Source: Lysobacter sp. CFH 32150 (lineage in GTDB: Bacteria > Pseudomonadota > Gammaproteobacteria > Xanthomonadales > Xanthomonadaceae). From it: DNA of 64,000 nt. The notes beneath the pieces were generated by a model. It had not been told where the DNA came from. It was given only the letters and a program-made list of their open reading frames with translations, and did no database searches. A program made the position numbers and the translations under genes. Position 1 is the first letter of the stretch. The number at the start of each line of letters is the position of its first letter. The stretch covers positions 496,001 through 560,000 of the forward strand of contig NZ_JALDWJ010000001.1 in NCBI RefSeq assembly GCF_022758295.1. Reading direction: 5' to 3'. Shown piece by piece: positions 1 through 64,000 of this stretch.

Positions 1-235
1 GTGATCGCAAGGGCGAGCGCGACGAAGAAATATTGTTGCCAGCCACCGGCGTCGCTCAGGAAGCTGAACGCAGCGCCCGTGTTGTAGGTGCGGTACCAGT
101 TCCAGAAGCCGTCGATGACCGGAATGGCCTGGAACTCGGGCAACTCCGCCATGACCCATGCTTTGCTCAGCTGATCGAGCACGATCACCAGCGCGGAGAC
201 GACGAGCCACGGCAAGGCATTCGGTTTGACAGCCA

Positions 236-236
<1 letters not shown>
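1..236 (-). CDS. lspA: Lipoprotein signal peptidase (signal peptidase II), N-terminal part; gene runs off the window edge
   Basis: LspA is the inner-membrane aspartic protease that removes signal peptides from prolipoproteins after lipidation. About 78 N-terminal residues are visible. They include the first membrane helix, the conserved [10 protein letters not shown] segment near residues 19-28 and the [10 protein letters not shown] motif, all family hallmarks. The catalytic aspartates would lie in the missing C-terminal part. The ATG shares its A with the TGA stop of ileS (TGATG), so translation is coupled to ileS, the usual ileS-lspA arrangement in Gammaproteobacteria. Identity is secure; only the 3' end is missing. 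Confidence 0.93.
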
Positions 237-3078
<2,842 letters not shown>

Positions 3079-3082
<4 letters not shown>

Positions 3083-4029
3083 GCAGTGGCTCGCTGCTGT
3101 TCGTTCATCAGGAGACGACGCGCTTCTGTCGCGTCGCGGTGCATCTGCGCGACCAGCGTCGGCAGATCCGGGAATTTTTCTTCGTCGCGCAGCTTGGCGA
3201 CGAATTCGACTTCAATGCGGCGCCCGTACAGGTCGCCATCGAAGTCGAACAGATGCGCTTCGAGTAATGGCTCGACGCCATCGACGGTTGGTCTTGTACC
3301 GAAGCTGGACACCGACGGCCACGCCCGCGCGCCAACACCATGCACACGCGTGGCGTAGATCCCGGACAACGCCGGCACCTTGCCGCCGAAACGGAGGTTG
3401 GCGGTCGGGAAGCCAAGCGTGCGACCGAGATGCTGGCCATGGATGACATGTCCGCCGATCGCATATGGGCGCCCGAGCAGGCGCGCGGCGTTCGCGAAGT
3501 CGCCCGCACTCAGGGCGGCACGGATGCGCGTGCTGGAAACGCGCTCGCTATCGAGCAGCACGGGGGCGATTTCGTCGGCGGTGTAACCAAGCTCGACACC
3601 TAACGCCTGCAAGGTCGCGATATCCCCTGCCCGACCCTTGCCGAAACGGAATTCCGGGCCGACCCAGACCTCGCATGCCTGGAGCCGTGCGATCAGGACC
3701 TCGCGCACGAACTGCTCCGCCGATATCGCTGCAAGTCGCGCGTTGAAGCGCAGCAGACCCACATGATCGACACCGAGCGCCAACAAGCCTTCGACCTTCG
3801 CCCGCGGGAGCGTCAACCGCGGCGGCGGCGCCGCCTTGCCGAAGAATTCACGTGGCAGCGGCTCGAAACTCACCGCGACAGCTGGCACGCCCAACGCCTG
3901 CGCACGCGCGACCGCGTGGCGCACCAGCGCGCGATGGCCGAGATGCAGGCCGTCGAAGGCGCCGATGCAGACCACGCTGCCTTGGGGGCACAAGGGCCCA
4001 CCTTCGACGTCACGGAACAGCCTGCTCAT
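3079..4029 (-). CDS. ribF: Bifunctional riboflavin kinase / FAD synthetase
   Basis: Converts riboflavin to FMN and then to FAD. 316 residues, the normal length. The N-terminal nucleotidyltransferase domain begins with [17 protein letters not shown] (residues about 19-35). The C-terminal flavokinase domain carries [13 protein letters not shown] and the later GTRPTV segment. The ATG at 4029 ([11 protein letters not shown]) fits the family start. The open frame continues upstream through the antisense of murJ, but that extension reads as shadow protein and is not part of the gene. The stop overlaps the ileS ATG, so the two are co-translated. Confidence 0.96.
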
Positions 4030-4067
4030 TGAACTTCTCAGTATAGCGGTGCAGCTCAATCGGGCGA

Positions 4068-5627
4068 TCAGTGGCGCAGATCGCGCGGCCGCAGGCCCGA
4101 TGCCAGCAGGGTCGCGGCATACGACAACGCGCCGGCACCGATCACCACGAACAACCAGAAGATCCGGTGGGTGGGCTGCGCGATCTCGGTCCAGCTTCCG
4201 ATCCACAGGCGCAATCCCACCACGATCGTTGCCATCACCACGCAGGCCGCAAACAGTTGCAATGAGAACCGCCCCCAGCCTGGCTGCGGCTGCAGCAGAC
4301 CAGCGCGGCGCAGATAACGCCACAGCAGCCAGGCATTGAAGATGCCGGCGAGCGCGGTCGCCAGGGCGATGCCGCCATGTGCGCCTTCCACTTTGTACAG
4401 CCACAACGGCGTCGTGAAGGCGATGGTCAAGAGCACGTTGGCCGCCACGGTCAGCAGTGCCGCGCGCATTGGCGTCTTGGTGTCCTGACGCGCGAAGAAC
4501 GCCGGCGACAGCACCTTGCTCAACATGAACGCCGGGATGCCGAGGCTCATCAGGGTCAGGCTGATCGCGGTCATGCGCGAATCGAAGGCTTCGAACTTGC
4601 CGTAGTTGTAGACGGTGGCGGTGATCGGCTCGGCCAGCAGGAACAAGCCAAGCGCGGCCGGAATGCCTGCCAGCAGGGCCAAGCGCAGGCCCCAGTCGAG
4701 CGCGCCGGAATAGCCGACCGCATCGGTGGCGGCGTGCCTGCGCGAAAGGTGCGGCAGGATCACGGTGCCAATCGCCACGCCGAACAGGCCAAGCGGGAAT
4801 TCGATCAACCGGTCCGAGTAATACAGCCAGTCCTGGCTGCCATCGACCAGCAACGAAGCGAACACGGTGCCGACCAGCAGGTTGACCTGCGCCACCGACG
4901 ACGAAAACAGCGTCGGCAGCATCAGTTTGGCCACCTTGCGGACTTCCGGGTGGTGGAAACCGGCCCGCAAGCGCGGTCGTAGGCCCAGCCGACCCAACGC
5001 CGGCCACAGCAATACCAGTTGCAGGGCACCAGCGATCAACACGCCCCAGGCGAGGCCGAATGGCCGGATATCGAATTGCGGCGCCAGCCACAGCATCGCC
5101 GCGATCAGGGTCAGGTTGTGCAGGACCGGCGTGAATGCCGGCAGGGCGAACTTGCCGAAGCTGTTGAGCACCGATGCCGCCAGCGACATCATGGAGATAA
5201 ACAGCAGGTACGGGAACGTGATCCGCAGCATCTGCGTGGTCCACGCGAACTTGTCCGGCTGATCCAGGGCCCAGCCCGGCGTGAACACCGACGCGATCGC
5301 CGGTGCCAGCAGCACGCCCAGCCCACAGACCACCAGCACCACGGCGCACAGCGCCCCGGCCATGTGATCGACGAAATCCTTCAGCGCAGCCTTGTCGCCG
5401 CGCTCCCTGATCTCGTTCAGCACCGGGACGAAGGCCATCGACATCGAGCCTTCGGCGAAGACCCGACGCAGGAAATTGGGGATGCGGTAGGCCACGATGA
5501 AGGCACTCATCGCCCCGCCCGTGCCGAACAGGGTCGCCTGCAGGGTGTCGCGGGCGAATCCGGCAATTCGCGACAGCAGCGTCATAGCGCTGAACACTGC
5601 GGTCGAGCGCAGCAGGCCCCGGCTCAT
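4068..5627 (-). CDS. murJ: Lipid II flippase MurJ (MviN)
   Basis: Polytopic inner-membrane flippase that moves lipid II to the periplasmic face for peptidoglycan synthesis. The chosen start (MSRGLLRSTAVFSAM) gives 519 residues, typical for the family; an in-frame TTG at 5654 would add nine residues. The N-terminal TLLSRIAGFARDTLQA segment and the many hydrophobic helices (about 14) fit the MOP-superfamily fold. It lies 38 bp upstream of ribF on the same strand and is probably the first gene of the murJ-ribF-ileS-lspA run. rpsT is divergent from it. Confidence 0.95.
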   Translation of the reverse strand: MSRGLLRSTAVFSAMTLLSRIAGFARDTLQATLFGTGGAMSAFIVAYRIPNFLRRVFAEGSMSMAFVPVLNEIRERGDKAALKDFVDHMAGALCAVVLVVCGLGVLLAPAIASVFTPGWALDQPDKFAWTTQMLRITFPYLLFISMMSLAASVLNSFGKFALPAFTPVLHNLTLIAAMLWLAPQFDIRPFGLAWGVLIAGALQLVLLWPALGRLGLRPRLRAGFHHPEVRKVAKLMLPTLFSSSVAQVNLLVGTVFASLLVDGSQDWLYYSDRLIEFPLGLFGVAIGTVILPHLSRRHAATDAVGYSGALDWGLRLALLAGIPAALGLFLLAEPITATVYNYGKFEAFDSRMTAISLTLMSLGIPAFMLSKVLSPAFFARQDTKTPMRAALLTVAANVLLTIAFTTPLWLYKVEGAHGGIALATALAGIFNAWLLWRYLRRAGLLQPQPGWGRFSLQLFAACVVMATIVVGLRLWIGSWTEIAQPTHRIFWLFVVIGAGALSYAATLLASGLRPRDLRH

Positions 5628-5645
5628 GCCCGGCTGCCATGGTTG

Positions 5646-5674
5646 TTGACGCAAGCCCCTGAATCGCCCATACT
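5646..5674 (+). promoter_or_regulatory. Probable sigma-70 promoter of rpsT
   Basis: A -35 box TTGACG (5646-5651) and a -10 box CATACT (5669-5674) are separated by 17 bp. The match is 5/6 and 4/6 to consensus. Transcription would begin near 5681, leaving a leader of about 57 nt before the rpsT GTG. Inferred from sequence only. Confidence 0.5.
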
Positions 5675-5737
5675 TTTCTGTCTGATTGACCCAAAACCTT
5701 CGTTTTCCATTCTCACCCAGTTTCCAGGATTCCCGTC

Positions 5738-6007
5738 GTGGCCAATATCAAGTCCGCAAAGAAGCGCGCCAAGCAGACCGTCGTGCGCAATGCTCGCAAC
5801 GCTGCCCAGCGCTCGATGCTCCGCACCGCCGTCAAGAAGGTGCTGAAGGCACTCGACGCCAACGACGCCGCTGGCGCGCAGGCCGCTTTTGCCGTCGCCC
5901 AGCCGATCCTCGATCGTTACAGCTCGCGCGGCCTGATCCACAAGAACAAGGCCGCCCGCCACAAGAGCCGCCTGACCGCGCGTATCAAGGCGCTGCAGGC
6001 CGCTTAA
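5738..6007 (+). CDS. rpsT: 30S ribosomal protein S20
   Basis: Small 16S rRNA-binding protein of the 30S subunit. 89 residues, very basic, starting [14 protein letters not shown], which is the S20 signature, and ending in a helical [10 protein letters not shown]. The start codon is GTG, preceded at 8 bp by AGGA (5726-5729). The gene is monocistronic: it is divergent from murJ and ends in a strong terminator shared with the convergent obgE. Confidence 0.98.
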
Positions 6008-6028
6008 GGCAGGCACGCAGTCATACGC

Positions 6029-6056
6029 AAAAAACCCGGCTCCGGCCGGGTTTTTT
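6029..6056. terminator. Bidirectional rho-independent terminator between rpsT and obgE
   Basis: A GC-rich stem CCCGGC / GCCGGG (6035-6040 with 6045-6050) with a 4-nt loop is flanked by six A on the left and six T on the right. It can therefore stop transcription from both convergent genes. It starts 21 bp after the rpsT stop and ends 18 bp before the obgE stop. Confidence 0.9.
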
Positions 6057-6074
6057 GTTGCCTGACGAACCTGC

Positions 6075-7169
<1,095 letters not shown>

Positions 7170-7172
7170 ACG

Positions 7173-7195
7173 AAAAGCCCCGCCGAAGCGGGGCC
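7173..7195 (-). terminator. Rho-independent terminator after rpmA
   Basis: A 7-bp stem GCCCCGC / GCGGGGC (7188-7194 with 7177-7183 on the minus strand) with a TTCG-type tetraloop is followed by TTTT (7176-7173). It separates rplU-rpmA from obgE; the short T-tract may allow some read-through. Confidence 0.75.
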
Positions 7196-7247
7196 TTCGA
7201 ACAACGTCGGGCGCCCAGTTCAAGCCTTGGCTTGAACTGATGGGTGC

Positions 7248-7505
7248 TTACTCGCTGACGACGCTGACGGTACGGCGCTTCTTCGGGCCCTTGGTCGAGA
7301 ACTCGACCTTGCCGTCGACCAGCGCGAACAGGGTGTGATCGCGGCCGAGGCCGACACCCATGCCCGGATGGAACTGCGTGCCGCGCTGACGCACGATGAT
7401 GTTGCCGGCGTCGACGGCCTGGCCGCCGTACAACTTCACGCCCAGGTACTTCGGGTTGGAGTCGCGGCCGTTGCGCGATGAACCTACGCCCTTTTTATGT
7501 GCCAT
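7248..7505 (-). CDS. rpmA: 50S ribosomal protein L27
   Basis: L27 reaches the peptidyl-transferase centre with its N-terminal tail. 85 residues starting [20 protein letters not shown], the family signature, with no N-terminal cleavage extension such as the one in Firmicutes. It lies 12 bp after rplU on the same strand, the invariant L21-L27 pair. A GAAGGAGAAGC-like Shine-Dalgarno precedes the ATG. Confidence 0.98.
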
Positions 7506-7517
7506 GGCTGCTTCTCC

Positions 7518-7838
7518 TTACTTCTTGCTACCACCGGCGATGCCGGTGATCTCGATTTCGGTGTAGTGCTGCCGGTGGCCCATCTGCTTGCGATGGTGCT
7601 TGCGGCGGCGGAACTTCACGATGCGCACCTTGTCGGCGCGGCCGTGACCCTTGATGGTGGCGGTGACGCTCGCGCCCTTGAGTGCGTCGCCGAGGGTCAC
7701 ACCCTCGCCGTCGCCCAGCATCAGGACGTTGTCGAACTTGATCTCGCTGCCGGCTTCGGCATCGAGGAGCTCAACGCGGAGCGTTTCGCCCTTCATCACG
7801 CGGTATTGCTTACCGCCGGTGACTAGAACTGCGTACAT
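7518..7838 (-). CDS. rplU: 50S ribosomal protein L21
   Basis: 23S rRNA-binding protein of the large subunit. 106 residues starting [18 protein letters not shown], with the basic [15 protein letters not shown] segment typical of L21. A good GAGGAAG Shine-Dalgarno precedes the ATG. First gene of the rplU-rpmA operon, with its own promoter about 65 bp upstream. Confidence 0.98.
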
Positions 7839-7901
7839 GACCAGACTTCCTCTGTAGTTATTGTGGTCGCCTGCCTGCCATCGAGGGCGGACAGAAGCGG
7901 A

Positions 7902-7931
7902 ATTGTACGGGGTATCAGTGGCTTACGGCAA
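7902..7931 (-). promoter_or_regulatory. Probable promoter of rplU-rpmA
   Basis: On the minus strand, TTGCCG (7931-7926) and TACAAT (7907-7902, 5/6 to the -10 consensus) are separated by 18 bp. The transcript would carry a leader of roughly 55-60 nt before rplU. The remaining sequence up to 8121 shows nothing else I can name. Confidence 0.5.
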
Positions 7932-8121
7932 CTATCCCAGCCAGCAAAGTCGTCAGGGTGGGTCTTAACCGGCCTCCAGGGGCCGTAATTGCCCGGATGG
8001 GGTAGGCCAGGGGCCACGCCCCGGAGTGGGCTTGCCCAGGCCTTAACCAATCCCGTGCTGTACTCGGCCCGCTGCAGCCACGGCCGCGGCCCACTCAACC
8101 CAGGATGGGGAAGGGAACGCC

Positions 8122-8706
8122 ATGTACGAGCGGATAGTCCAGCAAGCGGCCAGCCGCTTCAGTCTCAGTCAGGAAAAAACCAAGCAATTGCTGGGCATGC
8201 TGGTCGGCCAGATCTTCAACCCCAAGCGCGGTGGTCCAGCGGGCTTCGTGAACGCGTTTCGCGACCAGGACCTGGGGGGCGTGGTTGGCTCGTGGCTCGG
8301 GAGAGGGCCAAACCAGTCGATCACCCCCAGTCAGCTCGAAAGCGTGCTCGGTGCGGATGCCATCTCTTCGATCAGCGCCAAGCTGGGCCTGTCACGCGAG
8401 ACGGTCAGCAGCGCCGCCGCGGCAATGTTGCCGGATGCCGTCGACACCCTGAGCGAGCACGGCGACCTGGGCGTCAACGTCCCGGACAGATTGAAGGGTT
8501 GGCTCGGCAATGTGCTCGAGGAACTTGGCCACTTCGGCTCGGTGCCAACCGCTGTCGAGACCTCAGCCATGGCCGGCGCGGCAACAGTTGATACCGACCA
8601 GGCCACCGACGACACCGCACGCGCCGGCGGGGGCTTGGGCAAATGGCTGCCCTGGTTGTTGATCGGCGCATTACTGGTCGGTGCCTTCGCGTATTTCCGC
8701 GGCTGA
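8122..8706 (+). CDS. YidB-like (DUF937) protein with a C-terminal membrane anchor
   Basis: 194 residues. The N-terminal part (residues about 1-150) resembles the YidB/DUF937 family, with helical repeats and segments such as LVGQIFNP and LGADAISSISAKLGLS; the family function is unknown. A low-complexity linker is followed by a single hydrophobic helix (LPWLLIGALLVGAFAYF) at the very C-terminus, suggesting a tail-anchored protein with the soluble domain in the cytoplasm. A purine-rich GGGGAAGGGA precedes the ATG. It stands alone between the divergent rplU and the downstream uvrA. Confidence 0.8.
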   Translation: MYERIVQQAASRFSLSQEKTKQLLGMLVGQIFNPKRGGPAGFVNAFRDQDLGGVVGSWLGRGPNQSITPSQLESVLGADAISSISAKLGLSRETVSSAAAAMLPDAVDTLSEHGDLGVNVPDRLKGWLGNVLEELGHFGSVPTAVETSAMAGAATVDTDQATDDTARAGGGLGKWLPWLLIGALLVGAFAYFRG

Positions 8707-8768
8707 GTGCCGGCGCCAACAGTGGCGCTTCGACGTCCGCTTGCGCATTGCCGCCCTGAACCGCAACC

Positions 8769-8833
8769 GTCGCATGACGTGCGACGGCCCTGTCGCAAGC
8801 TGGCGTCCTGGCGATTTGCCCCCAAATCGCCAG
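8769..8833. repeat. Two perfect inverted repeats between the yidB-like gene and uvrA
   Basis: The first is GTCGCA / TGCGAC around TGACG (8769-8785). The second has 11-bp arms, CTGGCGATTTG and its exact complement (8808-8818 and 8823-8833), around CCCC. Neither is followed by a T-tract on the plus strand, so they are either a weak transcript end or a protein-binding palindrome upstream of uvrA. Confidence 0.6.
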
Positions 8834-8897
8834 CTCGTTACGCTTCCCTGTTCGCTCCTCCATTTCCCAGCACGCCCCGGCACGGATCTCCCCCTAG

Positions 8898-11792
<2,895 letters not shown>

Positions 11793-11852
11793 ACGACGCG
11801 GCGTTGCGCGCCGCGTTGTAGTCGCGGCGCACAGCTGGGTCTGCAGCCCGGC

Positions 11853-12308
11853 CTATTCCGTCGGCTTGCGCACTTCAAATTCGCCCCGCAGCATGCCGCC
11901 GTCCTTCAGCGCGAACTCCACCACCACCTTGCTGCCGGGCTTCAACTGCGCGTGAGGCTGCATGAGCATCAGGTGCATGCCGCCGGGCTTGAGGGTGGCG
12001 GCGCTGCCGGGGGCAATGCGCAATTCGGGCAGCGCGCGCATCTTGCTGACGCCATCGACGATGCGGGTCTCGTGCAGCGACGTGTCGGCGAAAGCGGGAC
12101 TGCTGACACCCACGATGGTGACCGGGGTTGGGCAACTGTTCTCGATGCGGCCGAAACCGGCCAGCATTGGCATTGGCATTTTCGATAAAGGCAGGGGCGG
12201 CAAGCGCAGCCAGCCTTCACGTACCTGGGGTGCGCACTCGCGCGCGCAGGCAGGCATGGCGATGAAGAGCAGCGAGAACGAGATGACGCAGGCGCGGAGC
12301 AGGTTCAT
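11853..12308 (-). CDS. Periplasmic copper chaperone, PCu(A)C family
   Basis: PCu(A)C proteins bind Cu(I) in the periplasm and deliver it to cytochrome oxidase or Cu,Zn enzymes. 151 residues with a signal peptide (cleavage near MPACA-R). The metal-binding motif is exact: His-x10-Met-x21-His-x-Met, running from HETR to HLM. The gene stands alone, divergent from the neighbouring crotonase with only 38 bp between, and no Sco or cox gene is nearby. A second, unrelated copper-handling system (HvfABC) is encoded about 12 kb away. Confidence 0.9.
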   Translation of the reverse strand: MNLLRACVISFSLLFIAMPACARECAPQVREGWLRLPPLPLSKMPMPMLAGFGRIENSCPTPVTIVGVSSPAFADTSLHETRIVDGVSKMRALPELRIAPGSAATLKPGGMHLMLMQPHAQLKPGSKVVVEFALKDGGMLRGEFEVRKPTE

Positions 12309-12346
12309 CCGCCTATGATAGCGACTGCTTCCATACGCTTCCGTCC

Positions 12347-13123
12347 ATGACCACCGAAACCATCCATCACGTCGGCGACATCATCGAAATCAGGCTCGTG
12401 CGCCCGCCGGTCAATGCGCTCGATCCCGACCTCTGCAATGCCGTGCGCGACGCGGTGGAAGCGGCGCCTGGCAACGGTGCGCGCGCGATCGTGCTGTCAG
12501 GCGGGCACGGCGTGTTCTCGGCGGGGCTGGACGTGCCCTACCTCCTCGGCCTTGGCGACGATCGTTCCGGGCTGATGGCGGCCTGGAGTGCATTCTTCGG
12601 CGCCTGCGGTGCGATCGCGCGCAGCCCAGTGCCGATCGTCGCTGCGATCGACGGCCACAATCCCGCCGGTGGTTGCGTGCTGACGTTGTGCTGCGACTAC
12701 CGGATCATGGCGCGCGCACCGGATGACGCGAAGCCGTTCCGCATCGGTCTCAACGAAGTCGCTGTCGGGCTGGTCGCGCCGGAAGCCGTGCAATACCTGA
12801 TGCAGCGCATCGTCGGTTACCAGCGCAGCGAACGCCTGCTCGCCGACGGCACCATGCTCACCACCGACGAAGCGCGTGCCCTGGGCATCGTTGATGAGGT
12901 TTGCGCATTCGGCGATGCCATGCAGCACGCCTTGGCCTGGCTGCAGCCGCGACTGAAGCTGCCGCAGACCCCGTTGCGGGCCACCCGTGAAATCGCCCGC
13001 GCCGATCTGATCGCAGCGATTACCGATCCAAAACGGATCAATCTCGATCTATTCATCGATTGCTGGTCCATGCCCGATACGCAGGCAGGCCTACGCGCGA
13101 TGCTGGCGCGCATCGGGAAGTAA
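12347..13123 (+). CDS. Delta3,delta2-enoyl-CoA isomerase-like crotonase
   Basis: Crotonase-fold enzyme of 258 residues. The oxyanion-hole segments are present (FSAGLDV and GHNPAGGC). The first catalytic Glu of enoyl-CoA hydratases is replaced (GGCVLTL instead of GGGxEL), while the later Glu is kept in GLNEVAVGL. This single-Glu pattern, together with PAGGC and DYRIMA, is that of enoyl-CoA isomerases such as ECI1, which shift double bonds during oxidation of unsaturated fatty acids. The isomerase call is an inference from these residues; a hydratase is less likely. Divergent from the copper chaperone. Confidence 0.8.
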   Translation: MTTETIHHVGDIIEIRLVRPPVNALDPDLCNAVRDAVEAAPGNGARAIVLSGGHGVFSAGLDVPYLLGLGDDRSGLMAAWSAFFGACGAIARSPVPIVAAIDGHNPAGGCVLTLCCDYRIMARAPDDAKPFRIGLNEVAVGLVAPEAVQYLMQRIVGYQRSERLLADGTMLTTDEARALGIVDEVCAFGDAMQHALAWLQPRLKLPQTPLRATREIARADLIAAITDPKRINLDLFIDCWSMPDTQAGLRAMLARIGK

Positions 13124-13159
13124 CCGCTGCGCCTTATCGGGCCGTGCCCGGCAACGACA

Positions 13160-14008
13160 TCAATCCGCCCCTGTTGCGATGGGCCGCGACGGATCGCTGA
13201 TCCAGCCGCTCCACGAGCCAGTGAACAGCTTCGCGCCTTTCAGGCCAGCGCGTTCCATCGCCAGCAGGTGGTGGCACGCAGTGACGCCGGAGCCACACAT
13301 CGCAATCGCCTGGTCCGGCGTGCGCGTCCCGAGCAGCGCGCGGAACTCGTCGGCAAGCTGCATCGGTGCCTTGAAGCGGCCATCGATCAGGTTCTCAGCG
13401 TATGGCCGACTCTTCGCGCCGGGCACGTGGCCGGCAACACGGTCGATCATTTCGTTCTCGCCGCGGAAGCGATCGGCGGCGCGTGCGTCGAGCAGCAGTT
13501 CGCCGGCGTCGAGCCGTGCCTGCACTGCTTCGGGGTCGAGCAAACGGGTGCGGTCGAAGCTGCCGGTGTAACGCAGCGGGGCGGGGTTGCGGACCTGGGT
13601 GTCGATCGGCAAGCCGAGCACCGTCCAGCGCGCCCATCCGCCATCGAGTACGGCGACTTTCTCGTGCCCCAGCGCACGCAACAGGAACCACAAGCGCGCT
13701 GCGTGCGCGCCATCGCCATCGTCATAGGCGATGACCTGGTGATGTGGGGCGATACCCCACTCGCCAAGCTTGGCGGTGAAGGTGTCGGCGTCCGGCCACG
13801 GATGGCGACCGTCGCCATGCTTGCTCATGTCCGACAGGTCGCGATCCAGGTGCGCGTACACCGCCCCCGGGATGTGTCCGAGCAGGTAGGCGGACTCGCC
13901 GGCGCCAGGGTTGATGATAGAGAAGCGGCAATCGACGATCGCCAGATCCGGGCGGCCGAGTGCGACCGACAGGGTTTCCGCTTGCACGAGGGTGTTCCAG
14001 CCGGCCAT
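13160..14008 (-). CDS. Sulfurtransferase of the thiosulfate / 3-mercaptopyruvate type
   Basis: Two-domain rhodanese of 282 residues. The N-terminal inactive domain carries LAIVDCRF...GHIPGAV; the C-terminal domain has LLDARAADRFRGE and the active loop CGSGVTAC. That loop resembles the CGSGVTA motif of mercaptopyruvate sulfurtransferases, so SseA-like activity is likely. The ATG at 14008 shares its A with the TGA of the Nudix gene and is preceded by GGAGAG. It is the last gene of a DUF1289-Nudix-sulfurtransferase operon. Confidence 0.88.
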   Translation of the reverse strand: MAGWNTLVQAETLSVALGRPDLAIVDCRFSIINPGAGESAYLLGHIPGAVYAHLDRDLSDMSKHGDGRHPWPDADTFTAKLGEWGIAPHHQVIAYDDGDGAHAARLWFLLRALGHEKVAVLDGGWARWTVLGLPIDTQVRNPAPLRYTGSFDRTRLLDPEAVQARLDAGELLLDARAADRFRGENEMIDRVAGHVPGAKSRPYAENLIDGRFKAPMQLADEFRALLGTRTPDQAIAMCGSGVTACHHLLAMERAGLKGAKLFTGSWSGWISDPSRPIATGAD

Positions 14009-14631
14009 CACTCTCCTCCGATGCGTTCGCGCAGGTTGTAGAGAATCGATGCAGTCACGCCCCAGATCCGCTGCTCCGGGGCATGCTCGGAAGAACGGAA
14101 TTCCAGCACCCGACGCGGTCGTCCGCGGTATTCGATGTCGTGGGTGGTGAGATTGTCGTGATTTAGCAGGTAGGCCAGAGGTACTTCGAACACCGCGGCG
14201 ACCTCGTTGGGATCCGGGCGCGCCTCGTACGCGGGATCGACTTGCGCGACCAGCGGAAGGACCCGGAAGCCGGTGATCGTGCACAAAGGGTCGAGGAAGC
14301 CCAGTGGCGTGATCAGCGTCGGGGCCAGGCCGATTTCCTCCTCGGTTTCCCGCAACGCTGCAGCAACGGCATCGATGTCCCCGGGCTCGATCCGACCACC
14401 GGGAAAACTCACTTGTCCCGCGTGATGACGCAGGGCATCGGTACGTCGGGTCAGCAATACCTGGCAGCCTGCCTCGCGTGGCACCAATCCCACCAGCACG
14501 GCGGCTTCACGGAGCGGGTCGTCCGACAGCAGGCCTTCGAGTTCATCGTGGTTCCAGCCCTGCCCCTTCGGCGGCGCGTGCAACGGGTGCAACGCGGCGC
14601 GCAAGCGCTGCAGGTCGGACGTTGCCATCAT
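14008..14631 (-). CDS. Nudix hydrolase, probable CoA pyrophosphatase (NudL-like)
   Basis: Hydrolyses nucleoside diphosphates linked to another moiety; this subfamily usually cleaves coenzyme A. 207 residues. The Nudix box is complete: GGRIEPGDIDAVAAALRE followed by TEEEIGL (residues about 77-101). The SFPGGR context and the C-terminal WGVTASIL segment fit the CoA pyrophosphatase family. The start overlaps the DUF1289 stop (ATGA) and the stop overlaps the sulfurtransferase start, so the three proteins are coupled. An ATG one codon later is also possible. Confidence 0.87.
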   Translation of the reverse strand: MMATSDLQRLRAALHPLHAPPKGQGWNHDELEGLLSDDPLREAAVLVGLVPREAGCQVLLTRRTDALRHHAGQVSFPGGRIEPGDIDAVAAALRETEEEIGLAPTLITPLGFLDPLCTITGFRVLPLVAQVDPAYEARPDPNEVAAVFEVPLAYLLNHDNLTTHDIEYRGRPRRVLEFRSSEHAPEQRIWGVTASILYNLRERIGGE

Positions 14632-14813
14632 CGGGGCATTCGCAATTCGCGCTGCGGTAGTGCTTCCATCAGCCGCAGGCGTTCGTCGTCATCCATTTGC
14701 GCCCAGCGAGCGATCTCCGCAGTCGTGCGATGGCAGCCGGAGCAGAGGCCATCGTCATCGAGGCTGCACACGCCGATGCAGGGGCTGAGCACGGCGCGGA
14801 AGGGGGCGTTCAT
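14628..14813 (-). CDS. DUF1289 family small Cys-containing protein
   Basis: 61 residues. The conserved pattern SPCIGVCSLDDDGLCSGCHRT (Cys residues near 12, 16, 24 and 27) is the DUF1289 hallmark and suggests a small metal-binding knuckle. The WAQMDDDERLRLM tail is also typical. Function is unknown. First gene of the operon with the Nudix and sulfurtransferase genes. Little room (71 bp) is left for a promoter behind the FKBP gene, so read-through through the intervening hairpin is possible. Confidence 0.85.
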   Translation of the reverse strand: MNAPFRAVLSPCIGVCSLDDDGLCSGCHRTTAEIARWAQMDDDERLRLMEALPQRELRMPR

Positions 14814-14830
14814 TGAGTCGAAAATCCCTT

Positions 14831-14862
14831 AAAAAACAACGCCGGCACGGAGCCGGCGTTGT
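14831..14862 (-). terminator. Rho-independent terminator after the FKBP-like gene
   Basis: An 11-bp stem ACAACGCCGGC / GCCGGCGTTGT (14836-14846 and 14852-14862) with a 5-nt loop is followed on the minus strand by six T. It ends transcripts coming from the FKBP-like gene before the DUF1289 operon. Confidence 0.88.
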
Positions 14863-14884
14863 CGAATAACGTGGCGCGTCGAGT

Positions 14885-15607
14885 TTACTTGACGCTGCCA
14901 AGCTGGAAACGCATCAGGATGACCTGATTGGCGAACTTGGCATTGTCCGGGCCAAGGCCCTTGCCCGGCGGCAGCACGACTTCCCAGGTCGAACCTTGCT
15001 GCATCAGCGGCAGGGTTTCCTTGAGCGCCGGGATCGGTGCTTCACCGGCCTTGAACGGCGCCGGCTGCTGGACGTCGCTGAGCGGCACGCCGACAGCGGC
15101 GAGGTAGCTCTGGAATGCAATGCCCACCGTGCTGGCAGTGGTCGGCTTGGCGCCGGTACCAGGCTGGACGACGCGGTACATGATGCCGCTCGGCAGCGTG
15201 ACCACGCCCTGCTCGGCCTTGTACTTGGTGAGGAATTCAGCCGACTTGGCTTGGTTGTCGGCCAGCGCCTTCTTGAACGAGTCTTCGATCTTGGCCTGCA
15301 CGCGGCGCTGGAACCCGGAATAGGCCGCCTCCAACTGCTGCTCGGTGTAGGCCGGCGGCTTCTTCCCGTAGGCGTCCTGCAGGCCCCGCACCACGGTGGC
15401 GATGTCGACCGGTTCGCCGGAGCGCGCCAGATCCTGGCCCAGCGAATAGCCGAACGCATAACTTGCGTGGTTCTTGTCGACTGCCGGTGCTGCAGTCGAC
15501 GTGGCCGGCTTGGGAGCAGCGGGCTTGGCGGGTGCGGTCTGCGCCATGGCGGCGCCGGCGGTCAAGGTCAGTGCCGCGAGGGCGGCGACGGGCAAACGCA
15601 ACTTCAT
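14885..15607 (-). CDS. Exported FKBP-type peptidyl-prolyl isomerase-like protein
   Basis: 240 residues with a clear signal peptide (cleavage after AGAAMA), an Ala/Pro/Lys-rich linker, and an FKBP N-terminal dimerisation domain (YAFGYSLGQDLARSG, residues about 51-150). The C-terminal FKBP domain begins LPSGIMYRVVQPGTG. It lacks the usual YRGTLxDGTxFDSS strand and the Trp of the active pocket, so isomerase activity is doubtful while chaperone function is possible. The start at 15607 is supported by GAGGT upstream and by the signal peptide. Monocistronic with its own terminator; probably a periplasmic folding factor of the FkpA/Mip type. Confidence 0.85.
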   Translation of the reverse strand: MKLRLPVAALAALTLTAGAAMAQTAPAKPAAPKPATSTAAPAVDKNHASYAFGYSLGQDLARSGEPVDIATVVRGLQDAYGKKPPAYTEQQLEAAYSGFQRRVQAKIEDSFKKALADNQAKSAEFLTKYKAEQGVVTLPSGIMYRVVQPGTGAKPTTASTVGIAFQSYLAAVGVPLSDVQQPAPFKAGEAPIPALKETLPLMQQGSTWEVVLPPGKGLGPDNAKFANQVILMRFQLGSVK

Positions 15608-15867
15608 TCGGAACAACCTCGCATTGAAAATAAGGCGGCCTGGGCCGCCTGGCAGAACGAAGCGGGTTACGCCGCCCCGAAGGAGTACGCCATCGGATGC
15701 CCTGAAACTGGGTGAACCAAATGGACGCGCTAGGATAACGGCCACCCGGCTTAACCGCCACTGACGACCTGGCCCTATGACCAGGACCGCACCGGTGAAG
15801 TTCCACGGCGGGCTTTTGCCGGGATTCCGGGACATTTCTCCCGTTTTATCTACCGAGACGCCATCGC

Positions 15868-16650
15868 ATGTCCGAACCTACCCTGCTGCGCGCCGACCAC
15901 GGCGCGGTCCGCCTGCTCACCGTCAACCGTCCCGACAAGCTGAATGCCTTGAACGTCGCCACCCTGGACGCCCTGCACAGGGCGTTCGATGAGGCGGCTG
16001 ACGATGCGTCGGTTCGCGCCGTGGTGCTGACGGGCAGCGGCGCCAAGGCCTTCGTCGCCGGCGCCGACATCGCTGAGATGAACTCGCTCACGCCAGTACA
16101 GGGCCGCGACTTCTCGTTGCGCGGGCAGCGCATGATGCGGCGGGTGGAAAAGATGCCGAAGCCGGTCATCGCGATGCTTAACGGCTTCGCGCTTGGCGGC
16201 GGACTGGAACTGGCGATGTGCTGCCACCTGCGCATCGCAGCCGACACCGCCAAGGTGGGCCAGCCTGAAATCAACCTCGGCCTGATCCCGGGCTTCGGCG
16301 GCAGCCAGCGCCTGCTGCGCCTGGCCGGGCGTGCCGCGGCCCTGGAGCTGTGCCTCACCGGCGCACCGATCGACGCGGCGCGCGCGTTGCAGCTCGGCAT
16401 CGTCAATCGGGTGGTACCTGCCGCGGAACTCGAAACCGAAACCATGAAGCTGGCGGCGCAGCTCGCCAGTGCCGCTCCGTTGGCCCTGCGCGGCATCCTC
16501 GACTGCATCAATGTCGGTGGTGAGTGCGGGATCGAGGAAGGGCTGGAATACGAATCCGCGCAATTCGGCCTGATGTTTTCCACCGCAGACATGCGCGAAG
16601 GCACGTCGGCGTTCCTCGAACGACGTAAGCCTGCGTTCAAGGGCGCGTGA
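15868..16650 (+). CDS. Enoyl-CoA hydratase
   Basis: Hydrates trans-2-enoyl-CoA in beta-oxidation or a related CoA pathway. 260 residues, crotonase fold. Both catalytic glutamates are present (GGGLELAMCC and QPEINLGLIPG), and the oxyanion-hole residues lie in AFVAGADI and GFALGGG. This contrasts with the single-Glu crotonase 3 kb upstream. The substrate is not predictable. Its TGA overlaps the GTG start of the next small gene, so that gene is probably co-translated. Confidence 0.92.
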   Translation: MSEPTLLRADHGAVRLLTVNRPDKLNALNVATLDALHRAFDEAADDASVRAVVLTGSGAKAFVAGADIAEMNSLTPVQGRDFSLRGQRMMRRVEKMPKPVIAMLNGFALGGGLELAMCCHLRIAADTAKVGQPEINLGLIPGFGGSQRLLRLAGRAAALELCLTGAPIDAARALQLGIVNRVVPAAELETETMKLAAQLASAAPLALRGILDCINVGGECGIEEGLEYESAQFGLMFSTADMREGTSAFLERRKPAFKGA

Positions 16651-17054
16651 ACGGCACGCCCTGCCCGCTTTGCTCCTGCACGTGCACCGAAGGTGCTTCG
16701 GCGCATGCGATCCTGGCAGCGCTGGTTGCGGATGACCTCGACCGCGCGATCGAACTCGGTCTGCTGGCCAGCGACGGCTGCGCAGGCTGCAGTGACCTTT
16801 GTTCGCGAACGATGACCGCCGCGCGCGATGCACGCATGCGCGCATTGGCCGCGCGCGCGCGCTTCCGAGCCCGCGAAGCGCGCCTGCAACGTCGCTCGGA
16901 CGAGCGCGCGAACAAACGCGCCACGAATCCGAGGCCTGTCGAAGGACGCGATACCGTCAGCGATGGTGGTACGACAAAAACGGCCTTGCCATCCGCTGCA
17001 GCCGCCGCGCTCGCGCGGGCCAAGGCCAAGGCTGCGGAGCGCGGTTCGCGATGA
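16647..17054 (+). CDS. Cys-rich conserved hypothetical protein between enoyl-CoA hydratase and nth
   Basis: 135 residues with a GTG start that overlaps the hydratase stop. The N-terminal half has two Cys clusters: Cys6, 9, 11 and 13 (CPLCSCTC) and Cys45, 48 and 52 (CAGCSDLC), suggesting a small zinc or Fe-S fold. The C-terminal half is basic, Ala/Arg-rich and low in complexity. The stop overlaps the nth ATG (ATGA), so all three genes appear coupled. I do not recognise a family. In E. coli nth follows the rsx/rnf genes, but this protein is not RnfB. Confidence 0.65.
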   Translation: MNGTPCPLCSCTCTEGASAHAILAALVADDLDRAIELGLLASDGCAGCSDLCSRTMTAARDARMRALAARARFRAREARLQRRSDERANKRATNPRPVEGRDTVSDGGTTKTALPSAAAAALARAKAKAAERGSR

Positions 17055-17728
17055 CGGGGACCGCAAAGACGCGCCGCGGCAAGCAACTCACCGCCGCGGA
17101 AATCGCAGCGCTGTTCGCACGCCTGTCCGAACTCAATCCCAAGCCGACCACCGAACTCGAATACAAGACGCCATTCGAATTGCTGGTGGCAGTGATCCTT
17201 TCCGCACAGGCCACCGACGTCGGCGTCAACAAGGCGACGCGCAAGTTGTTCCCGGTGGCGAACACGCCCGAAAAGATCCTCGCGCTCGGCGAAGACGGAT
17301 TGAAGCGCTACATCGCCACCATCGGCCTGTTCAACGCCAAGGCGGCGAATGTGATCGCGATGTGCCGGCAGCTGCTGGAACGCCATGGCGGCGAAGTGCC
17401 GTGCACCCGAGCGGAACTCGAAGCCCTGCCCGGCGTCGGCCGCAAGACCGCCAACGTGATCCTCAACACCGCCTTCGGCGAGCCCACCATCGCCGTCGAC
17501 ACCCACATCTTCCGCGTCGCCAATCGCACCGGCCTGGCGCCCGGCAAGGACGTGCGTGCAGTCGAAGAAGCCCTGCTCAAGCGGGTGCCGGCCCATTACC
17601 GGCAGGACGCCCATCACTGGCTGATCCTGCACGGCCGTTATGTCTGCAAGGCGCGCAAGCCGGATTGCCCGCAGTGCGTGATCCGTGACCTGTGCCGTTA
17701 TCCGGACAAGACACTTTCGACAGGTTGA
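17051..17728 (+). CDS. nth: Endonuclease III (thymine glycol DNA glycosylase/AP lyase)
   Basis: Base-excision-repair enzyme that removes oxidised pyrimidines. 225 residues. It has the helix-hairpin-helix LPGVGRKTANVIL with the catalytic Lys, the catalytic Asp in VDTHIFRVANRTG, and the 4Fe-4S ligands Cys-x6-Cys-x2-Cys-x5-Cys (CKARKPDCPQCVIRDLC). The start overlaps the stop of the Cys-rich gene. All catalytic residues are intact. Confidence 0.97.
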   Translation: MTGTAKTRRGKQLTAAEIAALFARLSELNPKPTTELEYKTPFELLVAVILSAQATDVGVNKATRKLFPVANTPEKILALGEDGLKRYIATIGLFNAKAANVIAMCRQLLERHGGEVPCTRAELEALPGVGRKTANVILNTAFGEPTIAVDTHIFRVANRTGLAPGKDVRAVEEALLKRVPAHYRQDAHHWLILHGRYVCKARKPDCPQCVIRDLCRYPDKTLSTG

Positions 17729-17733
17729 GTGCC

Positions 17734-17797
17734 GCGTCACCATTCGGTCATACCGACGAAATAAGACAGCAGAGCGGCGTTGTCACAATAACGAAAG
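17734..17797 (+). promoter_or_regulatory. Pho-box-like sites upstream of the OprO/P porin
   Basis: Direct 7-bp units spaced 11 bp apart are seen: GCGTCAC (17734), CGGTCAT (17745) and the weaker ACGAAAT (17756). A second group follows: TTGTCAC (17780) and the weak ACGAAAG (17791). They resemble the PhoB recognition unit CTGTCAT with a 4-bp spacer. They sit in the 125-bp gap between nth and the porin, suggesting phosphate-starvation induction. Confidence 0.5.
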
Positions 17798-17853
17798 ATT
17801 CACGAACTACCCTGCGCGGCGTCCTCTCCAACAACGCCCGAAGGGCTCCGACC

Positions 17854-19122
17854 ATGAAACTGTCCCGCCGCACTCTCTCCCTTGCGCTCCTCGCAGCGCT
17901 CGCCGCGCCGGCCGCGCATGCCGAAATCGCGCTCGACGTGATCGCCGATTCCGAAGTTTCGTTCGAAGGCCTGTTCCAGGCTGACGCCTACTGGTACGAC
18001 AACGACATCATGAACCTGGATGCCGACGGCGCCGACGGCCTCGAGCACGACTTCGAGATGCGCCGCTCCGAAGTCATCCTCAAGGGCAAGGGCCCGGGCA
18101 ACATCGAGTGGGTGATGGGCTACGAGGCCAAGGGCGACAAGTGGCTTGACGTCAACGCCAAGTACAAGTTCGGCAACAACGCGAACCACTTCATCCAGAT
18201 CGGCCAGTTCAAGCAGCCGAACAGCCTGGAAGAGCTGGGCTCGACCCGCTTCAACGACTTCATCGCCAAGGCCAATGTCACCAACACCTTCGGCCTGGCT
18301 CGTCGCCTGGGCGCGCAATACCGCTACGGCGACGTCAACTGGGCGATCACCGGCAGCGTGTTCACCCGCGAACTGACCGAGCACCCGGCTCCGACGCCGC
18401 ATGGCCCGGGCTACGGCGTGCGCGCCTACTGGGCGCCGGTCAACTCCGCCGGCAGCATCCTGCATCTCGCCCTGTCGCACATCGACTACGACACCTTCCA
18501 GGACAGCGCGCGGTGGCGTTCGCGCCCCAACGCCGACCTGTCCCAGCGCATCATCGACACGGGTTCGAGTGGCATCCGCAACGCCGACCGCGTCGCGACC
18601 ACCGGCTTCGAGTCGTTCTGGGTGACCGGCCCGTTCAAGCTCCAGGCCGAGTACATGCAGAGCACGACCGACCGCTACGCCACGGGTTTCTCCGCGCAGC
18701 CGGGCGATGACTTCAAGGGCAGCGCGGGCTACATCAGCGCCGTCTGGAACGTGACCGGTGAAACCTGGACCTACAAGGACGGCACCTCGGTCACCTCGCT
18801 GCCGAGCAACCCCGGCCTGGGCATGTGGCAGCTGACCGCGCGCTACGACACGATGGACCTGAATGACGGTTACGTCGACGCGGCCGGCAAGGCCGTCGGC
18901 GTGCTCGGCGGCGAAATGGACACCTGGACCGTCGGCGTCAACTGGTACTGGCGTTCGAACTTCAAGTTCATGCTGAACTACGTCGCGGTCGACAGCAGCA
19001 AGTACATCGGCAAGACCAGCTCCACCTACTCGCTGGATCCGGCCTTCAACAACCGCACCTTCAACGGCATCGTCGACGACAACCCGAACATCCTCGAAGC
19101 CCGCATGCAGTTCTACTGGTAA
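17854..19122 (+). CDS. OprO/OprP-family outer-membrane porin (phosphate-selective type)
   Basis: 422-residue outer-membrane beta-barrel with a signal peptide (cleavage after AAPAAHA). The body shows the OprP/OprO pattern of alternating aromatic strands, including FEMRRSEVILKGKG, IGQFKQPNSLEELGS and the terminal strand ending in MQFYW (aromatic C-terminus for BAM recognition). The family forms trimeric anion or polyphosphate channels. Its position ahead of pst-phoU and the upstream Pho-box-like repeats support phosphate or polyphosphate uptake. The start at 17854 is chosen for the signal peptide. Confidence 0.9.
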   Translation: MKLSRRTLSLALLAALAAPAAHAEIALDVIADSEVSFEGLFQADAYWYDNDIMNLDADGADGLEHDFEMRRSEVILKGKGPGNIEWVMGYEAKGDKWLDVNAKYKFGNNANHFIQIGQFKQPNSLEELGSTRFNDFIAKANVTNTFGLARRLGAQYRYGDVNWAITGSVFTRELTEHPAPTPHGPGYGVRAYWAPVNSAGSILHLALSHIDYDTFQDSARWRSRPNADLSQRIIDTGSSGIRNADRVATTGFESFWVTGPFKLQAEYMQSTTDRYATGFSAQPGDDFKGSAGYISAVWNVTGETWTYKDGTSVTSLPSNPGLGMWQLTARYDTMDLNDGYVDAAGKAVGVLGGEMDTWTVGVNWYWRSNFKFMLNYVAVDSSKYIGKTSSTYSLDPAFNNRTFNGIVDDNPNILEARMQFYW

Positions 19123-19151
19123 ACCGAATACTCCGATCAGGGACGGAGCCA

Positions 19152-19181
19152 GGGCGCGGCCTCAAAGCCGCGCCCTTTTTT
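19152..19181 (+). terminator. Terminator of the porin gene
   Basis: A 9-bp stem GGGCGCGGC / GCCGCGCCC (19152-19160 and 19167-19175) with a 6-nt loop is followed by six T. It makes the porin gene monocistronic. Confidence 0.9.
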
Positions 19182-19201
19182 ATCCCTGAACCAATTGCCG
19201 C

Positions 19202-19252
19202 TTGTCACTTGGCTGTCACAAGAACAACGCAGAGTTGTCATCTGACCGTTAT
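19202..19252 (+). promoter_or_regulatory. Tandem Pho boxes upstream of pstS
   Basis: Box 1 is TTGTCAC-TTGG-CTGTCAC (19202-19219); box 2 is TTGTCAT-CTGA-CCGTTAT (19235-19252). Both match the PhoB site of two 7-bp direct repeats with a 4-bp spacer. Their starts are 33 bp apart, so all four units lie in one 11-bp register, as expected for tandem PhoB dimers. Confidence 0.85.
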
Positions 19253-19309
19253 GAAATGCCCGGCAACCGGGCCATCCCCGTGTCGCATCCCCATCTGAGG
19301 AGTCCCTCC

Positions 19310-20332
19310 GTGTTCAACACGATCAAATTCCGCATCGCCGCCCTCGCGCTGGCAACGGCCTTCGCCGCCAACGCACAGGCTGCCGATGTCACCGGCGCCG
19401 GCGCTTCGTTCGTCTATCCGATCATGTCGAAGTGGTCGGCCGACTATGCCAAGGCGACCAGCAAGAAGGTCAACTACCAGTCGATCGGTTCCGGCGGCGG
19501 TATCGCCCAGATCAAGGCGGCGACCGTGGACTTCGGTTCGTCCGACGCCCCGCTCAAGCCGGAAGAGCTGGCCAAGTACGGCCTGGCCCAATTCCCGTCG
19601 GTGATCGGTGGCGTGGTACCGGTCATCAATGTGCCTGGCGTAGCCTCCGGCGCGCTGAAGCTGGACGGCGAGACCCTCGCCGACATCTTCCTCGGCAAGA
19701 TCACCAAGTGGGACGACCCCCGCATCGTCGCCCTCAACAGCGGCGTCAAGCTGCCGGCCGGCAAGAAGATCACCGTCGTGCACCGTTCGGACGGTTCGGG
19801 TACCACCTTCAACTTCGTCAACTATCTGTCGAAGGTGAGCCCGGAGTGGAAGTCGAGCGTCGGTGAAGGCACCGCCGTGAAATGGCCGACCGGCATCGGC
19901 GGCAAGGGCAACGAGGGCGTAGCCGCCTACGTCAAGCAGATCGCCGGCGGCATCGGCTACGTCGAGCTGTCGTACGCGCTGCAGAACAAGATGGCCTACT
20001 CGCGCCTGAAGAACGCTGCCGGCAACTACGTCAACCCGAGCGACGAGACCTTCCAGGCCGCCGCCGCCAGCGCCGACTGGGCGAGCGCCAAGGATTTCTA
20101 CCTGGTGATGACCAATGCCCCGGGCGAGAAGTCGTGGCCGATCACCGCCACCAACTTCATCCTGATGTACAAGCAGCCGAAGAACGCCGCCGGCGCCAAG
20201 AACGCCAAGGAATTCTTCGCGTGGGCCTATGCCAACGGCGATGCCCAGGCCAAGGCCCTGGACTACGTGCCGCTGCCGGATGCGCTGGTCAAACAGGTCG
20301 AGGCCTACTGGGCGGCAAACATGAAGTTCTGA
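19310..20332 (+). CDS. pstS: Phosphate ABC transporter, periplasmic substrate-binding protein
   Basis: Captures orthophosphate in the periplasm and passes it to PstCAB. 340 residues. The signal peptide ends ANAQA-ADVTGAGASF, the mature start GAGASFVYP being characteristic. Phosphate-binding segments are visible (GSGGGIAQ, DFGSSDAPL and HRSDGSGTTFNF). The GTG start at 19310 is fixed by GAGGAG about 9 bp upstream. It is followed by a strong terminator before pstC, consistent with PstS being made in excess over the membrane components. Confidence 0.97.
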   Translation: MFNTIKFRIAALALATAFAANAQAADVTGAGASFVYPIMSKWSADYAKATSKKVNYQSIGSGGGIAQIKAATVDFGSSDAPLKPEELAKYGLAQFPSVIGGVVPVINVPGVASGALKLDGETLADIFLGKITKWDDPRIVALNSGVKLPAGKKITVVHRSDGSGTTFNFVNYLSKVSPEWKSSVGEGTAVKWPTGIGGKGNEGVAAYVKQIAGGIGYVELSYALQNKMAYSRLKNAAGNYVNPSDETFQAAAASADWASAKDFYLVMTNAPGEKSWPITATNFILMYKQPKNAAGAKNAKEFFAWAYANGDAQAKALDYVPLPDALVKQVEAYWAANMKF

Positions 20333-20353
20333 GCCCCGGCTCAACGGTTGTCC

Positions 20354-20383
20354 AAAACACGGGCCTTCGGGCCCGTGTTTTTT
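20354..20383 (+). terminator. Terminator between pstS and pstC
   Basis: The stem CACGGGCC / GGCCCGTG (20358-20365 and 20370-20377) with a TTCG tetraloop is preceded by AAAA and followed by six T. It splits pstS from pstCAB-phoU. Confidence 0.92.
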
Positions 20384-20421
20384 GGTGGTTGCGACCTCGA
20401 AATATGAAGCCTGCTTGAGCC

Positions 20422-20439
20422 CTGTCATCCCCCTGTAAC
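20422..20439 (+). promoter_or_regulatory. Pho box upstream of pstC
   Basis: CTGTCAT-CCCC-CTGTAAC matches the PhoB consensus with the correct 4-bp spacer, 106 bp before the pstC ATG. It lies just after the pstS terminator, so pstCAB-phoU appears to have its own PhoB-dependent promoter. Confidence 0.8.
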
Positions 20440-20544
20440 AAAAACATCATTTCATGGCGGGGTTCCGCGGGCACCCTGGCTGTTCTGGACGTCCGCTGTC
20501 GCATCCCATGTCCGGGAGCGCGCGAAAAAACATTACGGGATCCA

Positions 20545-21516
20545 ATGAACGCCACCACTCTTCCCGCTCCTGCCAGCGAGACCCGTGACATCCGCGATGC
20601 CCGTGCCGACCGCGGCTTTCGTTGGCTGGTCACTGCCGCCGGTGCGCTCGTGCTGGTGTCGCTGGCCGCAGCCGCGTTTTCGATGTTGTGGGGTGGTCGC
20701 GAAACGTTCCAGAAGTTCGGCCTCGGTTTCCTATGGTCGGACGCGTGGGATCCGGTCGGACAGAACTTCGGGGCGCTGGTGCCGATCTACGGCACCCTGG
20801 TTACTGCATTGATCGCGATGATCATCGCGGTGCCGGTGAGCTTCGGCATCGCCATGTTCCTCACCGAGATCGCGCCCAAGTGGCTGCGCGGTCCGATCGG
20901 TTCCGCGATCGAATTGCTCGCCGGTATTCCTTCGATCATCTACGGCATGTGGGGTCTGTTCGTGCTCGTGCCGGTGCTGAGCGAGCACGTATATCCATGG
21001 GTCGACGCCCATCTCGGCCACCTCCCGCTGATCGGCTTTATTTTTTCCGGCCCGCCACTCGGCCTTGGCATGCTCACCGCTGGCCTGGTGCTGGCGATCA
21101 TGGTGATTCCGTTCATCTCTTCGGTGATGCGCGAAGTGTTCCTCACCGTGCCGGGACGTTTGAAGGAGTCGGCTTACGCACTCGGCTCGACCAGGTGGGA
21201 GGTGGTGTGGGATGTAGTCCTGCCCTACACCCGCTCCGCGGTGATCGGCGGCATCTTCCTCGGCCTCGGCCGTGCGCTCGGCGAAACCATGGCAGTGACC
21301 TTCGTGCTCGGCAACGCGCATGAACTGACCGCCTCGCTGCTGATGCCCGGCAACTCGATCGCCGCGACCATCGCCAATGAATTCTCCGAAGCCGACTCCG
21401 AAGCTTATCGCTCGGCGCTGATCGCACTCGGCTTCGTGCTGTTCCTGGTCACTTTTGTGGTGCTGTCGGTGGCGCGCCTGATGCTGCGCCAGCTGGCGAA
21501 GAAGGAGGGCAACTGA
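20545..21516 (+). CDS. pstC: Phosphate ABC transporter permease PstC
   Basis: Inner-membrane permease subunit, 323 residues, with about six helices after a soluble N-terminus. The family signatures [26 protein letters not shown] (coordinates about 20860-20937) and the EAA loop segment [21 protein letters not shown] are present. It forms the translocation pore with PstA. Its TGA shares one base with the pstA ATG (TGATG), so the pair is translationally coupled. Confidence 0.96.
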
Positions 21517-22367
21517 TGAGCGCGTCCCTCTATGGCGCACGCCGCGCCAAGAACCTGATCGCGCAAACGCTGGCGATCCTGGCGGCCATCTTCGGCCTGT
21601 TCTGGCTGGTGTGGATCATGTGGACAACGCTGACCAAGGGCATCTCCTCGATCAACCTCGCGTTGTTCACAGAGATGACGCCGCCACCCGGCGATGAAGG
21701 CGGCTTGCTCAACGCGTTCTTCGGCAGCGCGATCATGAGCTTGCTCGGCATCGTCATCGGCGCGCCGATCGGCGTGCTGGCCGGCACCTACCTCGCGGAA
21801 TACTCGCAGAAGAGCTGGATCGGCGAGACCGTGCGCTTCGTCAATGACATCCTGCTGTCGGCACCGTCGATCGTGCTCGGCCTGTTCGTCTACACGCTCG
21901 TTGTCGCGCAGATGGGCCACTTCTCGGCGCTGGCAGGCGGCATTGCGCTGGCTTTCATCGTGCTGCCTGTCGTCGTGCGCACCACCGACGAGATGCTGCA
22001 GTTGGTGCCGTCGCAGATGCGCGAAGCGGCGCTGTCGCTGGGCGTGCCGCAATGGAAAGTGATCATGCAGGTGCTGTATCGCTCGTCGCTGCCGGGCATT
22101 GTCACCGGCATACTGCTGGCGCTGGCCCGCATCTCCGGCGAAACCGCGCCGCTGCTGTTCACCGCGCTCAACAACCAGTACTGGACCACCGACATCAACC
22201 AGCCAATGGCGAACGTGCCGGTGGTGATCTTCCAGTACGCCATGAGCCCCTACGAAAGCTGGCACACGCTGGCCTGGGCCGGCGCCTTCATCCTCACCTT
22301 ATTCGTGTTGCTGGTCAGCTTGGTCGCTCGTGCGATCGTACTGCGCAACAAAATGACCCATGACTAA
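21516..22367 (+). CDS. pstA: Phosphate ABC transporter permease PstA
   Basis: Second permease subunit, 283 residues. It has the conserved [19 protein letters not shown] segment and the EAA-loop [21 protein letters not shown], with six predicted helices. The start overlaps the pstC stop by one base. pstB follows after 19 bp, or overlaps by 8 bp if the earlier pstB ATG is used. Confidence 0.96.
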
Positions 22368-22386
22368 TTTCCCTGGAACGCAGGCC

Positions 22387-23202
22387 ATGAATGACGCCCG
22401 CCTCACCGTCGCCACACCTTCGCGCGACACGACTTTGCCGGTCGATGCGCCGGTGAAACTGGCCGCGCGCAACCTCGATTTCTACTACGACAAGTTCCAC
22501 GCGGTTAAGAACATCAACCTGGTGATCCCGGAGAAGCGCGTGACGGCGCTGATCGGGCCGTCTGGCTGCGGAAAATCGACGCTGCTGCGCATCTTCAACC
22601 GCATCTATGCGCTGTACCCGAAGCAGGAAGCCCGCGGTGAAGTGCTGCTCGACGGCGAGAACATCCTCGACCCGAAGTACCCGATGAACCGCCTGCGCAG
22701 CAAGGTCGGCATGGTGTTCCAGAAGCCGGTGCCGTTCCCGATGACGATCTACGAAAACGTCGCCTACGGCATCCGCCACCACGAGCGCTTGTCCAAGGCC
22801 GACATGGACGCGCGGGTCGAGGAAGCCCTGCGCCAGTCCGCGTTGTGGGACGAGGTCAAGGACAAGATGAAGCAGAGCGCGCTGGGCCTGTCCGGTGGCC
22901 AGCAGCAGCGCTTGTGCATCGCCCGTGCGATCGCGCTGCGTCCGGACGTATTGCTGCTGGACGAGCCGACTTCGGCGCTCGACCCGATCTCCACCAGCCG
23001 CATCGAACAGCTGATCGAAGAACTGAAGCACAACTACACGATCATGATCGTGACCCACAACATGCAACAGGCCGCGCGCGTGTCCGACTTCACCGCCTTC
23101 ATGTACCTCGGCGACATGATCGAACACGCCACGACCGAGACGATCTTCTCCAATCCCTCGAAGCAGCAGACCGAGGACTACATTACCGGCCGGTTCGGCT
23201 GA
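22387..23202 (+). CDS. pstB: Phosphate ABC transporter ATP-binding protein PstB
   Basis: ATPase that drives phosphate import. Walker A is GPSGCGKST, the ABC signature [16 protein letters not shown], Walker [13 protein letters not shown], and the H-loop VTHNMQQA. The C-terminus YITGRFG is the PstB hallmark. I chose the ATG at 22387 because GCAGG lies upstream; an in-frame ATG at 22360 overlaps pstA but has no visible Shine-Dalgarno and adds nine residues. The length of 271 residues fits the family. Confidence 0.95.
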
Positions 23203-23218
23203 GCGAAGGATCGACGAC

Positions 23219-23920
23219 ATGAACAACACCCACGACCACATCGTCAAAAGCTACGACGAAGAACAGGGCCGCCTGCTCGGTGAGATCCTGCGCATGGGCG
23301 AAATGGCCGCCGCGCAACTGGAAGCCGCGCTGGACGTAGTCGAACGCCGGGACGACAAGGCCGCCGAACGCATCATCGCCAACGACGACGCGATCGACGC
23401 GCTCGAACAGGAAGTCAGCCACGACGTCATGCGCCTTGCACTGCGCGGACCGATGGCACGCGACTTGCGTGTGATCCTGGCCGCCTTGAAGGTCGCTTCC
23501 GACATCGAGCGGATCGGCGACTACGCGGCCAACGTCGCCAAGCGTTCGATGGCGCTGAACCTGGCACCGCCGCTGCCGCACACCCGCGGCCTCGGCGCCC
23601 TCGGCCGGCTGGCCGTGCAGCAAGTGCGCGACGTGATTGCCGCCTACCACGCCAAGGATGCCGACGCCGCGCAGCGCATCCGCGCCAGAGACGCCGAACT
23701 CGACACCCTCTATACCGGCCTGTTCCGCGAGTTGCTGACCTACATGATGGAGGATGCGCGCGCGATCACCCCGTGCACGCACCTGTTGTTCATGGCCAAG
23801 AACCTGGAACGCATCGGCGACCACGCGACCAATATCGCCGAGAACATCTGGTTCCTGGTCCACGGCGAAGACTTGTTACCGCCGCGTGAAAAGCGCGACG
23901 AGACCAATACCGCCGTCTGA
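23219..23920 (+). CDS. phoU: Phosphate signalling protein PhoU
   Basis: Negative regulator linking the Pst transporter to the PhoR-PhoB two-component system. 233 residues made of two PhoU three-helix repeats, each with a metal-binding E/DxxxD pattern (residues about 70-100 and 170-205), for example LKVASDIERIGDYAAN and AKNLERIGDHATNIAEN. It follows pstB by 16 bp as the last gene of the operon. phoB and phoR are not in this window. Confidence 0.96.
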   Translation: MNNTHDHIVKSYDEEQGRLLGEILRMGEMAAAQLEAALDVVERRDDKAAERIIANDDAIDALEQEVSHDVMRLALRGPMARDLRVILAALKVASDIERIGDYAANVAKRSMALNLAPPLPHTRGLGALGRLAVQQVRDVIAAYHAKDADAAQRIRARDAELDTLYTGLFRELLTYMMEDARAITPCTHLLFMAKNLERIGDHATNIAENIWFLVHGEDLLPPREKRDETNTAV

Positions 23921-23944
23921 TCCCCTCCCCATCGGATCCCCCAT

Positions 23945-23984
23945 CGCGGCCGCAGTGCTGGTCACAGCCTGCGGCCGCGGTCGT
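23945..23984 (+). terminator. Terminator-like hairpin after phoU
   Basis: The 10-bp arms CGCGGCCGCA and TGCGGCCGCG (23945-23954 and 23970-23979) around a 15-nt loop are followed by GTCGTTTT. The large loop and interrupted T-tract make it a weak call. The rest of the gap up to 24151 shows no other feature except the Shine-Dalgarno of the next gene. Confidence 0.45.
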
Positions 23985-24151
23985 TTTCGCCGCCACTGCA
24001 TCCGGGAATCGTCCAGCCGCGTATCTGTACGCAGGAATCAGGTGGGCCACATGACGAATGGCTCTGCCGGGCGCCGCCCCAGGCGTTAGCATTCCTGTTC
24101 GCTATCCCTTTCCACATGCGGGCTAGTACCCGCGCTATCGGAGGCAATCCC

Positions 24152-24598
24152 ATGTCACACAGCAACAAGAAACCCGTCGCCATCGGCGCCGCTCTCGTCG
24201 GCGGCCTGATCCTGTCCGGTTCCGCGTTCGCCATGCAGCCGATGGCATCGGGCTACATGCTCGCCGGCACCAGCATCGCAGGCGACAAAGCTGCAGCTGA
24301 AGGCTCCTGCGGCGGCGACAAAGCCAAAGCCGAAGGCAAGTGCGGTGAAGGCAAGTGTGGTGGCGAGATGTTCACCATGATGGACACCAACAAGGACGGC
24401 ATGGTGTCGCGCGCCGAGTGCCGCGCCCATCACGACGCCGAGTTCGACAAGGCCGATACCAACAAGGACGGCAATATCAGCAAGGCCGAAGCGGACGCCA
24501 TGATGAAGGCCCACGAAGGCAAGTGCGGCGGCGACAAGGCCAAGACCGAAGGCAAGTGCGGCGAAGGCAAGTGCGGCGGCGAGCAGAAGGAAGGCTGA
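24152..24598 (+). CDS. hvfA: HvfA/bufferin-type RiPP metallophore precursor with two EF-hands
   Basis: 148-residue exported precursor. The signal sequence and junction SAFAMQPMASGYMLA are characteristic of the HvfA/BufA family. Six EGxCG-type motifs (EGSCG once, EGKCG five times) occur in two groups, at residues about 50-72 and 126-145. In this family the core cysteines are converted by a DUF692 enzyme to copper-binding oxazolone/thioamide or thiooxazole groups. Between the groups lie two canonical EF-hand loops, DTNKDGMVSRAE and DTNKDGNISKAE, so the protein may bind calcium as well. The ATG at 24152 has GGAGG upstream. The modification enzyme and its partner follow directly. Known: family role. 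Inferred: the modification in this protein. Confidence 0.85.
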   Translation: MSHSNKKPVAIGAALVGGLILSGSAFAMQPMASGYMLAGTSIAGDKAAAEGSCGGDKAKAEGKCGEGKCGGEMFTMMDTNKDGMVSRAECRAHHDAEFDKADTNKDGNISKAEADAMMKAHEGKCGGDKAKTEGKCGEGKCGGEQKEG

Positions 24599-24604
24599 TC
24601 CGGC

Positions 24605-25459
24605 ATGAATGCCGTGCGTCCGCTCAGACCGGACACGGCCGGCCTCGGCTTGCGGCGCGCCCTTTTGGGCGCGCTGCAGGCGGCACCGGCTGGAGCATTC
24701 GATTTCCTTGAGTGCGCGCCGGAAAACTGGATCGGCGTCGGCGGCAAACTCGGCGCGGCGCTGGAAGAACTCAGCGCCCGCCATCCCATCACCTGCCACG
24801 GCCTGTCCCTGTCGCTGGGCGGCCCCGAGCCGCTGGATGAAACCTTCCTCGTCCGCGTGCGCCGTTTCCTCGAGCAACATCGCGTCGATCTCTACAGCGA
24901 GCACCTGAGCTACTGCAGCGACGACGGCCAGCTCTACGACCTGCTGCCGATCCCGTTCACCGATGAGGCCGTGCACCACGTCGCTGCGCGTATTCGCCGG
25001 GTGCAGGATGTACTTGGCCGTCGCATCGCGGTGGAGAACGTCAGCTACTACGCGGCGCCGTACCAGGCATTGGCCGAAGTCGATTTCGTCAACGCAGTAT
25101 TGGCGGAATCCGACTGCGACCTGCTGCTCGACGTCAACAACGTCTACGTCAACAGCATCAACCACGGCTACGACGCGCGCGACTACATCGCACGCATGCC
25201 GACGCGACGCATCGCTAGTTACCACGTCGCCGGTCATTTTGATGAAGCCGACGACCTCAAGGTCGACACCCACGGCGCTGCGGTGAAGGATGCCGTCTGG
25301 GATCTGCTTGGCGAGGCCTATCGCCTGCACGGCGTGCACCCGACCTTGCTCGAACGCGACTTCAACTTCCCTCCGCTGCAGGTATTGCTGGACGAAGTCG
25401 ATGCGATCCGACAGTTGCAGCACACCGCGATTCCCCACGCGGCGAGCGCTCATGGGTGA
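24605..25459 (+). CDS. hvfB: HvfB/BufB-type DUF692 multinuclear iron oxidase (RiPP modification enzyme)
   Basis: 284-residue TIM-barrel DUF692 protein, the family of MbnB, TglH and HvfB, which uses two or three irons to oxidise precursor cysteines. Probable metal ligands are visible in [16 protein letters not shown] ([10 protein letters not shown]), [31 protein letters not shown] and DTHG. It starts six bases after the precursor stop and overlaps the next gene by 8 bp, so all three are one translational unit. The substrate is inferred to be the EGxCG protein immediately upstream. Confidence 0.9.
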
Positions 25460-26216
25460 GCTCGGCGCACAGCAGTACGCGTTGGCGCGCCACGTACGCG
25501 ATCCGGGCACGCACGCGCCACCACCCGGCATCGAGGACCGCCGCCTCAAGGTGTATCGCGAGTTGTTCTACAACAGCATCGAAGGTCTGCTGGCCGGCAA
25601 TTTCCCGGTGATCCGCAAGACGCTCGCCGATGCCGACTGGCATGCACTGGTACGCACGTTTTATGCCGACTTCCGCTGTCGTACCCCGCTGTTCACCGAG
25701 ATCGGCCGCGAATTCATCCGGTTTTTAGAGCAACGTGAACTGGAAGAACGCGAAGCACAGGCCGGCGATCCACCGTGGCTGCTCGAACTCGCACATTACG
25801 AATGGGTCGAACTCGCACTGCAGATCGCCGAAGACGAATTGCCGGCGCATGATCCGAACGGAGACCCGATCGACGGCATCGCGGTGTTGTCGCCGTTGGC
25901 CTGGGCGCTGGCTTATCGCTGGCCCGTGCAGCGGATCGGTCCTGGTTATCAACCGAGTGCGCCACCCGACGCGCCGACCCTGCTCATGGTGCGACGCGAC
26001 CGCACTGGCGATGTGCATTTTTCGGAGCTCTCGCCGCTGCTGTATCGCCTGCTGGAGCTGATGCGCCATGAGCCCACGCCCAGCGGTCGCCAAGCATTGC
26101 AGGCCCTCGCCGCGGAAGCGCACGCCACCGATCTCACCCACTTCACGCTGGAAGGCGCGGCGATGTTGCAACGGCTGCGCGACGAAGGCGTGATCCTCGG
26201 TACCCGCGCCGCCTGA
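25452..26216 (+). CDS. hvfC: HvfC/BufC-type DUF2063 protein, partner of the DUF692 enzyme
   Basis: 254 residues. The N-terminal DUF2063 domain (old name putative DNA-binding domain) shows [33 protein letters not shown] sequence (region about 25550-25625). In characterised systems this subunit binds the precursor and the DUF692 oxidase rather than DNA. The C-terminal half is helical and less conserved. The ATG lies inside the hvfB end (8-bp overlap). The DoxX-like membrane protein often found as fourth gene is absent; rnt follows instead. Confidence 0.87.
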
Positions 26217-26242
26217 TTACGCCGCTCTGTTAGGCTTGCGCG

Positions 26243-26887
26243 ATGACGCAAGCCGAAACCACCGAAGCAACCACGCCGCCCTTCCGCAAGATGTGCGACC
26301 GCTTCCGTGGTTATTTGCCGGTCGTCGTCGACGTCGAAACCGGCGGCTTCGACTGGAACCGGCACGCACTGCTGGAAATCGCCGCGGTTCCGATCGACCT
26401 CGACGAAGCCGGCCATTACATCGTCGGCGAAGTGGCGAGCGCACACCTCATCCCCGCCCCTGGTACCGAGATCGATCCGAAGTCGCTGGAGATCACCGGC
26501 ATCGACATCGATCATCCGTTTCGCCTGGCCAAGCCGGAAAAGGAAGCGCTTGACCACGTATTCACGGCGGTACGCGCAGCGGTGCGCAAGCACGGGTGCC
26601 AGCGCGCGATCCTGGTCGGGCACAACGCCCACTTCGATCTCAATTTCTTGAATGCCGCAGTCGCTCGGGTCGCGCACAAGCGCAATCCGTTTCACCCCTT
26701 CAGTGTGTTCGACACGGTAACGCTTGCTGGCGTCGCCTACGGTCAGACCGTACTCGCTCGTGCGGTGCAGGCCGCGGGCCTGGACTGGAATAGCGCAGAC
26801 GCGCATTCGGCGGTGTACGACGCTGAGCGCACCGCGCAGTTGTTCTGCAGGATCGCCAACGCCTGGGTGCCGCCGCCCGCCCCTTGA
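26243..26887 (+). CDS. rnt: Ribonuclease T
   Basis: DEDDh-family 3'-5' exoribonuclease that trims tRNA and other stable RNA 3' ends. 214 residues, the usual size. Exo I is [10 protein letters not shown], Exo [13 protein letters not shown], and Exo [17 protein letters not shown] with the catalytic His and Asp. It starts 26 bp after hvfC and could share its transcript, though no functional link is expected. It is convergent with the following small membrane-protein gene with no gap at all. Confidence 0.95.
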
Positions 26888-27157
26888 TCAGAGCGGTGGC
26901 CGCGCCTGTCGTGCCTTGAAGGTGCGCGCGATGCCGTAGGCGCTGATAGCCACCCACGTCGCTTCCAGCAGGAACACCGACACATTGAACTTGCCGAGCA
27001 GCGACACCAGCACGCCGCCGGCACCAAACAGATTCAATAATTGATAGACGATACCGGTGCCTGACAATCGGCCGGCCTGCAGCAGGAAGAACGCACCCAG
27101 CACCATCAGCGTGCCGAGCATGCCGATCCAGTCGTACCACTCGAGATTCAGTGCCAT
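26888..27157 (-). CDS. Small membrane protein resembling the CBU_0592 family
   Basis: 89 residues with three probable membrane helices (about 10-26, 36-55 and 58-78): WIGMLGTLMVLGAFFLLQAG, a middle helix around LLNLFGAGGVLVSLLG, and VFLLEATWVAISAYGIA. The pattern of short helices with a conserved Asn and Glu resembles the CBU_0592-like family of unknown function. The stop abuts the rnt stop on the opposite strand. It follows rlmB by 18 bp and is probably in the rnr-rlmB operon. Confidence 0.75.
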   Translation of the reverse strand: MALNLEWYDWIGMLGTLMVLGAFFLLQAGRLSGTGIVYQLLNLFGAGGVLVSLLGKFNVSVFLLEATWVAISAYGIARTFKARQARPPL

Positions 27158-27175
27158 CGCCTGCCCCTGCCTGGA

Positions 27176-27922
27176 TCAAGCCTGCCGTTGCCGGACGGCC
27201 TCAAACAGCGCCACGCCGGTCGCCACCGACACGTTCAAGCTTTCGAACTCGCCTGGCATCGGGATCTTCACCAACTGGTCGCAATGTTCCCGGGTGAGTC
27301 GACGCAAGCCATCGGCTTCGCCGCCTAGAACCAGGGCGACGTTGCCTTTGAGATCGAGCTTGTACAACGACGCTTCGGCATCGCCGGCAAGGCCGTAGAT
27401 CCACACGCCCAGCTGCTGCAGGTCGCGCAGGCAACGCGCGAGGTTGGTCGCGCGGATCACCGGGATGCTGTCGGCGGCACCGGCCGAAGTCTTGCGCACG
27501 GTGGCGTTGACCTGCACGGCCTTGTCTTTCGGGATCACCACGGCGGTCACGCCGGCCGCAGCCGCACTGCGCAGACAAGCGCCGAGGTTGTGCGGGTCCT
27601 GCACGCCGTCCAGCACCAATACCAAAGCCTTGCCCGCTGCAGCTTCGATCAGGCCTTCGAGTTCGTGTTCGTCCCAGGTCTTGGCCGCGGCGTAACGCGC
27701 CACTGCGCCCTGGTGGCGCAGGCCGCCGGCAACGCCGTCGAGCGCCTGTTGCGCAACCCGGCGCACTTCGATGCCGACGCGGCGTGCATTGCCCTCGATC
27801 TCGGTGATCCGCGGATTCTTCCCGCCGGCCTCAAGCAGGATTTCACGCACGTTGTCGGCGTCGTGCTCCACCGCCGCCGACACCGCATTGATGCCGACGA
27901 TCCACTGGCTTTGTTTGCTCAT
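27176..27922 (-). CDS. rlmB: 23S rRNA (guanosine-2251-2'-O)-methyltransferase
   Basis: SPOUT-family methyltransferase modifying G2251 in the 23S P-loop. 248 residues. An N-terminal substrate-binding domain starts IVGINAVSAAVE. SPOUT knot motifs are VLDGVQDPHNLGACLRSA, LVLGGEADGLRR and IPMPGEFESLNVSVATGVALFE. It starts 9 bp after the rnr stop, the conserved rnr-rlmB pairing. Confidence 0.97.
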   Translation of the reverse strand: MSKQSQWIVGINAVSAAVEHDADNVREILLEAGGKNPRITEIEGNARRVGIEVRRVAQQALDGVAGGLRHQGAVARYAAAKTWDEHELEGLIEAAAGKALVLVLDGVQDPHNLGACLRSAAAAGVTAVVIPKDKAVQVNATVRKTSAGAADSIPVIRATNLARCLRDLQQLGVWIYGLAGDAEASLYKLDLKGNVALVLGGEADGLRRLTREHCDQLVKIPMPGEFESLNVSVATGVALFEAVRQRQA

Positions 27923-27931
27923 GAGCGAATT

Positions 27932-30367
27932 TTACCGGTACGGCTGCTTCTTGCGCTTGGCCGGCTGCCCGCGCGGCGGCAATGCCGGTTCCGCACCCGC
28001 CTCGACCAGGCGGAAATCGATGCGACGGTCCTCGACACTGGCCTTGAGCACCACGATCCGCACCCGGTCGCCCAGGCGGTACTCGCGACCACGACGTTCA
28101 CCGACCAGCGTCTTCCGCACCGGATCGAAGTGGTAGTAGTCGTTGGCAAGCTGGGTGACATGCACCAGGCCGTTGACCTTGGATTCGTCCAGCTCGACGA
28201 ACAGGCCGAAGCTGGTGACGCCGCTGATGGTGCCATCGAACTCGCCACCGACGTGCTGTTCCATCCATGCCGCTCGGTAACGTTCGTCGACCTCGCGCTG
28301 GGCCTCGTCGGCGCGGCGCGAACGCTCGGAGCATTGCAGCGACAACGCCGCCATCGCATGCGGCGAATAGGCGAACTGATCCGGCTTGCCTCCAACCAGT
28401 CCATGCTTGATCGCCCGGTGCACGAGCAGATCGGGATAACGGCGGATCGGCGAGGTGAAATGCGCATAAGCCTCGAGCGCCAGGCCGAAGTGACCGATGT
28501 TGTCCGGCGCGTACACGGCCAGCGACTGGCTGCGTAGGATCACCGACTCCAGCAATGCCGCGTCCGGACGTTCGCGGATTTTTTCCAGCAACGCACGGAA
28601 ATCCTTCGGCTGCACCTTGGCATACGGCGGCATGCGCAGCTTGAACTCCTTGAGGAATTCCTCGAGGTCGGCGTACTTCGCTTCCGGTGGCTTGTCGTGG
28701 TCGCGATAAGGCGCGGGAATCCGCTTGGCGAGCAGGTACTTCGCGGCCTCGACGTTGGCCGCGATCATGCATTCCTCGATCAGCTTGTGCGCATCGTTGC
28801 GCTGGAGCATCCCGGCCTGGGTGACTTCGCCCTGCGGGCCCAGCACGAAGCGCACCTCGCTCGATTCGAATTCGATCGCACCGCGATGCTGGCGCGCCTT
28901 GTCGAGGATCCGGTAGAGCTGGTGCAGGCGCTGCACCTGCGGCAATAGCGGGCCGATGAAGGCCAGCGCCTGCGCCCGGTCTTCTTCCGGGATGCCCTCG
29001 CCGACTGCGTTCCAGACCTGCGTGTAGGTCAGGCGCGCGTGCGAGTTCATCACCGCTTCGTAGAACTTCGATTTGGTGACTTCGCCATCGCGGCCGACAT
29101 GCATGTCGCAGACGAAGCACAGGCGCTCCACTTTCGGATTCAGCGAACAAATGCCGTTCGACAACGTCTCCGGCAGCATCGGCACGACGAAACCGGGGAA
29201 ATACACCGAAGTCGCGCGCTTGGTCGCCTCATCGTCCAGCGGCATCCCCGGCCGCACGTAATGCGAAACATCGGCGATCGCGACCACGAGGCGGAAACCG
29301 TCGCGGGTCGGTTCGCAATAGACCGCGTCGTCGAAATCCTTCGCGTCCTCGCCATCGATCGTGACCAGCGGCAGCGCACGCAGGTCGACGCGCGTCGCGA
29401 CGGTCGCGGCATCCACGGTCAACGGCACCGCCGTGGCTTCATCGATCACCGCTTGCGGGAATTCGTGCGGGATCTCGTGCCCGTGGATCGCCGCCTGCAC
29501 CGCGAGGGACGCAGTGAGCTTGTCGCCGAGCACCGCCAGCACGCGACCGATCGGCGGCCGTTGCGTATCCGCTGCCTGGGTAATTTCGGCAACCACCAAT
29601 TGCCCGTGGCGTGCATCGCCGGCGGCGTCCGGCGCGATCAGGAGGTTGCGCTGGATGCGGCGATCGTCGGGAATCACGTAACCGATGCCCGCCTCGACCG
29701 AATAGCGGCCGATCAAACGATTGAGCCGGCGTTCCAGCACCTCGACGATCGCGCCCTCGCGCCGCCCGCGCCGGTCCATGCCGGTGACACTGGCCAGCAC
29801 GCGATCGCCGTGCATCGCCTTGCGCATCTCGAACGGCGGCAGGAACAGGTCGTCGCCACCGCCCGCGTCCGGACGCAGGAAACCGAATCCGTCCGGATTG
29901 GCAATCACGACGCCCGGGATCAGGTCCATCCGCTCGGCCGGGGCGAATGCGCCCCTGCGGTTCTGCAGCAGCTGGCCGTCGCGGACCATCGCCCCAAGGC
30001 GTTTGCTCAGCGCATCGAAGCGGTCGGGTTCGGCGAGCGCCAGTTTGCGCGCCAGGGCATCGATATCCATCGGGCCGTCGTCGGCGGCGAGGATCTGCAG
30101 GATCATTTCGCGGCTGGCGATCGGCTGCTCGTATTTCGCCGCTTCGCGTGCGGCATGTGGATCGCGGATGTTGTGATCTGAACGCGGGCCGCGTGCGGGG
30201 CCGGCTGCGGCTCGCGATGGCGGTGGTTCAGGCATCCAGCCCGGACGCTTGCTGGCGGCTTTCTTCGGGCCCGATTTGTGCGGCGCACCCTGTGTTCGTG
30301 AGGGGCCGGCCTTACCGGATGGCTTATCGCTGCGGCCTGAGCCGCGCTTGCTGGGGGTCTTGGGCAT
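27932..30367 (-). CDS. rnr: Ribonuclease R
   Basis: Processive 3'-5' exoribonuclease able to degrade structured RNA. The ATG at 30367 (MPKTPSKRGSGR) gives 811 residues; an in-frame TTG nine codons upstream is less likely. The order is a basic Lys/Arg/Pro-rich N-tail, a helix-turn-helix-like segment, two cold-shock domains, and an RNB catalytic domain with DGEDAKDFDDAVY (the Asp cluster). An S1 domain (FDGTISGVTSFGLFVELDE) and a basic tail PPRGQPAKRKKQPYR close the protein. First gene of the rnr-rlmB operon, divergent from the lacI-type gene. Confidence 0.97.
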   Translation of the reverse strand: MPKTPSKRGSGRSDKPSGKAGPSRTQGAPHKSGPKKAASKRPGWMPEPPPSRAAAGPARGPRSDHNIRDPHAAREAAKYEQPIASREMILQILAADDGPMDIDALARKLALAEPDRFDALSKRLGAMVRDGQLLQNRRGAFAPAERMDLIPGVVIANPDGFGFLRPDAGGGDDLFLPPFEMRKAMHGDRVLASVTGMDRRGRREGAIVEVLERRLNRLIGRYSVEAGIGYVIPDDRRIQRNLLIAPDAAGDARHGQLVVAEITQAADTQRPPIGRVLAVLGDKLTASLAVQAAIHGHEIPHEFPQAVIDEATAVPLTVDAATVATRVDLRALPLVTIDGEDAKDFDDAVYCEPTRDGFRLVVAIADVSHYVRPGMPLDDEATKRATSVYFPGFVVPMLPETLSNGICSLNPKVERLCFVCDMHVGRDGEVTKSKFYEAVMNSHARLTYTQVWNAVGEGIPEEDRAQALAFIGPLLPQVQRLHQLYRILDKARQHRGAIEFESSEVRFVLGPQGEVTQAGMLQRNDAHKLIEECMIAANVEAAKYLLAKRIPAPYRDHDKPPEAKYADLEEFLKEFKLRMPPYAKVQPKDFRALLEKIRERPDAALLESVILRSQSLAVYAPDNIGHFGLALEAYAHFTSPIRRYPDLLVHRAIKHGLVGGKPDQFAYSPHAMAALSLQCSERSRRADEAQREVDERYRAAWMEQHVGGEFDGTISGVTSFGLFVELDESKVNGLVHVTQLANDYYHFDPVRKTLVGERRGREYRLGDRVRIVVLKASVEDRRIDFRLVEAGAEPALPPRGQPAKRKKQPYR

Positions 30368-30490
30368 CGCGGCATGGTACCGCGCTCCCGTCAACGGCCC
30401 GTTGCTGTGCCCTGCGTTTTACAGCCGTGACGCAGTGCAGCATCGGGTTCCGGCGGCAGTCACTACACTACTTTGCATCGCACCATTTCC

Positions 30491-31555
30491 ATGACTCCCA
30501 TGCGCAAACGGGCCAAAGCGACTTCGGTCGACATCGCCTACCGGGCCGGCGTTTCGCAGGCCACGGTATCGCGCGTGCTGTGCGGCAGTCCGCTGGTCAA
30601 TGCCGAAACGCGCAAGCGCGTCGAGGCCGTGGCGCGCGAACTCAACTACAAGGTCGACCGGCACGCCTCCAGCCTGCGGACCCAGCGTTCGGGCACGCTG
30701 GCGCTGCTGCTGTTCGAGGATCCGACGCCGGACGAGTCGCATATCAATCCGTTCTTCCTGTCGATGCTCGGTTCCATCACCCGTGCCTGCGCGCGCAACG
30801 GGCACGACCTGCTGGTGTCGTTCCAGCAACTCTCGGACGACTGGCACGCCGATTACGAGGACAGCATGAAGGCCGATGGCCTGATCCTGCTCGGTTACGG
30901 CGACTACGAGGTCTACCAGCACAAGCTCAAGACCCTGGTCGAACAGGGCACGCGGTTCGTGCGCTGGGGTGCGATCCTGCCGGGACAGCCGGGCGTATCG
31001 ATCGGTTGCGACAATTTCCAGGGCGGCCGGTTGGCCGGGGAACACCTGATCGGCCTCGGGCACAGGCGCATCGCGTTCCTCGGTGGCGCATCGAGTCACT
31101 GCCCGGAGTTCCTGGAGCGTTACCGCGGTTGCGACGCAGCGCTGCACGGGGTCGGCGCCGCCATGGATCCCGATCTGCAGATCGACGCCGAAAGCTCGGA
31201 AGATGCCGGCTACGCCGCGGCACGCCAGCTGTTACGGCGCAGGCAACCGTTCGACGCGGTGTTCGCCGCCAGCGACCTGATTGCGCTTGGCGCGATGCGG
31301 GCGCTGACCGAACAAGGCCTGCGGGTGCCGGAGGACGTCGCGATCGTCGGATTCGACGACATCCCGACGGCGCGTTTCGCCAGTCCGCCGCTGACGACGG
31401 TCTTCCAGAACACCACCCGCGCCGGTGAACTGCTGGTCGAAACGCTGCTGAAGCTCGTGCGCGAGGAACCGGTCGAGAACATCATGTTGCCGGCAACGCT
31501 CGTGGTACGTCGCTCCTGCGGTGCCGACCAGGGCCGGTTGAAGCGATCGGCTTAG
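30491..31555 (+). CDS. LacI-family transcriptional regulator of the malto-oligosaccharide locus
   Basis: 354 residues. The N-terminal helix-turn-helix is VDIAYRAGVSQATVSRVLCG (residues about 13-32) with a hinge near residue 55. A periplasmic-binding-protein-like effector domain follows, with VAIVGFDDIPTARFASPPLTTV, the usual C-terminal signature. Its position ahead of amylase, sugar-transport and TonB-receptor genes implies that it senses maltose or maltodextrin. Two matching LacI-type palindromes lie in the locus (34967-34980 and 42712-42725). An ATG at 30500 is an alternative start. Specificity is inferred from context. Confidence 0.9.
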   Translation: MTPMRKRAKATSVDIAYRAGVSQATVSRVLCGSPLVNAETRKRVEAVARELNYKVDRHASSLRTQRSGTLALLLFEDPTPDESHINPFFLSMLGSITRACARNGHDLLVSFQQLSDDWHADYEDSMKADGLILLGYGDYEVYQHKLKTLVEQGTRFVRWGAILPGQPGVSIGCDNFQGGRLAGEHLIGLGHRRIAFLGGASSHCPEFLERYRGCDAALHGVGAAMDPDLQIDAESSEDAGYAAARQLLRRRQPFDAVFAASDLIALGAMRALTEQGLRVPEDVAIVGFDDIPTARFASPPLTTVFQNTTRAGELLVETLLKLVREEPVENIMLPATLVVRRSCGADQGRLKRSA

Positions 31556-31573
31556 GGCTGTTAACGCTATCCG

Positions 31574-33274
31574 TCAGCGAGTGCGCCGCGCGCCGGCCAT
31601 CGCAGGCGTGAGCGCAGCGCGCAGGCCCGCATCGGTCACTGCCGCGTCAAGCAGGAACACTTCCACCCCGTGCGCGGGCACCGTCGCCGACAACTCGCCG
31701 CCCTGCGTTACGTCCCGCACGCCACCGCCGATCGCGGCCCGCCATTGTCCCGCTTGCAGATAGTCGCGCACCGCGATCTGTGCCGGCGCATCGCCCTTGT
31801 TGAGCAGGACCAGCGCGATCTGGCTCACGCCTTCGTGCTGGTAGACGCGATAGAACACCGCCTCGTCGCCCTTGAACCGGACGTTGAGTTGCAGGCCTTT
31901 CTGCAACGCGGGCGATTGCTGGCGCAGTCGCGCGATCGTCCGCAACTGCTGGCGAATGGGATGCGTCCGCGCCGCGGCGATGCGTTCGACGCCGAAGTAG
32001 TTACGGTTACCGGCGTGTTCCGCGGTACCGCGTTCGAAGCCGATTTCCGACCCGTAGTAGATCACCGGGATGCCACGCGCCGTGAACAGGAAATTGTTGG
32101 CGTCGATGAAGCCTTCGTCCGTGGCGTCGAGCCGCGCCATGTCGTGGTTGTCGTAGAAGGTCATCAGGTCGTACGGATTCTGGTACGGGCCGTCTTGCAG
32201 GTACAGGTGCTCGGCGATGCGTTCGAAGCCGCCGCCCTTGCTGCCGAAGACTTCGGCAACGCGCTCCTTCAATGGAAAGTCGAGCACGCTCACGCCAGCG
32301 TTCTGCGGCCATGTGTGCTCTGCGATCTTGCTGGCGTCGTAGTCGAAGGCTTCGCCGAACATGAAGAAGCCTGGATGCTTCTCGCGGATCTTCCCGACGA
32401 ACGCATGCCAGTACGAATGCGGCATCCACGGAATCGTGTCGATGCGGAACGCGGCCGCACCCTGGTCGATCCATTGCGAGTACGCACCGACGAAATACTC
32501 CAGCACGCGCGGATCGTTCTCGTTGATGTCCGAGAGCTGCGCCAGGCCCGGCTTGGTGTTGTAGAAAGCGTGCAACGGGTTGTGTTGCGGATCGAGCTTC
32601 TCGGGCGGTAGGTTCTGGTGATCGGCGATGAGCGTGCCGTCGCGATCGTAGATCTCGCCGTACTTCGGCTGGTCCTTGGGCATGGTGTAGGACGGCGAGC
32701 CGTGGTTGCCGACAATGTCGAGCACTGTCAGCAGGCCGTGCTGCTTGAGACCCGCGGTCAGGCCGGCGAAGTCCAGGTCGGGGCTCGGCAGGTGCTCATC
32801 GAGCTGGTAGAAGTTCACGCCCCAGTAGCCGTGGAAGCCGGTCTTGCCACGGTCGGTGAACATGCCGCCCCACTTCACCAGGTCGCCGCCGGTGAAGGCT
32901 TCGTCGGGATTGTCGACGATGGGTGTAAGCCATACCGCGCCGAAGCCCATGTCGTGGATGTAGTCGGCGTTGTCGAGCAGGCCTTTGAAGTCTCCTCCGA
33001 GATAGCCGACGTTGTCGCTCCTGCCCTTCGGCGCGCCCGGAACTGGACGGTCGAAACTGCGGTTGACTCCGCCCTGGTCGCGCTGATCGTTGGCCGGGTC
33101 GCCGTTGACGAAACGATCGGTGAGCACGAAGTACACCGCGTGCTCGGCGAACGGTTCCTGCGTGCCGTAGTACTCAGGCGCGGCAACGACGGGCGCAGGC
33201 GTCGCGACCGGCGCGCGATCCGTGCAACCAGCAACGAGCAATGCGCAGGAAATTGCGAGAAGTCGACGATCCAT
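31574..33274 (-). CDS. GH13 alpha-amylase / CGTase-like lipoprotein
   Basis: 566 residues with a lipobox (ISCALLVAGC, Cys17), so it is anchored to a membrane on the periplasmic or outer surface. The GH13 barrel shows the catalytic set: nucleophile Asp in FRIDTIPW, acid/base Glu in GEAFDYD and Asp in FYDNHDM. The layout FVLTDRFVNGDPAN...VGYLGGDFKGL...GFHGYWGVNFYQ resembles cyclomaltodextrin-type amylases. The start at 33274 is chosen because AAGGA lies six bases upstream; an ATG at 33280 abuts that Shine-Dalgarno and is less likely. It starts 9 bp after the MFS gene, so the two form an operon. Confidence 0.9.
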   Translation of the reverse strand: MDRRLLAISCALLVAGCTDRAPVATPAPVVAAPEYYGTQEPFAEHAVYFVLTDRFVNGDPANDQRDQGGVNRSFDRPVPGAPKGRSDNVGYLGGDFKGLLDNADYIHDMGFGAVWLTPIVDNPDEAFTGGDLVKWGGMFTDRGKTGFHGYWGVNFYQLDEHLPSPDLDFAGLTAGLKQHGLLTVLDIVGNHGSPSYTMPKDQPKYGEIYDRDGTLIADHQNLPPEKLDPQHNPLHAFYNTKPGLAQLSDINENDPRVLEYFVGAYSQWIDQGAAAFRIDTIPWMPHSYWHAFVGKIREKHPGFFMFGEAFDYDASKIAEHTWPQNAGVSVLDFPLKERVAEVFGSKGGGFERIAEHLYLQDGPYQNPYDLMTFYDNHDMARLDATDEGFIDANNFLFTARGIPVIYYGSEIGFERGTAEHAGNRNYFGVERIAAARTHPIRQQLRTIARLRQQSPALQKGLQLNVRFKGDEAVFYRVYQHEGVSQIALVLLNKGDAPAQIAVRDYLQAGQWRAAIGGGVRDVTQGGELSATVPAHGVEVFLLDAAVTDAGLRAALTPAMAGARRTR

Positions 33275-33283
33275 GCACATTCC

Positions 33284-34795
33284 TTATGGGTTGGCCGTCG
33301 CCGCGGCGACGTGGCGCAGCGGCTCGCGCACGCGCAGCACGCACAGGCCCGCGACTACCAGGCTGACGCCGCCGATCACCAACGCATAGATCGGCTCGCT
33401 GCCGAAGAACAGCTTGAGCAGTACGCCGAGCAGGCTGGCGGCGACCAGCTGCGGGATCACGATGAAAAAATTGAAGATGCCCATGTACACGCCCATCTTC
33501 CCGGCGGGCACGCTGTCCGACAGCAACGCGTAAGGCAACGACAGGATCGAGGCCCAGGCGAAACCGACGCCGACCATCGACAACAGCAGCCATTGCGGAT
33601 CGCGGATCACCACGAAGGACAGCAGGCCCAAGCCACCCAGCGTGGCGTTGATCAGATGGCTGATGCGCAGCCCCCAGCGTTTCACCATCCATGGAATCAC
33701 CATGGCGGCCAGCGCGGCGAAGCCGTTGTAGGCGGCGAACAGCACGCCAACCCAGTTGGCGCCTTCGTTGTACGCCGCGGAAGTCGTGTCGCTGCTGCCG
33801 TAATGCACGCCGGTCACCGCGGCGGTGGTGTAGATCCACATCGCGAACAACGCAAACCAGGAGAAGAACTGCACGACGGCTAGCTGCCGCATGGTCGGCG
33901 GCATGTCGTAGAGGTCGTCCATGATGTGGGTGAACGCACCATCGCCGCGCAGGTTCGAGCGGAGCAGCAGGGCGGCGCCGTAAGCAGTGATCAAGCCGGC
34001 AAAGATGTACAGCTGCTTGTCCCAACCCTGCCATGCCACGACTGAGATGCCGATAACACCGGTCAACAGCCACGCCAGCGCGTTGCGCCGCACCCGCGCG
34101 GGTTCACGTGGACGGCGCGACAACGGCGGCGCCTCGTCCCAGGCCTTGAGTGTTTCCGGCGGGTATTCGCGCGTGCGCAACACCGTCCAGCCGATCGCCA
34201 GCAACAGCACCGCGCCGCCGGCATAAAACGCGTACCGCACCGTGTCGGGGACCTCGCCGGGCGCGGCGGTGTTGGCCACGCCGAACTTGGCCAGCAACCA
34301 CGGTAGCAGGCTGGCGACCACCGCACCCACGCCGATGAAGAAGCTTTGCATCGCGTAACCGCTGGCGCGCTGCTTGACCGGCAGCTGGTCGCCGACGAAG
34401 GCACGGAACGGCTCCATCGAGATGTTGATCGAGGCATCCAGGATCCACAGCAGGCCGGCCGCGATCCACAGCGACGGCGAGTTCGGCATGAAGAACAATG
34501 CCAGCGAGGTCAGCACCGCACCGGCGAGGAAATACGGCCGCCGTCGCCCCAACCCCGTCCAGGTGCGATCGGATAGGTAACCGACGATCGGCTGCACGAT
34601 CAGGCCCGTCAACGGCGCCGCGATCCACAGGATCGGGATGTCTTCCATGCTCGCCCCGAGCGTCTGGAAGATCCGGCTGACGTTTGCGTTCTGCAATGCG
34701 AAGCCGAACTGGATGCCGAGGAAGCCGAAGCACATGTTCCAGATCTGCCAGAACGACAGCTGGGGTTTTGCGGACGCCTGCACTGCTGGTGTCAT
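33284..34795 (-). CDS. MFS sugar symporter (maltose/maltodextrin type)
   Basis: 503 residues with about 12 membrane helices and a central charged loop (residues 220-245). The FWQIWNMCFGFLGIQFGFALQNAN start, given here as coordinates about 34690-34760, and the loop YLSDRTWTGLGRRRPYF are typical of the glycoside-proton symporters that carry sucrose or maltose. It is divergent from the alpha-glucosidase gene across a 307-bp region with a LacI-type operator, and is followed by the GH13 lipoprotein. Inner-membrane uptake of maltose or short maltodextrins is inferred. Confidence 0.87.
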   Translation of the reverse strand: MTPAVQASAKPQLSFWQIWNMCFGFLGIQFGFALQNANVSRIFQTLGASMEDIPILWIAAPLTGLIVQPIVGYLSDRTWTGLGRRRPYFLAGAVLTSLALFFMPNSPSLWIAAGLLWILDASINISMEPFRAFVGDQLPVKQRASGYAMQSFFIGVGAVVASLLPWLLAKFGVANTAAPGEVPDTVRYAFYAGGAVLLLAIGWTVLRTREYPPETLKAWDEAPPLSRRPREPARVRRNALAWLLTGVIGISVVAWQGWDKQLYIFAGLITAYGAALLLRSNLRGDGAFTHIMDDLYDMPPTMRQLAVVQFFSWFALFAMWIYTTAAVTGVHYGSSDTTSAAYNEGANWVGVLFAAYNGFAALAAMVIPWMVKRWGLRISHLINATLGGLGLLSFVVIRDPQWLLLSMVGVGFAWASILSLPYALLSDSVPAGKMGVYMGIFNFFIVIPQLVAASLLGVLLKLFFGSEPIYALVIGGVSLVVAGLCVLRVREPLRHVAAATANP

Positions 34796-35102
34796 TGGGT
34801 GCTGCCTTTGATGAGCGCGTTCACGTACGGGGCTCTGACACGCGCATGTCGAACCCCGTCAAGAGCACATGGGATGGTACGCCGGCGTATGCGGTGAAGG
34901 TGCCATGCACACTGCTGAGGCGAGCCGGACCCATGTTAGTCAGCGGTGCACTTGCACAATGATTGTTGCAAACGTATTCATGCCTCCCTTCGGCTCACCG
35001 TCATCACAGCCCATGCGCTGCGTGGAATAGTGGCGCCTTCAGCGTGTGCCTGTTCTTGCGCCCACGACTCATCTCTGGGGAATTCGCTTGTTGGGGAAAG
35101 GA
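34796..35102. other. Divergent regulatory region between the MFS symporter and the alpha-glucosidase
   Basis: 307 bp without a convincing gene. It contains a LacI-type operator (separate entry), a nearby imperfect inverted repeat around CAATGATTG (34958-34966), and at its end the GGGGAAAGG Shine-Dalgarno of the glucosidase gene. I could not place -35/-10 boxes with confidence for either direction. Confidence 0.6.
34967..34980. promoter_or_regulatory. LacI-type operator in the symporter/glucosidase intergenic region
   Basis: The 14-mer TGCAAACGTATTCA is an imperfect palindrome around a central CG, the usual form of LacI-family sites. Its reverse complement differs by one base from TGAATACGTATGCA at 42712-42725. 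Both lie in divergent promoter regions of the same sugar locus. Confidence 0.65.
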
Positions 35103-36719
35103 ATGACGACAAGTCAATGGTGGCGTGGCGCGGTGATCTACCAGATCTATCCGCGCAGCTTCCTGGATACCGATGGCGATGGCGTCGGCGATCTGCAGGG
35201 GATCATCGAGAAACTCGATTACGTCGCCAGCCTCGGCGTCGACGCGATCTGGGTTTCGCCCTTCTTCAAGTCGCCGATGGCCGACTTCGGATACGACATC
35301 GCCGATTACCGCGAGGTCGACCCCTTGTTCGGCACCCTCGACGATTTCGACCGCCTGCTCGCCAAGGCCCACGGTCTTGGGATCAAGGTGATGATCGACC
35401 AGGTGCTCAGCCACACCTCGGTCGAGCACGAATGGTTCAGGCAAAGCCGCGAATCGCAGCACAACGACAAGTCCGACTGGTACGTCTGGGCGGATGCCAA
35501 ACCGGATGGCACACCACCCAACAACTGGCTTTCGATCTTCGGCGGCGTCGCTTGGCAGTGGGAACCGCGTCGCGGCCAGTACTTCCTCCACAATTTCCTG
35601 GCCTCGCAGCCGGACCTGAACTTCCACAACCCGGCGGTGCGCGCCGCCACGCTGGACAACGTGAAGTTCTGGCTCGATCGCGGCGTGGATGGCCTGCGCC
35701 TGGATGCGATCAACTTCTGCTTCCACGACGCGCAACTGCGCGACAACCCGCCCAAGCCATCGGAGCTGCGCACCGGTCGCGGGTTCAGTGCCGACAACCC
35801 GTACGCCTTCCAGTACCACCTCCACAACAACACGCAACCCGAGAATCTCGGGTTCCTCGAAGAGTTGCGCGCGCTGCTGGATCGGTATCCGGGCGCGACT
35901 ACGCTCGGCGAGATCTCGTCCGAGGATTCCCTCGCGACGATGGCCGAATACGTCGGCGACGGCCGCCTGCACATGGGCTACAGCTTCGAACTGCTGACCG
36001 ACGACTGCAGCGCCGCCTATATCCGCGGCACGGTAGAGAACCTCGAATCGAAGATGCCGCACGGCTGGCCCTGCTGGGCGATCTCGAACCACGACGTGCG
36101 CCGTGCCGTGACGCGCTGGGGCGGCACGTCGCCGACAGGCGCCCTGGCCAAGCAACTGGTGGCGCTGGTGTGCTCGCTGCGCGGTTCGGTCTGCCTGTAC
36201 CAGGGCGAGGAGCTTGGCCTCAGCGAAGCGGATGTGCCGTACGAGTCGTTGCAGGATCCCTATGGCATCGCCTTCTGGCCGAACTTCAAGGGCCGCGATG
36301 GCTGCCGGACACCGATGCCGTGGAGCGGCGACGCCCACGCCGGCTTCACCGCGAATCCGCCCTGGTTGCCGATTCCGGAAGCGCACCGCAGCAGCAGCGT
36401 GTCGGTGCAGGACGCCGATCCCGATTCGGTGCTCAACGCAGTGCGCACGTTCCTCCGCTGGCGCAGGACCAAGCCGGCGTTGGTACGCGGCGACATCCGC
36501 TTCATCGATGCGCCGGAACCCGTGCTCGCCTTCGTCCGCAGCAGCGAGGGGCAGTCGTTGCTGGTCGCGTTCAACCTGTCGGCGACGCCTGTCGAATGGA
36601 CGCTGCCCTCCGGTACGACTGCACACCTGCTCGAGGACCACGACCTCGCGTCGGCCCGCATCGATGGCGATCGCGTACACCTGCCGGCACGGGGCGTGCT
36701 CTTCGCCAGGCTTGGCTGA
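35103..36719 (+). CDS. GH13 (subfamily 23-like) alpha-glucosidase
   Basis: 538 residues, no signal peptide, so cytoplasmic. The start MTTSQWWRGAVIYQIYPRSF and GVGDLQGI are typical of oligo-1,6-glucosidase/alpha-glucosidase enzymes such as the Xanthomonas alpha-glucosidase. Catalytic residues are Asp in GLRLDAINF, Glu in LGEISSED and Asp in SNHDVRR. A strong GGGGAAAGG precedes the ATG at 35103. Its job would be to split imported maltose and maltodextrins to glucose. The GH97 gene follows in the same direction after 58 bp. Confidence 0.93.
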   Translation: MTTSQWWRGAVIYQIYPRSFLDTDGDGVGDLQGIIEKLDYVASLGVDAIWVSPFFKSPMADFGYDIADYREVDPLFGTLDDFDRLLAKAHGLGIKVMIDQVLSHTSVEHEWFRQSRESQHNDKSDWYVWADAKPDGTPPNNWLSIFGGVAWQWEPRRGQYFLHNFLASQPDLNFHNPAVRAATLDNVKFWLDRGVDGLRLDAINFCFHDAQLRDNPPKPSELRTGRGFSADNPYAFQYHLHNNTQPENLGFLEELRALLDRYPGATTLGEISSEDSLATMAEYVGDGRLHMGYSFELLTDDCSAAYIRGTVENLESKMPHGWPCWAISNHDVRRAVTRWGGTSPTGALAKQLVALVCSLRGSVCLYQGEELGLSEADVPYESLQDPYGIAFWPNFKGRDGCRTPMPWSGDAHAGFTANPPWLPIPEAHRSSSVSVQDADPDSVLNAVRTFLRWRRTKPALVRGDIRFIDAPEPVLAFVRSSEGQSLLVAFNLSATPVEWTLPSGTTAHLLEDHDLASARIDGDRVHLPARGVLFARLG

Positions 36720-36777
36720 GTCGATGCTGCGCTTGCTACGCGCAATCCGGTTCACATCATTGCTGAAGGATTCCGAG

Positions 36778-38820
36778 ATGCGTTTTTCGTTCGCTGCTCT
36801 CCTGCTCCTGGCGTTTGCTGTTCTTGCGCAGGCTGCCCCCGCGCATGCCGAGACCGTCGCCGAGGTGTCTTCGCCCGATGGCACGCTGAAAGTGGAACTG
36901 GACCTCAATGGCGAAGGCCGGCTGGCCTATCGGGTGGCACGCAAAGGCCAGCCGCTGATCGACGATTCCCGGCTCGGCTTCATCCTGCGCAATGACCGCC
37001 AGTTGCTGCGCGGCCTGAAGCTGGAGAAACAGGCGGCACGCAGTTTCGACGAAACCTGGGAGCAACCCTGGGGCGAGCGCCGCTTCGTCCGCAATCACTA
37101 CAACGAACTCCGGGCGAGCTTTGTCGAGGGCGATCGCGACCACCGCCGTGTTGACGTCGTGTTCCGCGTGTTCGATGACGGCATCGGCTTCCGCTACGAA
37201 CTGCCCAAACAGCCGAAGCTCGACAAAGTCCAGATCGAGGAAGAACTCACCGAGTTCGCAATCGCGCAGCCGGCGACCGCGTGGTGGATCCCGGCCTTCG
37301 AATGGAATCGCGAGGAATACCTCTACAACCGCACGCCGTTGGCCGAAGTCGGCATGGCACAGACCCCGATCACGCTGCGCACGGCGAATGGCACGCATCT
37401 CTCCATCCATGAAGCCGCACTGGTCGACTACGCGGGCATGAACCTGGCCAAGGGCGGCGACGGTCGCCTGCGTGCAACGCTGACGCCCGGCAGCCCGGCC
37501 AAAGTGGTGCGGCGCACGCCCTTCACCACGCCCTGGCGCACGATCCAGATCGCCGAACGCGCCGGCGGCCTGGTCGAATCCAACCTGATCCTCAACCTCA
37601 ACGAACCCAACAAGCTCGGCGACGTGAGCTGGTTCAAGCCGTCCAAGTACGTCGGCGTGTGGTGGTCGCTGCACCTCGACACACAGATCTGGGGCACCGG
37701 GCCAAAGCACGGAGCAACCACGGAGAACACCAAGCGCTACATCGATTTCGCCGCGAAGTACGGTTTCCGCGGCGTGCTGGTGGAAGGCTGGAACGTGGGC
37801 TGGGATGGCGACTGGTTCGCCAACGGCTGGAACTTCGACTTCAGCAAGCCCACGCCGGATTACGACCTGGAGGAGTTGGCCGCCTACGCGAAGTCCAAGG
37901 GCGTGCACCTGATCGGCCACCACGAGACCGCGTGCGCGATCAGTCACTACGAACGGCAGATGAGCGAGGCGTTCGCCCTGTTCCAACGCCTGGGCATCGA
38001 TGCGGTGAAGACTGGCTACGTCTGTGATGCCGGCCAGATCGAGCGGCAGGACAAACCGAACGGCCCGGTGCTGCGCGAATGGCACGAAGGCCAGTTCATG
38101 AGCAACCACCACCTGCGCGTGCTGGAGGCGGCGGCGAAACACCACGTCGCCATCAATGCGCATGAGCCGATCAAGGACACCGGCCTGCGTCGCACGTACC
38201 CCAACTGGATTTCGCGCGAAGGCGCGCGCGGTCAGGAGTTCAACGCCTGGGGCAATCCGCCCAATCCGCCGGAGCACGAACCCAATCTGATCTTCACCCG
38301 CATGCTCGCCGGGCCGATGGACTTCACGCCCGGCGTGGTGAGCCTGAAGGGCCGCGGTGGCCAGGCGATCCAGAACACGGTCGCGCGCCAGCTTGCCGAC
38401 TACGTGGTGCTGTACAGCCCGATCCACATGGCCGCGGATCTGCCGGAACACTACGAGCAGCACATGGATGCGTTCCAGTTCATCCGCGACGTGCCCACCG
38501 ACTGGCAGGACACGCGCGTGCTCAATGGCGAGGTCGGCGACTACGCGACCATCGTGCGCAAGGACCGCAACAGCGAGGACTGGTTCCTGGGCAGCGTGAC
38601 TGACGAGAACGCGCGCACGCTGGCGATACCGCTGGACTTCCTCGATGCGAAGCGCATCTACGTCGCGCAGATCTACCGCGATGGCGACGGCGCGGACTGG
38701 AAGACGAATCCCTTCGCGTTCGCGCGCGAGACCCGCGAAGTCTCGCGCGGCGACACGCTGACGCTGAAACTGGCCTCGGGCGGTGGCGCGGCGATCCGGT
38801 TCACGCCCAAGGCGCAATGA
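36778..38820 (+). CDS. GH97 alpha-glucosidase, inverting SusB-like type
   Basis: 680 residues with a signal peptide (cleavage near AAPAHA), so periplasmic or secreted. It has an N-terminal beta-sandwich, a barrel and a C-terminal sheet. The glutamates used by inverting GH97 enzymes are all recognisable: HHETA, NAHEP and REGARGQE. The motif MDFTPGVVS is also conserved. AAGGA sits seven bases before the ATG at 36778. The gene end overlaps the esterase start by four bases. Role: removal of glucose from the non-reducing ends of maltodextrins in the periplasm. Confidence 0.94.
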   Translation: MRFSFAALLLLAFAVLAQAAPAHAETVAEVSSPDGTLKVELDLNGEGRLAYRVARKGQPLIDDSRLGFILRNDRQLLRGLKLEKQAARSFDETWEQPWGERRFVRNHYNELRASFVEGDRDHRRVDVVFRVFDDGIGFRYELPKQPKLDKVQIEEELTEFAIAQPATAWWIPAFEWNREEYLYNRTPLAEVGMAQTPITLRTANGTHLSIHEAALVDYAGMNLAKGGDGRLRATLTPGSPAKVVRRTPFTTPWRTIQIAERAGGLVESNLILNLNEPNKLGDVSWFKPSKYVGVWWSLHLDTQIWGTGPKHGATTENTKRYIDFAAKYGFRGVLVEGWNVGWDGDWFANGWNFDFSKPTPDYDLEELAAYAKSKGVHLIGHHETACAISHYERQMSEAFALFQRLGIDAVKTGYVCDAGQIERQDKPNGPVLREWHEGQFMSNHHLRVLEAAAKHHVAINAHEPIKDTGLRRTYPNWISREGARGQEFNAWGNPPNPPEHEPNLIFTRMLAGPMDFTPGVVSLKGRGGQAIQNTVARQLADYVVLYSPIHMAADLPEHYEQHMDAFQFIRDVPTDWQDTRVLNGEVGDYATIVRKDRNSEDWFLGSVTDENARTLAIPLDFLDAKRIYVAQIYRDGDGADWKTNPFAFARETREVSRGDTLTLKLASGGGAAIRFTPKAQ

Positions 38821-39830
38821 ACCGCGTGTCGCATTCTGGACCGAAACGTACAGTCGGGTTGCTGGTGGCTGTATCGGCGCTTCTTTCCGCCTGCGTGCCG
38901 CCGGGCATGGACCGGTCGCCACATGCAGCGAATCCGGTGATCGACGCAATCACCGTCGAAACATCGATGCTGGAGGCTCCCACCGTTTCGCCGCAGCCGA
39001 TCCGTGTCCGGATCTGGCTGCCGCCGGGTTATGCCGTCGCTACGCGACGTTATCCGACTCTCTACATCAACGACGGCCAGGACATGGAGGCCGTCGGCCT
39101 GCAGGCCACGCTGGAACGGCTGTATGCGGGCAAGGCCATCCAGCCTGTCATTGTGGTCGCGATCGACATGCCACCGGATCGGATGGGCGCCTATGGCTTC
39201 TCCGATCGCCCCAATGCACGCAGTCTGGTGGCGGGGACCCGCTACGGAGCCGTAGGCACTCACGCGCACGCATATTCGGAATGGGTCGCGAAGGCGCTGG
39301 TGCCGGCGATCGATGCGCGCTACCGCACGCGCCGCTCACCCGATGCGCGCGCCGTGCTCGGCTGGTCGCTAGGTGCCGCGAACGCTTTCAATCTCGCGTG
39401 GCAATACCCGGAACTGTTCGGACACGTCGGCGCGTTCTCGCCTTCGTTCTGGCTGTCCGCGGACCGCAACGACGCGGACGCGGTGCAGCGGAGCCGCCTG
39501 GCGCAGCGCATGGTCGACGGCAGTCACGTGCGCGCGGACCTCAAGCTGTTCTTTGCCGTCGGAACGACCGAAGAAACCGACGACCGCGATGGCGACGGTA
39601 TCAACGACGCGCTAGACGACACCCGCGACCTGATGGATGGCTGGCACAACGGCGGCACCTTGCATGCCCAGGGCCTGCGCCAACTCGGTTACTCGGTCAA
39701 CCTCGATTACGGCCAGCACGCCAGCACCGACGATGCGGTGCTGCTGTCGCTGCAAGGCGGCGGACACAACCAGGTCAGCTGGGCACGCATGCTGCCCACG
39801 TTCTTCACGTGGGCGTATTCCAAACGCTAG
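38817..39830 (+). CDS. Lipoprotein alpha/beta-hydrolase of the esterase D (Fes/EstA) family
   Basis: 337 residues with a lipobox (VSALLSAC, Cys26). The alpha/beta-hydrolase core has RVRIWLPPGY, YINDGQD, the nucleophile elbow GWSLGAAN and a C-terminal catalytic His in GGHNQVSWARML, the pattern of the putative esterase family PF00756. It overlaps the GH97 gene by ATGA and must be co-translated with it. The substrate is unknown; acyl or feruloyl groups on plant polysaccharide, or a non-carbohydrate ester, are possible. Confidence 0.85.
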   Translation: MNRVSHSGPKRTVGLLVAVSALLSACVPPGMDRSPHAANPVIDAITVETSMLEAPTVSPQPIRVRIWLPPGYAVATRRYPTLYINDGQDMEAVGLQATLERLYAGKAIQPVIVVAIDMPPDRMGAYGFSDRPNARSLVAGTRYGAVGTHAHAYSEWVAKALVPAIDARYRTRRSPDARAVLGWSLGAANAFNLAWQYPELFGHVGAFSPSFWLSADRNDADAVQRSRLAQRMVDGSHVRADLKLFFAVGTTEETDDRDGDGINDALDDTRDLMDGWHNGGTLHAQGLRQLGYSVNLDYGQHASTDDAVLLSLQGGGHNQVSWARMLPTFFTWAYSKR

Positions 39831-39935
39831 TTGCAACGACAGGCGACTGTCCTTCCAGTTCCGTGTCCTTGGTTTCGCGCACCGCAGACACGACGAACAG
39901 CGGCAGCCCCAGGACCGGGGCAGCGTGGTGGTCGA

Positions 39936-42572
39936 TCAGGGCAAAGCGATGACGGCGGCATCCATCACCAATGGGTCGACGTTGCCGTCACCGCCGCCGA
40001 AACCATGCGACTGCGCCGTCGGCACGAGCGGGCGGTAGCCGCCGTCGTAATCCCAGGTCGTGACATACACCTTCGCGCCAGCCAACGACTTCGGGTTGCC
40101 GAGCGATGCGCCGGACAGGAGGAAGCTGACCACGTCGTTATCGCGATCGGCTGCGATCGTGGCGGCGGGCATTGTCGCCGTGCCTTCATTCGTCGCGGAT
40201 GCACCGTTCGCCGAGAACAACGCGTTTGACCAGCCATGTGCGCGCAACCGGTAATGCCAGCGCATGTCGTGGGGCAGCGTCGCATTCTGCAGCGGCATCA
40301 CCGTCGCACCGTCCGCCTGGCCGGGCACCTGCACGAAGATCGTGAATGCGACATGGTCGAAGCCGTTGGACGGATTCCACGATGCAGTGACCTCATGCAT
40401 TCGCAGGTCGATCTTCAACGCACCGCCTGCCCCGGACACGCGCACGCCACGGATGTCGGCCTGCCGGTTCGCACCCCAACCCGCATCGCTGGGATAGCGA
40501 TAACGTCCATCCGGGCCCGCGTCGTCGCCTGCGGGGTCGTCGATTTCCGCGAGCACCTTCCAGTCGCGTTCGACACGGAAGCTGCATCGCGCCGAGGCGA
40601 CTCCCGAGGATTCATCCCACGCGACCAGGTTGTGTTCGACCACGGCATCGGCCATCGCCCCTGTATCCACCGTGGCTTCCCAGCGGTCGTCGGCGTCGGG
40701 CCGGACGCGCTGTGCTGCGTCGAGATTTCCATCGACGACCAGCAGGAATTCGAATGTGTCCTTCGCGTTGCCCCGCACGCGGAAGTCGCCGCCGACGCGC
40801 GCCGCCGTCAGCGGTTCGATGGCGAGCGATGCGGATCGCGCCGGAATCGCTGCGGTCTTCGACGTGGGCTTCCACACCATGCCGCTGCGTGCGGGTAGTC
40901 GCAGGCTGACCAGGCCATCGGCGCCCGCGACGAGATCTTCCGGCACGCCGTCGATCGCGAACAGACCCTGCAACTTCGTGCCCGCCGCGAGTCCGGTGTC
41001 GAGGTTGTCGAGCAACGCAGCGTGATCCGAGGTGTTGAAGACCACGAGTGCGGACTCGTCGCGGCCATGCACCTGTGTCCGCATCCGATACGCCAGCACG
41101 CCGGCACTGGCGGCGTTGTCGCGCAGGATGGTCGGCGTTCCCCGCGAAAACAGCAGATGGGCACGACGCAGTGCGATGGCGCGCTTGATGAACTGGTAAA
41201 GCGGCGCGTCCGTATCGAAATGATCGCGTCCGGCAGCGCCGTAGCCGTCCTTGAACATCGCGCCGCGCTGTTCGGTGAAACCTTGCTCCGTGCCGTAGTA
41301 GACGACCGGAATCCCCGGCAGCGTCATCAGCAGCAACAACCCTTGCTTCAGCCCGGCGACGTTGCCGCTGGCCAGGAAGCGATCGACGTCGTGGTTATCG
41401 ATGAAGCTCGGCATCAGGTGCGGCTGCGCATGCACCGCCATCATGCTGCGGATGCGATGCGCGAGTTCGGCCGTCGGTCTGCCGCGTGCAAAGACATCAA
41501 CCGCCGTGCCGTACAGCGGGAAATTGAGCATGCCCGGCAGCAGTGCTTCACCGCCGCGGCCGCGCATGTAGTCATCGATCTTCCTGGCTTGCGCATCGTC
41601 GTAGGGTTTGTCGATGCCGAAACCTTCGCCGAAGACATGGAAGGCCTTGCGCCCGGTGTTCTCCGCTACCTGGAGGATGCCCGGGTGTTTCGCATCGTTC
41701 GAATGCAGGAAATCGGTGAAGTACTCCGATGGTACGTAGAATGCGGTGTCCACGCGGAAAGCGTCGACGCCGACTTCGCGGATCCAGTACCCATAGGATT
41801 CCCGCAGCACATCGCGCACCACCGGGTTTTCCGTATTCAGATCGTCGAGACCCGCAAGTTGATAAGTGCGCTCCTGGACCGGGTTCGTGAAGTCGGTGAT
41901 GTCCGGCGTCCAGTGATAGACGCCAGTCTTGCGATGTTCTGGATTGCGCACATCATTCAGCGTGAATGGCCATTGCGTCGGCGCGGTGCGGCCGTTCGCA
42001 TCGGGAATCAACCGGAAGTTCGCAGCCGGATCCGCGGCACTCCACTGGCCGTCATAGGCGATGAAATTCGCAACGTGGTTCACCACGATGTCCTGCACCA
42101 GATACATCCCTGCTGCGTGGATGCTGCCGGACAGGCGCTTGTAGTCCGCGAGCGTGCCGTAGTGCGGATCGACCGCGGAAAAATCCTCGCCCCAGTAGCC
42201 GTGGTAGCCGCCGTACTGCGCCCGCACGTTCCACCACTGGTGCGCCACGGGCGGCGTAATCCAGATTGCCGTGGCGCCGAGGCCGCGGATGTAATCCAGG
42301 TGGCGCTCGATGCCCACCAGATCGCCACCGCTGTACTTCGCATTGCTGGCTGGATCGAACTCGCTGGCGCCCTGGTCGTTGTTGGCGGGATCACCATCGT
42401 CGAACCGATCGGTCATCACGAAGTAAATGACCTGGTCGCGCCAATCTGGCGACGGCACATGCAGCAACGGAGCCGCGGCGGGTTGCGCCGCTCGTAGCGT
42501 CGGGGGAACACCCCCTGCCAGCACTGCCGCCGCCAATGCCAGGCACAACGACCCCAATCCCCTCGGATGCAT
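39936..42572 (-). CDS. Secreted multidomain GH13 alpha-amylase with C-terminal glucodextranase-like domain
   Basis: 878 residues with a signal peptide (cleavage near TLRAA). The GH13 barrel (about 40-480) has catalytic Asp in FRVDTAFYV, Glu in HVFGEGFG and Asp in FIDNHDVDRF. A domain C and an Ig-like region (about 590-660) follow. The C-terminal module (about 665-878) contains DPAGDDAGPDGRYRYPSD, resembling the C-terminal domain of glucodextranases and some pullulanases. It probably attacks starch or long maltodextrins outside the cytoplasm. Convergent with the esterase (105 bp gap, only a weak GCCCC/GGGGC hairpin) and divergent from the TonB receptor. Confidence 0.9.
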   Translation of the reverse strand: MHPRGLGSLCLALAAAVLAGGVPPTLRAAQPAAAPLLHVPSPDWRDQVIYFVMTDRFDDGDPANNDQGASEFDPASNAKYSGGDLVGIERHLDYIRGLGATAIWITPPVAHQWWNVRAQYGGYHGYWGEDFSAVDPHYGTLADYKRLSGSIHAAGMYLVQDIVVNHVANFIAYDGQWSAADPAANFRLIPDANGRTAPTQWPFTLNDVRNPEHRKTGVYHWTPDITDFTNPVQERTYQLAGLDDLNTENPVVRDVLRESYGYWIREVGVDAFRVDTAFYVPSEYFTDFLHSNDAKHPGILQVAENTGRKAFHVFGEGFGIDKPYDDAQARKIDDYMRGRGGEALLPGMLNFPLYGTAVDVFARGRPTAELAHRIRSMMAVHAQPHLMPSFIDNHDVDRFLASGNVAGLKQGLLLLMTLPGIPVVYYGTEQGFTEQRGAMFKDGYGAAGRDHFDTDAPLYQFIKRAIALRRAHLLFSRGTPTILRDNAASAGVLAYRMRTQVHGRDESALVVFNTSDHAALLDNLDTGLAAGTKLQGLFAIDGVPEDLVAGADGLVSLRLPARSGMVWKPTSKTAAIPARSASLAIEPLTAARVGGDFRVRGNAKDTFEFLLVVDGNLDAAQRVRPDADDRWEATVDTGAMADAVVEHNLVAWDESSGVASARCSFRVERDWKVLAEIDDPAGDDAGPDGRYRYPSDAGWGANRQADIRGVRVSGAGGALKIDLRMHEVTASWNPSNGFDHVAFTIFVQVPGQADGATVMPLQNATLPHDMRWHYRLRAHGWSNALFSANGASATNEGTATMPAATIAADRDNDVVSFLLSGASLGNPKSLAGAKVYVTTWDYDGGYRPLVPTAQSHGFGGGDGNVDPLVMDAAVIALP

Positions 42573-42711
42573 CGATCCACCTCGACTTTCGCAACCGCCA
42601 TTCAGATCTGGAGGCCTTTCCCATCAGCGATCGCGCGAACGCGCGTGGGGGGCGGCCCACTATTCCATGGTTGCGTGACGGCGGTTGCCCCCCTGCTTCG
42701 TCGCGATGCAA

Positions 42712-42725
42712 TGAATACGTATGCA
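42712..42725. promoter_or_regulatory. LacI-type operator between the GH13 amylase and the TonB-dependent receptor
   Basis: TGAATACGTATGCA, a near-perfect palindrome with a central CG, lies 146 bp before the receptor ATG and 140 bp before the amylase start. It matches the site at 34967-34980 (opposite orientation) at 13 of 14 positions. The rest of this 298-bp gap holds only the GGAGGGG Shine-Dalgarno of the receptor. Confidence 0.7.
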
Positions 42726-42870
42726 AGAAAATTTGTGCGGGGATGGCTGCGAATACCATCCACCTACGCCACGGGGCATGGGTAAGCATCGGGCGCACGG
42801 GGGCTGGAGCGCCGATCGACGACATAAACGGCGCGGCTGACGAAACAGAACTTTGAGGAGTGGAGGGGAG

Positions 42871-45639
42871 ATGCAACTGAAACGCAATTTGCTCAGCGTG
42901 GCGCTAGCTTCTGCGACGATGCTTATCGCGACAGGCGTACACGCGCAGTCCACCGATCCGGCGCCGCAGCAGGATCAGACCGATGCCGCCAAGAACGAGG
43001 CCGAAGAACCCAAGGTCAGTTTGGACACGGTCACGGTGACCGGCATCCGCCTCGGCATCGAGAACGCGATCGAGACCAAGAAAGAGTCTACGTCCATCGT
43101 GGAGTCGATCTCGGCGGAGGACATCGGCAAACTTCCCGACATCAGCATCGCCGAATCCATCTCGCGCCTGCCCGGCTTGGCCGCGCAGCGCGTCGGCGGC
43201 CGCGCCCAGGTGATCAGCGTTCGCGGCCTGTCGCCGGACTTCTCGACCACACTGCTCAACGGCCGCGAGATGGTCAGTACGGGCGACAACCGCAGCGTCG
43301 AGTTCGACCAGTACCCATCCGAGCTGATGAGCGGCGTGACCGTTTACAAGACGCCGGACGCCGCGCTAGTGGGCCAGGGCCTGTCGGGCACGCTCGACAT
43401 GCGCACCGTGCGCCCGCTCGACTTCGACAAGCCTGTGTTCGCCATCAGCGCGCGCTACCAGGAGAACTCGCTCGGTTCGGCGGCGAACGCAGACGGCGAT
43501 GGCAAACGCATCAATGCCAGCTATATCGACCAGTTCGCGGGCGGAACGCTGGGGCTGGCGATCGGCTTCTCGCACTCGGACATCCCGATCCAGGAAGAGC
43601 AGACCGGCCTGTACGAGCCTTGGCAGGTACAGCCGCGCGCCGGCGTGCCCGCAGGCACGTACGTCACCGACGGCGGGAAAGCTCTGCGCCGCACTGGCTA
43701 CATCCGCCGCAACGCCGCGATGGCGACCGTGGAATTCAGGCCGATCGCCGAGTGGACCAGCACGCTGGACATCTTCCACACCTCGGCCGTGCAGGAAGAC
43801 ACCGCCAACCAGTTCGAAGCGAACTTCAACTACAACGGCAACCCCGTCACGCAGGTCTGGACGCCGACCGTCAACGGCAACGGCACCCTGACCGGGGGCA
43901 CGCTGACCAACGCCTATCCGCTCGTCCGCGGCATGTACAACAAGCGCGAGGACAGCATCGACGCGGTGGGTTGGAACAACGAGATCAAGATCGGCCATGC
44001 GAAAGTCACGGCCGATCTGAGCTGGTCGAAGTCCCACCGCGACGAGCTCAACCTCGAAAACAACCTGCAGCTGCTGCCGAATCCACAGTACGACACGCTG
44101 CAACTGAACTTCCCGGAATCGGGCTTCGCGACGATCGATCCAGGCCGCGATTACTCGGACCCGGGCGCGCTGTTCCTGGCCAACACGATCTACGGTTCGG
44201 GCTATGGCAAGACGCCGAACGTCGTGGACGAGCTGATCGGCTTCAAGGTCAACGCCAACCTGCCCGCCCCGGACGCGATCGACGGGTTCTTCTCCGACTT
44301 CGACATCGGCGCGCACTACGGCGACCGCGAGAAGACCAAGCACCAGCCGGAAGGCAGCATCAACCTCGGCGCGCAGGGCGTCACGACGATCGCGCCGGAC
44401 CTGCAATACGGCCTGGTCGACCTGACCTTCGCGGGCGTCGGCTTCATCCCGTCCTGGAACGTGCCGGGCGCGGTCGGGCGCTACATGACCTTCGCGCCGA
44501 ACGAGGATGCTTCTTACCTCGTTTCGAAGGCCTGGACGGTATACGAGGGCATCACCACCGGCTGGCTCCGCGGGAACATCGACACCACGTGGGGTTCGAT
44601 CCCGGTGCGCGGCAACATCGGCGTGCAGGTCCAGCACACCGACCAGTCGTCGAGCTCCAACTACTGGGATTCCTCGCAGGCCGCCGGCCAGAACGTGCGT
44701 CCGTACGAGAACGGCAAGACCTACACCGACTGGCTGCCGAGCCTGAACCTTGCGTTCTCCTTGCCGCACGACCAGACGCTGCGCTTTGCGGCGGCCCGAC
44801 AGATCGCGCGCGCGCGCCTGGACCAGCTGCGTGCCTCGTTCGAGTTCGGCATCTCCACGGGCGGCCCAAACCCCGGCACGCCCGGCGGTTCTGGCGGCAA
44901 CCCGCTGCTCGATCCGTGGATCGCCAACGCCTTCGACGTGTCGTACGAGAAGTACTTCAACGGCACCAAGGGCTACGTGTCGGCGGCGGCGTTCTACAAG
45001 GATCTGCGCAGCTACATCTATACGCAGTCGCGCACATTCGACTTCTCGCAGTTCATCGCGCAGATGCCTCCCGCCCAGCAGGCACTCGTCACCACCAACA
45101 TCGGCCAGTTCACCGCGCCGTACAACGGCCAGGGCGGCAAGCTGCAGGGCCTGGAACTGACCGCGTCGCTGCCGTTGGAGCTGTTCTGGCAACCGCTGGA
45201 AGGCTTCGGCATCGTGGCCAGCGCCAGCTTCTTCGACAGCAACATCGAGATCAAGGATCCCGAGAGTTCGTCGAGCGTGGGCAGCGACAACATCTCGCTG
45301 CCGGGTCTGTCGGACGAGGTGTACAACCTCACCGCGTATTACTCACGCGGCGGCTTCGAAGCGCGCATCAACCAGCGCTGGCGTTCGGACTTCATCGGTG
45401 AGATCGGCAACTTCGCCGGCAACCGCACACTCCGTTACGTTGAGGGCGAGGACATCACCGATGCGCAGATCAGCTACTCGTTCGGCGAAGGCAACTGGAT
45501 GAAGGGCGTGACCATGCTCCTCCAGGCCAGCAACCTGACGAATTCTGGCTACCGCACCTACGCCACCACCAAGGACCGTCCCCTCGAGAACATCGAGTGG
45601 GGCCGCACCTACATGCTCGGTGTCAGCTATAAGTTCTAA
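42871..45639 (+). CDS. TonB-dependent outer-membrane receptor, probable maltodextrin transporter
   Basis: 922 residues. The signal peptide ends TGVHAQ. A TonB-box region and plug follow: LDTVTVTGIRLGIENAIETK, then LPDISIAESISRLPGLAAQR, then GRAQVISVRGL (residues about 50-120). A large beta-barrel ends in the aromatic strand MLGVSYKF. This is the Xanthomonas/Caulobacter type used for oligosaccharide uptake. The true ATG at 42871 follows GGAGTGGAGGGG. Context with the amylases, GH97 and a LacI operator indicates maltodextrin import across the outer membrane. Confidence 0.93.
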   Translation: MQLKRNLLSVALASATMLIATGVHAQSTDPAPQQDQTDAAKNEAEEPKVSLDTVTVTGIRLGIENAIETKKESTSIVESISAEDIGKLPDISIAESISRLPGLAAQRVGGRAQVISVRGLSPDFSTTLLNGREMVSTGDNRSVEFDQYPSELMSGVTVYKTPDAALVGQGLSGTLDMRTVRPLDFDKPVFAISARYQENSLGSAANADGDGKRINASYIDQFAGGTLGLAIGFSHSDIPIQEEQTGLYEPWQVQPRAGVPAGTYVTDGGKALRRTGYIRRNAAMATVEFRPIAEWTSTLDIFHTSAVQEDTANQFEANFNYNGNPVTQVWTPTVNGNGTLTGGTLTNAYPLVRGMYNKREDSIDAVGWNNEIKIGHAKVTADLSWSKSHRDELNLENNLQLLPNPQYDTLQLNFPESGFATIDPGRDYSDPGALFLANTIYGSGYGKTPNVVDELIGFKVNANLPAPDAIDGFFSDFDIGAHYGDREKTKHQPEGSINLGAQGVTTIAPDLQYGLVDLTFAGVGFIPSWNVPGAVGRYMTFAPNEDASYLVSKAWTVYEGITTGWLRGNIDTTWGSIPVRGNIGVQVQHTDQSSSSNYWDSSQAAGQNVRPYENGKTYTDWLPSLNLAFSLPHDQTLRFAAARQIARARLDQLRASFEFGISTGGPNPGTPGGSGGNPLLDPWIANAFDVSYEKYFNGTKGYVSAAAFYKDLRSYIYTQSRTFDFSQFIAQMPPAQQALVTTNIGQFTAPYNGQGGKLQGLELTASLPLELFWQPLEGFGIVASASFFDSNIEIKDPESSSSVGSDNISLPGLSDEVYNLTAYYSRGGFEARINQRWRSDFIGEIGNFAGNRTLRYVEGEDITDAQISYSFGEGNWMKGVTMLLQASNLTNSGYRTYATTKDRPLENIEWGRTYMLGVSYKF

Positions 45640-45667
45640 GAAGAAACACCAAAATGCAGCACCCCCG

Positions 45668-45703
45668 ACCCTTGCCGGTACCCGCCGGCAAGGGTTCTTT
45701 TTT
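45668..45703 (+). terminator. Terminator of the TonB-dependent receptor gene
   Basis: The 11-bp stem ACCCTTGCCGG / CCGGCAAGGGT (45668-45678 and 45685-45695) with a 6-nt loop is followed by TCTTTTTT. It closes the sugar locus. Confidence 0.92.
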
Positions 45704-45843
45704 GTCGTCAGCCAGTATTCACGGGGGGCCGCCGTCGCAGCGACGCGGCATCTTCCTGAGTCCCTGCGAGTTAGCGAGCAGCACGCGAGGGGCCGCACCG
45801 GGTGTCTTGCGCCGCGGGCGGCGTACTTGTGAGCTGGTATGCG

Positions 45844-45872
45844 TTGACATCGCCTGCGCGGCACTGCAACAT
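45844..45872 (+). promoter_or_regulatory. Probable promoter of tRNA-Leu
   Basis: A perfect -35 box TTGACA (45844-45849) is followed after 17 bp by CAACAT (45867-45872), a weak -10. Transcription would start about 10 bp before the mature tRNA. Confidence 0.5.
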
Positions 45873-45888
45873 ACGCGCCCTGCACCCT

Positions 45889-45975
45889 GCCCGGGTGGCG
45901 GAATTGGTAGACGCACTAGCTTCAGGTGCTAGCGGGGGCAACTTCGTGGAGGTTCGAGTCCTCTCCCGGGCACCA
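45889..45975 (+). tRNA. tRNA-Leu with anticodon CAG
   Basis: 87 nt including an encoded CCA end. The acceptor arms GCCCGGG and CCCGGGC pair. The D-arm has AATTGGTAGACGC. The anticodon stem CTAGC/GCTAG encloses TTCAGGT, giving anticodon CAG (reads CUG). A long class-II variable arm follows, then the T-loop TTCGAGT. A terminator comes 10 bp after the CCA, so it is transcribed alone. Confidence 0.96.
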
Positions 45976-45984
45976 GGTCAGAGA

Positions 45985-46008
45985 AAGCCCCCGCTTGCGG
46001 GGGTTTTT
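45985..46008 (+). terminator. Terminator of tRNA-Leu
   Basis: The stem CCCCCGC / GCGGGGG (45988-45994 and 45997-46003) is followed by five T, after AAA on the left side. Confidence 0.85.
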
Positions 46009-46065
46009 CGTTTTTGGCCCTCGCTTCAGGGCTATCATCGCGCCGGGAAGCTCAGGGGACGCGCG

Positions 46066-48054
46066 GTGCGAAGAATGCTTTTTGCAGCCACGATTGCGGT
46101 TTCCTTTACCGGAAGCGCCTGGGCAGGAAGCTTCCGCTTCGAACAATATGCGTCCTATCCGATCGCCGGTACCACGACCAACGCCGTCGCTATCGGGGAT
46201 GTCACTGGGGACGGGCGCGGCGATGTCATCGTTGCGACCGGAATGAACTCCAATCCAGCTGGCCCGAATGACAACAAGGTCTTCATCTACGCGCAGCACC
46301 CCAACGGCGGTCTCAAGCCTCCAATCAGTTTCGCCCTGTCGCAAACCGTCGCTACGCCTGCGATAACACTCGCGGACCTGAACAAGGACCATGTCCTAGA
46401 TATCGCGGTGGGACACTACAACGGCATCACGTTGCTGATCGCGAATGGCGCAGGTGGCTTTGTGAGTCGACCGATAATCGCCAATTGCAGCTGCGACGAC
46501 CTCGGCGCGTTGGATATCGATCTCGATGGCAACATCGATATCGTGGGGCAGTCCTGGGATGCAACACTATTCTATGGCGATGGCCAGGGTGGAATCAGGT
46601 CGACCGCTACGCTGCAAACATATGCAAGTTCAGACAGCGACCTGAAAATCGGCGATGTCACTGGTGACAATCTCCCTGACCTCGTCCTGGCTTCCCCAAA
46701 CAGTTCACCGAACTTCTTTATCTTTCCACATAACGGAACGAACGGCTTTGGCCCCGTCCGTGTTATTCCAGCGCCCGCTGCTTGGATCCGCACCGTTGCG
46801 ATCGGTGACTTCAACCATGATGGCCGCAATGACATCGCAACGGCCACGCCGTACTCCCAGCTCTGGATGCACTACCAGACGGCAAGTGGCCAGTGGGCGA
46901 CTCCTGAACAGATCGCCAGCGCTTCGAACACCGGGGCGCTGGCGACCGTGGATCTCGACCGTAACGGCCGTCAGGACTTGCTGGCGACACACAACGGTTC
47001 GTTCGGATATTACCTTCAGACAGCTGGCGGCTGGGGGACAGAAGTACTGAGCCAGACTCCGTATGCGACAAGCGGCCCCAGCAACAGCCAAGGCCTTGCA
47101 GTCGGCGACGTCAACCATGATGGCTGCCCGGATGCCGCAGCCGTCCTCGGAGAATTGACGCTGTTCCGAGGATGTTCGAACCGCGCGGCGGTTGGGGATC
47201 TCAACCTTGACCGCAAGTCCGACCTGCTTTGGCGTAACGGCAGCACTGGCGCCAACGTGATCTGGCGATCTGCAAGCAATGCGACACAGCAACAGATTTC
47301 GGGGATTGCTGATAACGCCTGGATTGCTGCGGGCATCGGTGATTTCAACCGCGACGGCGAGTCAGATCTCCTTTGGCGCAACACCGCCACCGGCGCCAAT
47401 GACATCTGGCGATCGGCTAACTCGGCCATCCCGCAGACGGTCGCGCCGCTGAATCAGGTGTACGCAGTCGCCGGCGTGGGCGACTTCGACGGCGACGGCT
47501 ATTCCGACATCCTCTGGCGCGATACGAGCACCGGCAACAACGTAATCTGGAAATCAGCCGACTCGGCTACACCGAGAGGCATTGGCTCGATCACGGGCCA
47601 AGCCTGGCAAGTGGCCGGCATCGCCGATTTCAATGGTGACGGCAAGTCCGACATCCTCTGGCGCAACAGCTCTACCGGTGAAAACCGAACCTGGCAGTAC
47701 TCGGCATTGTCTACGCCGATCAATGTCGCCACCGTCGTCAACCTCGACTGGAAGATCGCCGGCGTCGGCGACTTCAACGGCGATGGCAAGTCCGACATCT
47801 TCTGGCGCAACGGCAAGACCGGGGCAAACGTGATCTGGCGGTCGGCAAACTCCACCACCCAACAATCGGTGACAGGCGTGACGAACCTGGCCTGGAAAGT
47901 AGTGGGTACCGGCGACTACGACGGCGACGGCAAGTCCGACATCCTGTGGCGCAACACCAGCACGGGCGCCAATGTCATCTGGAAGGCTGCCAATAACGCT
48001 ACCCAGCAACCCGTCACCGGTGTGACCAACCTGGCATGGAAGATCGTGCCCTGA
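46066..48054 (+). CDS. Exported FG-GAP/VCBS repeat protein
   Basis: 662 residues from a GTG at 46066, chosen because AGGGG lies eight bases upstream; an ATG at 46075 is the alternative. The signal peptide ends GSAWA. The N-terminal half has degenerate FG-GAP units with Ca-binding loops such as DVTGDGRGD, DLNKDHVLD and DFNHDGRND. The C-terminal 287 residues are six near-identical units of about 48 residues. The fold expected is an integrin-like beta-propeller. Such proteins are secreted or surface-exposed; no enzyme domain is seen. Function unknown. Its base composition seems less GC-biased than its neighbours. Confidence 0.8.
   Translation: MRRMLFAATIAVSFTGSAWAGSFRFEQYASYPIAGTTTNAVAIGDVTGDGRGDVIVATGMNSNPAGPNDNKVFIYAQHPNGGLKPPISFALSQTVATPAITLADLNKDHVLDIAVGHYNGITLLIANGAGGFVSRPIIANCSCDDLGALDIDLDGNIDIVGQSWDATLFYGDGQGGIRSTATLQTYASSDSDLKIGDVTGDNLPDLVLASPNSSPNFFIFPHNGTNGFGPVRVIPAPAAWIRTVAIGDFNHDGRNDIATATPYSQLWMHYQTASGQWATPEQIASASNTGALATVDLDRNGRQDLLATHNGSFGYYLQTAGGWGTEVLSQTPYATSGPSNSQGLAVGDVNHDGCPDAAAVLGELTLFRGCSNRAAVGDLNLDRKSDLLWRNGSTGANVIWRSASNATQQQISGIADNAWIAAGIGDFNRDGESDLLWRNTATGANDIWRSANSAIPQTVAPLNQVYAVAGVGDFDGDGYSDILWRDTSTGNNVIWKSADSATPRGIGSITGQAWQVAGIADFNGDGKSDILWRNSSTGENRTWQYSALSTPINVATVVNLDWKIAGVGDFNGDGKSDIFWRNGKTGANVIWRSANSTTQQSVTGVTNLAWKVVGTGDYDGDGKSDILWRNTSTGANVIWKAANNATQQPVTGVTNLAWKIVP
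47191..48051 (+). repeat. Six tandem ~144-bp repeats inside the FG-GAP gene
   Basis: Units start at codons for VGDLN, IGDFN, VGDFD, IADFN, VGDFN and TGDYD, each followed by a D-x-D-G-x-S-D loop and LWRN-x-x-TG-x-N. Lengths are 48, 47, 48, 48, 48 and 48 residues. The last two units are the most alike (both carry QQ...VTGVTNLAWK), suggesting recent duplication. Confidence 0.88.
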
Positions 48055-48083
48055 TTCGGATGCCAAGTATCTTCATCGAGTAG

Positions 48084-48111
48084 AAAAACCCGCCGCGAGG
48101 CGGGTTTTTTT
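48084..48111 (+). terminator. Terminator of the FG-GAP gene
   Basis: The stem CCCGCC / GGCGGG (48089-48094 and 48099-48104), loop GCGA, is flanked by five A and seven T. Confidence 0.92.
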
Positions 48112-48180
48112 ATCGGGACAGCTGGCCGCACCCGATACCGCCGCTAGAATCATGCGTCCAGTTTGCATAGCAGCACCTAG

Positions 48181-50424
48181 ATGACCGACCCCGTCCGCCC
48201 CGTCTTCCACGGCTTCGAGCAGATCCCGCTGCGCGAGTACGCCGAGCGCGCTTATCTCGACTACTCGATGTACGTGGTGCTCGACCGTGCCCTGCCCTTC
48301 CTTGGCGACGGGCTCAAGCCCGTGCAACGCCGCATCATCTATGCGATGAGCGAACTCGGCCTCAACGCCGGGGCCAAGCCGAAGAAATCCGCGCGCACCG
48401 TCGGCGATGTCATCGGTAAATATCATCCGCACGGCGATAGCGCCTGTTACGAAGCGCTGGTGCTGATGGCGCAGCCGTTCTCGTACCGCTATCCGCTGAT
48501 CGAGGGCCAAGGCAACTTCGGTTCCTCCGACGATCCGAAATCGTTCGCGGCGATGCGTTATACCGAATCGAAGCTCACGCCGATCGCCGAAGTGCTGCTC
48601 GGCGAGCTCGAACAGGGCACCGTCGACTGGGTGCCGAATTTCGACGGCACGCTGGAAGAGCCTTCGTGGATGCCCGCGCGCCTGCCGCACCTGCTGCTCA
48701 ACGGCACCACCGGCATCGCGGTCGGCATGGCCACCGACGTGCCGCCGCACAACTTGAACGAGATCGTCAGCGCCTGCCTGCGCCTGCTCGACGATCCCGA
48801 TGCGACCGTGCGCGACCTGTGCGAGCACGTGCGCGGCCCGGACTATCCGACTACCGCCGAGATCATCACCCCGGCGGCCGACCTGTTGGCGATGTACGAG
48901 ACCGGGTTGGGCAGTGTGCGTGCGCGCGGCACCTTCGAAAAAGAAGGCGCCAACATCGTCATCACCGCGCTGCCGCACCAGGTGTCGCCATCGAAGGTGA
49001 TCGAACAGATCGCCACCCAGATGCGTGCAAAGAAACTGCCGTGGCTGGAAGACATCCGCGACGAATCCGATCACGCCAATCCAACCCGCATCGTGCTGAT
49101 CCCGCGCTCGAACCGCGTCGACGCCGAACAACTGATGGGCCATTTGTTCGCGACCACCGATCTCGAGAAGAGCTACCGGATCAACATGAATGTGATCGGC
49201 ATGGACGGCCGGCCGCAGGTCAAGAACCTCAAGATGCTGTTGTCGGAATGGCTGGAATTCCGCACCGAAACTGTCACCAAGCGACTCAAGCACCGCCTCG
49301 ACAAGGTCGAACGCCGCCTGCACCTGTTGGAAGGTTTGCTGGTCGCGTTCCTCAACCTGGATGAAGTGATCCGCATCATCCGCACCGAAGACGAGCCGAA
49401 AGCCGCGTTGATCGCGCGTTTCCAGCTCAGCGAGGAACAGACCGACTACATCCTCGACACCAAGCTGAAGCAGTTGGCACGACTCGAGGAAATGAAGATC
49501 CGCGGCGAGCAGGACGAACTCGACAGCGAGCGCGACCGCCTGATCACTATCCTCGGCAGCAAGGCCAAGCTCAAGAAGCTCATCAAGGATGAGCTGATGG
49601 CCGATGCGAAGAAATTCGGCGACGCGCGGCGTTCGCCCCTGGTTGCGCGCGGGGCTGCGCAAGCCCTCGACGAGACCGAGCTGGTCGCCAGCGAACCGAT
49701 GACGATTGTCCTCAGCGAAAAGGGCTGGATACGCGCTGCCAAGGGCCACGACATCGATGCATCGACACTCAGCTATCGCGAAGGCGACGGCCTGCTTGCC
49801 GCGGCCAAGGGTCGCAGCACGCAGCAGGTGGCATTCCTCGATTCGACGGGACGCAGTTATTCCAGTGCCGCGCACACGCTGCCGTCGGCGCGTGGCAACG
49901 GCGAACCATTGACCGGCCGCTTCTCGCCGGCACCGGGCGCATCGTTCCAGGCGTTGGCCACCGGCGACAACGACACGCGCTTCGTGCTGGCCTCATCGCA
50001 CGGTTACGGCTTCGTCACCCGCTTCGAGAACCTCACCGGACGACAGAAGGCCGGCAAGGCGATGCTGTCGCTGACACCCGGTGCGAAAGTCATGCAACCA
50101 GCCATCGTCGCCAATGCCGCGGCCGATCGTGTCGTCGCCGTCACCAGCGCTGGCCATCTGCTCGCCTTCCCGGTCAGTGAATTGCCGGAACTCGACAAAG
50201 GCAAGGGCAACAAGCTGATCGACATTCCCAAGGCCAAGCTGGGTACCGAACGCGTGGTGGCGATTGCGGTGATCTCGCCGGGCGGCACGCTGGCAGTGAA
50301 GTCCGGCGCACGCACGATGACGTTGTCGTTCAAGGATCTCGACGAATACGTCGGCAGTCGCGCCACGCGCGGCGGCTTGCTGCCACGAGGCTGGCAGAAG
50401 GTCGACGGTCTCGCGGTGGAATGA
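48181..50424 (+). CDS. parC: DNA topoisomerase IV subunit A
   Basis: Decatenating type II topoisomerase subunit. 747 residues, as in E. coli (752). The catalytic Tyr lies in [10 protein letters not shown]. The quinolone-resistance region reads [13 protein letters not shown], with the sensitive-type Ser and Glu. The coiled-coil gate and the six-bladed C-terminal beta-propeller region (from about residue 500) are present. Monocistronic; parE is not in this window. Confidence 0.97.
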
Positions 50425-50494
50425 AGCCGCTTGAATGGCGATTGCCTCCGCTTTGGTCGTTATCGACCAGAGCGGACGTCGACAACCTGCGACG

Positions 50495-51742
50495 TTAAGA
50501 TCTGGCCGTATCGAGCGTCTCGGTCATGCGCGTCGCAGCAAAGACACCCGAGGCAAACGTCACGCCAGCGACAAGGTAGACCGCGAAGTGCAGTCCGAAC
50601 ACATCGGCTGCGATGCCGGCAAGCAGCGCACCGACGGCATAGCCCAGGTCCCGCCATAGACGGTAGATGCCTACGGCCGATGCCCGCCAGCCAGGATTGG
50701 CGACATCGCCAATGGCAGCGAGTAGCGTCGGGTAGACCATGGCAGTGCCCAATCCCAGCAGCACGGCACCGACGATGAAGCCGGTCATGTATGCAGCCAT
50801 CGCGGTGATCACTATCCCGAGTGCCTGGATCCACATTCCCCAGACGATGAGCCACTTGCGTCCGACCCGGTCCGAGAGCGCCCCGGTGCCGATCTGTGCC
50901 AGACCCCATACCGCCGGATAGATGGCGGCCAACACGCCGATCTGCTTCAGGCTTGCACCCGCCGCTGCAAACACAAGCGGAAACAGGCCCCAGGCCATAC
51001 CGTCGTTGAGGTTGTTGACCAGCCCGGCCTGGCTGACGCTCGAGAGGTTTCGATCCGTGAAAGAGGTCCGGCGGAAGATCTCTCCCTGTGTGAGTTTGGA
51101 TGCGCCTATATCGGCGAGATCGCGCGTCCGCACCTCGTGCTCCACGAAGTGGCGTGTTTCGCGAACCGCAAATACGGACAGAGCCAGGCCTGCAACGACG
51201 TAGACCGCACCCAGGTAGAACGGCTCAGGTCGAAGCCCGTAGCGTGCCGCGATCCATCCGGTCGCCAATGCGCTCACCGCGACAGCGAAGTAGCCAGCAA
51301 ACTCGTTCAGCCCCATGGCCAAGCCACGCTGTTTGGGGCCGACCAGGTCGATCTTCATGATGACCGTGGTCGACCACGTAAGCCCTTGGCTGATGCCCAG
51401 TAAAACATTCGCCGCCAGTATCCAGTTCCAGCTCGGCGCCCACATGAGCGCGAAGGGGACTGGTGCTGCCGCAATCCAGCCGGCGATCAGGACGTGCTTG
51501 CGACCGAAGCGATCAGAGAGCCGGCCGGCGAAATAGTTGGTAAGCGCCTTGGCAATGCCGAAGGCCACGATGAACGACAAGACGGCCGATCGTGCCGCGA
51601 GCAGGAATTCCTGCTCGGCGATGGCCGGCAAGATGCTGCGCTCCAGCCCAACCATCGCGCCGACGAACGCATTGACCAGTACCAGCAACCAGAACTGTGC
51701 AGCGTTTTCGCGAAGCCCCAGGCGGACGGACATGGCTGGCAT
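50495..51742 (-). CDS. MFS transporter of unknown substrate
   Basis: 415 residues from the ATG at 51742, with about 12 helices. MFS loop motifs are GRLSDRFGRKHVL (motif A) and, in the second half, GALSDRVGRKWLI. The protein body begins SVRLGLRENAAQFWLL. The frame stays open to a TTG at 51820, which would add 26 unlikely residues; an ATG at 51733 is also possible. It is convergent with parC and stands alone. Drug or metabolite export is possible but not supported by anything specific. The 261 bp upstream show no clear promoter. Confidence 0.82.
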   Translation of the reverse strand: MPAMSVRLGLRENAAQFWLLVLVNAFVGAMVGLERSILPAIAEQEFLLAARSAVLSFIVAFGIAKALTNYFAGRLSDRFGRKHVLIAGWIAAAPVPFALMWAPSWNWILAANVLLGISQGLTWSTTVIMKIDLVGPKQRGLAMGLNEFAGYFAVAVSALATGWIAARYGLRPEPFYLGAVYVVAGLALSVFAVRETRHFVEHEVRTRDLADIGASKLTQGEIFRRTSFTDRNLSSVSQAGLVNNLNDGMAWGLFPLVFAAAGASLKQIGVLAAIYPAVWGLAQIGTGALSDRVGRKWLIVWGMWIQALGIVITAMAAYMTGFIVGAVLLGLGTAMVYPTLLAAIGDVANPGWRASAVGIYRLWRDLGYAVGALLAGIAADVFGLHFAVYLVAGVTFASGVFAATRMTETLDTARS

Positions 51743-52003
51743 GGGTGACTGATCGGTCCTGTATTGAAGTGCAGTGCCTGGAATGTAGCGTAAGAAGTTG
51801 CTGTTAGTGTTGATTGCCAAGGGTCGAAACCTGCCGTTGAAGAGAGCCCTTTGGTTCCGCGAATAACGCGTGCAGTACGCTTATGGTCAACGGTCGAAAG
51901 CAGGGTTACGCTGCTTTAGGTGACTGGGCCGCGGTCTGACCCCAATCAAATAATGGCACCCGGCCTTCGCCGGGCGATGACGAGGACGCTGGAGATCCAA
52001 CGG

Positions 52004-54406
52004 ATGGCAAAGTGGCTGAAGCGTCTCGCTCTTGCGTTGCTCGTCCTGCTAGTGCTGGCTGCCATCACCGCCTGGTGGCTATTGCGCGGCAGCCTTCCGC
52101 AACTCGATGGCGAATTGTCGCTATCCGGCCTGTCGGCGTCGGTGTCGATCCAACGCGACAAACTCGGCGTGGTCACCATCGAGGCGGCCAACGAGACCGA
52201 CGCGATGCGCGCCCTCGGCTACGTGCACGCGCAGGAACGCTTCTTCGAAATGGATCTGATGCGGCGCACCGCCGCCGGTGAGCTGGCCGAACTTTTTGGC
52301 CCGATCGCCGTCGATACCGACAAGGAACACCGCGTGCACCGCTTCCGTGCCCGGGTGATGCAGAACCTCGGCGCCATTGCCGGCGACAAACTGCCGGTGC
52401 TGAAAGCGTACGTCGATGGCGTCAACGCAGGCCTTGCAGATCTGAAGGTGCGGCCGTGGCCTTACCTGCTGCTGCGCACCGAGCCCAAACCGTGGCAACT
52501 CGCGGATTCGCCGCTGGTCGGCTATGCGATGTACTTCGACCTGCAGGATTCGACCAACGCGCGCGAGCTGGCGATGTGGAAGATCAGGCAAGTCGTGCCG
52601 CCGGCGCTGTTCACGCTGTTGAGCCACGACGGCACCAGCTGGGATGCGCCGCTGATGGGAGCGCCGCGTGGCGATGCGGTGTTGCCGACGCCCGACCAAC
52701 TCGATCTGCGCAAGCTGCCGGCGCCGAAGCGAGCCGATGCGGGGGATCTGCCCGTGCCGCGCGAACTCGGTAGCAACAACTTCGCTGTGTCCGGTGCGTT
52801 GACGAAGGATGGTCGCACCATCGTTGCCAACGACATGCACCTCACGCTACGCGCGCCGAACATCTGGTTCCGTACGCAGTTGCTTTATCGGGATCCGCGT
52901 GCACCTGGCGGCATGGTGAATGTCGGCGGTTTCACGTTGTCCGGCATTCCGGCCATCGTGGTCGGCAGCAACGGTCATGTGGCCTGGGGCTTTACCAACA
53001 GCTATGGCGATTGGCTCGACTGGGCGAAATTGCCGCCCTGCCGCCCGTTCACGAACTGCATCGGCAACCGCGAGCATGTCGAATACATCAAGGTTTCAGG
53101 CAACGCTCCCGCCAAGCTGGTGGTTCGCGAAACGCTTTGGGGGCCCGTCCTCCATGAGGAAGCAGACGGCAGCACGTTGTCGCTACGCTGGACCGCCCAT
53201 CTGCCGGGCAGCATGCAGTTCGTCGTCTCCGATCTCGCCTACGCGAAAGATCTCACGCAGGCGCTCAACACCGCCGACCTCGCCAGCATTCCTGCCCAGA
53301 ACCTCGTCGTCACTGACAGCGATGGCCGCAGCGCATGGAAACTGCTTGGCGCAATTCCACGACGGGACGCAGGCTGTGATCGCATAGTCGCAACCGGCAT
53401 TCAAAGATTCGGCCCCGAACATGCGCCTTCTGGAACACCATACGACGATGGGCGCTTCTGTACGCCATGGAAACTCGGACCCGGCCCATCGCCGCAACTG
53501 ATCGATCTACCTTCGCATCGATTCTGGACCGCCAACAGCCGTGTCGTCGACGGCGATGCGCTGAAGCAAATCGGCGACGGCGGCTACGTCCTCGGCGCAC
53601 GCGCCAAGCAGATCCGCGACGACCTGTTCGCGAAGCAGCAGTTCACCGAGCGCGATCTTCTCGCGATCCAGCTAGACGATCGCACACTATTCCAGACGCG
53701 ATGGTGGCAATTACTACGCGATGAGGCGGTACGTGCGAAGACACCTGCACTGAGCGAATTGGCCGCGGCAGCAGAGACCTGGCAAGGCCGCGCCAGCATC
53801 GATTCGGTTAGTTACCGCATCGTGCGCAACTGGCGGCTTGCCGTGCACAAGCGCATCGGCGACGGTCTCACCGCACCAGCGCAGGTCGCGCTCGGCAAGG
53901 ACTTCCTGATGCCGGCGTTGCCGCAACTGGAAGGCGTCGCATGGCCGCTGGTAACGCAGCGACCCATGCATCTGCTATCGCGTCACTACGACTCGTGGAA
54001 TGCGCTGTTCGAGGATGCCGCACGCGAAGTCCGCGGCGAACTCGCAGAAAAAGGCCCGCTCTCCGAGCGCACCTGGGGTGAACAGAACACCGCCCGCATC
54101 TGTCACCCACTCGCCGGCGCATTGCCGGCATTCGCCAAACGCGCGTTGTGCATGCCATTCGAGCCCCTGCCGGGTGATGTCGCCATGCCGCGCGTGCAGG
54201 CGCCGGACATGGGCGCGTCCGAACGCATGGTGGTTTCGCCTGGACACGAAGCCGACGGCATCATCCATATGCCTGGCGGCCAGAGCGGGCATCCGTTGTC
54301 GCCGTTCTGGGGTGCAGGGCATGACGACTGGGTGCATGGTCGGCCGACACCGTTTCTACCAGGGAAGGCCGAACACACATTGCGGATTACGCCGCTTGCG
54401 CCTTAG
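52004..54406 (+). CDS. Penicillin acylase-family N-terminal nucleophile hydrolase
   Basis: 800 residues. An N-terminal hydrophobic segment (LALALLVLLVLAAITAWWLL) serves as signal anchor or signal peptide. The alpha-chain region contains RDKLGVVTIEA and GYVHAQERFFEMDLMRR. The autocatalytic cleavage site is before Ser in ELGSNNFAVSG (about residue 253), giving the beta-chain nucleophile. HLTLRAPN and VGSNGHVAWGFTNSYGD are typical. Such enzymes hydrolyse penicillins or acyl-homoserine lactones; the substrate here is unknown. GGAG lies about 9 bp before the ATG at 52004. Confidence 0.9.
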   Translation: MAKWLKRLALALLVLLVLAAITAWWLLRGSLPQLDGELSLSGLSASVSIQRDKLGVVTIEAANETDAMRALGYVHAQERFFEMDLMRRTAAGELAELFGPIAVDTDKEHRVHRFRARVMQNLGAIAGDKLPVLKAYVDGVNAGLADLKVRPWPYLLLRTEPKPWQLADSPLVGYAMYFDLQDSTNARELAMWKIRQVVPPALFTLLSHDGTSWDAPLMGAPRGDAVLPTPDQLDLRKLPAPKRADAGDLPVPRELGSNNFAVSGALTKDGRTIVANDMHLTLRAPNIWFRTQLLYRDPRAPGGMVNVGGFTLSGIPAIVVGSNGHVAWGFTNSYGDWLDWAKLPPCRPFTNCIGNREHVEYIKVSGNAPAKLVVRETLWGPVLHEEADGSTLSLRWTAHLPGSMQFVVSDLAYAKDLTQALNTADLASIPAQNLVVTDSDGRSAWKLLGAIPRRDAGCDRIVATGIQRFGPEHAPSGTPYDDGRFCTPWKLGPGPSPQLIDLPSHRFWTANSRVVDGDALKQIGDGGYVLGARAKQIRDDLFAKQQFTERDLLAIQLDDRTLFQTRWWQLLRDEAVRAKTPALSELAAAAETWQGRASIDSVSYRIVRNWRLAVHKRIGDGLTAPAQVALGKDFLMPALPQLEGVAWPLVTQRPMHLLSRHYDSWNALFEDAAREVRGELAEKGPLSERTWGEQNTARICHPLAGALPAFAKRALCMPFEPLPGDVAMPRVQAPDMGASERMVVSPGHEADGIIHMPGGQSGHPLSPFWGAGHDDWVHGRPTPFLPGKAEHTLRITPLAP

Positions 54407-54530
54407 CCCCTCTCCCACCGGGAGAGGGGTTGGGGTGAGGGGCGACGGAGCGACGGAACTCCAACTCCTCGCTTTACCGCCCCTCATCCGCCCTTCGGGC
54501 ACCTTCTCCCGGAGGAAGAAGGGAAAGCAG
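54407..54530. repeat. Dispersed palindromic (REP/MITE-like) element between convergent genes
   Basis: The left part has a 10-bp perfect hairpin CCCCTCTCCC / GGGAGAGGGG (54407-54416 and 54420-54429), followed by TTGGGGTGAGGGGCG. The right part, CGCCCCTCATCCGCCC (about 54478-54493), is its imperfect inverse, followed by CTTCTCCC. Such GGTTGGGGTGAGGG-type elements are common between genes in Gammaproteobacteria of high GC. It fills the whole gap between the acylase and asnB and may act as their terminator. Confidence 0.75.
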
Positions 54531-54531
54531 G

Positions 54532-56220
54532 TCACGCCAACGCCGCGTTGTGCACACCCGCCACCGCGCGCCCCGAAGGATCGGCCGCATTCGCAAACGC
54601 CGCATCCCACGCGATCGCCGCGGGCGTCGAACACGCGATCGACTTGCCGCCCGGCACCGTGTGCGCGCAGGCATCGCCCGGGAAGAACTGTTCGAAGATG
54701 CGGCGGTAGTAGTACGCCTCCTTGGTCTGCGGCGGGTTGATCGGGAAGCGTTCGGCCGCGGCGGCGAAATCGTGGTCGCTGACGTGCGCTTCGGCGTGCG
54801 CCTTCAGCCCGTCGATCCACCCGTAGCCGACGCCATCGCTGAATTGCTCCTTCTGTCGCCATAGGATCGAGTCCGGCAGATAGCCGACGAACGCCTCGCG
54901 CAATACCGCTTTTTCAATGCGACGCGATCCATCAGGGGCAGTACCCGCCATCTTCGCCTGCGCGTCCATCGCCATCGCCACGTCGAGGAATTCGACGTCG
55001 AGGAACGGGACACGCGGCTCCACGCCCCAAGCCATCATCGCCTTGTTCGCGCGCAGGCAGTCGTAGCTGTGCAGCGCATCGATCTTGCGGATGGTCTCGT
55101 CGTGGAACTCACGCGCGTTCGGTGCCTTGTGGAAGTACAGGTAGCCACCGAAGATCTCGTCGGCGCCCTCGCCCGACAACACCATCTTCACGCCCATGGC
55201 CTTGATCCGCCGCGCCAGCAGGAACATCGGCGTCGATGCGCGGATCGTCGTCACGTCGTACGTTTCGATGTGGCGAATTACCTCCGGCAATGCATCGAGG
55301 CCTTCCTCGAAGGTGTAGTGGAAACCGTGGTGCACGGTGCCGAGCGCTTTTGCAGCGATTTCCGCGGCGGCGAGATCGGGCGAACCATGCAGCCCAATCG
55401 CGAACGAGTGCAGGCGTGGCCACCAGGCTTCGGAATGGTCGTCGTCTTCCACCCGGCGACGGGCGAAGCGCGCGGCGCAGGCGGCGACCAGCGAGGAATC
55501 GAGTCCGCCCGATAACAGGACGCCATAGGGTACGTCGCTCATCAGTTGCCGGTGCACGGCGCTTTCGAGCGCGTCACGCAGCTGTTCCGGTGCGATGGTG
55601 ACGCCCTGTGTCGCCGCGTAATCGCGCCAAGGTTTTTCGTAATAGCGCACCGGTTCGCCGATCTCGCTGTCGAAGTAATGCCCCGGTGGGAACGGCGCGA
55701 TGTCGTCGCAAACGCGCACCAGCGCCTTCATCTCCGATGCGACCCACAACCGGCCATCCGCGTCATGGCCCCAGTACAGCGGACAGACGCCAATGGGGTC
55801 GCGCGCGATCAGGTAGCGACCCTTCGCGGCATCCCACAACGCGAAAGCGAAGATGCCGTTGAGTTTCGCCACGCCGGCGGGGCCGTGCTCGCGATACAGC
55901 GCGTTGATCACTTCGCAATCCGAGCCGGTCAGGAACTCGTAGGGCTGCTGTAGTTCGCGCTCGAGTTCACGGTGGTTGTAGATCTCGCCATTCACTGCCA
56001 GCACCAGATCGCCATCGGACGAGCGCAGCGGCTGCGCGCCGCCGGCGGGATCGACGATGGCGAGGCGCTCATGCACCAGCAGCGCGCGCGGCTCGGCATG
56101 CACGCCGGACCAGTCGGGGCCGCGATGGCGCTGGCGCGCCGACAAGGACAAGGCCAGCGGCCTGAGCGGCGTGAGGTCGGCGCCGGGGCGCAGGTCGTAG
56201 ATGCCGAGGATCGAACACAT
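54532..56220 (-). CDS. asnB: Asparagine synthetase B (glutamine-hydrolysing)
   Basis: Makes asparagine from aspartate, ATP and glutamine. 562 residues (E. coli AsnB 554). Cys2 is the glutaminase nucleophile (MCSILGIYD). RHRGPD, VNGEIYNHREL and SDCEVI mark the glutaminase domain; the synthetase PP-loop is LLSGGLDSSLVA, and SGEGADEIFGGYLYFHKAP follows. The ATG at 56220 is fixed by Cys2. It is preceded by a 5' leader holding a terminator and an Asn-rich reading frame, indicating transcription attenuation by asparagine supply. It lies 287 bp downstream of dapE in the same direction. Confidence 0.96.
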   Translation of the reverse strand: MCSILGIYDLRPGADLTPLRPLALSLSARQRHRGPDWSGVHAEPRALLVHERLAIVDPAGGAQPLRSSDGDLVLAVNGEIYNHRELERELQQPYEFLTGSDCEVINALYREHGPAGVAKLNGIFAFALWDAAKGRYLIARDPIGVCPLYWGHDADGRLWVASEMKALVRVCDDIAPFPPGHYFDSEIGEPVRYYEKPWRDYAATQGVTIAPEQLRDALESAVHRQLMSDVPYGVLLSGGLDSSLVAACAARFARRRVEDDDHSEAWWPRLHSFAIGLHGSPDLAAAEIAAKALGTVHHGFHYTFEEGLDALPEVIRHIETYDVTTIRASTPMFLLARRIKAMGVKMVLSGEGADEIFGGYLYFHKAPNAREFHDETIRKIDALHSYDCLRANKAMMAWGVEPRVPFLDVEFLDVAMAMDAQAKMAGTAPDGSRRIEKAVLREAFVGYLPDSILWRQKEQFSDGVGYGWIDGLKAHAEAHVSDHDFAAAAERFPINPPQTKEAYYYRRIFEQFFPGDACAHTVPGGKSIACSTPAAIAWDAAFANAADPSGRAVAGVHNAALA

Positions 56221-56252
56221 GACGGGGACTCCGATTGAATGAAAAAACCCTG

Positions 56253-56288
56253 AAAACAAAAAGGCCCGCACTTCGCAGTGCAGGCCTT
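56253..56288 (-). terminator. Attenuator terminator in the asnB leader
   Basis: On the minus strand AAGGCC, a one-base mismatch, then GCACT form the 5' arm (56288-56277). After a 4-nt loop, AGTGC and GGCCTT form the 3' arm (56272-56261), followed by TTTGTTTT. It is a complete rho-independent terminator located 32 nt before the asnB ATG and 28 nt after the leader-peptide stop. Confidence 0.88.
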
Positions 56289-56332
56289 GGTGAGCGATGA
56301 GCGTTTGTCTTGCGCGCTAATCGCCGGCCTGC
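56280..56332 (-). promoter_or_regulatory. Predicted antiterminator pairing of the asnB attenuator
   Basis: GCAGGCC at 56332-56326, inside the end of the leader frame, is the exact complement of GGCCTGC at 56286-56280, the 5' arm of the terminator. Pairing would block terminator formation. The segment starts 12 nt after the last Asn codon. It would be exposed when a ribosome stalls early in the Asn run, and covered when a ribosome reaches the stop codon at 56319-56317. Confidence 0.7.
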
Positions 56333-56436
56333 GGAAGGCTGGCGTTATTGCGATTGTTATTCACGACCACGGACGCGCGGCCACGGCCGCTGATAGCGGC
56401 GTTGGCGATGCGGCGGCGGGCGGGAGTGAAGGACAT
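56317..56436 (-). CDS. Asn-rich leader peptide of asnB (predicted attenuation sensor)
   Basis: 39 codons ending in TAG. Residues 23-33 read VVVNNNRNNAS, so five of six consecutive codons are Asn (AAT AAC AAT CGC AAT AAC, 56361-56344); a further Asn is at residue 12. Frequencies this high in a short frame directly ahead of asparagine synthetase, followed by alternative antiterminator and terminator hairpins, match the layout of the his, thr and trp leader peptides. No good Shine-Dalgarno precedes the ATG at 56436. An in-frame ATG at 56484, just after dapE, would add 16 residues. A weak TTGCAG-17-CACTAT promoter would make the transcript start at the ATG itself (leaderless). Predicted from sequence; not recognised as a described leader. 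Confidence 0.75.
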   Translation of the reverse strand: MSFTPARRRIANAAISGRGRASVVVNNNRNNASLPQAGD

Positions 56437-56507
56437 GGGTCGATAGTGCTGGAGGGTTCGTGCTTCTGCAAGCATTGTTTTCATTTGCAACGAACTGCCC
56501 GGCCGGA

Positions 56508-57635
56508 TCAGGCCAGTAGCCGTTCGATCAGGGCCAGGTACAGCCCCGGCAGTGCTTCCAGATCGGCCACGGCGACATGTTCGTTGACCTTGTGGATGCT
56601 GGCGTTGACCGGGCCGACCTCGATGCAATGCGCGCCCAGCGGGGCGATGAAGCGCGCATCCGATGTACCGCCGCCAGTACTTTCTTCCGGCGGACTGCCG
56701 GCGAACTGCGCCAACACCTCGCGCGCGGCGGCGCGCAGTGGGCCTTCCGGCGTATAGAACGGTTCGCCGCCGCGGTGCCAATGGATTGCATAGTCGAGCC
56801 CATGCGCACGGAGCACGGCTTCGCATTCCTGCTTGAGCTGTTCAGGGCGCCAGTTCGGGTTGTAGCGCAGGTTGAACAAGACCTCCAGTTCGCCCGGAAT
56901 CACATTGTTGGCCCCGGTGCCGGCGTGTACGTTGCTGATCTGCAGGCTGGTCGGTGGGAACGATTCGTAACCGTCGTCCCATTGCCGAGCGGCGAGTTCG
57001 GACAGCGCCGGCATGGCCAGGTGGATCGGATTGCGCGCTTTCTCGGGATAGGCGACGTGGCCTTGCACGCCCTGGACTGTCAGCGTCGCCGACAAGGTGC
57101 CGCGGCGACCGATTCGCAACAGGTCACCCAGCGTTTCCTTCGACGACGGCTCGCCGGTGATGCACCAGTCGATGTGCTGGCCGCGCTCGCGGAACAGTTC
57201 GGCAACCCGGCGCACGCCATCGATCCCGTCGCCCTCCTCATCCGAGGTCAGCAGCAAGGCGATCGTGCCGTGATGTTCCGGATGTGACGCAACAAATTGT
57301 TCAAGGGCGACCACAAAGGCGGCAACACTGCCCTTCATATCCGCCGCACCACGTCCATACAGCTTGCCGCTGCGTATCTCCGGCGCGAATGGCTCGCTGG
57401 CCCAAGCCTCGCGCGGACCGGGCGGTACCACGTCGGTATGGCCGAGCAGCACCAGCACCGGACCATCACTGCCGTGGGTGGCCCACAGGTTATCGACATC
57501 GTCAAAGCGCAGATGCTCGCAACGGAAACCTGCGCGCTCCAAACGTTCCGCGATCATTTCCTGGCAACCGGCGTCGTCGGGCGTCACCGACGCGCGGGCA
57601 ATCAACTGCTGCGTGAGTACAAGCACGTCGCTCAT
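56508..57635 (-). CDS. dapE: Succinyl-diaminopimelate desuccinylase
   Basis: Releases LL-diaminopimelate from its N-succinyl form in lysine and peptidoglycan biosynthesis. 375 residues, normal length. Di-zinc site motifs are [19 protein letters not shown], the catalytic Glu in SDEEGDG and the late [12 protein letters not shown]. The ATG overlaps the stop of the ArsC-family gene (ATGA). It is followed by the asnB leader region. Confidence 0.97.
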
Positions 57636-58012
57636 TTCGATCCCCGCTCGTCCTGGGCGCGTATGGCGAAGCGCAGCTTGAAGCTGTTGTCGCTGAAACC
57701 TTGCGTGACCACACCGTCGTCCGTGACCACTACTGGGCGACGAATCAGCTGTGGATATTCCTTCAGCAGCAACTTCCATTCGGCGTCCGAACCCGGCGCC
57801 TTGCGATTGGGGGGCAGCGTGCGCCAGGTGGTCGATGACTTGTTGATCAGCGCGTCCCAGTCGCCCACCTGCTTCGCCCAGCCGGCAAGCGTCTCTGGCG
57901 ATTGCCGCTGGTCGCGGTAGTCGACGAAAGTGTGGGCGACGCCGAAGCGTTCGAGCCACTTGCGCGCTTTCTTGCAGGTATCGCAGTTGTTCAATCCGTA
58001 GAGCGTGGTCAT
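57632..58012 (-). CDS. ArsC-family (YffB-like) reductase
   Basis: 126 residues, thioredoxin-like fold. The active site is [12 protein letters not shown], giving Cys10 and Cys13; relatives such as YffB usually have only the first Cys. LIRRPVVV is the conserved cis-Pro segment. The family is named after arsenate reductase, but YffB members next to dapE are thought to be glutathione-dependent reductases of unknown substrate. Overlaps dapE by four bases, as in E. coli where yffB precedes dapE. dapD lies 66 bp upstream. Confidence 0.9.
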
Positions 58013-58078
58013 GCCGCAAGCTTCCCCGATGCGTCATCCAGCGAAGCTGGAATCCATGCTGATCAAAGCAACCAAAGA

Positions 58079-58963
58079 TTATTCCGCGTGTCCCCGCAAC
58101 AGGTCGTTGATCGAAGTCTTCGCACGGGTCTTGGCATCCACCTGCTTGACGATCACCGCACAGTACAGCGAATGACTGCCATCCTTCGCCGGCAGCGAGC
58201 CGGACACCACGACGCTGCCAGGCGGCACGACGCCATAACTGATCTCGCCGGTCATGCGGTTGTAGATGCGCGTGCTCTGTCCGATGAACACACCCATGCC
58301 GATCACGCTGTGGTGGCCGACGATGACGCCTTCAACGACTTCGGAACGCGCGCCGATGAAGCAATGGTCTTCGATGATCGTCGGCGAAGCCTGCAGTGGT
58401 TCCAGTACGCCACCGATGCCGGCGCCACCGGAGATATGGCAGTGCTTGCCGACCTGCGCGCAGGAACCGACCGTCGCCCAGGTGTCGACCATGGTGCCGG
58501 CGCCGACGTAGGCACCGATGTTGATGAAGCTCGGCGTCAGCACGACGTCCTTGCCGAGATAAGTACCGCGTCGCACCACAGTCCCCGGCAGCACGCGCAC
58601 GCCGAGTTTGCGGAACTTCGATTCATCGAAGTCCGCGAAGCGCAGCGGGATCTTGTCCCAGTACGGCGCCGGATCGGCCTCGATCAACTGCATCTCCTGC
58701 GTGCGGAAATACAGCAGCACCGCCTTCTTCAACCACTCGTTGACCTTCCAGCCGCCCTTGCCGTCCGGCTCGGCGACACGGAATTCGCCGCTCTCCAGGC
58801 CTTCGATCACGCGCTGGACCGACGGCTTCGTCGCCCACTCGATTTCCTCCGGCGTGAGCATGGTGCGTCGTTCCCAGGCGCTCTCGATATGGAACTTGAG
58901 CTCGTCGACGCCCGGTCCTTCTGGTGCCTTGCTCTTCTTCGCGGTGGTCTTGCGTGGGGTCAT
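58079..58963 (-). CDS. dapD: Tetrahydrodipicolinate N-succinyltransferase
   Basis: Succinylates tetrahydrodipicolinate in the lysine/DAP pathway. 294 residues, slightly longer than E. coli DapD (274) because of a basic N-terminal tail [16 protein letters not shown]. The left-handed beta-helix hexapeptides are clear ([20 protein letters not shown] and [11 protein letters not shown]). The ATG overlaps the glnD stop (ATGA), the conserved glnD-dapD coupling; the later dapE step is encoded just downstream. Confidence 0.97.
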
Positions 58964-61581
58964 CGACTCTCTCCATCGAGTTGGGCCAGCAGCGCTGCAC
59001 GCAGCGCCTGCTGTTGCGTTTCGTCGAGCGCGGTGTCGCGCTCATCGGTGATCTGGAAGACGTCTTCTGCGCGTTCGCCAAAGGTGGCGATGCGCGCGTC
59101 ATGCACGCGCAACCGGTGCGCGCGCAACGATTGGGTGACGTCGGTCAGCAAGCCCGGCCGGTCGTTGCAGACCAGGCTGAGCATGGTGCGGCGGCCATCG
59201 TCCGTCGTGGTGAACTCGATCTGCGGTGCGATGCGGAAGTGCCGCAGGTGCCGTGGTTGGGCGCGTCGCGAGGGCTTGATCGTGTCGAGGTCCGTCGCCG
59301 ACAACGCAGCAGCGACGCGTCGTTCGATGTCCTCGGCAGTCACGAAGCGCTGGCCGTCGACGGGCAGCACTTCGAAGGTGTCGAACACATTGCCATCGGG
59401 ACCGTCGAGCAGGCGCGCCTGCTGGATCGCCAGGCCGGCACGGTCGAGCGTGGCGACGATCGCAGCGAACAGGCCATCGCGATCGGGCGAATACACGAAC
59501 ACTTCCAGCGCGCCGGCCTGCGCGCCGAGCGTACGTGCACTGACCCGGGTTCCACCGGGTTGCGTACTGCGCAGCACGGCCGCCTGCCACGCCACTTGAT
59601 CCGGACGGCCGCGCAGGAAGCTTTCATCCGGCATGGCGGCGAACAAGCGGTCGGTGTCCGGTGCGTCCACGCTGAAACCCACCAGCAGCGCGCGGGCCGC
59701 GGTGCGTGTTTCCTCGATGCGCTCGGCAGCGGCCACCGGATGTTCGAGGCCGCGCCGCAACGCCAGCCGCGTCGCGGTGTAGAGGTCGGCGAGCAGACGA
59801 TCCTTCCATGCATTCCAAAGTTTTGGCGATGTGCCGGCGATGTCGGCGCATGTCAGTAGGTACAGCAGGTCGAGGCGCTCGCGATCGGCGACCAGCGTGG
59901 CGAAACGATGGATGACGTCGGGATCGCTGATGTCCTGCTTCTGCGACGTGACCGACATCAGCAGGTGCTTCTGCACGAGCCACGCGACCAGCTCCGTGTC
60001 GCTTTCCGACAAACCGTGGGCGGTGCAGAAATCGCGTGCGTCGACGGCGCCGAGCTCGGAATGATCGCCGCCGCGGCCTTTGCCGATGTCGTGGAACAGG
60101 CCGGCCAGCAGCAGCAACTCCGGCTTGCGCAGGCGCGGCCACACTTCATGCGCGATGGCGAAACGCTCGTCGGCCACGCCAGAAGCAAAGCCGGCAATGT
60201 TCTTCAGTACCGCGAGCGTGTGTTGATCGACCGTATAGACGTGGAACAGATCGAACTGCATGCGCCCGGACACCTGCGCGAATGCCGGCAGCCAGCGTCC
60301 GAGCACGCCCAGGCGCGCCATGCGCGCAAGGGTCCTGACCGGTTGCGGTCCGCGCAGCAGTGCCATGAACGCTGCGCGCAACGGAGCATCGACGTCGGTG
60401 TACGCCGGGATTTTCGACAAGGCTTCGGCCAATGCACGCGCGGTATGCGAATGCAGCCCGCGGATGTCGGCACGCGCGGCCCACGCCGCGAACAGCGCGA
60501 ACACGTGCGCGGCATCGCCATGCGGCCATGCCGGATCGCGCGCGGCGAGGTAGCCGCGACGGAGTTCGAACTCGGCATCCAGCGGCTGCGGCACCGCTTC
60601 GCCTTCGAGTTGTTCCTCGAAGCGCTGCAGCAGGCGGTCGTTGATGCGCCATACCAGCGCCGCACTGCGGTACAGGCCCTGCATCATCTGCTCGACGGCA
60701 AGGTTGTCGGCGGTGTCGACGTGGCCGAGCCGGGCCGCCAGTGTTTTCTGATGGTCGAAACGCAGGCGTTCTTCGCGCCGGCGCGCGACCAGGTGCAGGC
60801 CCCAGCGCAACCGCGCCAGCGCGTCGTGCTCGCGCTTGAGCGTGGCGTATTCGTCGGCGCCGAGTTGGCCGAGCGCAATCAGCGGCTGCAGGTCGCGCGC
60901 ACCGAGCACGCGCAGTGCCATCCAGCGCAATGTCTGCACGTCGCGCAGGCCGCCGGGTCCTTCCTTGAGGTTGGGCTCGAGGTTGTTGGCGGTGTCGCCG
61001 AAACGTTCGTGGCGCGCGCGTTGCTCCTCGCGCTTGGCAATGAAGTAGTCGCGCGGCGGCCACACGCGTTGTGGGGAGATCGCATCCGCCAATCGCGCGA
61101 TCGCCGCAGCATCCGCCCGCAATGGTCGCGCCTCTGACAACGCGGTCAACACCGTGATGTCGTCGGCAGCGGCCTGCGTGCATTCGGCTGCCGATCGGAC
61201 CGCATGGCCGACCGGCAGACCGGCGTCCCACAGCAACGCGAAGAACCGTGCGAGCGCATCGTGGCTGGTCTGCTGTGCGTCGGCTTCGGCCAGGACCAGC
61301 AGGTCGATGTCGGATTGCGGATACAACTCGCCGCGGCCATAACCGCCGACCGCGAACAACGCCAAGGGGGCATCGGCAGGGAGGCAACGCGCCCATGCCT
61401 CGCCCACAAGCGCATCCACCTTTTGCGCGCGGGCGCTCAACAGCCTGCTGATGTCTTCGTTCTTGTCGAAGCGTGCCGCCAATGCGACATCGGCTTCGGC
61501 CAGCGCTGCCCGGGCCGTGGCGGCCCAGGCGGCGTCGTTGGATGCCGCCGGCACAGTCACGGCGGCGGCCGATTCGCTCAT
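58960..61581 (-). CDS. glnD: [Protein-PII] uridylyltransferase / uridylyl-removing enzyme
   Basis: Primary nitrogen sensor that uridylylates PII when glutamine is low and deuridylylates it when glutamine is high. 873 residues. The nucleotidyltransferase site is [18 protein letters not shown], the HD hydrolase domain has [13 protein letters not shown], and two ACT domains close the protein (about 690-870). The start overlaps the map stop and its stop overlaps dapD, the classical map-glnD-dapD order. Confidence 0.97.
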
Positions 61582-62354
61582 AGGTCGTTATCGTCGCCAG
61601 GAAGCCGCGTCAGGATCTCCACGCCGTCCTCGGTCACAGCGACGGTGTGCTCCCACTGCGCGGACAACTTGCGGTCCTTGGTGACCACGGTCCAGCCGTC
61701 GGGCAGCAGCTTGGTGTGACGCGCGCCTTCGTTGATCATCGGCTCGATGGTGAAGGTCATGCCGGTCTTCAGCACCGTGCCCTCGCCCGGACGACCGTAA
61801 TGCAGCACCTGCGGGTCCTCGTGGTAGATGCGGCCGATGCCGTGGCCGCAGTACTCGCGCACCACGCTGAAGCGTTCGCCTTCAGCCAGGGTCTGGATGG
61901 CATGGCCGATGTCGCCCAGGGTCGCGCCGGGCTTGACCATGCGGATGCCACGGAACATCGCCTCACGGGTCACGTCTACCAGCCGCTTGGCCATGACCGA
62001 CGGCGTACCGACGTAGTACATGCGGCTGGTGTCGCCGTGCCAACCGTCCTTGATGACAGTGACATCGATATTCACGATGTCCCCTTCCTTCAACACCTTG
62101 GCCGCGCTGGGGATGCCGTGGCAGATCACGTTGTTGACCGAAGTGCAGACGGTGGCAGGAAAGCCACGATAGCCGACGTTAGCCGGAATTGCCTGCTGTA
62201 CGTTGACGATATGGTCGTGACAGATGCGATCCAGCTCCTCCGTGGTCACCCCGGGCTTCACGTATGGGGCGACCACCTGCAGGACTTCGGCGGCCAGGCG
62301 GCCGGCGACGCGCATCTTCTCGATCTCGTCTGGGGTTTTGATGGTGATGGACAT
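61578..62354 (-). CDS. map: Methionine aminopeptidase, type I
   Basis: Removes the initiator methionine from nascent proteins. 258 residues. Metal ligands and catalytic residues are visible: His in CHGIPS, Asp in NIDVTVIKDGWHGDTS (two Asp), His in GHGIGRIYHEDP, Glu in TIEPMIN and Glu in QWEHTVAV. First gene of a map-glnD-dapD-arsC-dapE run. In E. coli map is divergent from rpsB; here a dioxygenase gene separates the two. Confidence 0.97.
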   Translation of the reverse strand: MSITIKTPDEIEKMRVAGRLAAEVLQVVAPYVKPGVTTEELDRICHDHIVNVQQAIPANVGYRGFPATVCTSVNNVICHGIPSAAKVLKEGDIVNIDVTVIKDGWHGDTSRMYYVGTPSVMAKRLVDVTREAMFRGIRMVKPGATLGDIGHAIQTLAEGERFSVVREYCGHGIGRIYHEDPQVLHYGRPGEGTVLKTGMTFTIEPMINEGARHTKLLPDGWTVVTKDRKLSAQWEHTVAVTEDGVEILTRLPGDDNDL

Positions 62355-62467
62355 TCAGGGATTATCGCCCATCTCGTCGCAGACCGACTCCCAACGCTGC
62401 TTGACCGGACATCCATGCGTCTTGCGTAGGGCAATGAGTGTTTCCGAATTCGCCTGGAGACAGGGCC

Positions 62468-63142
62468 ATGACTTGCGCAACGCCTTCGCTCGGGAATGAA
62501 GCCTCGCCGTTCCGCACCTCGCGAAGGCAAGTGCTGGGTGGCCTCGCGGCGGGCGTGGGCCTGCTGCTTCCGGGGTTTGCCCTCGCCCAGAAGGAGTCCC
62601 TGATCCGCCGCGGTACGCCGCAACTGACACTGGGCCCGTTCTACCCCTTGGATCGCCCGGAGGAGGACGCAGACCTGACCCACATTGCCGGCCGCCCAGG
62701 ACAAGCGCAGGGCACGATCATGGAACTGACTGGCCGCGTGCTCACCGAGGCAGGCGCGCCGGTGGCCGGCGCCCTGCTCGACATCTGGCAGACCAACGGG
62801 CTCGGGCGCTACCACCACCCCGGCGACGAGTCTGGGCTGCCGCTCGACCCCAATTTCCAGGGCGCGGCCGTGATCCACACGGATGCCGAGGGCGGCTACT
62901 GGATTCGCACCGTCATCCCCATGCCCTACGGGCGGCGGCAGCGCCACATCCATTTCGACGTGCGCGGCAAGCGGCGACGCCTGATGACGCAAATGTTCTT
63001 CCCCGGCGAGCCCAACGAGCGCGACACCCTATACCCCACGCTGCAAAGCGCGAAGTTGCAGTCCGCTGTGACCGCCCGCGTCAATGGCGAGCGCGAGGGC
63101 GTGCGCCTGTTCAACTGGGACATCGTCCTCGCCGGCGAGTAA
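62468..63142 (+). CDS. Tat-exported intradiol ring-cleavage dioxygenase-like protein
   Basis: 224 residues. A twin-arginine signal SRRQVLGGLAAGVGLLLPG ends near ALAQ, so the protein is exported folded. The dioxygenase core has WQTNGLGRYHHPGD and DPNFQGAAVIHTDAEGGY, and PYGRRQRHIHFDVRG supplies the Fe(III) ligands Tyr, Tyr, His, His of the protocatechuate 3,4-dioxygenase family. It is short and single-subunit-like, and no catechol pathway genes are nearby, so the substrate is open. GGAGACAGG precedes the ATG. Confidence 0.88.
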   Translation: MTCATPSLGNEASPFRTSRRQVLGGLAAGVGLLLPGFALAQKESLIRRGTPQLTLGPFYPLDRPEEDADLTHIAGRPGQAQGTIMELTGRVLTEAGAPVAGALLDIWQTNGLGRYHHPGDESGLPLDPNFQGAAVIHTDAEGGYWIRTVIPMPYGRRQRHIHFDVRGKRRRLMTQMFFPGEPNERDTLYPTLQSAKLQSAVTARVNGEREGVRLFNWDIVLAGE

Positions 63143-63176
63143 GTCGCCGCGCCTTCACGGCCCGCTCGCCCGTGAG

Positions 63177-63205
63177 TTGCCCGTAACCAGCCGCCCGGCT
63201 ACAAT
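63177..63205 (+). promoter_or_regulatory. Promoter of rpsB
   Basis: TTGCCC (63177-63182) and TACAAT (63200-63205) with a 17-bp spacer, 4/6 and 5/6 to consensus, predict a start near 63212. This lies about 35 bp after the dioxygenase stop. Confidence 0.7.
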
Positions 63206-63211
63206 TCCGCG

Positions 63212-63438
63212 GCTCTGTAGGGCCTCCGCCTTCCAGATCCGCCCATGCCGGGCGTCACCGGCAAATTCACACCTGCTGCCACAGCCTGTACCGGGGTGTC
63301 TGCTTGCCAGTCTGGAGCCAAGGCTCCAGTAGTTTCAGGCGAGGGATCTGGATACAGAAGCAGCAGGGACGCCTAACCCCGGAACCGATGCCCGCCTCAA
63401 CGACCGGCGGCTGGTTCCATGTCATTGGAGTACAAGCA
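63212..63438 (+). promoter_or_regulatory. Long 5' leader of rpsB with a strong hairpin
   Basis: About 227 nt between the predicted start and the rpsB ATG. It contains a perfect 8-bp inverted repeat CTGGAGCC / GGCTCCAG (63312-63319 and 63322-63329). GGAG (63427-63430) is the Shine-Dalgarno. Long structured rpsB leaders repressed by free S2 are known in enterobacteria; the same role here is inferred. Confidence 0.55.
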
Positions 63439-64000
63439 ATGCCCCAGATCACCATGCGCCAGATGCTGGAAGCCGGCGTGCATTTCGGCCACCAGACCCG
63501 TTACTGGAACCCGAAGATGGGTCCGTACATCTTCGGCGCCCGCGGCAAGATCCACATCATCAATCTCGAGAAGACGATGCCGCTCTTCTCGGACGCGATG
63601 AACTTCATCTCCGCGATCGCGCAGAAGCGCGGCACGATCCTGTTCGTCGGCACCAAGCGTTCGGCGCGCGAAGCGATCAAGGAAGAAGCCACCCGCTGCA
63701 ACATGCCGTATATGACCCAGCGCTGGCTGGGCGGCACGCTGACCAACTTCCGCACCGTCAAGGCTTCGGTCTCGCGCCTGAAGGAACTGGAAGCCGGCGA
63801 AACCGATGGCACCTTCCAGAAGCTGGTCAAGCACGAAGTGCTCCGCCTGCGCCGCGAGCGCGACAAGCTCGACGCTTCGCTCGGCGGCATCAAGGAAATG
63901 AACCGTCTGCCCGATGCGCTGTTCGTCATCGACATCGGCCATGAAGACATCGCGGTCAAGGAAGCCAAGAAGCTCGGCATCCCGGTGATCGCGGTCGTCG
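63439..64000 (+). CDS. rpsB: 30S ribosomal protein S2, N-terminal part; gene runs off the window edge
   Basis: The first 187 codons of S2 are present, starting [21 protein letters not shown], the family signature. [38 protein letters not shown] and [10 protein letters not shown] are conserved blocks. The ATG is 8 bp after GGAG. tsf would be expected next. The C-terminal part is outside the window. Confidence 0.97.

What the first reader, a model, noticed from the sequence alone, without database searches (positions are those of the whole stretch)
56253..56484. Asparagine-sensing transcription attenuator in front of asnB
Seen directly on the minus strand: a 39-codon frame with Asn at five of six consecutive codons (56361-56344), a stop at 56319-56317, a GCAGGCC segment at 56332-56326 exactly complementary to GGCCTGC at 56286-56280, and that second segment being the 5' arm of a complete rho-independent terminator (56288-56253), then the asnB ATG at 56220. 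This is the full set of parts of a ribosome-mediated attenuator: starvation for Asn-tRNA would stall the ribosome at the Asn run, free GCAGGCC, form the antiterminator and let asnB be transcribed. Established attenuators of this type serve his, trp, phe, thr, leu and ilv operons; I am not aware of one for asparagine synthetase, so this may be a new member. The start codon is uncertain (56436, possibly leaderless, or 56484).
Basis: partly seen in the sequence, partly recalled or inferred. Interest (0 to 1): 0.93.

Follow-up and report, generated by a model that had tools for sequence, protein, structure and literature searches.

The report
Asparagine-sensing switch before asnB
In front of the asparagine-making gene asnB lies a tiny asparagine-rich reading frame followed by a terminator-type hairpin, a layout kept across related bacterial families, and it likely works as a switch that would turn the gene on when asparagine-loaded tRNA runs short.

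Summary
The AAY3-NNN-AAY2 pattern occurs once in the 3.5 Mb assembly. An Asn-rich leader frame precedes asnB in 179 of 184 distinct upstream regions. In 169 runs 984 of 1564 codons are Asn (AAC 515, AAT 469) and none is AAA or AAG: the amino acid is under selection, not the letters. Alignments support an antiterminator 2:3 that excludes both a 1:2 hairpin and the terminator 3:4; its central pair is G-C in 40 and A-U in 18 of 58 rows, which turns a leader Arg codon into Gln. Weak spots: the synonymous-codon test is weak and fails for the window itself, some covariation controls are not exceeded, nothing was measured. Most likely a ribosome-mediated transcription attenuator sensing Asn-tRNA charging; I found no described Asn attenuator in the searchable literature. 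New member of a known kind.

The parts
56466..56471 (-). predicted -35 element TTGCAG
   Evidence: Sequence; T at -36/-35 relative to the leader ATG is the strongest upstream signal over 174 leaders (1.40 bits at -35). Predicted only; the generic scan found no sigma-70 promoter here.
56443..56448 (-). predicted -10 element CACTAT, 17 bases after the -35 and 6 bases before the leader ATG
   Evidence: sequence; A at -11 in 60%, T at -7 in 59% of 174 leaders. Weak match to TATAAT (recalled consensus).
56317..56436 (-). leader reading frame, 39 codons and stop, most likely start ATG 56436
   Evidence: Asn-rich leader frame in 179 of 184 upstream regions.
56344..56361 (-). control codons AAT AAC AAT CGC AAT AAC (N N N R N N)
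56313..56352 (-). 1:2 hairpin (anti-antiterminator); its 5' side holds the last two Asn codons and the codons just after them
   Evidence: -17.1 kcal/mol; 92.0% of cells paired in 58 rows.
56326..56332 (-). segment 2, GCAGGCC, 5' arm of the antiterminator
56280..56332 (-). antiterminator 2:3 (GCAGGCC/GGCCTGC, GGCGAT 56325-56320/ATCGCT 56298-56293, AGCG 56318-56315/CGCT 56303-56300)
   Evidence: (-26.1 kcal/mol).
56280..56286 (-). segment 3, GGCCTGC, shared by antiterminator and terminator
56253..56288 (-). intrinsic terminator 3:4 with T-rich tail
   Evidence: -21.8 kcal/mol.
54532..56220 (-). asnB, glutamine-hydrolysing asparagine synthase B (562 aa), the gene predicted to be regulated
   Evidence: the only gene above cut-off for TIGR01536 in the assembly.

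Best explanation
The leader in front of asnB carries a short frame with five Asn codons in six, alternative hairpins and a terminator-type hairpin, and it is predicted to act as a ribosome-mediated transcription attenuator that likely turns asnB on when Asn-tRNA is poorly charged. Predicted course: RNA polymerase starts at or near the A of ATG 56436 and a ribosome begins on the leaderless 5' end (inferred). If charged Asn-tRNA is plentiful, the ribosome reaches the stop at 56319 and covers segment 2 (GCAGGCC, which ends 6 bases before the stop); segment 3 then pairs with segment 4 and transcription ends at about 56253. If charged Asn-tRNA is scarce, the ribosome stalls on the Asn run and masks segment 1, so that the 1:2 hairpin cannot hold; segment 2, which begins 14 bases after the first base of the last Asn codon, stays free and pairs with segment 3; the terminator cannot form and asnB is transcribed. 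Without any translation 1:2 and 3:4 would form together and terminate (they make up the minimum-energy fold of the whole leader). Shown here: the parts, their conservation, covariation and spacing. Inferred: translation, stalling, termination and the response to asparagine.
For: Asn frame in 179 of 184 upstream regions, 169 with at least 4 Asn in 12 codons against 0 of 184 antisense. In 169 runs no AAA or AAG among 1564 codons while AAC and AAT mix (166 of 171 loci use both). Terminator-like hit between the last Asn codon and asnB in 168 of 178 loci, 156 with stem energy of -12 kcal/mol or better. In those 156 the leader tail pairs with the terminator 5' arm at a median -18.1 kcal/mol, against -8.4 and -9.4 for windows further up the leader, -12.4 for its own shuffle and -13.1 reversed; a gapless pairing run (G-U allowed) of 6 or more in 140 of 156, starting a median 14 bases from the last Asn codon and ending 7 before the stop. 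Covariation: 2:3 in 58 rows 84.2% paired against 31.5-39.8% for slid partners, 31 both-sided cells against a shuffle mean of 11.0, column 20-79 G-C 40 and A-U 18 with none unpaired; 3:4 93.1%; 1:2 92.0%; Xanthomonas/Stenotrophomonas type 2:3 85.6%, 3:4 98.2%, 1:2 81.7% against 26-48% slid. Arg codons between two Asn codons in the runs are CGC in 115 of 119 against 1078 of 1635 in asnB, as 1:2 pairing demands. The leader frame is present in 12 of 12 loci with AsnB at least 71% identical and in 0 of 14 with AsnB 63-67%. asnB is the only gene over cut-off for its family and the genome has AsnS.
Against: Nothing was measured. With synonymous codons drawn at random, the native leader tail was in the best 5% in only 58 of 152 loci and the window's own tail was not special (p 0.645): much of segment 2 follows from the peptide and high G+C. 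Native arms beat only 73% of arms swapped in from other loci. For 2:3 two measures do not exceed the column shuffles (pairs changed on both sides 5 against 4.6, further pair types 14 against 15.4; 6 against 4.2 and 17 against 14.6, reached by 66 and 80 of 500), and the structure slid by -1 has as many both-sided changes (7 pairs, 18 cells) as the true one (6, 17), although far fewer cells paired (34.2 against 85.6%). Rows are related, so cells are not independent events. My script found no terminator in 10 of 178 loci (one of them L224, which has no leader) and a weak one in 12 more; in some the T-tract is broken by other letters. In 16 of 156 loci no pairing run reaches 6 bases. The window's -10 is a poor match and one search found no promoter.
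Confidence: 0.92

Rival explanations
1. The hairpin is an ordinary terminator that ends transcription arriving from dapE, and the Asn-rich frame is a chance frame; asnB would have its own unregulated promoter downstream.
For: A terminator between two genes is common (general knowledge); dapE ends at 56508 just upstream.
Against: Frame, Asn codons, spacing and covariation with the leader tail are kept in relatives; a plain terminator has no need of the A-U/G-C switch at column 20-79 inside a codon; the conserved promoter-like signal lies upstream of the leader.
Confidence: 0.03
2. The leader is read as described, but the ribosome acts mainly on translation or Rho-dependent termination of asnB rather than on the intrinsic terminator.
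For: Some leaders have broken T-tracts or weak or missing terminator hits; leader frames acting this way are known in other bacteria (recalled).
Against: A strong stem directly followed by a T-rich tail, covarying and exclusive with the antiterminator, in most of the loci aligned; in the window the asnB ATG lies 32 bases beyond the terminator tail, outside the alternative hairpins.
Confidence: 0.06
3. The leader senses a small molecule or uncharged tRNA directly (riboswitch or T-box).
For: T-boxes control asparagine genes in Gram-positive bacteria (recalled).
Against: No Rfam family except one tRNA elsewhere in the window reaches its gathering score; coding selection for Asn with free third positions is not expected for an aptamer.
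Confidence: 0.01

Closest known systems
Classical ribosome-mediated attenuators of trp, his, thr, leu, ilv and phe operons (recalled; the mechanism is restated in the abstract start of PMC1183508, seen in the listing)
   Same: Short frame rich in the codon of the product amino acid, segments 1-4, terminator with T-tract, biosynthetic gene downstream.
   Different: Control amino acid is asparagine and the target asnB; the leader is predicted to be leaderless; the control codons are interrupted by an Arg codon (nearly always CGC) that seems constrained by pairing.
S. meliloti trpL attenuator RNA (PMC7298713, passages seen)
   Same: The 5' end of the attenuator RNA starts with the ATG of the leader frame: a leaderless leader in a proteobacterium.
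   Different: trp leader before trpE(G); here the leaderless start is predicted from promoter spacing only.
Streptomyces lividans attenuators incl. an Ala leader before alaS called not described before (PMC8079986, passages seen)
   Same: Leader peptides with new amino acid specificities, at least one leaderless.
   Different: Other amino acids, actinobacteria; the words asparagin- and asn do not occur in its main text.
T-box control of asparagine genes in Firmicutes (recalled, not checked)
   Same: Same physiological signal, tRNA-Asn charging.
   Different: T-box RNA binds tRNA directly without translation; no Rfam match here.

Membership tests
Ribosome-mediated transcription attenuator | short frame before a biosynthetic gene with clustered codons for the product amino acid | tested here: met
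Ribosome-mediated transcription attenuator | terminator 3:4 directly followed by a T-tract before the gene | tested here: met
   Window. Relatives: 168 of 178 with a hit, 10 without, 156 strong.
Ribosome-mediated transcription attenuator | antiterminator 2:3 exclusive with the terminator, kept by covariation | tested here: met
   some controls not exceeded; weak by synonymous randomisation.
Ribosome-mediated transcription attenuator | 1:2 hairpin overlapping the control codons | tested here: met
   (Lysobacter and Xanthomonas/Stenotrophomonas types; not counted for the Rhodanobacter/Dyella type).
Ribosome-mediated transcription attenuator | segment 2 free when the ribosome is at the control codons, covered when it is at the stop | tested here: met
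   Spacing only: window 14 bases from the last Asn codon and 6 before the stop; median 14 and 7 over 140 loci; footprint size recalled.
Ribosome-mediated transcription attenuator | leader is translated | not testable with these tools
   Only indirect: coding selection.
Ribosome-mediated transcription attenuator | read-through depends on charging of the cognate tRNA | not testable with these tools
   No expression data held.
Leaderless mRNA | transcription start at the start codon | tested here: inconclusive
   Promoter-like signals at fixed distance to the ATG in 174 leaders; no mapped 5' end; generic promoter scan negative.
T-box or riboswitch | match to a described RNA family | tested here: not met
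   one tRNA elsewhere, nothing at this place.

The most novel reading that the evidence does not exclude
The first asparagine-specific ribosome-mediated attenuator: a leaderless one, old enough to span Xanthomonadaceae and Rhodanobacteraceae-type families, inherited with one AsnB lineage, and possibly arisen more than once (L260 of another family and the Rubrivirga MAG L050 carry look-alikes). Its AAT-rich control codons (48% against 15% in asnB) might also make it read how tRNA-Asn decodes AAU, for example its queuosine state.
Probability: 0.6. Interest if true: 0.72.

Novelty: new member of a known kind. Interest (0 to 1): 0.62.

Why it matters
It would add asparagine to the amino acids sensed by leader-peptide attenuation, explain how a large group of soil, plant-associated and opportunistic bacteria likely control their asparagine synthase through the leader itself, and offer over 150 natural variants of one attenuator in which a codon in the peptide changes together with the RNA pairing. 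It makes leaderless attenuation directly testable with a simple nutrient.

Tried and rejected
Chance frame: rejected. Selection for A-rich letters instead of Asn: rejected, no Lys codon in the runs. T-box or riboswitch: no Rfam match at gathering scores. Upstream start at 56484: disfavoured, since it lies upstream of the predicted -35 and relatives keep an ATG like that at 56436 at a fixed distance from the promoter-like signal (the script took only ATG starts, and 4 of 178 leaders without an in-frame ATG were dropped). Synonymous randomisation (152 of 156 loci, 4 with too short a tail dropped): weak, not significant for the window. Other groups: among 37 loci L045-L081 (mostly other gammaproteobacteria, some MAGs of other phyla) I saw no Asn-run leader by eye except the look-alike L050 (best frame in 350 bases only); of 274 genomes of the class only 4 had a close AsnB, three of them the own genome and family members. 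Literature: ten searches in open-access full text; four of them held no paper. No listed title or abstract start describes an asparagine or asnB attenuator, but lists were capped (25 of 445; 12 of 16), and several listed papers were not opened, among them the three that hold both ribosome-mediated attenuation and asparagine, and PMC9413887. PMC5009743 (one passage seen) concerns tRNA decoding. Word searches in the main texts of PMC2965389 (its only asn hit is in a reference), PMC1262725, PMC1183508 and PMC4833913 found no asparagine. Most subscription papers are not held, among them, I believe, the 2004 survey of proteobacterial attenuators (recalled), so an earlier description cannot be excluded.

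Full report
What is there. On the minus strand between dapE (stop at 56508) and asnB (ATG 56220) the window holds, in order: TTGCAG (56471-56466), 17 bases, CACTAT (56448-56443), six bases, ATG 56436; a frame of 39 codons with N N N R N N at 56361-56344 and a stop at 56319-56317; and a 12-pair hairpin 56288-56261 with the T-rich tail TTTGTTTT. asnB encodes asparagine synthase B, the only gene above cut-off for the asparagine synthase family TIGR01536 in the assembly, which also has AsnS. The run pattern AAYAAYAAYNNNAAYAAY occurs nowhere else in the 3.5 Mb assembly.

Conservation. I collected 192 asnB upstream regions: 43 named loci (L002-L044, the most similar of the 80), 30 (one is the window's own) and 119; the last two make 149 of the 177 family genomes with a match. 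184 are distinct. A sense frame with at least 4 Asn in 12 codons within 350 bases of asnB occurs in 169 of 184, an antisense one in 0 of 184, and in 1 of 552 base shuffles. With at least 3 Asn the count is 178 at 350 bases; I take out L224, whose 3 Asn lie in an unrelated frame, and add L127 and L152, whose leaders appear only when 600 bases are read: 179 of 184. The five without are L224, the cut-off contig L107 (6 bases upstream) and three contigs labelled as other groups (L010, L025, L030).

Order and lineage. Forty further loci were fetched: 38 of the 53 matches outside f1, one f1 genome with a distant AsnB and one of another family of the class. Leader frame, judged by eye: f172 2 of 2, f182 7 of 8, f177 1 of 13 (L260), f179 0 of 12, f174, f175, f180 and f139 0 of 1 each, and f1 0 of 1 (L269, AsnB 64% identical). 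A further 26 family genomes whose places one search had not listed: 12 of 12 with AsnB 71-79% identical have the leader frame (one of them, L299, is a gene in two pieces), 0 of 14 with AsnB 63-67% have it. For these 66 loci only the frame was scored; terminators were looked at in L260, L270 and L232. The element is inherited with one AsnB lineage.

Selection is on asparagine. In 169 runs, 984 of 1564 codons are Asn, 515 AAC and 469 AAT, with no AAA or AAG. The Asn third position is free while the first two are fixed. AAT is over-used against asnB (49 of 320).

Alternative structures. The whole leader folds at -76.8 kcal/mol (z -3.4) with the 1:2 hairpin 56352-56313 plus the terminator; the stretch 56350-56268, which lacks most of the terminator's 3' arm, folds into the antiterminator, GCAGGCC/GGCCTGC extended by GGCGAT/ATCGCT and AGCG/CGCT (-29.4, z -2.1, 7 of 200 shuffles as good). 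Energies of the separate hairpins: 1:2 -17.1, 2:3 -26.1, 3:4 -21.8. On 58 Lysobacter-type rows (alignment A1) 2:3 is paired in 84.2% of cells against 31.5-39.8% for slid partners, 3:4 in 93.1%, 1:2 in 92.0%. The pair at columns 20-79 is G-C in 40 and A-U in 18 rows, never broken; it is the middle base of a codon, so most of these leader peptides end in PRAGD with one and PQAGD with the other. Both states occur among the genomes labelled g19 (L125, L156, L160 against L126, L135, L143), which suggests more than one change. On 56 Xanthomonas/Stenotrophomonas-type rows (A2; of the 57 listed I left L003 out) 2:3 is 85.6%, 3:4 98.2%, and a differently built 1:2, in which CCGCA around the Arg codon of the Asn run pairs with TGCGG of segment 2 (47 to 55 of 55 per pair), is 81.7% overall against 26-48% slid, on 55 distinct regions. 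This fits Arg codons between two Asn codons being CGC in 115 of 119 against 1078 of 1635 in asnB. A1 and A2 hold 114 of the 178 loci; the rest, including the Rhodanobacter/Dyella type, were compared only by pairing energy.

Geometry. In 156 loci with a terminator stem of -12 kcal/mol or better, the leader tail pairs with the terminator arm at a median -18.1 kcal/mol against -8.4 and -9.4 for windows further up the leader, -12.4 for its own shuffle and -13.1 reversed; it beats the near window in 146, the far one in 148 and its own shuffle in 140 of 156. 140 of 156 have a gapless run of at least 6 (G-U allowed), starting a median 14 bases after the first base of the last Asn codon and ending 7 bases before the stop; in the window these are 14 and 6. 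A ribosome stalled on Asn would leave segment 2 free; one at the stop would cover it (footprint sizes recalled).

Start. Aligning 174 of 178 leaders on their ATG alone gives a T peak at -35 (1.40 bits), an A at -11 and T at -7 (0.82, 0.80 bits) and a C at -1 (1.07 bits), with at most 0.24 bits per position from -31 to -17. That looks like a promoter at fixed distance to the start codon, predicting transcription from the ATG itself, hence a leaderless leader. In part of the Lysobacter-type leaders the -10 (CAGGAT) could also be read as a Shine-Dalgarno sequence, and the window's own -10 is weak; the point is inference. A leaderless attenuator leader is known for S. meliloti trpL (PMC7298713, passages).

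Results against. The synonymous randomisation gave p of 0.05 or less in 58 of 152 loci and 0.645 for the window; native arms beat 73% of swapped ones. For 2:3, the number of pairs with both-sided change and of pair types does not clearly exceed column shuffles, a structure slid by -1 has as many both-sided changes, and for 1:2 the percentage paired is only slightly above the shuffles (92.0 against 91.0); the sequences are related. The terminator script failed in 10 of 178 loci and gave weak hits in 12.

Verdict. A ribosome-mediated transcription attenuator for asnB with asparagine as control amino acid, most likely on a leaderless transcript. Ten full-text searches showed me no earlier description, but lists were capped, several listed papers were not opened, and most subscription papers are outside the library. 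It is a new member of a known kind.

Noticed in passing
L050 (Rubrivirga MAG), upstream of asnB at 2215: An Asn-rich frame ending RNLTNANRNPVSRRRRESRRALV followed by a strong terminator-type hairpin before asnB, far outside the family; possibly an independent origin.
   Followed up: partly
   Followed up: partly
leader runs of 169 loci, window 56361-56344: AAT makes up 48% of Asn codons in the runs against 15% in asnB; unexplained, perhaps to keep the run unpaired or to tune decoding by tRNA-Asn.
   Followed up: partly
family genomes: Two kinds of asnB occur in the family: AsnB at least 71% identical with the leader frame, and 63-67% identical without.
   Followed up: yes
L127, L152, L146: In three of the four genomes of genus g25 seen, the leader stop lies 208-422 bases upstream of asnB, so something has been inserted in between.
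   Followed up: no
L010, L025, L030: Contigs labelled Deltaproteobacteria, Rhodococcus and Holophagales carry AsnB 76-80% identical to the window's but no leader within 600 bases; mislabelled contigs or transfer.
   Followed up: no
G100:C1:2421140-2422847 (L298, L299): The asnB of this genome appears as two overlapping pieces in the search; an Asn leader frame precedes it.
   Followed up: no
window 56508-58963, minus strand: dapD (58079-58963) and dapE (56508-58037) precede asnB; the longest dapE frame has about 135 extra codons at its start.
   Followed up: no
window 45889-45972 (+): A tRNA gene is the only Rfam match in the window at gathering scores.
   Followed up: no
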